Program-made: the position numbers and the translations under genes
Assembly: GCA_007280895.1 (NCBI GenBank)
Contig: QYQN01000151.1
Location: forward strand, 1 to 50,404
Length of the DNA: 50,404 nt
Direction: 5' to 3'
Source: Methylococcaceae bacterium
GTDB taxonomy: Bacteria > Pseudomonadota > Gammaproteobacteria > Methylococcales > Methylomonadaceae
Part shown: positions 1 to 50,404 of the stretch, in pieces
How the letters are laid out: each line of letters starts with the position of its first letter
Position numbering within the stretch: the stretch's first letter is position 1
The notes under the pieces: generated by a model
Told to the model about the DNA's origin: nothing
Databases searched by the model: none
Seen by the model: the letters and a program-made list of their open reading frames with translations, nothing else

Positions 1-151
1 AGGTTAGGAATCGGGCCACAAAGGGCTGATTTTTGGTTCACAATGGGATCGGGTGAGCGTGGCAAACGTTCGGTGAGTGCCGAAAGAGTGAAAAATGGCG
101 CTGGTGATAATGGTTTTAGGTGGGACACTTCGGTTGAGGCGTTTGAATTTC

Positions 152-223
152 CTATCCGTATCCGTCAGCTTTGGTTAAATTAGCGTGTTCGGCAATGGCG
201 GCAATCAGATCGGATTTGTTCAT
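152..223 (-). pseudogene. N-terminal remnant of an HU-family DNA-binding protein gene (MNKSDLIAAIAEHANLTKAD-GYG*)
   Basis: Minus-strand translation from ATG at 223 gives MNKSDLIAAIAEHANLTKAD, matching the start of HU/HupB proteins, then a stop 3 codons later (TAG at 152-154). Confidence 0.55.
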
Positions 224-456
224 AGCGTATTTTTCCTTAAAGTTGTTGATAAAAATGGCTTGAGGCTCTGTTTTTTTTGCTCTTCTAACAGTGCTAAGGA
301 TTATTACAAATTTTCCTGATGATTGCCGTAATTAAATGTGTGCTTTTACAGACTTCATTCCAGCTGTTACTTTCTGGACAATTTCAACATGAGGCAGCAG
401 CACCCATAAATTGAAAGCGTGGAATGACATTGATCAGTTCGTTTTAACGCATTGCC

Positions 457-951
457 TCAACAAAAAGCGGCATTAGGCAGTAAAAATCGATCTGACTTAC
501 CCGGTAGCGCGATAAATCCGAAATGGCGATAGAAAGCCGCAGCTGTTGCATCCTTTGCATCAACGACAATACCAACCACAGCCAAACTATCGCTTGCCTG
601 CTTTACTTTTAAACACGCATCTGCCAACAAAATCGACCCCAAGCCTTTGCCTTGAAAGGCTTGATCGACGGCTAATCGGCCTATCAGGGCTACGGGTATT
701 GGATATTGGGGGAGTTTCCGTGCCAAACTTTCTGGCAAGTCCGAACAATTAACACTGCCAGCACTTAAGGTGAAAAAACCGGCGAGATGATCACTATCAT
801 CGTCCGGTGTAGCCACAAAAACTCTTGCAAGATCGCGTTTCACATCCTGGGAAGCATAACGTCGAATATAGTCATCCAGTGCAGAATGCCCACAGTTAAA
901 CTTTTTCGTATCAATTTTTCCGTCATGAGCCCGGATAAAGTAGGCTGTCAA
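457..951 (-). CDS. GNAT-family N-acetyltransferase, TacT-like toxin of a type II TA system
   Basis: 164 aa; KFNCGHSALDDYIRRYASQD N-terminus and acetyl-CoA loop region IGRLAVDQAFQGKGLGSILLADA typical of TacT/AtaT GNAT toxins; overlaps the upstream DUF1778 antitoxin ORF by 4 nt. Confidence 0.85.
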   Translation of the reverse strand: MTAYFIRAHDGKIDTKKFNCGHSALDDYIRRYASQDVKRDLARVFVATPDDDSDHLAGFFTLSAGSVNCSDLPESLARKLPQYPIPVALIGRLAVDQAFQGKGLGSILLADACLKVKQASDSLAVVGIVVDAKDATAAAFYRHFGFIALPGKSDRFLLPNAAFC

Positions 952-1229
952 CGCTTAACCTGTAAATTGTGACGGTCGAAAGCCCGGTTTAATGCAGCAT
1001 TAGGTTGCAGCGGCTTATCAAGTGCAGTAAGAAAAGCTTGAAAATCTTCTGGCTGTAAGGTGATCGACTCATGTTCTTTAATGACGAGTTCTGCGGAAGA
1101 TAAAGCGTGAGTCAACACAAATTCCGAGATACTGACATGCGCGTAGGCCGCCGCTTTATCAAGCATCTGCCGGGCATAGTTATCGCAGCGTATATTAAGT
1201 CGGTTTTCTTTAATAATTGTTTTGTTCAT
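948..1229 (-). CDS. DUF1778 (TacA-like) ribbon-helix-helix antitoxin
   Basis: NRLNIRCDNYARQMLDKAAAYAHVSISEFVLTHALSSAELVIKEHE is typical of DUF1778; 4-nt ATGA overlap with the GNAT toxin. Start at 1229 (MNKTIIKENR) preferred over 1250. Confidence 0.82.
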   Translation of the reverse strand: MNKTIIKENRLNIRCDNYARQMLDKAAAYAHVSISEFVLTHALSSAELVIKEHESITLQPEDFQAFLTALDKPLQPNAALNRAFDRHNLQVKR

Positions 1230-1334
1230 CGTTAATCTCCAAAAATCCATGATTAATTGTGCGCCGTTTGTACTGACATTGCAAGATTCACCTTTGAGGA
1301 ATCCACAAAAATATAAAGGCTTGCGCCAATATTA

Positions 1335-1365
1335 CATAAACACCTCAATAATTAAGGTGTTTATG
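1335..1365. repeat. Perfect 11-bp inverted repeat (CATAAACACCT ... AGGTGTTTATG)
   Basis: Arms 1335-1345 and 1355-1365 with a 9-nt spacer, in the intergenic region between the antitoxin start and the IscS fragment. Confidence 0.7.
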
Positions 1366-1457
1366 GTAAAGCCCTGCATAAATAATTGAAAAGACTCTTT
1401 CCATTTGGCTTAAATTTAGCACTTATTTAAGTACATAACTAACCTGCAAAACCTGTT

Positions 1458-2054
1458 TTGAATACTCAAATTTATCTCGATTACGCTGCGACAACACCCA
1501 TGGCGCAATGCTTAACCATGGACGGGGTTTTCGCTAACCCTGCATCTTTGCAGCATGGTTTTGGTGAAATAGCGGATGCCTTAGTCGAGCAATCCCGCAC
1601 TGAAATCGCACATCTATTAAGTTGCAAAGCGAAGGATCTGATTTTCACCTCAGGTGCTACGGAATCAAATAATCTGGCTATCAAGGGAATTGCCTTAAGG
1701 TATCAAGGCAAAGGCAACCACATCATTACCTCCGCTAGCGAACATAAAGCGGTATTGGATACCTGCAAATACCTTGAAAACATTGGCTTTAAAATTACTT
1801 ATCTAAGACCCGATCTTAATGGACAGGTAAGCCTTGACTGCATTTTAGATGCACTGACAGAGCAGACCATTCTTGTTTCTTTAATGCAGGTCAACAATGA
1901 GACCGGCGTTCTTCAAGAAATTGAACTAATCGCTCAAGCACTCCAAGATAAAGACTTGTTTTTTCATGTTGATGCCGCTCAAAGCGACCATGGATTTAAC
2001 GATGCGGTTGTAAAGGGAGTTATTATTCCAAGCGTCTTTTATGCAGAGACGTGA
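1458..2054 (+). pseudogene. Truncated cysteine desulfurase (IscS/NifS-like) fragment
   Basis: YLDYAATTP, FTSGATESNNLAIKG, SASEHKAVLDTC, VNNETGV, HVDAAQS motifs. Reading stops matching after HVDAAQS (codon 176, ~1985), before the PLP Lys and active Cys regions; about a dozen residues also appear missing after ATTPMAQ. Confidence 0.8.
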
Positions 2055-2090
2055 CACTTATGGAATAAAGAGAGGGGCGTTACGCTACAT

Positions 2091-3683
2091 TTAGTGGCGT
2101 TTTAAGGTGGGTGAGGCGGCTAATAATTTCTTTGTGTAGTCCTGCTGAGGATGATTTAACACGTCTTGCATAGTGCCGATTTCAATAATTTGACCTTGAT
2201 ACATCACTGCAACATCATCTGCAATTTCAGCAACTAGCGCCAAATCATGGGTAATAAACAAGTAACTGATGCCGTTGTCTTGTTGTAATGCTTTGAGTAA
2301 GGCAATGATTTGTGCTTGGACAGACACATCTAAAGCGCTAGTGGGTTCGTCACAAATGAGGAGTTTGGGGTTTACCGCTAAGGCTCTCGCAATACAGATG
2401 CGTTGCCGTTGTCCGCCTGAAAATTCATGTGGATAACGTAGCGCGGCATTGATGGGTAGGTCGACTAATGTAAGTAATTGTTCAATGCGTTGCTGACGCT
2501 CATTTAACGCTATGTTAGCATTCTCTAAACCTTCGGCAATAATGTCACTGATTAACATGCGTGGATTCATCGCTGAAAAGGGATCTTGAAAAATAAGTTG
2601 CAAGGCGGTGCGGAGTTTTTTTATGTCGTTTTTGTTGGCGGTATTAATTTCTTGTCCCTCAAAGATTATTTTTCCTGCTGTATGAGGAATTAAATTAACT
2701 AGGCTTTTGCCCAGCGTAGTTTTACCGCAGCCAGATTCTCCAACCAACGCCAAGGTTTTACCTTGCTGAATACTAAAAGAGACCTCATGTACCGCACGAA
2801 CAACTCCGACGGTGCGCTGAAGCAGCCCTTTTTTGATGGGGTATTCACAACAAAAATGACTTATTTCAAGCACTGTCGCGCGTTGCGCTTTAGGCGCTGT
2901 AAACAAGCGGTTCATAGTAGGTAACGCGTTGAGTAATTGTTGTGTGTAAGGGTGTGTGGCGTGGGAAAAAAAATCCTCGGTGCTGTTTGTTTCAACAATT
3001 TCACCTTGTTGCATCACTGCAATACGATCAGCAATCGTAGCCACCAAGGCTAAATCGTGACTGATTAGCCAAAGTGTCATGCCCCGCTCGCGTTGTATTT
3101 TTTTTAGTAAGTTTAATATTTGCGCCTGAATGGTGACGTCGAGTGCTGTGGTAGGTTCGTCGGCAATTAATAATTCTGGCTCGCCCGCTAGCGCAATCGC
3201 TATCATGACACGCTGGCGTTGACCTCCTGAAAGTTGGTGTGGATAACTTTTGTAACGTTGCTCAGGATCGGGCATTTCTACTTGTCGTAATAGTTCGATG
3301 ACGCGTTGGTGCGCGTGTTTGCCGTTAAGCTGGAGGTGTTTTGCTAAACTTTCAGCAATTTGGTGGCCAATAGTCATCACAGGATTAAGTGAGGACATTG
3401 GGTCTTGAAAAATAAAACCAATGTTATTACCGCGCAAACCACACATTTCCTCTTCCGAGCAGTCTAGTAAGTTGCTCGTATTTAGCGTAAGAATTTCGGC
3501 ACTTATCGTGGCATTGGTTGGCAATAAACCGATAACACTGAGTGCGGTAATTGATTTGCCCGAGCCTGATTCACCCACTAAGGCAAACGTCTCGCCTCTA
3601 TAAAGTGTACAGCTTAAATTGTTGACGACACGCGTTGAGTTAAATGAGATCGTGAGATTTTTTATGGTGAGTAACGCGTTCAT
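2091..3683 (-). CDS. yejF: Dual ATPase-domain peptide ABC transporter ATP-binding protein (YejF-like)
   Basis: 530 aa with two Walker A motifs ([16 protein letters not shown]) and two [16 protein letters not shown] signatures. Confidence 0.85.
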
Positions 3684-3738
3684 TAGCTTCGTAGAGATAA
3701 GTTAAAAAAAGTATGAAAAGGTAAGGCGTATCGGTAAC

Positions 3739-5274
3739 TTATTTTAGGTGTTTGGTTAGGCTGGTTTTAGACAGACCTAAGATGAATAAGCTTAACGCAT
3801 AAATAATCATGCCTAAGAAAATAAATTGTATTAAATAAAAAATCCGCTCGTCACTAGATAAGGTAAGCCAGTCAGGTTGCTCCAGTCCATAACAGAGTCC
3901 TAATGTCATCAACAAGTTACTGATTATTATTTGAATGATAAATTTATAAACAGTGCGTTGAGGCACGATAAGCTTATCGTGTCGTAATCTTTTAAACAGT
4001 AATAAGGCATTAACCATTGCCCCCAGTGACGTCGCTAAGGCTAAGCCAGCATGACCTAAAGGCCAGGCAAGTAGGTTTAATAGCAGGCTGAGGCCTATCG
4101 CATAATAGCCGTAGCGTAAGGGAGTTTTTATATCATGGCGCGCACTGAAGCCAGGAATTAAGACTTTTATGGCGATAAACGCGGGCAATCCTAAGGCATA
4201 GGCTTGTAAACTTTGAGCCGTAAAATGCACGTCTGTGGCGGTGAATTCTTGATAATTAAATAATGTAATTAAAATAGGTTCTGCCAGCACAATAAGCCCA
4301 ATGCTCGCGGGTAAGCTAATCAATAAACTTAAGCGTAAACCAGCACTTAACGTGTCAGAAAACGCCGCGCTTTGTTGGTGGATATAATGTTGCGTTAATT
4401 GTGGTAATAGTATGGTGCTGAGCGTGGCACCCATGAGTCCCACTGGCAATTCAACCAGACGGTCAGAATAGTACAGCCACGAAACACTGCCAGCAGTAAG
4501 AAAAGAAGCAATAAAGGAGTCAAGGAGTAAATTAATTTGGGTAACTGAGCTGCTAAAAATAGATGGAATGATGCGGCGTAGCATCTCGATGCTTTTGTTA
4601 TCAGGGTAATTGAAGTTAATGTTTGGTAGTAAATTTAAGCGTTGTAGGCCTGGAATTTGGCAAGCTATCTGAAGTATGCCTCCTAAAAAAACACCCCAAG
4701 CTAGCGCATCAACTGGGGATGAGGTGTAGGGTGTTAAGTACAGCGTACAGATAATCATGCTGAGGTTGAGAAGTGCAGGCGTAAGGGTGGGGAGTGCAAA
4801 GTGTCCGTGCATGGTCAGTAAGCTACCTGAAAAACCAATGAGCACAATAAACGCTAAATACGGCAGCATGATTCTAAGTAACTGAGTTGCTTCAGCATGT
4901 TGAAGACTATTCCAAGCAAAGCCCGGCGCAATGAAGGAAATAATTAAGGGTGCAGTAAGCAGGCTGAACACTAGCGAAACGCTTAATATAAGTATCAGAA
5001 TACCTATTGTGCTATTGATGAATTTTTTGAAGGCATTGTGGTCGGTGTAAGTTTGGTGTTCAAGTAATATGGGGATAAATGCGTGAGCAAACGCGCCTTC
5101 GGTAAATAATCGTCGAAAAAAGTTAGGGAGCTTAAAGGCAACAAAAAAGGCATCAGTGGTGGTGCTAACACCAAAATAATGAGCAATTAACATATCGCGA
5201 AGAAAGCCTAAAATGCGCGATACTAAAGTTAAACTGCTTACCGTAAAGCTTGAGCTGAGTAATCGTTTGAGCAA
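3739..5274 (-). CDS. murJ: Lipid II flippase MurJ
   Basis: 511 aa polytopic membrane protein; SRILGFLRDMLIAHYFG ... TDAFFVAFKLPNFFRRLFTEGAFAHAFIPIL is the MurJ/MviN signature. Confidence 0.93.
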   Translation of the reverse strand: MLKRLLSSSFTVSSLTLVSRILGFLRDMLIAHYFGVSTTTDAFFVAFKLPNFFRRLFTEGAFAHAFIPILLEHQTYTDHNAFKKFINSTIGILILILSVSLVFSLLTAPLIISFIAPGFAWNSLQHAEATQLLRIMLPYLAFIVLIGFSGSLLTMHGHFALPTLTPALLNLSMIICTLYLTPYTSSPVDALAWGVFLGGILQIACQIPGLQRLNLLPNINFNYPDNKSIEMLRRIIPSIFSSSVTQINLLLDSFIASFLTAGSVSWLYYSDRLVELPVGLMGATLSTILLPQLTQHYIHQQSAAFSDTLSAGLRLSLLISLPASIGLIVLAEPILITLFNYQEFTATDVHFTAQSLQAYALGLPAFIAIKVLIPGFSARHDIKTPLRYGYYAIGLSLLLNLLAWPLGHAGLALATSLGAMVNALLLFKRLRHDKLIVPQRTVYKFIIQIIISNLLMTLGLCYGLEQPDWLTLSSDERIFYLIQFIFLGMIIYALSLFILGLSKTSLTKHLK

Positions 5275-5498
5275 ATGTGAGACCTGTTTTAGAGAGTGGC
5301 TGTACTTTTAGTGTGTATGGTTTATTACCGTCAGGAATATAAAGTATGCTGTAAATAAATGCATTATCTGCTGAAGCACCATGATATTAAATTATTAATT
5401 AAGGGCAATTGTTTTTATATATTTAGGTAGTTGACAATATTCACCTTTATTAAGATAATGTTTTGCTTAAAATTGAACTTAAAGAAATAAAAGACATT

Positions 5499-5762
5499 AT
5501 GGCTAATACAGCACAAGCAAAAAAACGTGCAAAACAAGCAGAAAAACGACGAGTTAGCAATGCTGGAAAACGTAGTAATTTACGGACGTTTGTTAAAAAG
5601 ATTTTAGCAGCCGTAAAAGAAGGTGATAAAGAAAAGGCACAAGCAGCATTTAAAATTGCCGAACCTATTATCGATGCAGCAGTGAATAAAGGAATTATTC
5701 ATAAGAACAAAGCTTCTCGTAGTAAAAGTAGATTGAATTTAAAAGTTAAATCAATTGCTTAA
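5499..5762 (+). CDS. rpsT: 30S ribosomal protein S20
   Basis: [34 protein letters not shown]; located divergently from murJ as in many gammaproteobacteria; start at 5499 preferred. Confidence 0.95.
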
Positions 5763-5775
5763 TTCTTGATTTTGT

Positions 5776-5808
5776 AAAAAAAGGCCGGTTCTTACCGGCC
5801 TTTTTTTT
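5776..5808 (+). terminator. Rho-independent terminator after rpsT
   Basis: GGCCGGT-TCTT-ACCGGCC followed by TTTTTTTT (A tract upstream, so possibly bidirectional with the convergent protease gene). Confidence 0.9.
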
Positions 5809-5818
5809 GCCTATTAGT

Positions 5819-6841
5819 TTAGATTAACTCTGGTTTCCAATAAAGATTTAACCATTTCGTATAATCAAGTTGACGATTTTTTTGTTGACGAGAATAGTCT
5901 AGATAGTTAATTTTTTTGTCGTTATTAACATCCGCACAACTAAGGTATTTTAACCAACATTGCGTTCTCCAAAGCGTGAATTCAGCAGTTAATGCTTTTA
6001 TTTTAGCTGTTTTGTCAAATTGATCTATTTTGTTATCGTTATTGACATCTGCAAGGGCAAAATAATCTGTAGTGATCGTTTCATTAATATAAGCTATAAA
6101 TTCTGAGACACGTGTGTAAACGCCATAATTTCTGGGTCTAGCGCAGCCTGTTCCCCAACTTGTTATGCCTACTAAAGTCCATTGTCCTTGTTGTAATAGC
6201 ATTAATGGTCCGCCACTATCGCCTTGGCAGGTATCTTTTCCGCCTGCAAATTCACCTGCACAGAGCATGCTGCTGGTTGTATCGTATCTACGTTTGCAGG
6301 CTGTATCTGAGGCAATGGGCACTTGAATCTCTTGTAAGATATTTGGATAGTTGCGGTTATTTTCGCCAAGGCGTCCCCAGCCAACGGTGGTGGCATACTC
6401 GCCTTCAATATCCGCTTGTTTATTTAACTCAGGAATGGGAGTTAAATTATTGATAGGTTGGGTTAATTCCAATAAAGCCAGATCATTATCTTCAGTGCGT
6501 TGGTTATAAGTTGGATGAACAATAATTCGTTTAATGTTTCTTATTATCCCCGCGTCTTTTTTTAAATCATAAAGATTGCCTGCAACCTTTAGGGTCTGAG
6601 TGGTTTCACCAATCATGCAATGGGCCGCAGTAAGGACCCAGGTTGAATTGATTAATGTGCCGCCGCATGTTAGCCCATCAAAATTACTATCACCACTGTA
6701 GATTAGACCGATCATCCACGGCCAGTCGCCGCGTTGCGCATCATAACCCCCTACAATTCGAGGTTCTGAAAAAGCAAGTGTAGTGAAGCCTAAGAGGAGG
6801 AGTGTGCTAAGGTTTAGCAGGTTTGAGGTTATTTTCATCAT
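5819..6841 (-). CDS. Secreted trypsin-like serine protease with C-terminal dockerin-like/EF-hand repeats
   Basis: Signal peptide, IVGGYDAQRGDWPW, LTAAHC, NDLALL, GDSGGPL; C-terminus has two Ca-loop motifs DVNNDNKIDQFD and DVNNDKKINYLD. Confidence 0.88.
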   Translation of the reverse strand: MMKITSNLLNLSTLLLLGFTTLAFSEPRIVGGYDAQRGDWPWMIGLIYSGDSNFDGLTCGGTLINSTWVLTAAHCMIGETTQTLKVAGNLYDLKKDAGIIRNIKRIIVHPTYNQRTEDNDLALLELTQPINNLTPIPELNKQADIEGEYATTVGWGRLGENNRNYPNILQEIQVPIASDTACKRRYDTTSSMLCAGEFAGGKDTCQGDSGGPLMLLQQGQWTLVGITSWGTGCARPRNYGVYTRVSEFIAYINETITTDYFALADVNNDNKIDQFDKTAKIKALTAEFTLWRTQCWLKYLSCADVNNDKKINYLDYSRQQKNRQLDYTKWLNLYWKPELI

Positions 6842-6880
6842 AATGGTTTTCCTTGATTATCGATAAATTAAAGTATGCTG

Positions 6881-7990
6881 TTATGGGTGTGTATACCATG
6901 AGGATTGATTGGATTTATGTTCAATAATACCGCCACCTAAGCAGACCTCATTATCATAAAAAACAATCGATTGACCTGGTGTTATTGCACGTTGTGGGGT
7001 TTTAAATGTAACTTTGCAGCGATTATCTGCTAAGGGTTCAACATAGCAGCGTTGATCAGCTTGTCGATATCTGGTTTTTGCTGTGCATTCTGTATTAGCT
7101 GTTAAGGGTGTTGAGCACCAGTCAAGCTGCCCAGCTTCTAACGTGTTATGCATAAGTAGTGGGTGGTCATGGCCTTGAGCCACGATTAATATATTTTCAG
7201 CTAAGTTTTTATCTAAAACATACCAGGGTTCGTCTGGTGAATCTTTGACGCCACCAATACCCAAGCCTTGCCGTTGACCAAAAGTGTAGTACATTAAGCC
7301 ATGGTGCTGTCCAATTAAGCGACCGTCGGGTGTTTTAATAGCACCAGGTTGTGAGGGTAAGTAACGCTGTAAAAATTCAGAAAATTTTCGTTCACCAATA
7401 AAACAAATGCCAGTGCTGTCCTTTTTCTGATGATTTTGAAAACCAGCTTGTTGAGCCAGTAGGCGAATTTCAGGTTTATGTAAATGACCAATTGGAAACA
7501 GTGTTTTAGATAGGGCAGTCTGTCCCAAGGTATACAAAAAATAACTTTGCTCCTTATTAGGATCTAATCCTTTAAGTAATTGAAAGGTACCCTTGCTTTG
7601 AGTTACTCGGGCATAATGCCCAGTAGCAATGTAATCAGCACCTAATTCAGTGGTGGCATAGTTTAAAAAAGCTTTAAATTTTATGTGCTTATTACATAAA
7701 ATATCAGGATTTGGCGTACGACCAGCTTTAAACTCTTCAAGAAATACAGTAAATACTTCATCCCAATATTCAGTTGAAAAATTAATGGTATGAAGGGGGA
7801 TGCCAAGTTGGTCGCAAACCTGTTGCGCATCGTCAAGATCTTGCCTTGCTGTGCAATAGTCTGTGCCGTCATCTTCTTCCCAGTTTTTCATGAACAAGCC
7901 AGTGACCGTATGTCCTTGTTTTAATAGCAGCAGGGCAGTGACAGAAGAATCTACACCACCAGACATACCAACGATGATATTTTTAGTCAT
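6881..7990 (-). CDS. mnmA: tRNA-specific 2-thiouridylase MnmA
   Basis: [50 protein letters not shown] motifs. Start chosen at MTKNIIVG (7990). Confidence 0.95.
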
Positions 7991-8444
7991 GTTCAGTATC
8001 AAAAAATGAAGTTAACAAGGATAGTGGATAACGCTGACCCGTTAAATAGTCATCTATGGCAATCAAGACTAAAGGGCTTCTTAACCGGTGTTGTTGCGCA
8101 GCAATTTCATCGCGAGTCAGCCAATGCGTTGCAATGATGCCTTGATCTAGTTGTTGTTTAGCATCAAAGCTATGACAAACTCCCGTAAAGCACATTCGTA
8201 AAAATGTGGGTGAAGTGGGGTTTTTGCGCCAAAGTTGGACACCAATAAGCGCTTGAGGTTCAAATTGCCAGGCAGTTTCTTCCTTAACTTCGCGTTTAAC
8301 GGCGTCAATTAAGTCTTCATTTTGTTCAAAATGTCCGGCTGGTTGATTTAATTGAAGGCCTTGGGTGGTTTCTTCTTCAACCAACAAGAATTTTTTTTCC
8401 CGTTCAATAATAGCGGCAACGGTGACGTGTGGTTTCCAAACCAT
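7983..8444 (-). CDS. nudJ: NUDIX hydrolase (NudJ-like)
   Basis: NUDIX box-like [13 protein letters not shown]; overlaps the mnmA start, a common gammaproteobacterial arrangement. Confidence 0.85.
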
Positions 8445-8693
8445 AAATTTATCTCAAGTAATTAAAATGCTGTGGTAATTTAACTGCTGTTAGCGCAGAA
8501 AAAGACAGTAGAGGTGAAAAAGAGAGGGTTAAATTATTGCTGAATATTAAACTCTTTTAAGGGTGTTTTTTAGCTATCAAGAATAACCGATAAAAAAGTT
8601 TAGATTAAGTAAAAGTGTATAATTTTTTACTGAAATTGAACTTGAAATACGCCAGCAAACCCATTATGTTTAACAAAAGAAATTAATTTATCA

Positions 8694-9023
8694 ATGATTA
8701 TGTCAAACTCTATCCCTTATGAAGATCACGATGATGATTTACTTTTGCAAAGTGATCGGCCTCAATTACAGCCACCACCACTGTATAAAGTAGTTTTATT
8801 AAATGATGATTTTACGCCAATGGACTTTGTTATTGAGGTTTTAATGATATTCTTTGGAATGTCTGAAGAGTTAGCTACGCAAGTGATGTTGCAAATTCAC
8901 ACTCAAGGTTTAGGTGTGTGTGGTACCTATACAAAAGATGTTGCGGCTACCAAAGTTGTTATTGTTAATGAATTTTCCCGTGAGCATCAACATCCTTTGT
9001 TGTGTTCTATGGACGTCGTTTAA
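8694..9023 (+). CDS. clpS: ATP-dependent Clp protease adaptor ClpS
   Basis: [24 protein letters not shown] ... signature; immediately upstream of clpA. Confidence 0.95.
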
Positions 9024-9034
9024 ATGGAGTGTTT

Positions 9035-11299
9035 ATGTTAAATAAAGAACTAGAAATAACCTTAAATAATGCCTTTAAAAGTGCTCATGATAAACGTCAT
9101 GAATTTATCACTGTTGAGCATTTATTACTGGCATTGCTTGATAACACCGCCTCAGCAGCAGTATTAAATGCATGTAAATGTGATATATCGCTAATTCGTG
9201 AACAATTAACTAAATTTATTAATGAAACTATCTCGTTACTTCCTCATGGTATGCATCGAGAAACACAGCCTACCTTAGGGTTCCAACGAGTTTTACAACG
9301 TGCAGTATTTCATGTTCAGGCAACCGATAAAAAAGAAGTAACGGGGGCAAATTTATTTGTCGCCTTATTTAGTGAGCAAGATTCCCATGCGGTTTATTTA
9401 TTGAATCAGCAAGAAATAACCAGATTAGATGTGGTTAATTATATGGCACATGGCATCGGAAAAAATGACGGTGATAATGTGTCGGAAGATGAACAATTAT
9501 CTGAACAGGGTCATGGCGAGTCAGAAAGCGGTAAGCCTTTAGATCGTTTTGCAACGAATTTAAACAACGAAGCGAAAGAAGGACGCATTGATCCTTTAAT
9601 TGGTCGTGAGCTTGAGGTTGAGCGAACCATTCAGACGCTGTGTAGAAGACGTAAAAATAATCCTTTATTAGTAGGCGAAGCAGGGGTTGGTAAAACAGCT
9701 ATTGCCGAGGGGCTCGCTAAAAAAATTGTGGAGCAACAGGTTCCTGAGGTTTTAGCGAAGAGTGTTATTTATTCCTTAGATTTAGGGGCGTTGGTTGCAG
9801 GCACAAAATATCGAGGCGACTTTGAAAAACGTTTAAAAGCAGTCATCAATCAATTAAAAAAAGAACCCGATGCGATATTATTTATTGATGAAATTCACAC
9901 TATAATTGGGGCTGGATCTGCGTCGGGTGGTGTCATGGATGCGTCTAATTTACTTAAGCCAGCCTTAGCCTCAGGACGATTACGGTGTATTGGTTCGACA
10001 ACTTACCAAGAATACCGAAGTATTTTTGAAAAAGATCATGCCTTAGCGCGACGTTTCCAGAAAATTGATGTAGTCGAGCCTTCTGTAGAGGATACTATTT
10101 TAATTTTAAAAGGCTTGAAGTCGCGTTTTGAAGAGCACCATGGTGTTGTTTATACGCCAGAGGCATTGCAAGTTGCTGTAGAACTTTCTGATCGCTATAT
10201 CAATGATAGACATTTGCCTGACAAAGCGATAGATGTCATTGATGAAGCAGGTGCAAAACAGCGCATGTTGACCGAGGCAGAGCGTAAACAGTCCATTGGT
10301 ACTTATGAAATCGAAGAAATTATTTCAAAAATCGCCAGAATTCCTGCTAAATCAGTGAGTACAAATGATATTGATAAGCTGGCTAATCTGGAAAAGAATT
10401 TGAAAATGCTAGTATTTGGTCAAGATGCGGCGATTAGTGCGTTAGCATCAGCTATAAAGTTATCACGTGCTGGTTTAAGAGATAGCCAGAAACCAATTGG
10501 TTCGTTTTTATTTGCCGGCCCTACGGGTGTGGGTAAAACAGAAGTAAGTAGGCAGTTAGCTAAGGTGTTGGGTATTGAGTTAATCCGTTTTGATATGTCT
10601 GAATACATGGAAAGACATACGGTTTCAAGATTAATAGGTGCGCCTCCAGGCTATGTAGGGTTTGATCAAGGAGGTTTGCTAACAGAAAAAATTAATAAAC
10701 ATCCGCATGCAGTACTTTTGCTTGATGAGTTGGAAAAGGCGCATCCTGATGTGTTTAATCTTTTATTACAAGTAATGGATCATGGTACCTTGACGGATAA
10801 TAATGGTCGAAAAGCCGATTTTAGAAATGTCATTTTAATTATGACCACTAATGCAGGTGCAGAAGAGGGTAGTCGAGCATCGATAGGTTTTACTTTTCAA
10901 GATCATGCAACGGATAGTATGAAAGTTATTGAAAAAAGTTTTTCGCCAGAATTTCGTAATCGTTTAGATACCGTGATTCAATTTAAACCCTTAGATTTTT
11001 CAAGTATTGGGTTTGTGGTTGATAAATTTATTTTTGAATTAGAAGCAAAGCTTGCTGATAAGCAGGTTACTTTATCCCTAGATTCAGAAGCCAGAGTGTG
11101 GCTTGCTGAAAATGGCTGTGATACAAAAATGGGTGCTAGACCTATGAGTAGGCTGATTCAAGAAAAAATAAAAAAGCCTTTGGCGAATGAATTGTTATTT
11201 GGTGAATTAACGAAAGGTGGGCACGTAACTATCAAACTTGATAATAATGAATTAGTGTTTGAAATAGTAAGCAAAGAACACGTTGTATCTGAAATATAA
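9035..11299 (+). CDS. clpA: ATP-dependent Clp protease ATP-binding subunit ClpA
   Basis: Two AAA modules ([30 protein letters not shown]), Clp N domain; start at [14 protein letters not shown]. Confidence 0.96.
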
Positions 11300-11333
11300 A
11301 TAAAAAGCGTTAATAGTATTCTAAAAAATATTA

Positions 11334-11552
11334 TTAACGCATGCGGAAGGAAATACGTCCTTTTGTTAAGTCATAGGGAGTCATTTCTACTTTTACACTG
11401 TCACCTGTGAGAATACGAATATAATGTTTGCGCATTTTTCCAGAAATGTGTGCGGTGACAATGTGTCCATTTTCTAGTTGAACACGGAACATAGTATTAG
11501 GAAGTGTATCAATTACTTTTCCTTCCATTTCAATTTGATCTTCTTTAGCCAT
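11334..11552 (-). CDS. infA: Translation initiation factor IF-1
   Basis: [70 protein letters not shown]. Confidence 0.97.
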
Positions 11553-11640
11553 CTTTAACGTGCCTTATTTAAAAAAGGAGCATCATATCATAAGCATCTA
11601 TTTTAAGAATAGGGCTCTGGTGGATAAAAATTAAAAACTG

Positions 11641-12360
11641 TTATGGTGTTGAACATTCATTCCAATTTTCGTTAATTAAAAGTTCAAGAGGCTTAAAGTT
11701 TGATTTGTAATTCATTTTTTTGCACTCTTTTATCCAAAAGCCTAAATATAAAAACGCTAATTGCTGGAGTTTAAGTTGTTCAATTTGCCATAACACGATG
11801 TAAACACCTAGGCTATTTTCTGAAAATTTAGGGTCAAAAAAACTGTAAACTGCCGACCATGCATTGTCTAATTGATCAATAATAGCCACTGCAGCCAGTT
11901 GCTTATCAATAAAAAACTCTACAAAAATCGTGTTACACCACTCACTGTTAAAAAAATCAAGGTAATGTGTCGGGCTAGCATGTGCCATGTCTCCCTCGCT
12001 ATGCCTATATAGTTGATAATTTAAAAAAAGTTCATAATGTGACGGATTAAAAATAGGCGGTTTAATGATGGCTTTAATGATGGCTTTAATGGCTATATTT
12101 TTTTTTAAACAGCGTTTTTGATTTCTATTTGCTTTGAAATTAATGATATTAATTCTTGAGGGTACGCAGGCTATACAGGCTTGGCAGTGGGGTTTATAAA
12201 TGTCGTTACCACTTCTTCTAAAACCTTGGCTAATTAATTGAGAGTATATTTTATTATTAAGTTGAGTTGAGGGGTAGGCATATAAAAATTGTGCTGCACG
12301 ATTTTCTAAATAGCTACAAGGTTGTTTAGAGGTTAAAAAAAAATTATTTATTATTTCCAT
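11641..12360 (-). CDS. bpt: Aspartate/glutamate leucyltransferase (arginyltransferase family)
   Basis: PCSYLENRAAQFLY, SQGFRRSGNDIYKPHCQACIACVPSRI, YLDFF, LGVYIVLWQIEQLKLQQLAFLYLGFWI are ATE/Bpt family motifs; adjacent to aat and infA. Confidence 0.93.
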   Translation of the reverse strand: MEIINNFFLTSKQPCSYLENRAAQFLYAYPSTQLNNKIYSQLISQGFRRSGNDIYKPHCQACIACVPSRINIINFKANRNQKRCLKKNIAIKAIIKAIIKPPIFNPSHYELFLNYQLYRHSEGDMAHASPTHYLDFFNSEWCNTIFVEFFIDKQLAAVAIIDQLDNAWSAVYSFFDPKFSENSLGVYIVLWQIEQLKLQQLAFLYLGFWIKECKKMNYKSNFKPLELLINENWNECSTP

Positions 12361-13040
12361 GCGGGTGAAAAAGCTGGAATTTCACAAAAAAAATTTAGTA
12401 AATCAATGAATTTTGTTCGGCTAATGTTTGTTGCACCAAGACTGACTAAATGTTCAGAATGCACTTGGCAGTCAATGAGTTTATAACCCCAGGCATAAAG
12501 CCAATTAACCAAGGTAATAAATGCTATTTTTGAGCTATCTGTTTGAGTATGAAACATTGATTCGCCAAAAAAAATTTGGCCAATGCTCACCCCATATAAA
12601 CCACCTACTAACGTTGAATCCTGCCATGCTTCAATTGAATGAGCATGTCCTTGGCGATGAAGTTGTGTATAAGCCGTTATGATTTCAGCGGAAATCCACG
12701 TTTCATTGCACACTTTTCTTTTTTTTGCGCATTCGGTAATGACATGAGTGAATGCTTGGTCATAGGTGATTTTAAAAATATTTTTACGAAGAGTTTTTTT
12801 TAAGCTTTTTGAAATGATTATTGAGCTTGGAAATAACACTAATCTTGGGTTTGGAGACCACCATAAAATGGGTTCTCCTTGATTGTACCAAGGAAAAACG
12901 CCGTGTCGATAAGCAGATAATAAGCGTTGTTCAGACAAGCACCCGCCTACAGCCAATAAGCCTTCGGGCTCTAAAAGAGCAGAAGTGACAGGCGGGAAAT
13001 ATTGATGAGGATTTTTTTCATCAAGCAGCATTAAGCGCAT
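12351..13040 (-). CDS. aat: Leucyl/phenylalanyl-tRNA--protein transferase
   Basis: FPPVTSAL.EPEGLLAVGGCLSEQRLLSAYRHGVFPWYNQGEPILWWSPNPRLVL motif. Confidence 0.95.
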   Translation of the reverse strand: MRLMLLDEKNPHQYFPPVTSALLEPEGLLAVGGCLSEQRLLSAYRHGVFPWYNQGEPILWWSPNPRLVLFPSSIIISKSLKKTLRKNIFKITYDQAFTHVITECAKKRKVCNETWISAEIITAYTQLHRQGHAHSIEAWQDSTLVGGLYGVSIGQIFFGESMFHTQTDSSKIAFITLVNWLYAWGYKLIDCQVHSEHLVSLGATNISRTKFIDLLNFFCEIPAFSPAWK

Positions 13041-13053
13041 TATTAAAATACTA

Positions 13054-14199
13054 TTATTTAATTAAACTCAATAAAACACCTGCCGCAACGGCAGAGCCAA
13101 TTACGCCTGCTACATTAGGTCCCATTGCGTGCATCAGCAGAAAATTATGTGGATTACTTTCTAAGCCTACTTTATTGGCGACTCGTGCTGCCATTGGAAC
13201 AGCTGAAACTCCTGCTGCGCCAATAAGTGGATTGATTGGTGTGTTGCTAAATTTATTCATAATTTTTGCCATGATAACACCAGCCGCTGTGCCAATAGCA
13301 AAAGCACAGGCACCCAACGCTAATATACCTAAAGTTTCAGCCTGTAAAAAAGCCTGGGCACTGAGTTTTGAGCCTACTGCTAAACCTAGAAAAATAGTAA
13401 CAATATTAATTAATTCATTTTGTGCGGTTTGGCTTAAACGATCAACGACGCCGCAGGCATTCATTAAGTTACCCAGTGCAAACATGCCAATTAAAGGCGT
13501 TGCAGAAGGCAATAATAAAATAGATAGTAGGAGTAACATTAAAGGAAAGGCAATTTTTTCAGTCTTACTGACGGTGCGCATTTGCTTCATTTCAATTTTA
13601 CGTTCAGCTTCTGTGGTTAAAGCACGCATAATTGGGGGTTGAATTAAAGGGACTAACGCCATGTATGAATACGCTGCGACGGCAATTGCGCCCAGTAAAT
13701 CAGGAGATAATTTGGACGCTACGTAAATTGCGGTAGGGCCATCTGCGCCGCCAATAATTCCAATTGCGGCGGCATCTTTTATCGAGAATTCCATTCCTGG
13801 AATAATGTTAAGTGCTAAGGCACCTAAGAGGGAGGCAAAAATACCAAATTGTGCGGCTGCGCCAAGTAATAAGGTTTTAGGATTGGCAATCATCGGGCCA
13901 AAATCTGTCATTGCCCCGACCCCCATAAAAATGAGCAAGGGAAATACGCCTGTTTTAATGCCGTAGTAAAGATAATATAACAGTCCACCTTCTTCAGAAA
14001 TACCTGCAACAGGGATATTACTAAGAATGGCACCAAAGCCAATAGGTAAAAGTAAGAGAGGTTCAAAGCCTTTTTTGATTGCCAAAAATAGCAACAAGAA
14101 ACCAACTAGCATCATAAAAGCTTGTCCGCTAGTAAAGTTATAAAGCCCAGTGCTTTGCCAAAGAGAAGTAAGATTTTCCATGATTAAATTTTTATACAA
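13054..14199 (-). CDS. oadB: Sodium ion-translocating oxaloacetate decarboxylase beta subunit
   Basis: [51 protein letters not shown] and [18 protein letters not shown] are OadB motifs. Confidence 0.94.
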
Positions 14200-14204
14200 T
14201 GCTT

Positions 14205-15983
14205 TTATAAAGAAACTAACGCGTTACCACCAGCGACCGCGCCACCTTCTTTAACGTGAACAGCGCTCACAATGCCAGTAAATTTTGAGCGTATTTCTGT
14301 TTCCATTTTCATGGCTTCCATGACGACGACGACATCACCTTCGGAAACGTGAGAGCCTTCATTGACAAGAATTTTTAAAATATTACCTGCCATAGGCGCA
14401 TAAATCTCTGCGCCTGCTTTTGCGGTCGCATCGTTTGATTTACCATCTGCTATATTAGCTTGGATATTTAAAGCTGTTCCAGCAGGCCCTACTGTAACGG
14501 TAAAGTTTCTACCATCAACATTGACCACATAACTTTCAATTGAGGGTGCGGTTGTTGGTAATATCGGCGTAGCCGGTGTTATGGTGCTTGGGGGCGCTTC
14601 AAATGCGGCTGGATTTTTGCGGTTAGCAATAAATTTCCAGCCGATTTGTGCAAACATGCCATGAATTAAAGCGTCTTCCTCTATATTTGTAGCTAGCATC
14701 ACATGTTCTGCCTTGGCTTTTTCCTGAACTTCTAAAATTAATTTAGCCATTTCAGGTTCAAGTAAATCGGCTGGGCGACAGGTAATGGGAGCGTTTCCTT
14801 CTAAGACTTTATCTTGTAATGTTTTGTTAACAGGGGCGGGGGTGAGTCCATATTCTCCTTTTAAAACGCCTGCGGTTTCTTTGGTAATTGTTTTGTATCT
14901 TTCACCATCTAATACGTTAATTACCGCTTGAGTGCCAACAATTTGGGAGGTTGGTGTAACCAAAGGAATAAAGCCTAAGTCTTCCCTAACGCGCGGTATT
15001 TCGCGCATGACTTCAGCAAATTTATCGGACGCACCTTGCTCTTTCAGTTGATTTTCCATATTGGTTAACATGCCACCAGGAACTTGAGCTATTAAGATAC
15101 GGCCATCAACACCTTTTAAGCTTCCTTCAAATTGTGCATATTTTTTTCTTATCTCTCGAAAGTAATCTGCAATAACTTCTAGTTTAGTTAAATTTAAATT
15201 AGTTGCGCGAGGTAAGTCCTGAAGGCTGGCGACAATTGTTTCTGTGGCGCTGTGTCCGTAAGTCATGCTAAGTGATGAGATCGCCGTATCAACGTTATCA
15301 ATACCTGCTTCGACTGCTTTAATTATGCTAGCGACACTTAAACCAGTTGTTGCGTGGCAATGAAGATGAACAGGGATACTGAGATCATGCTTTAAACGAC
15401 TCACTAATTCAAAGGCATCATAAGGCTTTAATAAGCCTGCCATGTCTTTGATGCAAACAGAGTGCGCCCCCATATCTTCAATTTGTTTGCCTAGATCAAC
15501 CCACATATTAATAGTATGGATAGGACTGGTAGTGTAGGAGATTGTTCCTTGCGCATGACAATCTGTCGCTAAAACAGCTTTAATTGTGCGATTAATGTTA
15601 CGCATGTCGTTCATGGCATCAAAAATTCTAAATACATCGATACCATTAATGGCGCAACGTTCTACGAATTTATCAACAACATCGTCAGCATAATGTCGGT
15701 AACCTAAAATATTTTGACCACGAAGCAGCATTTGTTGTGGTGTTTTTGGCATAGCTGCTTTAAGAGCACGCAATCTTTCCCAAGGGTCTTCGCCAAGAAA
15801 TCGTATGCAGGCATCAAATGTTGCTCCGCCCCAAGATTCAATAGACCAATAACCAATATCATCAAGATTTTTACAAATCGGGAGCATGTCTTCGGTTCGT
15901 AATCGCGTAGCTAGAATAGACTGATGCGCATCTCTTAAGACGACTTCCGTAATCGTAAGAGGTTTTGAATTGATATTGACCAT
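14205..15983 (-). CDS. oadA: Oxaloacetate decarboxylase alpha subunit (carboxyltransferase plus biotinyl domain)
   Basis: [33 protein letters not shown], and C-terminal biotinyl site [13 protein letters not shown]. Confidence 0.95.
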
Positions 15984-16163
15984 GCCTGAGTTCTCCTGAA
16001 ATTTTGATGAATCTTACATTGAAAAACATCGTAACTTAATTGTTGATGAGGGTGATGTGCTATTAAGTTATTAAGTTTTAGATTTAATTGAAATAAGTTA
16101 AATTTAAAAATCGAAAGCTGTATAGCTAATTCATAGCAGTAATACAGTAACAAAGAGAAAAAA

Positions 16164-16397
16164 TTATTTTTTATTTCTATGCATTATCAGTGCAGCAGTA
16201 ATTGCAGCAATTACTGCTTTGTCTGGTGTGTTAATTTTAGCTGAGGTTGATTTAATATTAATTGGCTGGTCAGGAAAAAAACGCTGTATAAGAAATGACA
16301 TGCCATTGATAGCAATGACCAGCATAGTAAGAAATAAAAAAACAACTGACATTCCAACAAACATTAATTCGATGCCCTGCCCCATTAATTCCGTCAT
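16164..16397 (-). CDS. oadG: Oxaloacetate decarboxylase gamma subunit
   Basis: Short protein, MTELMGQGIELMFVGMSVVFLFLTMLVIAINGMS, one TM helix then variable tail; upstream of oadA. Internal Met at 16397 preferred. Confidence 0.85.
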   Translation of the reverse strand: MTELMGQGIELMFVGMSVVFLFLTMLVIAINGMSFLIQRFFPDQPINIKSTSAKINTPDKAVIAAITAALIMHRNKK

Positions 16398-16685
16398 GAT
16401 TACAATCCTTATTTTTAGAGTAGAAATACCCTTGTCATTTAAATTATTGTTTAAATACATTATGCAGAAAATTAAGCGGCTAAACAAACTAAAGTCGCTG
16501 AAATCAGAAGTTTTATTCTCTTAAAATTACATTTTAGTGGAATGATTTGATAAATATATCATTTTAATTTCGAGCTAAGCAGGCATAATGTTTACAGGCT
16601 TTGTTAGGTAAACAATGACACAATTATGTCTGTGTTAGCTACCTCATGATGGTTAACTTAATTTCATTTACTCTTTAATTTACGT

Positions 16686-17825
16686 ATGGATAGAACTTTA
16701 TTTTTATTGCAAGAGCTTGTTAAGCTTGAATCAATTACCCCAAATGATGCTGGCTGCCAAGACTTTATTTCGGATTGTTTAGCCATCTGTGGTTTTTCTC
16801 ATGAACACATGGATTTTGCAGAGACTAAAAACAGTTGGTATAAGCGAGGCAATGCTAAGCCATTATTTGTTTTTCTTGGTCATACTGATGTTGTCCCTGT
16901 TGGTGATCCTAGTTGTTGGTTATCGCCGCCTTTTATGCCGACGATAACTAACGATAGGCTCTTTGGGCGTGGTGTAGCAGATATGAAAGGAGCCATTGCT
17001 GCTTTTATTGTGGCAGTGGAAAGATTTGTAAAGGCATTTCCAGATCATCAAGGCTCCATTGCGGTGTTATTAACCAGTGATGAAGAGGGTATTGCGACTA
17101 ATGGTGTCGTAAAAGTGGTTGAGCAACTTGAGTTGCGACATGAAAAAATAGACTGGTGCTTGGTTGGTGAACCTTCATGTAAAGATGATTTAGGTGATGT
17201 GCTACGAGTAGGACGACGCGGTTCATTATGTGCAAAGCTCACTATTTATGGTGTGCAAGGGCATGTTGCTTATCCTGATCTTGCAGAAAATCCCATTCAT
17301 ACATGCGCTCCATTTTTGCAGGCTCTGGTTAATGAAACATGGGATCAAGGCAATACTTTTTTTCCACCAAGTCGATTACAAATATCAAATATTCATTCTG
17401 GCACAGGCGCTGAAAATGTAATTCCTGGTGAGCTTCAGATCCAGTTTAATATTCGATTTTCAACTGAATTAAATGAGCAAATTATTAAACAACGTATTGA
17501 TGAATTATTAACAAAATTTGCCTTGAAGCATGATATTGAATGGCGCTTGTCAGGGCAGCCATTTCTTACGGAGGAAGCTGAGTTAGTTGCTGCAACTGAG
17601 CTTGCTATCAAAAAAATTACTGGCATAAAGGTTATGAAAGATACTGGAGGTGGCACTTCTGATGGACGTTTTATAGCACCAACAGGTGCGCAGGTTGTTG
17701 AGTTTGGCCTAATAAATGAAACAATTCATAAAATAAATGAAAATGTTTTAGTTACTGATTTGGCATTATTAGCTGATATTTATGAACAAATTCTAATTAA
17801 TTTGTTGCTGAAATCGACGAAATAA
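16686..17825 (+). CDS. dapE: Succinyl-diaminopimelate desuccinylase
   Basis: SITPNDAGCQDF, FLGHTDVVPVGD, GRGVADMKGAIAAF, TSDEEG, VGEPSC, GGGTSDGRF motifs. Confidence 0.95.
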   Translation: MDRTLFLLQELVKLESITPNDAGCQDFISDCLAICGFSHEHMDFAETKNSWYKRGNAKPLFVFLGHTDVVPVGDPSCWLSPPFMPTITNDRLFGRGVADMKGAIAAFIVAVERFVKAFPDHQGSIAVLLTSDEEGIATNGVVKVVEQLELRHEKIDWCLVGEPSCKDDLGDVLRVGRRGSLCAKLTIYGVQGHVAYPDLAENPIHTCAPFLQALVNETWDQGNTFFPPSRLQISNIHSGTGAENVIPGELQIQFNIRFSTELNEQIIKQRIDELLTKFALKHDIEWRLSGQPFLTEEAELVAATELAIKKITGIKVMKDTGGGTSDGRFIAPTGAQVVEFGLINETIHKINENVLVTDLALLADIYEQILINLLLKSTK

Positions 17826-17902
17826 CACGCAGTCAAGGTCAAGAATCCTTAATTAAAGGCCAGAAAGCTATATTAATTAACTAGGGCAGGAAAGCTAATA
17901 CC

Positions 17903-18406
17903 ATGTATTTTTTTATAGTGCTTAATATTGTTTTATGTGTTTTCGAACAACAAGCCAGGCTAATCATTGCACCTATTGCAATTGAAATTTGTTATTTTGT
18001 ATTGTTTTTGGCCTTGCTATGTTTGGTAATTGTGTCGATTAAAAAAGAAGAGTCAGTGCTATGGAGTGATGTGTTTTCAAGTCTGGTGATTATTGTTTGG
18101 TTGATATATTGGCGCTCTTTATTTAAGGATGATTCAATTATTTTTTTCTTTTTTCCGCTTTACTTTTTCAGCATGGGTGCGTTAATTGAGTTGTTTTTTT
18201 CAGCGCCCAGCAAGCATACGGACGTGGATACATTGAGGTATATGGCATCAATAAAAAATAGTATTTTATTTAAGCCTTGGATAATAATGCTGGGTGTATT
18301 AATCAGTTTAAGTCTTGATGACAATTATTTGTTATTTCCAGTATTGATGACGCTCTTGCTGATAAGATTGAAGTTTTCAATATATCTTAACAGTGTTAGT
18401 TGCTAA
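17903..18406 (+). CDS. Hypothetical membrane protein
   Basis: Several hydrophobic segments, 167 aa; no recognised family. Confidence 0.5.
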   Translation: MYFFIVLNIVLCVFEQQARLIIAPIAIEICYFVLFLALLCLVIVSIKKEESVLWSDVFSSLVIIVWLIYWRSLFKDDSIIFFFFPLYFFSMGALIELFFSAPSKHTDVDTLRYMASIKNSILFKPWIIMLGVLISLSLDDNYLLFPVLMTLLLIRLKFSIYLNSVSC

Positions 18407-18430
18407 TGATTTAGGTTTAGTTAATTTGTA

Positions 18431-19402
18431 TTACGCGTGTTTATATCTATGTTTTTTAACTATTTTTTTATTTTTAATAAGCCTGTTTTGATGTTTGCGA
18501 TTAGTTAAGGCTGGCATTGCCGTGGTGGCTTTTCCACAAGACAATTGATAAGGCGGTGACAAGGCAGATTTGCTGGTTAAGGAGCTGATGTGTTTATGTT
18601 TGCTGAGTTTAAAATGGTCTGCAAAACCATCGTTCATCATATTTGACATTAATTGATAGCGTTCGGAGCTAGTCATTCCGCCCATAACAACGCCAATTAA
18701 GTGCTTATTACTCTGATGTGCTGAGGACATTAAGTTATAGCCAGAGCCACACGTAAAGCCGGTTTTCATACCTTCAGCGCCCGGATAATTCGCGGTAAAT
18801 TTATTAATACCACGTAATTCATGGCCTTTAAAATTAAAGCTATGTGCTGAAAAATAAGGGTAAAAATTGGAAAAATCATGACGAATTTTCCAAGCTAATA
18901 GTGCAAGATCGCGTGGTGTAGTGGATTGCCATGGATGCGGTAAGCCAGTAGCATTCATAAAATGAGAGTCATACATGCCCATTGCATGAGCTTTTGCCGT
19001 CATTTTAGTGGCAAAATTTTGTTCATTCCCACCTAAAAACTCAGCTAAAACAACGGAAGCATCATTAGCAGAGCGTGTTATTAGCGCGAGAATTGCATCT
19101 TGTACCGATATTCTTTCCCCAGTTCTTAAGCCAAGTTTACTGTTTGGTTGACTTGCTGCATGTTTTGAAACAGGCATACTGTCAGCTAGGCTAATTTGCT
19201 TTTGATTTAGTGCATTAAAGGTAAGGTAAAGTGTCATCACTTTGGTAAGAGATGCGGGATACCAAGGATGATTTGCATTATTCTCATAAATAACGTTACC
19301 AGAGTTGGCATCAATTAATATTGATGCGAAGCTGCTGTAGCTATTTTGAGGTGTAAAAAAACTGAGTATAAAAAAAATTACTGTTAATTTTTTAAAATGC
19401 AT
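18431..19402 (-). CDS. D-alanyl-D-alanine carboxypeptidase / serine peptidase S11 (DacA/DacD-like)
   Basis: PASLTKVMTLYLTF (SxxK), RSANDASVVLAEFLGG (SxN), MKTGFTCGSGYNL (KTG) motifs and signal peptide. Confidence 0.9.
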   Translation of the reverse strand: MHFKKLTVIFFILSFFTPQNSYSSFASILIDANSGNVIYENNANHPWYPASLTKVMTLYLTFNALNQKQISLADSMPVSKHAASQPNSKLGLRTGERISVQDAILALITRSANDASVVLAEFLGGNEQNFATKMTAKAHAMGMYDSHFMNATGLPHPWQSTTPRDLALLAWKIRHDFSNFYPYFSAHSFNFKGHELRGINKFTANYPGAEGMKTGFTCGSGYNLMSSAHQSNKHLIGVVMGGMTSSERYQLMSNMMNDGFADHFKLSKHKHISSLTSKSALSPPYQLSCGKATTAMPALTNRKHQNRLIKNKKIVKKHRYKHA

Positions 19403-19484
19403 TGTTAATTATCTTGAAAAGAAGTAAAGAACAGCATTCTATCAAATGACAAAATATATTTCATTGCAGACGTAGGGTAAGCGT

Positions 19485-20240
19485 CCCTTTCTTCCTTGTT
19501 GGTTATTCACGAACAAACCGGCGTGCTGGCGGTTTCAGCCAAGCAAATTACTGCCGTGAGCATCACACCTCAATCCTAAAACTTTTTTGTCTCGTAAGAT
19601 ACGATAGAAGGTTGACTCTGATGGCTCATAAGTTCCTTGTTTGCTATGGTTAGTGTATGTGAAGGTTAATATTGACGTAAAGTGCGCTCGCTTAGCCCTA
19701 AGATTTCACAGGCTTTAGCTTGGCGCGCAGCCGCTTTAACTGACTCATTGAGTAAAACAATCACGTGTTCGCGCTCTTCGTGGCGAGTCATTCGACTTCT
19801 CTCTCCAAGAAGGCTCGGAACTTTTCTTGCAGCACCCACAGCACTGCGTCTTCTGCTAAGGCTTTGTCTTTATGTAATAATTCGCGTTCAATACTTTGCT
19901 TTTCAATTTTTAAGGCGCGCAAGCTGTGCGCGTCTTAACGGGAAGTGCCTCGCTCACCTAGCTACAAAATTCTATTTTCCACTGCTCCAGTTGATGCGTG
20001 AAAACACCACGCTCACGACACCAGGCATTTAAGTCATCACCCGTTAAACTATACGTTTCATGTAATGCGTTAAGCCGTTCTTCTGGAGGCCAATCTTTAG
20101 GGCGTTTTAATGTAGTGACGTTGATATTTAATTCAATTGCGATCCTCTCAATAGTTTCTGACAGCCACACAAAAGTGCAAGCTCCGCTCATTAAAACAGG
20201 GCGTGGCTTAAACTTTTGTCCGGAGCTCTGGAGCCGCATA
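19485..20240 (-). mobile_element. Degenerate IS3-family insertion sequence remnant (OrfA plus start of OrfB)
   Basis: Minus-strand frames: WPPEERLNALHETYSLTGDDLNAWCRERGVFTHQLEQWK; IEKQSIERELLHKDKALAEDAVLWVLQEKFRAF; MTRHEEREHVIVLLNESVKAAARQAKACEILGLSERTLRQ; EPSESTFYRILRDKKVLG. These are consecutive IS3-type transposase segments split by stops and frameshifts. Confidence 0.8.
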
Positions 20241-20259
20241 TTTTATGATTAGCGTATCG

Positions 20260-21591
20260 TTAAACCCCTGCAATTGACATGTGTTCAATCAGTACCGAGC
20301 CTGTTCGGACATTGCCTCGTAAATCCACGTCATTACCTATGGCTATGATGGCTTTAAACATGTCTTTTAAATTACCCGCGATGGTGATTTCTTCAACAGG
20401 GTATTGAATGACGCCATGTTCTACCCAAAAGCCTGCGGCACCTCGTGAATAATCACCGGTTACGATATTAACCCCTTGTCCCATAAGTTCGGTCACGTAT
20501 AAACCGGTATCCATGGTGGTTAATAACTCAGCAAACGTTTGTGTGCCAGACTCAATGGTTAAGTTATGAATGCCTCCTGCATTGCCGGTGCTTTGCATTC
20601 CTAATTTCCGTGCTGAATAACTGTTGAGTACATAGCTGCGTAACAGGCCTTGGTTTACGATGTCGCGTGTGTGCGTAGCAACGCCTTCGTTATCATAAGC
20701 AGCACTGCCTAAGGCCCCTAGCAAGTAAGGTTGTTCATGAATATGGACAAATTCAGGGAAAATGAGGGTGTCTAAGCAATCGAGTAAAAAGGTCGATTTG
20801 CGGTATAGCGCACCGCCACTGATGGCACCGATTAATGAGCCAAATAATCCTGACGCAATGTTCGCACTATAAAGAACAGGGCATTGGCGCGGTGTTAAGC
20901 TGCGTGCATTTAATCGGCGTACGGTTCGTTCGGCAGCTGTCTTTCCCACCTGTTCAGGAGAGTCTAAATGCAGAGCGTTTCTTGCCACGGTATACCAGAA
21001 ATCACGTTGCATACTGTCACCAGCTTGGGCAAGTACCGAGCAACTTAAGGAATGACGCGTGGTTGCGTAGCCATGCAAAAAACCTAAACTGTTCCCTAAA
21101 ATATAAATGCCTTGGTGAGAATTAATGCTCGCACCTTCAGAATTACTTATTGCAGGATGAAAGTTAAGTGCGGTATTTTCACAATGTGTAGCTAAATCAA
21201 TTGCATCGTCGGTGGTAAGTGACCATGGATGATATAAGTCTAGTTCAGGGAATTCAGTTTGCAGTAAGTTATGTTCAGGTAAGCCGGCACAGAAATCCGA
21301 GCTGGTGTAACGCGCAATACTGCAGGCGGCACGGACGGTTTCTTTGATAGAGTCAGGCGATAAGTCTGAGGTACTCGCCGAGCCTTTGTGTTGATCAAAG
21401 TAAACAGTAATGCCTAAACCTTGGTCGCAATGATGCTCAATGGTTTCAACTTCGCCTAAACGAACAGAAACTGAGAGGCCATTTTCTTGATTTAAGCCAG
21501 CTTCTGCGGCACTTGCCCCTTGCAGTTTGGCTTCGTTAAGTAAGCTGTGCAGGGTATGTTTTAATTCGTCGATATGTGCTGAAGTGTTCAC
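20260..21591 (-). CDS. pmbA: Metalloprotease PmbA/TldE
   Basis: YSANIASGLFGSLIGAISGGALYRKSTFLLD, STGNAGGIHNL, TGDYSRGAAGFWVEHG are PmbA motifs. Confidence 0.94.
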   Translation of the reverse strand: MNTSAHIDELKHTLHSLLNEAKLQGASAAEAGLNQENGLSVSVRLGEVETIEHHCDQGLGITVYFDQHKGSASTSDLSPDSIKETVRAACSIARYTSSDFCAGLPEHNLLQTEFPELDLYHPWSLTTDDAIDLATHCENTALNFHPAISNSEGASINSHQGIYILGNSLGFLHGYATTRHSLSCSVLAQAGDSMQRDFWYTVARNALHLDSPEQVGKTAAERTVRRLNARSLTPRQCPVLYSANIASGLFGSLIGAISGGALYRKSTFLLDCLDTLIFPEFVHIHEQPYLLGALGSAAYDNEGVATHTRDIVNQGLLRSYVLNSYSARKLGMQSTGNAGGIHNLTIESGTQTFAELLTTMDTGLYVTELMGQGVNIVTGDYSRGAAGFWVEHGVIQYPVEEITIAGNLKDMFKAIIAIGNDVDLRGNVRTGSVLIEHMSIAGV

Positions 21592-21670
21592 AGTAGTCTC
21601 GTGTGGAAATTGTGAGGGAGGCGGTAAGGCGTGGTGATTACCGCGTAAAAATATTAAGGATTAGTGAGCG

Positions 21671-23113
21671 TTAGGCAATGTGAGTGCCCCCTACGGTTAA
21701 GCCGTCGATTTTTAAGGTGGGTTGACCTACGCCCACAGGCACGCTTTGTCCTTCTTTACCACAGGTGCCAACACCGCTATCTAAGGCTAAATCATTTCCC
21801 ACCATTGACACGCGTGTTAATACTTCAGGGCCATTGCCAATCAGGGTGGCGCCTTTCACTGGACGGGTAATTTTGCCATGTTCAATGAGATACGCTTCAC
21901 TGGCAGAGAACACAAATTTTCCTGAGGTAATGTCTACCTGACCCCCAGCAAAGTTTTTTGCATACAAACCATGCTGGACTGAGGCGATGATTTCTTCAGG
22001 GTCATCTTGACCTGGCAACATGTAGGTGTTGGTCATGCGTGGCAGCGGTAAGCTTGCATAAGATTCGCGACGACCATTGCCGGTGGGTGCAACGCCCATC
22101 AGTCGTGCATTGAGTTTATCTTGTAAATAGCCTTTAAGAATGCCGTTTTCAATTAATACCGTTTGTTGTGTTGCGGTGCCTTCATCGTCGATGGTTAACG
22201 AACCACGGCGACCTTGTAAGCTCCCATCATCAACAACAGTGCATAAACTAGACGCTACGCGTTCACCCACGCGGCCACTAAAAGCAGACGTGCCTTTACG
22301 GTTAAAATCACCTTCTAAACCATGCCCAATGGCTTCATGTAATAAAATGCCAGGCCAGCCAGGGCCTAACACGACAGTCATATTACCCGCCGGTGCAGCG
22401 GTGGCTTCAAGGTTAACTAAGGCGAGACGCACGGCTTCTTTGCCATAATTAAGGGCGCGTTCTTCATCGATAAAATATTGGTAATTACTGCGCTCACCAC
22501 CGCCCATGCTGCCTTGTTCGCGGCGACCGTTGTCAAGCATGATGACGGTGACATTCAAGCGTACTAAAGGTCTGATGTCCGCAGTTAATTGTCCATTTTG
22601 ATCAACCACTAAAATATGTTCATGTTCGCCCAGTAAACTGACAATGACTTCTTCAATACGGCTATCGAGTTGGCGTGTTTCACGATCGATTTTTTGCAAC
22701 AAATCCACTTTTTGTTGATCGCTCAGTGACTTTAATGGGTTAAGCGAAGGGTAAAGAATTGGGGCGTTACGATGATTTTTTAAATTGACTTGGGCATTTT
22801 GCCCTTGTTTTAAAATGCCTTTAACATGTTGTGTGGCTGTCATCAGCATAGGAAGTTCTAAGCGGTCGGTATAGGCAAAGCCAGTTTTTTCACCGATAAC
22901 TGCACGAATTCCTGCGCCTTGTTCGATACTATGGTGTCCTTCTTTGATGATGCCATTTTCTAAAACCCATGATTCAGAATGGGTTGATTGAAAATAAATA
23001 TCCGCAGTATCAAGTGGCGAGCTGAGCAAGCTGTTTAAGACTTTTTCAATATCTTGGTCAGTGATGCCTGTGCTAGCAAGCAGGTTGTTTTTAGCTAAAA
23101 GTAATAATTCCAT
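21671..23113 (-). CDS. tldD: Metalloprotease TldD
   Basis: [39 protein letters not shown] (HExxxH) and [16 protein letters not shown]. Confidence 0.96.
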
Positions 23114-23256
23114 AGTAATCCAGTGCGCTAGATGTGCTCAGTAATGAGTCGTCAAAGCAAGTTGTGTAAAGAGATGGAGTAAACGTTAATGCTTAATAAC
23201 TGCAAATAATTGTGTTTAAGAAATGAGCAAGAAATAACTTATCTCATGTTCATTTC

Positions 23257-23838
23257 TTAGTGCAGTAAATCATCGCGTAGGGTTGTAAACAGTGAATAAA
23301 TAAGTTGGTCAGCATCATTGTCTTCGTGTTGGGAGTCTATGGGTAAGTTTTTAAGGCTGCTGGTTTGCTCGGCTTTAGTCGCCAGATTGGCACTGACTAG
23401 CGTTTCCTTGTTTTCAGCGGTGACATGAATAACATACAAGCTCGTGTTTGCTTCGTTTTTTAATAGATTACCAAATAAATCTAGCAAGCCAGCATCATGG
23501 TAGGCTACATAAAATAAGCCTTGGCTGCGTTCTTGATCAGTAATTTTTATCTCCGCTTGCTTTAAGGCTAACTCAAGGGCGAGCCAAGCTGTGTCAAGAG
23601 GTTGTTTAATTTTAAAACGCATTGGCACAGTTTTAACCAAGTAAACCGCTTTACCTAAGCCTTTTTTATTATGCTGTTTGGGAAGTACAGGTTCATCTGC
23701 ACAACAATCTGATATTTCGCTGCCAGCTAATATGGGTGGGCGCTCTAAGGCTTGGGTATCAAGGTAACGTGGATCTTTGCCAAGGCTACAGCCTGTTAAG
23801 AGAAGCAGGATAAAAACGCTGAGATTAATGTTGCGCAT
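23257..23838 (-). CDS. BamC/NlpB-like outer membrane lipoprotein
   Basis: Lipobox LLTGCSLGKDPRYLDT; L(D)TAWLALELALKQAEIKITDQERSQGLFYVAY typical of the NlpB/DapX family. Confidence 0.7.
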   Translation of the reverse strand: MRNINLSVFILLLLTGCSLGKDPRYLDTQALERPPILAGSEISDCCADEPVLPKQHNKKGLGKAVYLVKTVPMRFKIKQPLDTAWLALELALKQAEIKITDQERSQGLFYVAYHDAGLLDLFGNLLKNEANTSLYVIHVTAENKETLVSANLATKAEQTSSLKNLPIDSQHEDNDADQLIYSLFTTLRDDLLH

Positions 23839-23840
23839 AG

Positions 23841-24665
23841 TTATTCACATCCTAAGCGTCGATGCTGTAAAGCAGGAAAGCTATGACGTATTTTATTCAG
23901 TCGGTCAAGGTTGAGCTCTGCACTGACAAAGCCACTGCCTGTTTTGTAGCAATCTAATACTACCCCCCAAGGATCAATAATCATGCTATGACCAAAGGTG
24001 CGACGACCATTAAGATGAAAGCCACCTTGGTTCGGGGCAATAACATAGCAAAGGTTTTCAATGGCGCGTGCACGCAGTAGTAGTTCCCAATGTGCTGCCC
24101 CTGTTTCTGCGGTAAACGCTGACGGGATAACTATAATATCTACACCTTGTTGACTCATATTACGAAATAATTCTGGAAAACGTAGATCATAACAAACCCC
24201 AATGCCTAAGCGTCCAAAGGGGCTATCCATGACCAGTGCGGTGTCACCTGCTTCTATAGAAGCAGATTCGCGATAAGTGTCCTCGCTACCTGGTACATGC
24301 ACATCAAATAAATGAATTTTGTCGTAGCGATTAACGCGCTGTCCTTGGTCATTATAAATTAAACAGCTTGCACGGACTTTATTGGGGTCGGAGGTACTGG
24401 CTAAAGGAATGGTGCCGCCGATAAGCCATACGGCATATTTTTTTGCCACCCGTGCTAAAAAATCTTGAATAAGACCACCCTTACCATCAATTTCTTGCAC
24501 TTTCACTTTGTCTAATTCATGTTCACCCATTAAGGCAAAATTTTCAGGTAAGGCAATTAATTTAGCTCCTGCTAGGGCAGCTTCTTCGATGAGACGTTCA
24601 GCAGCAATTAAGTTGGAGCGGATATTTGGGCTAGAAGCCATTTGAATCGCAGCACATGTGTTCAT
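23841..24665 (-). CDS. Carbon-nitrogen hydrolase (Nit-like, deaminated glutathione amidase family)
   Basis: MNTCAAIQMASSPNIRSNL, LPENFALMG, YDKIHLFDVHVPG, GVCYDLRFPELFR, Cys active-site context; start at 24665 preferred over 24749. Confidence 0.92.
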   Translation of the reverse strand: MNTCAAIQMASSPNIRSNLIAAERLIEEAALAGAKLIALPENFALMGEHELDKVKVQEIDGKGGLIQDFLARVAKKYAVWLIGGTIPLASTSDPNKVRASCLIYNDQGQRVNRYDKIHLFDVHVPGSEDTYRESASIEAGDTALVMDSPFGRLGIGVCYDLRFPELFRNMSQQGVDIIVIPSAFTAETGAAHWELLLRARAIENLCYVIAPNQGGFHLNGRRTFGHSMIIDPWGVVLDCYKTGSGFVSAELNLDRLNKIRHSFPALQHRRLGCE

Positions 24666-24751
24666 AACAAATTGAATCAGAATAAGGTTAATTAAGGTAG
24701 CGGTGGAATATAAAACGTGACGATTATTTTTGAGTCGTTTGCCTAGCAATG

Positions 24752-25180
24752 TTAAGTGCTTGGCTTGTGTGGATTAAACAAAACATCATCGTCCAAAGGG
24801 TAACGTAAGCGGTAAATAAGTTGCTTATTGTCAACAAATACGCCATCAAATAAACAGGATAACCGTTTGGATACATTCGGCAAGGGCAAGATATGCTGCT
24901 CGGGGACGTGTTGTAAACCAATGGCACGATCAAATAGTAAAATAAAGGCCGCTGTGTTGAGGTTTTGGGTATAAATAACACCGGTATGAGTCGTATTTAG
25001 CCTAGGCTCAAGCTGTAAAATAGCTCGACTGTTAAGCACTTTATAGGTTTGATTACGGATATCTAGGTGTCCTGCAAGGGATGCCGTATCGTGGTTAGTT
25101 ATGCTGAGTACTTCATGCACTGCCGCACAATTTAACAAAAGTTGGTAAGGGCCTGTAGCGACCTGTAAATACTGATTCAT
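24752..25180 (-). CDS. CheW-like scaffold protein
   Basis: 142 aa; short CheW-like beta-barrel pattern, directly downstream of and overlapping cheA by 1 nt. Confidence 0.65.
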   Translation of the reverse strand: MNQYLQVATGPYQLLLNCAAVHEVLSITNHDTASLAGHLDIRNQTYKVLNSRAILQLEPRLNTTHTGVIYTQNLNTAAFILLFDRAIGLQHVPEQHILPLPNVSKRLSCLFDGVFVDNKQLIYRLRYPLDDDVLFNPHKPST

Positions 25181-28140
25181 TACGATTCCACGCGGATACT
25201 TTCAGCGAGTTTTAATAAAATTTCACCATCCAAAATTAATACTACTTTGCCATCCCCCATGATTGCCGCTCCACCCACGCCAGGTAAGGCGGCTAAGCGT
25301 GCGTGTATATCTTTTACAAATAATTCGCGGCGACCAATAGTGCTGTCAATGACCAAGCCAATCATCTGTTGACCATTGGATAAGACTACTGCCGAACGGC
25401 TGTGGAGGTCATTACCAATTAAGGCCTGATGGGTAAAGCCAAGTAAATCGCCAAGATGTGCCAAAGGTAAAAATGCGCCACGTAACAACATAGCGGGGCG
25501 CCCTTTGATGGTTTGAATGGCGTTAGTAGGTACTTCAATCATTTCAGCAACAAAACGTCCAGGCAAGGCAAGGGTTTGTTGTCCAGCATTAACTAACATA
25601 ACATCCTGAACGGCAACGGATAAGGGCATTTCTAAAGAAAAGGTTGAGCCTTTGCCTAAGGTAGATTTGATATGAATAGAGCCACCTAGGCGCATGACAT
25701 TAGTGCGAACAACATCCATGCCCACGCCGCGACCAGAAATTTCTGTGATTTCCTGTGCGGTAGAAAAGCCAGGCATAAAGAGGAAGTTATAAAGCTCTTC
25801 GGTATTTAAATTAAGGCTGTCTTCGGCTTTTAGTAGACCGCGTTCAATGGCTTTAGCGCGAATTTTTTCTGGGTCAATGCCGCACCCATCATCAATCACC
25901 TGCACAATTACGCGGCTGCCTTGTTGAATAGCATTAATGGTAATGTTAGCTTCTGGATTTTTGCCAGCAGCCAGTCGTATTTCGGGCATTTCAATGCCAT
26001 GGTCGGCACTGTTACGCACCATGTGCATTAAAGGATCCGCTAAAATTTCCACCATTGCTTTATCGATACGCACCTCTTGACCAGACATTGTTAAGCGAAT
26101 CTGTTTGCCTTGTGCTTGTGCTAAGTCACGCACTACGCGTGGGAAACGTTTAAACACCATTTCCACTGGCATTACCCGTAGGCTCATGGCATGGTCTTGT
26201 AAATGGGCGAGGGCGGTTTGGATATTGGTATCAACTTCAATCAGTTTGCGGTGCTGTTCATCTAAGGCTTCATAGATAGGCGTTAAGGTGGTGTGATAAT
26301 CGGTGTCGTGAGTGTGTTCGCCCAGTAAATTTTTAAAGTTGAGTAAGGCTTCGCGGGCACGAGTGTTAGTAATAATGTGGTTAAGTTGGGCGCGTAACAA
26401 GACCATTTCACCAATTTGGTTCATGAAGTTATCCAGCGTTTCGCCTGCCACACGAATAGATTGTGTTGTTGTGGATGTGGTGTTAGGTGTCGCTGAGCTT
26501 GGCTTTTCGGGAGTCGGTGCGTCCTGTTGTGTTGCTGTTAGTTGAGTCGCTTGCGTCGCCTGACCCTGAGTAGGCTGAAGAGCAGAAGGTTTAAGCTGAA
26601 TCATTGAGGCTTCAGGATCAATGTTCAGTATTTCAGCATGCAATTGTGCTCTGGATAAGGGCGATACCAATAGCATTTCATACCAGCTTTGGTCCTCAAT
26701 AAAAACTGAACGATTAGTGATTAAACGTCCATTTTTTTCTATCCACATTAAAAAATCAGCAGCAAGCTCTTCGGAAGATTCTAAATGTGCCATGATTTCG
26801 TAAATAGTTTCACCTTTATCTAAGGCACTTACTAGGTCATGGACATTTTCTGGAGAAAGAATTTCCAACAACTCAGGGGTAATATTTAATTGCTCAATAA
26901 GTGCGCGAGCGGAGGTTTTTGGATGCGCGTTATCAGGGTGGTTATCAGTATGCCAGAGGTGTTCGCGAAAACGCGTGGCTAAGGTTTCGCAGGCATTAAT
27001 TAACGTTGTTTGTGTGGTGAGATCGCCCGCCTCGCGTGCGCTGAGTAATTGACGAATGAGGCTTATACATTCTTCAGTGAGCACTGTTATGTCAGTGATC
27101 AGAGGAAAGTCGCCATGCGCAATGCGTCCGTAGACATCTTCTGCTAACAAGATGAGTTCAAGGCGTAAGTTAGGCAATAAAAAAGCTAAGAGAGCATTGA
27201 GAGCGTTGAGGTCATTGAAAATATGCTCTGCTAGTAAGCTGTGCTTAGTCTCACATGTTTGAAAGTCCTTTAGATGCTGGGAAAGTGCGTACGTTAGCTG
27301 TTCAAAATCCTGTTTAAGTGTCTCTGTTAAGGAGGCGCCTAAGCCCTGTGAACCGGCATCTTCACCGCTTTCGTGTTCAAGATGTAGCAGCAAATCTTGT
27401 AATTGCCGCAGTAAGTCTACAATAGCGGCGTGGCCACCAGAGGGTAGGGTCTCAGCTGCGGGAAGTTGGGCTAACAATGCTTGGATAATCTGGTTTAAAC
27501 GCGTAAAGCCCATCACATTGGCAGCATGATCTAATGTTGCTAAGGTCTTGGTCAGGCGGGTATGCGCGTCGGCATTGAGAGGTGTGTCAGCACATATCAG
27601 CAGGGTTGATAATTCAGGGGTATTTTCACGCAATAATTCCATGAATAATTTCAACATTTCTGTATCTTCATGGAGTGCGATGTGTTGATAGCTGGGTGTC
27701 GTGGTAGTGGCGTGTGTGCTTGCTTCGAGCGTTTCAGTGTCTATGCCACTCGCGTGAGCAAAAGCACGTTTTAATTGTGCAATAAGTGCGGCTGGGGCGC
27801 CGCCATCGCTACGTTCCGCCACCGCTTGGGCACGTAGTTCTTTGAGTTGATCGACTGCTTCCAGTAATAATGCCGCAGTTGCTTGATCTAGCTGGGCATT
27901 ACCCTCGCGTACTAAGCCAAGTAAATCTTCAGCCGAATGCGAAAGTTGCCCCATGCCTAGCATTTCTAGGGCGTTAGCAATGCCTTTAATGGAATGAAAC
28001 GAACGAAATAAACGCGCTACTTCGCTAGCATCCACCGAATTTGAATCCGCAGCAACGAGGATTTCTTCCATGATTTCAAGATGCTCTTCTGTTTCAATAG
28101 CGAATTGTTGCCAAATATTTTCAATAAAATCATCATTCAT
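25180..28140 (-). CDS. cheA: Chemotaxis histidine kinase CheA (extended N-terminal region)
   Basis: Hpt domain SFHSIKGIANALEM, kinase motifs LADPLMHMVRNSADHGIEMPE, DDGCGIDPEKI, GRGVGMDVVRTNVMRLGG, C-terminal CheW-like domain. Confidence 0.94.
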   Translation of the reverse strand: MNDDFIENIWQQFAIETEEHLEIMEEILVAADSNSVDASEVARLFRSFHSIKGIANALEMLGMGQLSHSAEDLLGLVREGNAQLDQATAALLLEAVDQLKELRAQAVAERSDGGAPAALIAQLKRAFAHASGIDTETLEASTHATTTTPSYQHIALHEDTEMLKLFMELLRENTPELSTLLICADTPLNADAHTRLTKTLATLDHAANVMGFTRLNQIIQALLAQLPAAETLPSGGHAAIVDLLRQLQDLLLHLEHESGEDAGSQGLGASLTETLKQDFEQLTYALSQHLKDFQTCETKHSLLAEHIFNDLNALNALLAFLLPNLRLELILLAEDVYGRIAHGDFPLITDITVLTEECISLIRQLLSAREAGDLTTQTTLINACETLATRFREHLWHTDNHPDNAHPKTSARALIEQLNITPELLEILSPENVHDLVSALDKGETIYEIMAHLESSEELAADFLMWIEKNGRLITNRSVFIEDQSWYEMLLVSPLSRAQLHAEILNIDPEASMIQLKPSALQPTQGQATQATQLTATQQDAPTPEKPSSATPNTTSTTTQSIRVAGETLDNFMNQIGEMVLLRAQLNHIITNTRAREALLNFKNLLGEHTHDTDYHTTLTPIYEALDEQHRKLIEVDTNIQTALAHLQDHAMSLRVMPVEMVFKRFPRVVRDLAQAQGKQIRLTMSGQEVRIDKAMVEILADPLMHMVRNSADHGIEMPEIRLAAGKNPEANITINAIQQGSRVIVQVIDDGCGIDPEKIRAKAIERGLLKAEDSLNLNTEELYNFLFMPGFSTAQEITEISGRGVGMDVVRTNVMRLGGSIHIKSTLGKGSTFSLEMPLSVAVQDVMLVNAGQQTLALPGRFVAEMIEVPTNAIQTIKGRPAMLLRGAFLPLAHLGDLLGFTHQALIGNDLHSRSAVVLSNGQQMIGLVIDSTIGRRELFVKDIHARLAALPGVGGAAIMGDGKVVLILDGEILLKLAESIRVES

Positions 28141-28318
28141 AGGGGGACTCGAAGTAATGTTAGCTGTATTGACCGTACTGGTTGCGGTCCACGCGTTGTC
28201 TATTCATTATGGGGCACTTAAAAAACGTAATGATCAAGCCTAGGGCTTGGTGTATTTAGACTAGGGTACTTTAGAAAGCCTACGTTTATGAGGCCTGTGC
28301 TGGCATGTTAGGCCGCTA

Positions 28319-28729
28319 TCAGGCGGGTGGTAAGCCCGTTGCTTTGCGTGCTGCAACGACAATGTCGTGTCCTTTTTTTTGTGCTAAATCTAAACTCATC
28401 GCACCGCTGGGTTTAGCAATCACATCAACGGCGCCCAGTCTTCTTGCTTCTAAGGCTTGGGGTGAGCCAGTTTGGGCGACGGAGGAAATGATAATAACTT
28501 TGGCAGAGGAAATAAGTTTCAAGCGTTTTAAGCATTCCAAACCATCCATTTCAGGCATTTCAATATCCAGCAAAACAAGATCTGGATTGAACTCTTTAAT
28601 GGCTTCTAATCCTTTAACGCCGTTGGACGCATTGCCAACGACTTCAAAGTCAGGATCAGCGGTCACAATATTGCTTATGAGAATACGCATAATGTAAGAA
28701 TCATCCACTACAACTATTTTTTTTGTCAT
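28319..28729 (-). CDS. Stand-alone response regulator receiver (CheY-type; sequence resembles CheB N-terminal REC)
   Basis: VVDDSYIMRILIS, LVLLDIEMPEMDGLECL, IIISS, ALEARRLGAVDVIAKPSG; ends after the receiver domain. Confidence 0.9.
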   Translation of the reverse strand: MTKKIVVVDDSYIMRILISNIVTADPDFEVVGNASNGVKGLEAIKEFNPDLVLLDIEMPEMDGLECLKRLKLISSAKVIIISSVAQTGSPQALEARRLGAVDVIAKPSGAMSLDLAQKKGHDIVVAARKATGLPPA

Positions 28730-28943
28730 GTTATAAGTCCAAAGATAATGATAAGAACGGGTAGACCACTATTTTACTGTGCTTTTCTGAGTTATGTCTT
28801 TTAAAAATACCTGACCGCCTTTAATTAACGCACATAATGAGTGACTTATAAGTGATGAGCAACACGCTTTGTTGGGGGAACAACATTCGCACGCTTTAAT
28901 TATCGGTGGCAAGATGTGATGCTTGTCTGTATCCTCATGCCCC

Positions 28944-29414
28944 ATGCAAATACATCTGATTTCAATAGGAAACCGAATGCCTCGCTGGGTGCAGGAAGGT
29001 TACGAAGAATATGCTAAACGTCTTCCCAAAGAATGCGAATTAGTCCTTAAAGAAGTGCCGGCCGGTAAGCGTGGCAAAAATAGTGATCTAACGCGAATCA
29101 TTAAAGAGGAAGGGGAGCGTATGATTGCCGCATTGCCTGTTGCGGCTCATGTGGTGAGTTTAGATATACCTGGTCGCGCATGGTCAACCCCTGATTTGGC
29201 CACGGCAATGCAGCATTGGCGCGAAGGTGGGCAGCCTGTGGCGTTATTAATTGGTGGGCCAGAAGGTTTGGCTGCGTCAGTAAAATCTCTTGCGCGCCAG
29301 TCCTGGAGTTTATCGCCCTTGACCTTTCCACACCCCTTAGTACGCATTGTTGTCGCTGAACAACTGTATCGTGCGTGGAGTTTACTTAATAACCATCCTT
29401 ATCATCGCTCATGA
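28944..29414 (+). CDS. rlmH: 23S rRNA pseudouridine1915 N3-methyltransferase RlmH
   Basis: IHLISIGNRMPRWVQEGYEEYAKRLP, LLIGGPEGL, SLSPLTFPHPLVRIVVAEQLYRAWSLLNNHPYHR. Confidence 0.95.
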   Translation: MQIHLISIGNRMPRWVQEGYEEYAKRLPKECELVLKEVPAGKRGKNSDLTRIIKEEGERMIAALPVAAHVVSLDIPGRAWSTPDLATAMQHWREGGQPVALLIGGPEGLAASVKSLARQSWSLSPLTFPHPLVRIVVAEQLYRAWSLLNNHPYHRS

Positions 29415-29989
29415 CAGCTGCTATTATTTTGGCCTCGGCTTCACCTAGGCGTGTTGAATTACTGAAACAAATTCACCTTGCGTGCGAACGCCATCCCGTA
29501 TTTATTGATGAAACACCTCGCCAGAATGAACCACCAGAGCGCTATGTTAAACGCATGGCAGAAGAAAAATCAGCCGCTTGCGTAGCGCAGTTAGGCGAGG
29601 GTAGGCCTGTTCTTGCGGCCGACACCTGTGTGGTGATTGGGCAGCGTATTTTAGGTAAACCTGTTAATTATGCCAATGCGTATGAAATGTTAAGTCTGCT
29701 TTCAGGGCAAACGCATCAGGTTATGACCGCAGTCTCTTTGCGTGGACGACTGCATAGTATGGCGTTAAGTGTGACGCAGGTAACGTTTCGAGTCATTAAT
29801 GAAGCTGAAATTGATGCGTATTGGCGCACGGGTGAGCCACTTGATAAAGCTGGAAGTTATGCTATACAAGGGCAGGGAGCTATATTTGTGGCTTCACTTC
29901 AGGGCAGTTTTTCAGGGGTTGTGGGTTTGCCTTTATTTGAAACAGCTCAATTATTAGCTAAAGAAGGGATAAATACGCCGAATGAGTGA
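29411..29989 (+). CDS. maf: Maf-family nucleotide pyrophosphatase
   Basis: IILASASPRRVELLKQI, VLAADTCVV, GQTHQVMTAV, AGSYAIQGQGAIFV motifs. Confidence 0.94.
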   Translation: MTAAIILASASPRRVELLKQIHLACERHPVFIDETPRQNEPPERYVKRMAEEKSAACVAQLGEGRPVLAADTCVVIGQRILGKPVNYANAYEMLSLLSGQTHQVMTAVSLRGRLHSMALSVTQVTFRVINEAEIDAYWRTGEPLDKAGSYAIQGQGAIFVASLQGSFSGVVGLPLFETAQLLAKEGINTPNE

Positions 29990-31436
29990 AGAAATCTTAA
30001 TTAATGTTACCCCACCTGAAACGCGGGTGGCCGTCATTGAAAATGGTGTGTTACAAGAGCTCATTATCGAGCGAACACGTGAATTAGGCTTAGTGGGCAA
30101 TATTTACAAAGGCGAGGTTTGTCGGGTGTTGCCTGGTATGCAAGCAGCCTTTGTTGATATTGGTCTTGAAAAGGCAGCGTTTCTGCATATTTCTGATTTA
30201 TGCAGCAAGGATTTAGAAAAAAAAGGCTCTGAAAATATTGAACATTATCTGCATGAAGGGCAATTATTAGTCGTGCAAGTGGTGAAAGATCCATTGGGTA
30301 GCAAAGGTGCACGTTTAACCACAGAAATAGCAATTCCTTCGCGGTATCAAGTGTTTATGCCTTATTCATCAAATTGTGGCGTGTCGCAGCGTATTGAATG
30401 TGAAGCAGAACGTCTGCGCTTACGAACCTGTTTAGATACTTTTCGTAAAGAGTATGAATGCGGTGGCTTTATTGCCAGAACCGCCGCCGAATGTGCTGAT
30501 GAAGCCGTGTTAATTACGGATATGAAGTTTTTATTAAAACTCTGGCAATCCATTGTCGAAAAAATTGGAAAAGCCAAAGCCAAAGAGTTTATCCATAAAG
30601 ATTTGCCCTTAAGTGTTAGAACCTTACGCGATTTATACAAAGAAGGCATTGATCGAGTACGGGTTGATTCGCGTGAGACGTATCATCGCTTAGTTGAATT
30701 TGCGCAAATTTTCGTTCCAGAAATTGTTTCTGTCATTGAACATTACAGTGGCGAATGCCCAGTATTTGATATTTACAGCGTTGAAGATGAAATCAGTAAG
30801 GCACTTGAACGCAAAGTTAAATTAAAATCTGGTGGGCATCTGGTGTTTGATCAAACTGAAGCGATGACCACGGTCGATGTCAATACCGGCGGTTATGTGG
30901 GCGGGCGTAATTTGGAAGAAACAATTTTTAAAACCAATTTAGAAGCCGCACAAACCATTGCCAGACAATTACGCCTACGCAATTTAGGCGGCATTATTAT
31001 TATTGATTTTATTGACATGACCAGTGAGGAGCATAAAACGCAGGTGTTGCAAGCCTTAGATAGGCATTTAATGAAGGATAGAGCAAAAACTAAAATCACC
31101 GAAGTATCAAGTTTAGGCTTGGTGGAGATGACTCGAAAACGCACTCGAGAAAGTTTGGAGCATATAATGTGTGAGCCGTGCAGTGCGTGTGGTGGGCGAG
31201 GCGTGTTAAAAACGGCCGAATCCATGTGTTTGGAAATATTCCGCGAAATTATCCGCGAAGTCAGATTGTATAAAGTGAGCACCTTAATGGTTCTGGCCTC
31301 TAACAGTGTGGTGGAAATGTTACTGGACGAAGAAGCGACAATGCTTGCAGAATTAGAAACATTTTTAGGTGTACACATTAAATTTAGGGCAGAAACTCAG
31401 TATAACCAAGAGCAATACGATGTGGTTTTGCTTTAA
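29982..31436 (+). CDS. rng: Ribonuclease G
   Basis: S1 segment, TTVDVNTGGYVGG, GGIIIIDFIDM, Zn-link CEPCSACGGRG. Confidence 0.95.
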   Translation: MSEEILINVTPPETRVAVIENGVLQELIIERTRELGLVGNIYKGEVCRVLPGMQAAFVDIGLEKAAFLHISDLCSKDLEKKGSENIEHYLHEGQLLVVQVVKDPLGSKGARLTTEIAIPSRYQVFMPYSSNCGVSQRIECEAERLRLRTCLDTFRKEYECGGFIARTAAECADEAVLITDMKFLLKLWQSIVEKIGKAKAKEFIHKDLPLSVRTLRDLYKEGIDRVRVDSRETYHRLVEFAQIFVPEIVSVIEHYSGECPVFDIYSVEDEISKALERKVKLKSGGHLVFDQTEAMTTVDVNTGGYVGGRNLEETIFKTNLEAAQTIARQLRLRNLGGIIIIDFIDMTSEEHKTQVLQALDRHLMKDRAKTKITEVSSLGLVEMTRKRTRESLEHIMCEPCSACGGRGVLKTAESMCLEIFREIIREVRLYKVSTLMVLASNSVVEMLLDEEATMLAELETFLGVHIKFRAETQYNQEQYDVVLL

Positions 31437-31586
31437 ATAGTCATTGAGCAGACATTTTTTAACATGAGCGGAAGTGACGTCGCCTAACGTGCCTACGTTT
31501 GGCTGCCGCGCTTGTCACGCGCTAAAAATAACAAGCTAACACCTAAGTGTTCAGATGCTGACGCTACTACGGTCGATTTTATTATT

Positions 31587-34500
31587 ATGATTCATCACTT
31601 CACACGCGCAACACGCCATGTAATTTTTTGGTCGCTTATAGTTATTGCCTTAGGCATTACAGGTATTCGCTTAACCCTTATTGGCGTAGAGACCTTCAAA
31701 AGTGATTTAGCCACGCGCCTGGGCAAGGAATTGGGCGCTGTGATTGATATTGGCAGTTTAAGTGCACGGATGCGAAGGTTTAGTCCTGAATTGATTGTAA
31801 AAAATGTGCAGGTGCGCAGTACTGAGCACAGTGTTTCCTCAGCCATTAGCCTTAAAGAACTACGCCTTGGCATTAACTTGTCACAGTTAGTGATGAGTAA
31901 ACAGTTAGCCTCGTCAGCATGGATAAGCTTTGTTGGTGCACATTTTACCGTGCAACAAAATGCCCAAAAAAACTGGAAAATACGTGGCTTAGCCAGTGGT
32001 AAATCGCCACCCTTATGGCTTTTTGAAGTAGGTAAAATTGCTTTATTAGACAGTCATGTTGAGATCCAGTGGGGCGAAAAGGCAGTAACCCTCAAACAAG
32101 TGCCGAAGGTCAATCTTGTTGTAATTAATCAAGGTGATCAACATCAAATCAAGCTCTTAACTGAGCTTCCAGAAGGTTATGGCAAGCATCTAAGCATAGC
32201 GGCCGCATTTAAAGGTAATCCTTTGCTTAATCCAGGACAGTTGAGTGGACAGCTTTATGTGCAGGGTCAGCAGATGCAGGCTGAGCTGTTGCGGCTGTTA
32301 CCCGTCACTGCATTTCAGCAGTTAACGCAGGGCACGGGTGAGGTCAGCGTGTGGGCGCACTGGCAGGCAGCAGAAGTGGTCGCGGTAACTATGCAAACCC
32401 ATTGGCATGACTTAGCTTGGCAACCTTCAGCCAACACTCTACGCCCGCTTAATTCCTTAGGTACACAATGGCATTGGCAACGTCAGCCGCCGTCAACGGG
32501 TCAGGCAGGGTGGCACTGGCGAATGGTTATGCAGCGTTGCCTGTTCACTGTGCTAGATGCTCAGCAGCAGCGTATAAGCTTGCCCAATATTCGTTTTGTC
32601 ATGCAGGGCGGGGGCGCTGACTACGCAAAATTAGAGACCTTATCGTTAGCGTTACCCCAGTTAGATATGCAAGCGGTGACCGCACTGAGTCCGGTGTGGG
32701 CGGCGTTGTTACCGTTAGACCAGCAAGCCTGGGCAGGGTCGGAACTGAGTGGACAGTTAACTAATGTTGCCCTTAACGTGGATAAATTAAAAAAAACGCT
32801 ACAGCTCAAGGCAGATTTTGCTGGACTAACGCTTAAGGCTCTCCACTCCCAAGGCCTTGCTGTAGAAAACTGGACTGGGCATATTCAGGGCACCGAGCAG
32901 CAGGGGATATTACACTTAGCCAGTCACGACGCAACGGTGCTTGTGCCCACAGTATTTCGTCAGCCGTTACAAATAAAAGCCCTGCTTGGCACCGTTGAAT
33001 GGCAGCAAACAGCAACACAATGGCTCGTCACGAGCAAGCCCTTGCAACTTGATTTGCGTGGTGTGCAAACAGAAAATGCACTGCGTTTAGTGTGGCAAAA
33101 GAATGCAGAGCTGCCCTTTTTAGATTGGCGTATGCGTGTGCAAGCCGAGGACGTGAGTCAATTACAGTATTATTTTCCGCGTAATGTGATTAAGCCTATT
33201 GATCTTGAATGGTTAGATCGGGCTTTTGTGAACGGTAAAATCACTCAAGGCAACTTATCGTATTATGGGAAATTTGGCCAATTAGCCAATTTATCAGCCT
33301 ATTATTTACCCGAGCGTGCTGGTGTGACTACGTCACATCACCGTCCAGAACTTAGTCCAGAAGCGACCCGCCATGCCGTGTTGCAAGCCATCGAACAGCC
33401 AGAGGGCGCAGTCTTTGAAGCACTGTTACAAGTGCGAGATTTAGAATTAGATTATGCCCCACAGTGGCCGCATCTTACCGATATCGAAGGCGAGGTGTTG
33501 TTTTTGCAAGGGCGCATGGAAGTGGCGGCAACACAAGGCCATAGTTATCAGTTAAACGCGCATCACACCACAGTCATTAACGAAGCCTTAGGCAAAAGTC
33601 CCCGTTTATTAGTGCAAGGAAAAATTGATGGAAGCATTGCTGATGCACTGCTTTTTCTGCATGCAACACCTTTAAATGCCAGTATTGGTGGAGTGATTGA
33701 GGCGTTAATCCCACACGGTAATACACAAGTAAACGTAGCGTTAAGTTTGCCGCTGGCAAAAGGACTCAAGCCTAAGGTTGACGGTAGCGCAACGTTAGAA
33801 AATGCTGATATTATGATTAAAGCGATTGATTTACCGATTAAAAAAGTAACAGGCTTACTTAAATTTACCGAGCAGGGTATTTTTAGTGAACCCATACAGG
33901 CGAATGTATTTAAGCATCCAACGCAGATTACTATTAACAATAAACCCAGTTTGACTGAAGTAAATATGGCTGGCGAGGTGGAGCCGCAGCGTATTAGCCA
34001 GCATTTTGGGTTGCCAGAAGTCAGTTTTGCCAAAGGTGTGCTGCACTATGATTTACGTTTAGTGTTACCAGAAACGTCAATACCGTCTGCGCCAGACACG
34101 CCAAGGCTTGCTGTACAGATAGCCAGTGATTTAACGGGCGTAGCCTTACAATTACCCAATGGTTTAGGTAAAACAGCAACCGAAGCTACGCCCTTAATGC
34201 TGCGTTTTGATTTAACCGACACCCATTTATTGCCCATTGAGGTCAGTTACAAACAGCGTTTTAATGCGCATATTCGTTACAATACGGCAACGCATCAGCT
34301 TGATTCTGGACATATTCTCATTGGTAAAGGCGAGGCAAAGCGAGATGTCTTAACGGGCATTACCCTTGAACTCCGTCAGGATTACTTAAACTTAAAAGAG
34401 TGGTTAATGTGGCCGCATTCAGAGGGCAACAATACCGCACTTAGCTTTAATGAAATACACATTAACAGCCCACAGGCCTCGTGGGGAAAGGCACACTTAG

Positions 34501-35585
34501 GGGCGCTTGATATTCGTTTATTACCTTCTGCTAAGGTCTGGGCAGGACGTATTGAAAGCCACTTTGCCCGGGGTACGATTCATATTCCCGTGCCCCAAGA
34601 ACGGATTACCTTAAATTTAGATTTTTTAGATTTTTCGATTCTAAAAAACCTCGCTTTAGCTGATGAAACCGCGTCGGCCAGTGTGCTCACTGAGAGCCAT
34701 GACCAACCAACTTTACCCGAACAGTGGCCGTTATTAAGCCTGACTAGCCAACAAACGGTTTGGGATAAGGTTGATTTGGGTGTGTTAACCATTCAGACGC
34801 AGCGAATTCCTCAAGGGCTGCAACTATCCCGTTTTGAATTAACTGGCTTAGTAGAAAAACTTACTTTATCAGGTCGTTGGCAACAGCATCAAGACGCTAC
34901 AAAAACAGCGCTACAAGGACATTTAAGCTTGTTAAATGCCGGTTCATTATTTAGTCAATTAAAATTAACCGATGATTTTGTGGAAACCAGTGGGAAAATT
35001 GATTTTTCCTTGCATTGGCCTGCTGCACCGCATCAATTTTCATTGGCGGCACTGCAAGGTGAAGTAGCGTTACGTTTTAACGAAGGTCGTATTTTGAGTA
35101 TCGAACCAGGTCTGGGACGGGCGTTAGGTATGTTAGCCATGGCGCAATGGTTGAAACGCTTGCAACTGGATTTTCGTGATGTCTATCAACAAGGCTTAAC
35201 ATTTAATTCTATCCAAGGTGATTTTATGTTGTCAGAGGGTAAGGCGAGCAGTCAAAATTTAGTGATAGATGCGATACCTGCCAACATAAGTTTACAAGGC
35301 GATATTAATTTAGTAACTAAAACCTTAGAGCAACGCGTACACGTTGCGCCTAAAGGTGCAGATGCGTTACCCATTGCCGGACCAATTATGGACAAGTTAA
35401 CCACCGTCATTGCGTCGACGTTAACGGGGGAGGCGCAAAATGATTTTTTATTGGGAACGCACTACCGATTATTTGGTAACTGGCACGCTGTGCAAGTGCA
35501 ATCAGTGCATGAAAATGAAGGTTTAATACCAAAATTAGGGACGCAAATGAACGCTTTTCCGTGGTTGCTTGCGCCGCAGAAATAA
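31587..35585 (+). CDS. yhdP: YhdP family large AsmA-like membrane protein
   Basis: ~1330 aa with N-terminal TM helix and the DUF3971/AsmA-like C-terminus (GRALGMLAMAQWLKRLQLDFRDVYQQGLTFNSIQGDF); follows rng. Confidence 0.92.
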   Translation: MIHHFTRATRHVIFWSLIVIALGITGIRLTLIGVETFKSDLATRLGKELGAVIDIGSLSARMRRFSPELIVKNVQVRSTEHSVSSAISLKELRLGINLSQLVMSKQLASSAWISFVGAHFTVQQNAQKNWKIRGLASGKSPPLWLFEVGKIALLDSHVEIQWGEKAVTLKQVPKVNLVVINQGDQHQIKLLTELPEGYGKHLSIAAAFKGNPLLNPGQLSGQLYVQGQQMQAELLRLLPVTAFQQLTQGTGEVSVWAHWQAAEVVAVTMQTHWHDLAWQPSANTLRPLNSLGTQWHWQRQPPSTGQAGWHWRMVMQRCLFTVLDAQQQRISLPNIRFVMQGGGADYAKLETLSLALPQLDMQAVTALSPVWAALLPLDQQAWAGSELSGQLTNVALNVDKLKKTLQLKADFAGLTLKALHSQGLAVENWTGHIQGTEQQGILHLASHDATVLVPTVFRQPLQIKALLGTVEWQQTATQWLVTSKPLQLDLRGVQTENALRLVWQKNAELPFLDWRMRVQAEDVSQLQYYFPRNVIKPIDLEWLDRAFVNGKITQGNLSYYGKFGQLANLSAYYLPERAGVTTSHHRPELSPEATRHAVLQAIEQPEGAVFEALLQVRDLELDYAPQWPHLTDIEGEVLFLQGRMEVAATQGHSYQLNAHHTTVINEALGKSPRLLVQGKIDGSIADALLFLHATPLNASIGGVIEALIPHGNTQVNVALSLPLAKGLKPKVDGSATLENADIMIKAIDLPIKKVTGLLKFTEQGIFSEPIQANVFKHPTQITINNKPSLTEVNMAGEVEPQRISQHFGLPEVSFAKGVLHYDLRLVLPETSIPSAPDTPRLAVQIASDLTGVALQLPNGLGKTATEATPLMLRFDLTDTHLLPIEVSYKQRFNAHIRYNTATHQLDSGHILIGKGEAKRDVLTGITLELRQDYLNLKEWLMWPHSEGNNTALSFNEIHINSPQASWGKAHLGALDIRLLPSAKVWAGRIESHFARGTIHIPVPQERITLNLDFLDFSILKNLALADETASASVLTESHDQPTLPEQWPLLSLTSQQTVWDKVDLGVLTIQTQRIPQGLQLSRFELTGLVEKLTLSGRWQQHQDATKTALQGHLSLLNAGSLFSQLKLTDDFVETSGKIDFSLHWPAAPHQFSLAALQGEVALRFNEGRILSIEPGLGRALGMLAMAQWLKRLQLDFRDVYQQGLTFNSIQGDFMLSEGKASSQNLVIDAIPANISLQGDINLVTKTLEQRVHVAPKGADALPIAGPIMDKLTTVIASTLTGEAQNDFLLGTHYRLFGNWHAVQVQSVHENEGLIPKLGTQMNAFPWLLAPQK

Positions 35586-35769
35586 CACCGCTAAGTCATC
35601 GAGGTCAAGTTTTTTACCCAAGTGGAAGCGATGGATAGATAGATAGTATGTTTAATGTTGGAGTTAGGTAGGGTCAGTTGTTTAAATTCGTAAGGGTGAT
35701 AATGCACTACGCGTCATTATCTATTAAATGGGCTAATAATTAATGTTGGAGAGTGTTGTGTTAAATAAT

Positions 35770-37566
35770 ATGAAAATTAGTATAAAACTGTTGCTGTTGA
35801 TGGGCTTAATGGCACTACTTTTAATTGGTATAGGTGTTTCTGGGCTGATGAGTATGGCAGTGAGTAACGCTAGTTTGGAAACTGTGTATTCAGATCGAGT
35901 GGTACCGTTACGTGATTTAAAAATAATAGCTGATATGTATGCCGTTAATATTGTTGATACGTCTCATAAAGTACGTAATGGTAATTTAACGTGGGCTGAA
36001 GCACGAACCGCCGTTGATGATGCAGAACAAACCATTGCACAAAAGTGGCAGGCCTATACCTCTACAAGTATGACCTCAGCAGAGCAAAAAATTATTGAAG
36101 AAATTGAACCCATGATGAAATCAAATCAAGTTTATCTTAATCAATTAAAAACAATTTTGCAGCACGAAAATAAAGATGAAATAAGCAGCTTTACTATTAA
36201 CCAACTGTATCAAGTTATTGATCCCATTGGGGCTAAATTTGCTGAATTAATCAATATTCAGATTGCTGCGGCAAAACAGGAATACGACATCGCCACCGAG
36301 CGTTACCAAACTACCAGAATGTGGCGTATCGCCATTATTAGCTTGGGTTTGCTGTTTGGCTTTATCTTAGCGTATTGGATTATTCGTTCGGTTACGCAGC
36401 CAATCAAACTCATGCAAACTGTCTTAGCTGAGATAGAGCGTACCGGTGATTTTTCCAAGCAAGTTGCATATCAATCGACTGATGAAGTGGGACAAACTGC
36501 GCTTGCCTTTAATAGCATGATGACCACGTTGCAGCATGTGTTAGAAGATACCAATAAAGTAATGAATGCCATGAAGCAAGGAGACTTTAGTCAGCGTATA
36601 AACGTGCAGGCGACGGGCGATTTAGCGCTCTTGAAAGATACTGTAGATAAAGTAATGCAAGGCACACAAAATATGTTGGATGATATTGGGCATGTTATGT
36701 CTAATGTTGCCATGGGCGATTTAACTCAACGTGTCCACACCGAAGGGTATGGTGATTTATTACGATTAAAAGATAATATTAATAAATCCTTAGAGTCCTT
36801 GAGCAACTCAATGCAAACGATTAACGTAAACACCCGTCAAGTGGCAGCGGCGGCAAGTGAATCCAGTGCGGCGATTGGACAAATCAGCGATGGTGCGCAA
36901 AATCAAATGCACGCGATTAATCAGGTGGCGAGTGCGGTCAGACAAACTGCGTCATCGGTGTCAGACGTGGCAAGTAATACTGAGGCGGCAAGTAAAAAAT
37001 CTCAAGAATCCGTGGCGATTGTTCGTAATGGCAAAATTAAAATGGAGCACATGGTTGATGTCGTCAATAAACTTGCAGCAAATTCAGAAAAAATTAATAA
37101 GATCACTGAGGTAATTGAAAAAATTGCCAATAAAACCAATCTATTAAGTTTAAATGCCGCCATTGAAGCCGCACGTGCAGGTGAGCATGGCAAAGGTTTT
37201 GCTGTCGTTGCAGAGGAAGTGGGTAAATTAGCAGCAAACAGCGCTGAAAGTACCCAAGAAATCGCCTTATTGGTGCAGCAAGCGGTAAGTGAAACCAATC
37301 GTGCGGTGGCTACGGTGCAAGAAGTGAGTAATGACATGAGCCTTATTGAAGCAGGCTCAGTGCAAGCAGATGCCATGTTGCAACGGATTTCAGCTGCCTT
37401 AGAAGAGCAAAGTGCGGCGGTTCATGAAATAAACGCCAACGTAGCCAATCTAAATAAAATTGCTGAAAACAATGCGACGGCCTCTGAAGAAATTACCGCC
37501 ACTGTTGTGGATTTATCACGTATTGCAGATAACACGCGTCGTGAAGTAGAGCGTTTTAAAATCTAA
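35770..37566 (+). CDS. Methyl-accepting chemotaxis protein (4HB-type sensor, multiple HAMP-like units)
   Basis: N-terminal TM and 4-helix-bundle region, HAMP units, signalling tip [39 protein letters not shown]. Confidence 0.94.
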
Positions 37567-37593
37567 ACGCGCTAGGATTGCTGCGTTATGGTA

Positions 37594-37636
37594 GCGAGTG
37601 ACGTCAGCCATGATAATCGTGATTGACGGCACTCGC
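37594..37636. repeat. Inverted repeat / hairpin downstream of the first MCP gene
   Basis: GCGAGTGACGTCA (37594-37606) pairs with TGACGGCACTCGC (37624-37636), one mismatch, 17-nt loop. Confidence 0.65.
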
Positions 37637-37870
37637 CTTGTCCGTAACCTCTTTTAATTTAAGAGGTCGAATGTGGTAACAACACGTCACATTGAGTTTC
37701 TGCCTGAGAAAATGAAATTAAACATTTAAATCAATAAAATAACCATTTATTATGTGAGGTTGAGAGCGGGGGTGACGATGACGATGACAGGTATCTTTAC
37801 CTTGGCGTTATTCGTGTATTAATCGAGTTCTCATAAATGTTTTTAATTAAATCAAAGGGAAGGTATTTAC

Positions 37871-37975
37871 ATGCAAAGTAGTCAAGTAATAGTGATTGCA
37901 GAGGAATCATTTTTAGTAAGCAATGCTGACGTAGCACTGGCTACTTATTTAGTATTTAATGGAGATAAGCGATGA
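37871..37975 (+). CDS. Candidate 34-aa small ORF ([34 protein letters not shown])
   Basis: Good Shine-Dalgarno-like GGGAAGG 5' of the ATG; stop overlaps the PAS ORF start (ATGA, 37972-37975). Not in the supplied ORF track (below length cut-off). Confidence 0.4.
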   Translation: MQSSQVIVIAEESFLVSNADVALATYLVFNGDKR

Positions 37976-38433
37976 GAGTTAATTTACCGGTAACGCAAGT
38001 AGAGCAATTTTTTGCCAGTAATGAAATTTTAGTATCAGAAACTGATCCTAGCAGCCTCATCAAAACAGCCAATGCGGCATTTTGTAAAATAGCAGGTTTT
38101 GCCGAAGAGGAGTTAGTTGGTAAAACTCATAATGTGGTACGTCATCCTGATATGCCCATAGAGGCGTTTGCAGATATGTGGCGCACTATTAAAGCCGGTA
38201 AGCAATGGTACGGTATGGTAAAAAATCGCTGTGAAAATGGTGATCATTATTGGGTAAAGGCGACGGTTACCCCCGTTTATGAGGGCGCAAATTTATTAGG
38301 CTACCGTTCGGTGCGTAAACAGCCCATGCGAGATGAAGTAATGGCGGCAGAGCGTCTGTATCAGCGTGTCAAAAATGGTGAAAAAATTACCTTAGATACA
38401 TTAGCGGAGCGTCGCAAGCGGCTGGCATGTTAG
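37972..38433 (+). CDS. PAS-domain protein (Aer-like sensor module)
   Basis: [66 protein letters not shown] is the Aer-type PAS signature. Confidence 0.93.
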
Positions 38434-39911
38434 GACGTTTTTCGTTGGCGTTGCGTTGGTGGATGCCACAAGTGCTGTCTGCACTAGGTCTTGCGAGTGT
38501 TGCTTTCATGGCGGTGAGTGATGTTAATCAAGATATACTGATTGCCAGCACGGGGCTTGCCATCGTTGTACCACTGCTATTAACCGCCTGGGCAGGAGCA
38601 CAGACCACTAAGGTATTGCAAAAAATACAACAAGGCATGCAGCGTTTTGATAGTGGTGAGATCGCCGCACGCATTGATTACTATGGTGAAGATGAGTTAG
38701 GTGAAATTAGTCAGCTATTTAATCGAAATGCAGATACGGTGGAAACCTCGTTAGGTGATATTTCCCAAACTATATCAGCAATGGCAGTGGGAGATTTTAG
38801 TCGGCGCGTGGTTGCCACCATGAATGGTGATTTTGATGCAGTAAAAACCTCTGTTAATAGTAGTGTAGAAAGTATCAAAATCACCATGAATGCCTTAAAC
38901 GAACTGATGGCGGCCTTATCAATGGGATCGTTTGATTGTGAGGTTAATGTCAATGTTAGTGGTGATTATAAATTAGCTGTTGATAATACATTACTTGCAA
39001 TGCGTTCATTACAGCTGATGATAGATGATGTAGGGAAAGTAATGAATGCGGTGGCTCAAGGTGATTTATCCCAACGTGTCTTTGCTGAGGGGCAAGGTGA
39101 TTTAACAACGTTAAAAGATAATATCAATCTCTCTTTAGATCAGTTAGCGCAAGCGATGCGCATAATAAATGATAATACTCGTCAAGTTGCCTCAGCCGCC
39201 AATCAATCAAGTTCTGCCATTGGTCAAATTAGTGATGGCGCACAAAATCAAATGCACGCGATTAGTCAAGTAGCAACAGCGATTAGGCAGACGGCTACCT
39301 CCGTTACTGATGTGGCCAATAATACGGAAGCAGCCAGTAAAAATTCACAAGCGTCGGTAGACATTGTGCGTGATGGCAAATTAAAGATGGAACGCATGGT
39401 CGAGGTGGTTACTAGCATTGCAGTAAATTCTGAAAAGATTAATAAAATCACCGACGTTATTGAAAAGATTGCCAACAAAACCAATTTACTAAGCTTGAAT
39501 GCAGCCATTGAAGCGGCGCGTGCCGGCGAGCATGGGCGTGGTTTTGCCGTGGTTGCAGATGAAGTGGGTAAATTAGCGGCGAGCAGTGCCGAAAGTACCC
39601 AAGAAATTGCTCATTTAGTTCAGCAAGCCGTGACTGATGCTAATCGTGCCGTAGCGTCGGTACGAGAATTTAGCGTTGATATAGATAAAATTGAACAAGG
39701 TGCCGTGCAAACAGATGGTATGTTGCAACGAATATCTGCCGCTTTAGAAGAGCAAAGTGCAGCGGTTCATCAAATCAATGCTAATGTGGCAAGTTTAAAT
39801 AAAATTGCAGGAAACAACGCCGCCGCCTCTAAGCAAATAACAGCTACCGTCATCGAGCTTTCAAGAATTGCCGATACAACGCGTAAAGCGGTTGACAAGT
39901 TTAGCGTGTAA
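38427..39911 (+). CDS. Methyl-accepting chemotaxis protein lacking its own periplasmic sensor (multiple HAMP-like units)
   Basis: Two hydrophobic segments, then HAMP-like repeats and [39 protein letters not shown]; overlaps the PAS ORF by 7 nt (ATGTTAG). Confidence 0.93.
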
Positions 39912-39987
39912 GCCCATGGGGGGAGGCGTAATTTGACATATTCGCCACATGGCTGTTAAGTAGGTTTAGGCAATTAGAGGAGGGTAA

Positions 39988-40482
39988 ATGTTTAATGATA
40001 AAGTTTTTGAAGATTGGCTGAATGAACAAGCAAGAAAAGCAATGGAGCAAATTGGCAATAGTGAAGCGATTGCACCTGAGCAAATGACCTTGTTAGTTTT
40101 GAAGGCTCAAACGAATCACTTTGCCCATTTAGATATTGAGTTGCGTGAAGATATGAAAAACTTAGATACTCGTTTGAGTGCTGAAATGCAAAGCATGAAT
40201 GAACGGCTAAGTCGTGAAATGCAAAATATGAATGAGCGATTAAGTTCTGAAATGAAAGCCTTGCGCGAAGATATGGATAAGCGTTTTGAGCAAGCTAAAT
40301 TGGAAACAGCGAAACAATTTGAGCAAATTGATAAGCGTTTTGAGCAAATTGATAAGCGTTTTGAACAAGTTGATAAGCGTTTTGAATTGCTCGCGTCGCG
40401 TATTGATCATTTTATGATGTGGTCATTTGCCACGACAATTTCAGTTGGCGGAATAGTGGTCGCAGCTATTAAATTTTTGTGA
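39988..40482 (+). CDS. Coiled-coil protein with C-terminal TM helix
   Basis: Heptad-rich RLSAEMQSMNERLSREMQNMNERLSSEMKAL and FEQIDKR repeats; C-terminal MMWSFATTISVGGIVVAAIKFL hydrophobic segment. Confidence 0.75.
   Translation: MFNDKVFEDWLNEQARKAMEQIGNSEAIAPEQMTLLVLKAQTNHFAHLDIELREDMKNLDTRLSAEMQSMNERLSREMQNMNERLSSEMKALREDMDKRFEQAKLETAKQFEQIDKRFEQIDKRFEQVDKRFELLASRIDHFMMWSFATTISVGGIVVAAIKFL
40321..40383 (+). repeat. 21-bp in-frame tandem repeat (3 copies) encoding EQIDKRF units
   Basis: gagcaaattgataagcgtttt twice exactly, then gaacaagttgataagcgtttt. Confidence 0.9.
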
Positions 40483-40539
40483 AGTTATATTTATTGCCGC
40501 TTATATTAAACAACGTGTGTTCATATTTTTAGGTATGTT

Positions 40540-41457
40540 ATGACCGATTTACTCCTTTCCTGTTTACCCGGTGTGTTAGGTAAGCAAGGCTACATTAATC
40601 GTTTGATGACCTTAGTTGAAGAACATTTTGGTATTCATCCCTCGCAACAAGTGCAGCGAAAATTAGAGCGTATTTTAGAAGTTTTGCCTGATGAGGCGTT
40701 GTCAGAGTGGGTAAATCAACTGCTTGCTTTGCCCGCTACAGACAACGAATGGTTGTCTTTGGTGGAAATTTTAACTGTACATGAAACCTATTTTTTTCGT
40801 GATAAACCCATGATGGCAATGTTGATGGATGATATTTTGCCAAATTTGATTAATACCCAAATTAGTCAAGGTAGTTATCACCTTAAAATCTGGTCGGCAG
40901 GTTGTTCAACAGGTGAAGAAACCTACAATATTGCTATGTTAATTTTAGAAATTTTGTTGGCGAAAGGCGAGGCGGCGTGGCAAACAAATGGTACGGTGGT
41001 GATTCGACCGTGTTGGCAGATTGAAATTTTTGGTACTGATGTGTCGCGCCAAGTCCTGCGCTTTGCGAAAGAAGGTATTTATGCAAATTTTGGTATGGGG
41101 GCTTTTCGTGATATGCCCACAGATTATTGGAAATATTTTGAAAAACATACAGCGGTTAATCAAGGGCTAGTAGGGGTGGATTATTTTCAAGTACATGCCA
41201 GTGTGAAACGTTTGGTGAACTTTAGGCAGCATAATTTATTAGCGCATTTACCGCCTGAGACCAATTTTGATTTAGTGATTTGTCGAAATGTGATGATTTA
41301 TTTTCAACAGAATACTAAACGGCAAGTGCAAGAATTGTTTTATCGTGCCTTAGATCCTAAGGGTGTGTTAATTTTAGGAGGCACTGATGAACAGTTTTGG
41401 CCAGAACGCTATGAGCGTCAGTTTGGTCGTGGTGGTTGTTGGTACGTAAGAAAATAA
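40540..41457 (+). CDS. cheR: Chemotaxis protein methyltransferase CheR
   Basis: VHETYFFRDKPMM, WSAGCSTGEETYNIAML, FGTDVSRQVLRFAKEGIY, FDLVICRNVMIYF. Confidence 0.94.
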   Translation: MTDLLLSCLPGVLGKQGYINRLMTLVEEHFGIHPSQQVQRKLERILEVLPDEALSEWVNQLLALPATDNEWLSLVEILTVHETYFFRDKPMMAMLMDDILPNLINTQISQGSYHLKIWSAGCSTGEETYNIAMLILEILLAKGEAAWQTNGTVVIRPCWQIEIFGTDVSRQVLRFAKEGIYANFGMGAFRDMPTDYWKYFEKHTAVNQGLVGVDYFQVHASVKRLVNFRQHNLLAHLPPETNFDLVICRNVMIYFQQNTKRQVQELFYRALDPKGVLILGGTDEQFWPERYERQFGRGGCWYVRK

Positions 41458-41613
41458 GCAAGCTAGTTTAGCTAGGGTGAGCGCACGGTGGTCAGTTAGC
41501 CGTTTATGTAATTTACAGCGTGGAGGGAGGAATAGCGTAGCGTATGCAGCCGAATGATTGAGCTCCATTACGACTCATTTATATGTCATCACAGCCGTGA
41601 GGAGAAATACATC

Positions 41614-41865
41614 ATGACGATTAGCCAAGTAATGTATGAGGATCTTTTGTGGTTAATCAAAGCATTATCTATTGGTCAGAAAGACACTGGTCGTTTGTTA
41701 CAAGAAACCAAGCGAATGTTTCAAGACACCGATACGGTTGCCCTTGAATGTAAAAGTAATTTAAGTATTGATGAGGTCAATGAACACTTACTGCCTCACT
41801 ATGAAAAAAATCGTATTTTAGGTGCGGTCGCGGGGTTGGTGATACCCAACAATGTGGCGGCTTAG
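41614..41865 (+). CDS. Small hypothetical protein in chemosensory cluster
   Basis: 83 aa MTISQVMYEDLLWLIKALSIGQKDTGRLLQ...; GAGGAG ribosome-binding site upstream of 41614. Confidence 0.6.
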   Translation: MTISQVMYEDLLWLIKALSIGQKDTGRLLQETKRMFQDTDTVALECKSNLSIDEVNEHLLPHYEKNRILGAVAGLVIPNNVAA

Positions 41866-41891
41866 GCGATTAAAAAAGGACTGTATGTGAC

Positions 41892-41941
41892 GGCTCAAAA
41901 TGGTGATCATTTAGACATAGCAAACTCCCCACCTTTGAGCC
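41892..41941. repeat. Inverted repeat between the small ORF and the triple-CheW gene
   Basis: GGCTCAAA (41892-41899) and TTTGAGCC (41934-41941), extended by GGTG/CACC pairing. Confidence 0.5.
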
Positions 41942-42069
41942 AAAAGCTGGTAAAGCGCTAAGATGAGACTGATTTAGCTTATTTTACAAGGATTAAAAGG
42001 CTAATAAAGTTCGCCTTACGTCCTTCGCTAGACCCATAAATAATTATAAACTCACCACTAGGAAATAAA

Positions 42070-43467
42070 ATGGATGTTGTCATTTTTGAGTTAGATCAAC
42101 AGTATTTTGCGTTACCCACACACGATATTGTAGAAGTCCTTGATCCATTACCCGTCACTGCATTGCCTTTTGCCCCAGCGTATGTTGATGGCTTGGTTAA
42201 TGTTGCAGGGCGAGTGGTCTTACAAATAGATGCTGCTCGGTTACTTGAAATGACCTTAGCGTTACCTATAACTCAAGGCAGTTTGCTTATTGTAACGACC
42301 TTAACCGCCACGGTGGCGGTGCATATTGAAAAAGTCATGAGTAAAGATTTTATTAATGACGAAGCCTTGAGTTATTGCGTTGAAAAAAATAGCACCGCTA
42401 CCTCACCTTTTCAGGTAAAAAATAAAGAGGCAATGCTTGCTGAATTTCAATGGCGAGATAAGGTGGTTTTGTTATTAGATACACGTATCTTTGCATTAGA
42501 GCAATTACCTGAGCTTGAGATTAATTTAAAAGGTGGGCAATTACTTGGCTCCACGAGTCGTTTAGAAGAAATGCATACTGAGGCGGTGGACAGTCACGAA
42601 GATTTTTCTTGTCTAATGCTTGAGTGTAACCATGAACAATACGCTTTGCGCTTACCTGATGTGGGTGAAATTGTTGACGTCTTAACGCTTACGCCTTTAC
42701 CTCATGCCAATAATGAAATTGCCGGCTTAGCTTTGTTACGAGATGCACCTTTATTAGTTTTATCCTTAGGTCGTTTATTAGGGCATTCATTAGCCAGTGT
42801 TGAGTTGCAAATGGTTGTTGTTGAGGTTCAAGGCATGAAGCTGGCGCTCTTGGTTGATAAAGTCTTAGGGATTGAACGTTTTAGCAAAGATGCCTTACAA
42901 ATAGCTGAGTTAGGGCTTGAACTTGAAGGCTATCTAATTAACAAGCAAGGTAAAATGGCAGGTTTATTGTGCCTCGAAGGGCTGATTACACGCCAACGGT
43001 TAGAGCAATATTGCCAGTTTATCGTCCAAAATCATACCGAAGCCAAGCTTGATCGCACGGCCACTAAGCAGCGCCTATTAAGTTTTTTTGTGGGGTCAGA
43101 ATATTGCGCCTTACCACTGCATATTATCGAACGCGTTGAGGAATATCGTGAATACACCGATGTGCCAGGCGGAAGTGCAGAATTATCTGGCGTTGTGCAA
43201 GTACAAGGAGCAGTAACACCAGTGGTGGATTTACGACGTATCATGGGCTTAAGTACCCAAACGGCCGCCACCGCATTTTTAGTGGTGCGTCTCAGTGATG
43301 GCGTTTTGGCAGTGATGGTTGATCGTATTGGGCAGGTGCTTGAATTGCCTGACACCGACATAGAAGCTGTAAAGCACGCGAGTACAGAATATATCACGGC
43401 AGTGGGGCGCTTAAATGGCAAGTTGCTGTCAATCTTAACGTTAGAACCTTTAAATTTGGCGGCGTAA
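42070..43467 (+). CDS. CheW-family protein with three tandem CheW domains
   Basis: Three repeats of the CheW pattern: MDVVIFELDQQYFALPTHDIVEVLD...; SCLMLECNHEQYALRLPDVGEIVDV...; LLSFFVGSEYCALPLHIIERVEEY.... Confidence 0.88.
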   Translation: MDVVIFELDQQYFALPTHDIVEVLDPLPVTALPFAPAYVDGLVNVAGRVVLQIDAARLLEMTLALPITQGSLLIVTTLTATVAVHIEKVMSKDFINDEALSYCVEKNSTATSPFQVKNKEAMLAEFQWRDKVVLLLDTRIFALEQLPELEINLKGGQLLGSTSRLEEMHTEAVDSHEDFSCLMLECNHEQYALRLPDVGEIVDVLTLTPLPHANNEIAGLALLRDAPLLVLSLGRLLGHSLASVELQMVVVEVQGMKLALLVDKVLGIERFSKDALQIAELGLELEGYLINKQGKMAGLLCLEGLITRQRLEQYCQFIVQNHTEAKLDRTATKQRLLSFFVGSEYCALPLHIIERVEEYREYTDVPGGSAELSGVVQVQGAVTPVVDLRRIMGLSTQTAATAFLVVRLSDGVLAVMVDRIGQVLELPDTDIEAVKHASTEYITAVGRLNGKLLSILTLEPLNLAA

Positions 43468-44501
43468 TGATTCGATTACTTATAGTGGACGACTCTGCTT
43501 TTATGCGGATTGCGTTACGTAAAATGGTGGAACATTGCGACGATATTATCGTGGTGGGAGAAGCTAAAGATGGTCTTTGTGCCTTACGAATGGCTCAGGA
43601 GTTGCGTCCAGATGTGATTACTATGGATGTTGAAATGCCCGAAATGGACGGACTAGCAGCCACTCAAGCGATTATGCAAAGTGTGCCATGTCCCATTATT
43701 ATGATCAGCAGTTTAACCAGTCGGGGAGCGTTAACAACCATTGAAGCCTTAGAAAAAGGTGCGGTGGATTTTATCTCCAAAGATTCCTCTTTTGTGCAAT
43801 TAGACATTGGTCAGATTGCCGAAGAATTGGTTGAAAAAATTCGTTTTTGGTACGCACAGCATGGAACAAGAATGAAGCCGCCGGCCGCCTCGTTTATCCC
43901 TCTTCTCCCTACCGAAAAAAGAATAACACCCATCGGAAAAGTAGGTTTAGTGGTGGTGGCAGTGTCAACGGGTGGCCCTGCTGCCATGCCTATTTTACTA
44001 AAAAATATGGGGGCAATCAGTTGTCCCATGGTAATTGCTCAGCACATGCCCGCTATTTTTACGCGTGGTTTTGCCGATCACATGCGTTTTGAAACAGGCT
44101 TAAATGTCGTAGAAAGTGAAAACGGCATGATTTTAACGCCCGGGATGATTGTTGTCGCATCGGGTGGAAAAGATTGCGTGGTGCGCGAGCCTTTTTTGGG
44201 TAAATTAATGGTTTATGAAAAGCTTGTCGAAAGCGCGCCTATTCATCCTAATGCAGATGTTTTGTTTAATTCTGCCCTGAGTCTTTCTGTCAACGTGGTT
44301 GCCGTGGTGATGACGGGGATGGGTAACGATGGTTTGCAAGGTGCGCTCGCCTTACAAGCTAAACATACACCCATTTTAGTGCAGCAACCGTCCAGTTGTG
44401 TGGTCGATGGTATGCCAGGCGCTATTATTGATGCAGGTGTGCCCTCAGAAATTTTAGGCTTAGCAGAGCTAGGTAAACGTTTAGCTAAATGGTGTAAATA
44501 A
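43467..44501 (+). CDS. cheB: Chemotaxis response regulator protein-glutamate methylesterase CheB
   Basis: REC domain (VDDSAFMRIALRKM, ITMDVEMPEMDGL) plus methylesterase domain (VAVSTGGPAAMPILL, QHMPAIFTRGFADHM, MTGMGNDGLQGA). Confidence 0.95.
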   Translation: MIRLLIVDDSAFMRIALRKMVEHCDDIIVVGEAKDGLCALRMAQELRPDVITMDVEMPEMDGLAATQAIMQSVPCPIIMISSLTSRGALTTIEALEKGAVDFISKDSSFVQLDIGQIAEELVEKIRFWYAQHGTRMKPPAASFIPLLPTEKRITPIGKVGLVVVAVSTGGPAAMPILLKNMGAISCPMVIAQHMPAIFTRGFADHMRFETGLNVVESENGMILTPGMIVVASGGKDCVVREPFLGKLMVYEKLVESAPIHPNADVLFNSALSLSVNVVAVVMTGMGNDGLQGALALQAKHTPILVQQPSSCVVDGMPGAIIDAGVPSEILGLAELGKRLAKWCK

Positions 44502-45769
44502 TGCCCAAACAAGCGTCCATTGATGTGTGCAGTCAAAGCGACAAGCCTTTATTAAGCCTAGCAACAGCCTTGGCTAACATGTGGGAAGCGATTACTGCTG
44601 TCACTGAGGTAGAAGATATTCCTCTTAGGCAGGCTTTAGGTCGAGTGCTTGATGATACAGACGTTGCGCCTTGTGCTTTGCCGTTAGCGCGTAATTCAGC
44701 TATGGATGGCTATGCGTTTGCCAGTGCTGATGTGTTAACTGGGCGTGCGTTTAGTTTGCGCCAAGTTGGCACCTCTTGGGCTGGTCGGCCTTTTACAGGC
44801 AGTGTGCATACCGGCGAATGTGTGCGTATTTTTACTGGAGCAGTGGTGCCAGAGGCGTGTGATTCGGTCATCATGCAGGAGCATGTTGAATGCCAACAAG
44901 AACGTATTATTTTTCCAAAAGATACCTTATGCTTTGAAAACATTCGCCAAGCAGGCGAAGATATTCCGTTAGGCAGTGAAATTGGTCGCCGTGGTCAGGT
45001 GTTATCCGCACTTGATTTAGCTCTGTTTGCCGCAGTAGGAAAAACGTCGGTGCGAGTGCGTAGAAAAGTAAAAGTCATCTTTTTTTCCACAGGTGACGAG
45101 TGCTGCGAAGCCGGCAGTGTGCTGCACTTGGGGCAAATTTATGAGAGCAATCTGACGCTTTTGCAAGGACTACTGGTCTCACCTTTATTTGACTGCACTC
45201 ATGGCGGTGTAATTCCTGATAATAAGCAGCAACTAACAGAAACCTTATTGGCTGCAGCTGAGCATCATGATGTTGTTATCACTACAGGAGGCGTTTCAGT
45301 AGGTGAAGCAGATTATTGTAAAGAAGTCTTAACAGACTGTGGTCAGGTAAATTTTTGGAAAGTAGCCGTGAAACCGGGCAAGCCTTTTGCGTTTGGTACA
45401 TTGGGCGAAAGTTATTTTTTTGGCTTGCCAGGTAATCCAATTGCTGTATGGATTACGTTTAAGCAATTAGTGCAGCCAGCCTTATATTATCTTGCCAGTA
45501 TGCAAACTATAACGCCCGTTCGGTTGCTAGCTACGTGCACCACGGATTTAAAAAAAATGCCAGGACGCATGGAATTTCAGTGTGGCCTGTTGCGTCAAGA
45601 TGAAGCTGGACGATTATGGGTGGCAACGTCAGGAAAGCAAGGTTCGCATCGTTTTGGCTCAGCGGCTAAAAGTAACTGCCTAATTGTTTTACCACTTGAG
45701 AATGCCGGTGTACAAGAAGGTGAGTTGGTTTGGGTGGAGCCATCAGCTGCTTTTTTAGGGCTAATGTAA
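44501..45769 (+). CDS. moeA: Molybdopterin molybdenumtransferase MoeA
   Basis: PLARNSAMDGYAFA, RIFTGAVVPEACDSVIMQE, TTGGVSVGEADYCKEVL, KPGKPFAFG, FGLPGNPIAVWITF; TAATG overlap with cheB. Confidence 0.95.
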   Translation: MPKQASIDVCSQSDKPLLSLATALANMWEAITAVTEVEDIPLRQALGRVLDDTDVAPCALPLARNSAMDGYAFASADVLTGRAFSLRQVGTSWAGRPFTGSVHTGECVRIFTGAVVPEACDSVIMQEHVECQQERIIFPKDTLCFENIRQAGEDIPLGSEIGRRGQVLSALDLALFAAVGKTSVRVRRKVKVIFFSTGDECCEAGSVLHLGQIYESNLTLLQGLLVSPLFDCTHGGVIPDNKQQLTETLLAAAEHHDVVITTGGVSVGEADYCKEVLTDCGQVNFWKVAVKPGKPFAFGTLGESYFFGLPGNPIAVWITFKQLVQPALYYLASMQTITPVRLLATCTTDLKKMPGRMEFQCGLLRQDEAGRLWVATSGKQGSHRFGSAAKSNCLIVLPLENAGVQEGELVWVEPSAAFLGLM

Positions 45770-45771
45770 AC

Positions 45772-45802
45772 AAAAAAACCGCTCCGTTGAGCGGTTTTTT
45801 TT
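45772..45802 (+). terminator. Rho-independent terminator after moeA (possibly bidirectional)
   Basis: AAAACCGCTC-CGTT-GAGCGGTTTT followed by a T tract; A tract on the left arm side. Confidence 0.9.
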
Positions 45803-45826
45803 GGGTTAATGTAAAGACAATAAGCC

Positions 45827-46465
45827 CTAACTGACTTTAATGCGTGTTGCCTTAGCCCCTAAACCTAAGCCTAAAATATTTAAGGGATGAATAGGCGAAT
45901 TTGCTTGAGCCATTTCACTATGGCAATCGGCATCTAAGGCATCGTTAAGATGATAGGTTTTGCATAAATCAAATAAATTTGCCATAAGAAAAAAGTTGGA
46001 AACACTAAACTCTTTAAAGCTGTTTAAACCAGTTTTTGGATTAAATAAAACGCTTAGTGCTTGATTATCTTTAGTATTTAATAAATTCTCTTTGCTAAGT
46101 AAGTCGCTTTTATGGTTATCTACTTCGTTAACAATTTCTTCCCACGTTGCATTAAAGCGTTCAACACCACCAAAATAATTGTACACTACATGGGCTGATG
46201 AATGTGCGTTGACATCAATAATATTGGTTTCTGCGGAGGCAAAATCATGCACGGTATTGATATAATTAAAGGCTAAGTGAACGTGTTCTTGATAAGGCAG
46301 ATTACTGGTAATGTCATTGTAATTAATCTGGATCAGGTCATTATTCATGTCGTTTGGGTGCACAAATAATACATCATCAATTAAGTCAATTTCTTTCAAT
46401 AACACGGCACAAATCAAGCCATCTAAATCATTTCGTGTGACCAGTCTATATTTTTTGTCAGTCAT
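45827..46465 (-). CDS. DHH phosphoesterase-related protein, truncated and without the DHH motif
   Basis: YRLVTRNDLDGLICAVLLKEIDLIDDVLFVHPNDM ... HLAFNYINTV ... IIDVNAHSSAHVVYNYFGG resembles the ~300-aa DHH/exopolyphosphatase-like family, but NYI stands at the DHH position and the C-terminal DHHA1 region is absent. Confidence 0.75.
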   Translation of the reverse strand: MTDKKYRLVTRNDLDGLICAVLLKEIDLIDDVLFVHPNDMNNDLIQINYNDITSNLPYQEHVHLAFNYINTVHDFASAETNIIDVNAHSSAHVVYNYFGGVERFNATWEEIVNEVDNHKSDLLSKENLLNTKDNQALSVLFNPKTGLNSFKEFSVSNFFLMANLFDLCKTYHLNDALDADCHSEMAQANSPIHPLNILGLGLGAKATRIKVS

Positions 46466-46677
46466 GCTGCGCTCCTTATGAGATCAAAGTGTTCAGTCCT
46501 GTAATTGAAATAGCCTCAATTATCAGATTGGTTGTTTGTAATGTTTATGTAACAAAGTTCATCATACAGTTAAAGCATAATAAATAAAAGGGAACTTTTT
46601 TATTAAAATCACTATATCATTCCACCGTCCTACTAACGTCCAATAAAAGTTAAAATTTAGTCCTTTTTTCACTAAAA

Positions 46678-49600
46678 ATGTTTATTAAAAACTCAAAAAA
46701 TGACCTTAAAATATTGTTTTTAGGTGATTTTAAAATTATTTTAAAAAATAATGCGATAGCGAGCTTAGCGTATATAAAAATGCGTGCGTTATTGGCGTAT
46801 TTGGTTGTAGAGCATGAGCAAACTTTTACCCGTGATTTTCTTGCTGACCTGTTTTGGGGAAATGAAAACTTGCCTGTGGCGAGAGCCAATTTACGGCGCG
46901 CCTTGTCACAGTTACGTAAATCATTGGAAGTCCCTAGTGGGCAAGTATTATTTGAAGCAACTAAAAATACGCTGCGCTTTATTCCTAATGTATACGTTGA
47001 TGTGCTCTATTTTATGGGTAAAGATTTTGATTTTGTAGATGACCCAGGCTATTTTTTAATTAGCGACGAACAGCGTTCGTCGCTCTATCAAGGTGAATTT
47101 TTGTGTGGTGTGGTGTTACCTGAATGTGAGGTGTTTATGACATGGTTGCAACGTCAACGCATAGTTCATCAGCGTCGAGCTGTTATATTGCTAGAGCAAC
47201 TCACCTCACATTACCAGCAGCTAAAAAATCATCCTAAAGCGCTGCAATTTGCCCTTCGTTTAACCGAAATAGAGCCTTGGAATGAAACAGCCCATGCTTT
47301 AGTGATTATGTTATACGCCTTCGATGGCAACATCAGCTCAGCGCTTCATCAATATGAATTGTGCCGTCAGATTTTAAAAACAGAATTAGATGCCTTGCCT
47401 CAGACGAGTACCCAGCAGTTAATTGCCAGAATTCAACAGCACGGTATGCTGCCCCTTGATGTCAAGGTGGTGCCTGCTATTCCAGCAACAGATACGAGCG
47501 TCATGGCGTTGCGCCAAGTCACGGTGTTGTACCTTGAGTTTAGCGTAGAGGGCTTCGATGATGCAGATGCAGAGGAATCGTTACTTATACTGCAACCCCT
47601 GCACGCACATGCGGAACAGCTGATCAAATTTTATCAGGGCTTTTTGGTGCCTATTCACGGTGGAGGCGTATTGGCCTATTTTGGCTATCCAAATGCTCAG
47701 GAACACGCGGTGCGTAAAGCCGTACACGCCGCCTTGGCAATGGCTGAAAAAAATACAGCTCAGGTTTCGGTAAAGTGTGTTGTGCACACAGGCTTGCTGG
47801 TCAGTAAAGAAAATAGTCAGATCCCTGATATGTCAGGGCAACTTACTAAGCAAACGATGCACTTGCTGAATAACGACAGCACGGCCACGGTTGTCATCAG
47901 CCAAACGAGTTATGATGTGGTGGGGCATTATTTTGACTGCACCTTATTCGGTGAGCGGGCGGTGTTAGGCGCAGCGCGGACTATTTCTTTGTATACCGTG
48001 CATCAAGAAAGCAACGGCTTACAGCCTAGCGTTAGTCACTTAATCCCGCTGATCGGTCGTCAACCAGAGCTGACAAAATTAGTACAGCTTTGGCACGCTG
48101 TGCAGTTAGGTGCTTCGCAAAGTGTGGTGATTGAAGGGGAGGCAGGGGTGGGTAAAACCAGATTGATGACTGCCTTAGTTGCGTATGTAGCAGAAAGTAA
48201 TCATCAAATCTTTATGTTACGCGGTCAACAAGAATTCAGTCAAACGCCCTATTATCCGTTGTTACAGATGTTAAAAGGATGGCTAGGACTCACCACTAAA
48301 ACGACGCCAGAGGTCAGTGTAGCAACATTACACGCGTACTTACAAAAACATGCAACGACCGAGATAGATGAAAATGTCAGCCAAGTTTTAGCAGATTTAT
48401 TTTGTTTATCTGCGTCTTATGAGCTGTCCAAAGAAGCGCGTAGGAAAGTCACCATGTATCAAGCCTATATAGAAAAAATACTGTACCTCGTGTTGCTCAG
48501 GCAGGCGCAGGCGCAAGCAGTCGTCTTTGTTATTGAGGATGCGCATTGTTTAGATAGCGACACCCAGGGTCTACTTAGACGCTTTCATAGCATGGCCACT
48601 AACGGTTTTTTTATGCTCTTTACGGTTCGCACTGGACAGCGCAAAAACGTAAAAAAATTGCCTAACGTGCGTTTGAAATTATTGCCACTTAAGCCGCATG
48701 ATGCGTTTAAGATGCTGTATCACCTTGACAGCACCTTGCCTGAACAAACCGTACAGCGCATTATTGAGCGTGCTGATGGCGTGCCTCTGTATCTTGAAGC
48801 GCTTAGTAAGCAGGCTACAACACAGGCACTGCCAACATCATTGCGAGATAGCTTGGCTGCACGCATTGATGGGTTAGGCAGGGCAAAAAAAACCTTGCAG
48901 TTAGCCGCAACAATTGGACGTGAATTCGATTCCTCGTGGTTGCATTATTGCCGACCGTCATTAAACAATTTAGCCGAAGACTTACAGCATGCGCTAGAAG
49001 CGGGCGTGCTAATTTTAGTTAAAAAAAATACCTATCAATTCAATTATGCCTTAACCCAAGAAGCCACTTATCAATCGCAAACGAAAGCAGATCGGCGTCT
49101 CGTTCATCATGAGCTTGCACTGATGATGCAAAAAAATCTTCCTGAACATGTAACGCGCTATCCAGAGCATATTGCTCAACATTTTTCAGCAGCACAGGCC
49201 AAGCGAGACGCTTTGTGGTTTTGGCTTAAGGCAGGGTTACACGCAACAGATAATTCGGCAAATCAACGCGCCATTGATTATTTTTATGCAGGCTTACATG
49301 AATTAACCACATTGCCAAAAGACCCAGTGCGAGAGCGCATGGAAAGCATCTTGTATACGAACTTTGAACAGTTGCCCGACCATAAAGAAGCCTATATCGT
49401 GTTAAATAATCTTGAAGCGATTTTAGTCAATCATTTAGGCGCAGTCTTATTAACAACCTATGGTTATCGCTGCACAGAAGCGCAGCGTATGTTTATAAGA
49501 GCTTTAGTCTTATGTGAAGAATTAGGGGATCGTAATGGTCGCTTTAAAGCCTTATGGGGACGGTGCTTAGTCAATATTGCACAACATGGAGCCCAAAACT

Positions 49601-50404
49601 CTTTAGCTGAAGTTGAGCAATTAGCGCATGTGGCGGAGCATAATAAACATACTATTCACCAGCAATTAGCCCAGTATGTCAGTGGCTATTGTCATCTACA
49701 GCGTGGTGATTTAAGCCAAGCCGCTAACTTTTTAGAAGCGGCAATGTGCGCTTATCAACCCCACCACCATCAAGAAATGCTGACGTTTTGCAATGAAAAT
49801 ACCTACTTATTAAGTGGCGGTTTATTGATATTAGTGTGGTGGGCGCAAAATAAAAAAGCCCAAGCGCTTCAGATGCACACCTCGATTATGAGTGCTGCCC
49901 ATAATTTACAGCATCCCCCCAGTTACGCAGGGGTGCTGTGTTTAAGTATCGTGTTTAATAGTTGGATGAAACGGTATTTACTGTGTGATGCTTTAGCTAA
50001 ACAGGCGCTTGCACTCGCTAATCAGTACGATCTAGTTTTTACTCAGCAGTTTGTGAAGATTTGGCAAGGCATTCGAGCGATAACAGTGACCAAACCAGAG
50101 GGTGCAGAATCTTTAATGCTATTAATCGATAACCTAGACTGTGAGGGAGGGAGCAGTAATATTATCCCATTACTATGGTTAATTAACAGATTGTACGATC
50201 AAGGGCTTTTTGATAAAGCCTTGACATACATTGATGCCGCCATCGTAAACATAGAGCTTAAGCACGAATATTTATTGGCAAGTGAGGTGTATCGTTTACA
50301 AGGCCAATGTTTATTAATGCAAGCAAACCCTCCGCTGAAACAAATAACTCAAGCGTGGCGCCGCGCATTGCAGATTGCGCAACAACAACAAGCGCACGCC
50401 CTAG
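46678..50404 (+). CDS. SARP/BTAD + class III cyclase-like + AAA ATPase + TPR-like multidomain protein (partial, runs off the window end)
   Basis: Uninterrupted frame from ATG 46678 to the end: MRALLAYLVVEHEQTFTRDFLADLFWG..ARANLRRALSQLRKSLE (SARP N-terminus), BTAD helices, cyclase-like VTVLYLEF..VLAYFGYPNAQEHAVRKAVHAAL, Walker [11 protein letters not shown], Walker B VVFVIEDAHCLD, C-terminal helical repeats. Absent from the ORF track because no stop lies in the window. Confidence 0.9.
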   Translation, partial: MFIKNSKNDLKILFLGDFKIILKNNAIASLAYIKMRALLAYLVVEHEQTFTRDFLADLFWGNENLPVARANLRRALSQLRKSLEVPSGQVLFEATKNTLRFIPNVYVDVLYFMGKDFDFVDDPGYFLISDEQRSSLYQGEFLCGVVLPECEVFMTWLQRQRIVHQRRAVILLEQLTSHYQQLKNHPKALQFALRLTEIEPWNETAHALVIMLYAFDGNISSALHQYELCRQILKTELDALPQTSTQQLIARIQQHGMLPLDVKVVPAIPATDTSVMALRQVTVLYLEFSVEGFDDADAEESLLILQPLHAHAEQLIKFYQGFLVPIHGGGVLAYFGYPNAQEHAVRKAVHAALAMAEKNTAQVSVKCVVHTGLLVSKENSQIPDMSGQLTKQTMHLLNNDSTATVVISQTSYDVVGHYFDCTLFGERAVLGAARTISLYTVHQESNGLQPSVSHLIPLIGRQPELTKLVQLWHAVQLGASQSVVIEGEAGVGKTRLMTALVAYVAESNHQIFMLRGQQEFSQTPYYPLLQMLKGWLGLTTKTTPEVSVATLHAYLQKHATTEIDENVSQVLADLFCLSASYELSKEARRKVTMYQAYIEKILYLVLLRQAQAQAVVFVIEDAHCLDSDTQGLLRRFHSMATNGFFMLFTVRTGQRKNVKKLPNVRLKLLPLKPHDAFKMLYHLDSTLPEQTVQRIIERADGVPLYLEALSKQATTQALPTSLRDSLAARIDGLGRAKKTLQLAATIGREFDSSWLHYCRPSLNNLAEDLQHALEAGVLILVKKNTYQFNYALTQEATYQSQTKADRRLVHHELALMMQKNLPEHVTRYPEHIAQHFSAAQAKRDALWFWLKAGLHATDNSANQRAIDYFYAGLHELTTLPKDPVRERMESILYTNFEQLPDHKEAYIVLNNLEAILVNHLGAVLLTTYGYRCTEAQRMFIRALVLCEELGDRNGRFKALWGRCLVNIAQHGAQNSLAEVEQLAHVAEHNKHTIHQQLAQYVSGYCHLQRGDLSQAANFLEAAMCAYQPHHHQEMLTFCNENTYLLSGGLLILVWWAQNKKAQALQMHTSIMSAAHNLQHPPSYAGVLCLSIVFNSWMKRYLLCDALAKQALALANQYDLVFTQQFVKIWQGIRAITVTKPEGAESLMLLIDNLDCEGGSSNIIPLLWLINRLYDQGLFDKALTYIDAAIVNIELKHEYLLASEVYRLQGQCLLMQANPPLKQITQAWRRALQIAQQQQAHAL

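Follow-up and report, generated by a model that had tools for sequence, protein, structure and literature searches.

The window analyzed here, a stretch of 50,404 nucleotides from a methanotrophic bacterium, ends inside a gene for a regulator that joins a SARP head, a class III cyclase domain, a STAND NTPase and a TPR-like tail in one chain. Judged from its sequence, the protein, pseudocyclase included, is very likely a SARP-STAND transcription activator that acts on two GRACGNT repeats 9 bp upstream of a -10 element. Binding to GRACGNT repeats 11 bp apart is very probable and strongly supported by comparative genomics, and this predicted binding implies control of a divergent PggH-like gene. 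The regulator probably controls itself as well. The prediction that it controls a few further loci is also strongly supported; in relatives, such loci carry genes for surface adhesins, for peptide export and for sensory proteins.

The regulator gene and its relatives

The frame that starts with ATG 46678 has no stop up to the last base of the window and comprises 1242 codons there, as the first-pass annotation had claimed (>1240 codons). The window is the whole contig C93 of a genome assembled in 160 contigs, and contig C150 begins with an exact copy of the last 141 bp of the window. This repeat looks like a typical assembly-graph overlap and places an assembly break inside the gene. On C150 the frame gains 25 codons and ends with TGA at C150:216-218, resulting in a complete protein of 1267 aa. 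Within ATGA, the stop codon shares bases with the start codon of a uracil-DNA-glycosylase-like gene.

46678-50404, plus strand: SARP-pseudocyclase-STAND-TPR regulator gene, 1242 of 1267 codons in the window, last 25 codons and stop on C150
50264-50404, no strand: contig overlap of 141 bp with the start of C150

In a sister species (L004/L015) the gene is contiguous and encodes a protein of 1268 aa with 81% identity. The window gene and the sister gene share their flanks, namely cheB, moeA and a short divergent gene as well as the glycosylase-like gene and a DEAD-box helicase gene. Since the sister orthologue is uninterrupted and has the same neighbours, the frame is due neither to a frameshift nor to chance, and no internal stop was found. 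An assembly artefact or a pseudogene was excluded by the sister orthologue, the conserved flanks and the dN/dS values given below.

The protein belongs to a supported clade with 22 SARP-fused members, whose sources include Methylococcaceae, Gallionellaceae and Rhodoferax. Other proteins share its architecture, and 49 SARP-fused relatives from Pseudomonadota were available for comparison. Their database names are generic ("AAA family ATPase"), and we found no paper on a SARP-cyclase-STAND protein in the open-licence literature. Close relatives of the regulator are sporadic: within the genus 2 of 20 genomes carry one, and within the family 13 of 237.

The position next to a chemosensory locus, which had been pointed out before, was confirmed for the window and the sister species but not elsewhere. 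A comparison of neighbouring genes over 16 and then 41 loci revealed none that was shared beyond the sister, and we dropped the idea of a functional tie to this locus. The relevant neighbour is the divergent gene at 45827-46465, which bears the predicted operator-promoter.

Domain architecture

The order of domains that the first-pass annotation had read from the letters (SARP/BTAD, cyclase-like, ATPase, helical repeats) was borne out by Pfam, by a family profile and by AlphaFold2 (AF2) models.

46699-46983, plus strand: OmpR-type winged helix of the SARP head, residues 8-102; W60, R73, R74 and R80 invariant in the clade
47080-47436, plus strand: BTAD, residues 135-253
47503-48012, plus strand: class III cyclase homology domain, residues 276-445; catalytic positions E287, G329, K391 and H395
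48046-48597, plus strand: STAND/AAA_16 NTPase, residues 457-640; Walker A GEAGVGKT at 487-494, Walker B-like VIED
49384-50403, plus strand: TPR-like helical repeat sensor tail, residues 903-1242, based on the AF2 model, Foldseek and sub-threshold TPR matches

BTAD (E = 6e-13) and AAA_16 (E = 2.8e-17) were matched past the Pfam cut-offs, and the winged helix (Trans_reg_C, 1.5e-5) stayed slightly under its cut-off. An N-terminal OmpR-type winged helix followed by BTAD assigns the protein to the SARP family. Over the SARP part, the family profile matched EmbR best among the PDB sequences (6e-13), and it also matched AfsR (1.5e-11).

For the cyclase domain, Pfam Guanylate_cyc gave a value of 0.026 with the window protein alone, which is below cut-off, and was significant in 12 of 17 relatives (best 5.8e-8). 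A profile of 17 relatives matched solved class III cyclases, with 2.4e-13 for CyaB and about 3e-6 for human ADCY10. The AF2 model of the domain had a pLDDT of 85, and Foldseek matched it to CyaB with 6.5e-12. The domain thus has the class III cyclase fold, and the term "cyclase-like" was correct as far as the fold is concerned.

The ATPase, annotated as AAA before, was confirmed and can be specified as a STAND NTPase of the AfsR/MalT kind: it has a P-loop with Walker A (GKT) and Walker B-like (VIED) motifs beside a repeat sensor. The GK(S/T) of Walker A was kept in all 49 SARP-fused proteins. TPR scores were under the Pfam cut-offs, and helical repeats were visible from residue 903 on (cited for 903-1195) in the full-length AF2 model, which reached only a pLDDT of 71 and a pTM of 0.45. 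Foldseek matched this model to the STAND-TPR protein 6MFV, Apaf-1, MalT (8BOB) and Avs3. Together these data support the earlier reading as a signal-integrating ATPase regulator.

Loss of the catalytic residues in the cyclase domain

Comparison with CyaB and with intact relatives showed that the two metal-binding Asp residues are replaced by E287 and G329, the transition-state Asn by K391 and the Arg by H395. The protein thus lacks the two metal Asp and the Asn/Arg of a class III nucleotidyl cyclase enzyme, and the domain is predicted to be dead in the window protein. In this respect the "cyclase-like" domain has to be renamed a pseudocyclase.

We compared the catalytic positions in 96 homologues from Pseudomonadota, 49 of them SARP-fused (48 assessable) and 47 SARP-less. 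Both metal Asp residues were present in none of the 48 assessable SARP-fused proteins (43 had neither) and in 39 of the 47 SARP-less proteins. The association between SARP head and Asp pair had a p value of 3e-19 in Fisher's test, which ignores kinship. In a tree built from the STAND part only, well-supported branches required at least four changes for the SARP-fused group. In supported independent pairs on this tree the Asp pair either differed in the direction opposite to the SARP head or showed no difference, and it never differed in the same direction. Because the phylogeny-aware test had only 4 such pairs (p = 0.125), we refer to the link between SARP head and dead cyclase as an association.

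An active adenylate or guanylate cyclase, whose product would feed the regulator, would agree with the true class III fold (profile, AF2, Foldseek) and with the mostly intact cyclases in SARP-less relatives of the same build, and E287 could bind metal in principle. However, Gly, Lys and His stand in place of the second metal Asp, the transition-state Asn and the Arg, respectively, and at least one metal Asp is missing in 48 of 48 assessable SARP-fused relatives. We rejected an active cyclase because of the four lost catalytic residues and consider it extremely improbable. Alternatively, the domain could be a decaying remnant without function, as all four catalytic residues are gone and the gene is interrupted in one relative (G466). 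This is unlikely, since dN/dS between window and sister species was 0.19 for the cyclase domain, as low as for the SARP (0.18) and TPR (0.20) parts, the fold was predicted confidently, and many columns are invariant among relatives that share just 30-37% identity in this domain. We conclude from these values that the domain is to be regarded as a maintained pseudocyclase under purifying selection.

Predicted operator and promoter

The upstream regions of 17 family members were enriched in direct repeats: 55 pairs of seven bases occurred at a period of 11 bp and no more than 19 at any other period. The pattern CGTYC-N6-CGTYC was present within 300 bp upstream of the gene in 15 of 21 clade members. 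It was found upstream of none of the 47 SARP-less genes and, within the same distance, in no SARP-fused lineage outside the clade. Among 20 representatives it was seen in 12, compared to 0.03 expected by shuffling.

Read as CGTYC, the repeats would activate the regulator's own gene. This reading was rejected, as a -10 element at fixed spacing on that strand was present only in the window species, its sister and the site on contig C52. On the GRACGNT strand, 30 of 33 sites were followed by TANNNT at a distance of precisely 9 bp; the sites had been chosen by the repeats alone and include some near-copies of one another. All other spacings from 0 to 29 were seen at most 4 times each. We therefore reversed the orientation, and the predicted operator reads GRACGNT-N4-GRACG-N9-TANNNT. 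As a general rule, SARP repeats lie 11 (or 22) bp apart, with the 3' repeat 8 bp from the -10 element (PMC10936776). At the sequence level the predicted sites show this arrangement of 11-bp-period repeats about 8 bp from a -10 element.

46626-46641, minus strand: predicted SARP operator, direct repeats GGACG-N6-GGACG with an 11-bp period, identical in the sister species
46611-46616, minus strand: predicted -10 element TATAGT for the divergent gene, 9 bp from the 3' repeat; TATAAT in the sister species
46651-46656, plus strand: possible -10 element TAAAAT for the regulator itself, 9 bp from the repeats on the other strand; weaker, as the region is AT-rich

In many relatives the repeats abut the start codon of the regulator's own gene. 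This suggests that autorepression would suit better than self-activation where the repeats touch the start codon. In the window species, the possible second -10 element at 46651-46656 would allow self-activation instead.

The loose pattern ANCGTYC-N4-ANCGTYC was abandoned for a tight form, as its 55 matches were barely above the 47 of the reversed control. The tight motif was present in 5 of 237 genomes of the family, all five among the 13 that bear the regulator, and the reversed control gave 0 matches; in this test the sites at the regulator's own gene partly stem from the discovery set, and only the additional sites outside the regulator locus, together with the absences, count as independent. 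The exact genus form of the motif occurred only in the two regulator-bearing genomes of 20, and a 31-bp form had 0 matches in 359 genomes of the phylum.

Predicted target genes

The orientation of the repeats and the -10 element assigns the site in the window to the divergent gene.

45827-46465, minus strand: predicted direct target, PggH-like protein of 212 aa, DHH motif lost and C-terminus shortened, conserved in the sister species

The first 177 residues of its product match PggH (7D62, 2e-38), and at the DHH motif FDHH has given way to FNY and a gap of two residues.

The genome contains two further copies of the operator 16-mer, one exact and one with a single change. The copy on contig C130 precedes a truncated DUF4347 ORF and an XRE-type gene, and the copy on C52 precedes an ORF of 280 aa without family assignment. 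A Big_12 adhesin at C52 was rejected as target, because the site faces away from it; the orientation agrees with the 280-aa ORF, which is encoded on the opposite strand.

Several sites in relatives precede adhesin genes: a filamentous-haemagglutinin-like adhesin of the TPS/ESPR type with at least 2705 aa (L203), another ESPR-type gene (L029/L078) and a YadA-type adhesin (L018). A DUF4347 protein follows the site in L193. In L198 and L030 the site lies before genes for a C39-peptidase ABC exporter and an HlyD protein, which run in opposite directions, and a Nif11 RiPP precursor. Other sites precede genes for a SpoIIE response regulator, a LuxR-type response regulator, a hybrid histidine kinase, a PAS-MCP protein, a GGDEF/EAL protein and a hemerythrin, and some have no clear target. 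Taken as a whole, the predicted targets point to the cell surface, to export and to signalling.

Boxes of the PhoB type share the 11-bp period. The repeats could thus belong to another OmpR-type, PhoB-like regulator, with the SARP gene as a mere target, and the location of the site in front of the regulator gene would agree with this. Yet PhoB is near-universal in such bacteria and the tight motif was restricted to genomes that bear the regulator, the repeat sequence is not a Pho box, and the spacing to the -10 element agrees with the SARP rule, so that we regard this explanation as rather improbable. The Foldseek matches to Avs3 and 6MFV, together with weak matches to Avs2, raise the question whether the protein could be an Avs-like STAND sensor against phages and not a gene regulator. 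However, its effector part is a SARP DNA-binding/activation domain and not a nuclease, no full-length Avs model was matched, and the best PADLOC score was 17 bits, with similarity in the P-loop only. Moreover, a matching predicted operator-promoter is present, and no defence island was noticed around the relatives in the neighbour comparison. A role in defence is therefore highly unlikely.

Comparison with known systems

The closest characterised relative is AfsR of Streptomyces coelicolor (SARP-NOD-TPR), in which the NOD and TPR parts inhibit the SARP part and ATP binding relieves this inhibition (PMC10936776). Both proteins have a SARP head, a STAND/NOD ATPase and a TPR tail, and both would use a direct-repeat operator with an 11-bp period near the -10 element, which is a prediction for the window protein. 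W60, R73, R74 and R80, invariant in the 21 scorable clade members, correspond to AfsR W74, R87, T88 and R94; the backbone contacts W74, R87 and R94 are thus conserved. In contrast, the base-contacting T88 and R92 are replaced in the clade, with Q, D, H or N at the position of R92. The predicted half-site reads GRACGNT on the promoter strand, compared to the C-N-T-T-C-A implied by the AfsR text. Half-site orientation or recognition would hence differ from AfsR, and the replacement of the base-reading R92 is in line with a different half-site. Further differences are the pseudocyclase between SARP and STAND and the predicted targets, namely genes of Pseudomonadota for adhesins, export and signalling.

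EmbR of Mycobacterium tuberculosis (SARP-FHA) shares the SARP fold but has an FHA domain and lacks STAND, cyclase and TPR parts. SARP-less cyclase-STAND-TPR proteins of rhizobia and others, named adenylate/guanylate cyclase domain-containing proteins, are homologous from the cyclase domain to the end; they have no SARP head and mostly retain the metal Asp pair. The best NCBIfam match was TIGR03903 (TOMM system kinase/cyclase fusion), which covered residues 276-1240 with 276.5 bits, far under the cut-off of 705.75 bits. Proteins of that family have a kinase head instead of a SARP head, and we did not assign the window protein to it. MalT and other STAND-TPR regulators likewise combine a STAND switch with a TPR-like ligand sensor (Foldseek 8BOB, 6MFV), whereas the DNA-binding domain of MalT is of the LuxR type and located at the opposite end. 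SARP-STAND-TPR proteins such as AfsR and cyclase-STAND-TPR proteins were known already; the window protein mixes the two and has a predicted operator and regulon.

Proposed mechanism and significance

By analogy to AfsR and MalT, the STAND and TPR parts would keep the SARP head inactive in the resting state. Binding of a ligand to the TPR tail together with ATP binding would free or pair the SARP heads. Two adjacent heads, bound to the repeats across the -35 region, may then recruit RNA polymerase, as expected by analogy. The pseudocyclase might link head and switch as a joint that dimerises or senses a nucleotide, which is a guess.

A wider interpretation appears conceivable to us, though we would not count on it: SARP fusion to cyclase-STAND-TPR proteins may repeatedly have swapped the output from cyclic nucleotide to gene activation in at least a few lineages of Pseudomonadota, with the silenced cyclase retained as a joint for regulation, to dimerise the protein or to sense a nucleotide, and may have given rise to dedicated regulons for adhesins, RiPP export and signalling.

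The best-known SARPs are activators of antibiotic clusters in Streptomyces. The proteins described here would represent a large SARP-STAND lineage whose hosts are Pseudomonadota, methanotrophs and iron oxidisers among them, and with the predicted operator, the spacing to the -10 element and the list of targets this lineage can be tested immediately in a relative that is in culture. The strict pairing of SARP head and dead cyclase would make these proteins a clear example of how modular signalling proteins switch their output, and the role of the pseudocyclase can be measured. The predicted operator would also open a route to genes that are switched on together, such as those for adhesins and for a RiPP precursor and its exporters.

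Genes flanking the regulator

The SARP-pseudocyclase-STAND-TPR regulator is flanked by two genes:

45827-46465 (-): divergent PggH-like gene, also present in the sister species (locus L015)
L003 215-889 (contig C150): uracil-DNA-glycosylase-like gene; UDG family 4 match below the cut-off

In both species, the PggH-like gene has lost the DHH motif and has a short C-terminus, and it is kept despite the DHH loss. No Pfam or NCBIfam model matched the protein encoded at 45827-46465, and PggH (7D62) was its sole match. The product is probably a pseudo-phosphodiesterase. The regulator stop overlaps the ATG of the glycosylase-like gene (ATGA) in this genome and the sister; outside these two, the gene showed no linkage to the regulator.

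Among the relatives, the orthologue at L085 (G466:C75) was broken into ORFs of 515 and 743 aa by a stop or frameshift. Family f18 (L095-L102) formed a distinct SARP-fused lineage. Its cyclase remnant is very divergent, and its local gene neighbours, which on visual inspection look like tRNA hydroxylase-like and queuosine genes, are conserved.

Predicted operators at other loci

Predicted operators were associated with the following features:

L192 9413, L194 7214, L196 9257: conserved repeats beside an ABC-transport lipoprotein-like gene
L153 8886-9032: 49-aa DUF4347 N-terminal fragment; an XRE-type gene comes next
L198 2633-14094, L030 2453-2704: Nif11 RiPP precursor and exporter genes adjoining a SARP-pseudocyclase regulator

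The other flank of the repeats in L192 and L194 is a small metal-binding protein gene (SMBP), and the L196 repeats lack a -10. No clear ORF was found on the predicted promoter strand of the three loci, and the promoter product is perhaps a small RNA. Three tandem operator copies immediately precede the DUF4347 fragment, which looks like a truncated adhesin gene.

Several predicted operators were present at L198/L030. Besides the Nif11 precursor, the genes there encode HlyD, a protein resembling fatty-acyl-AMP ligases and two C39-ABC exporters. This locus is a candidate for a SARP-controlled RiPP cluster in a proteobacterium.
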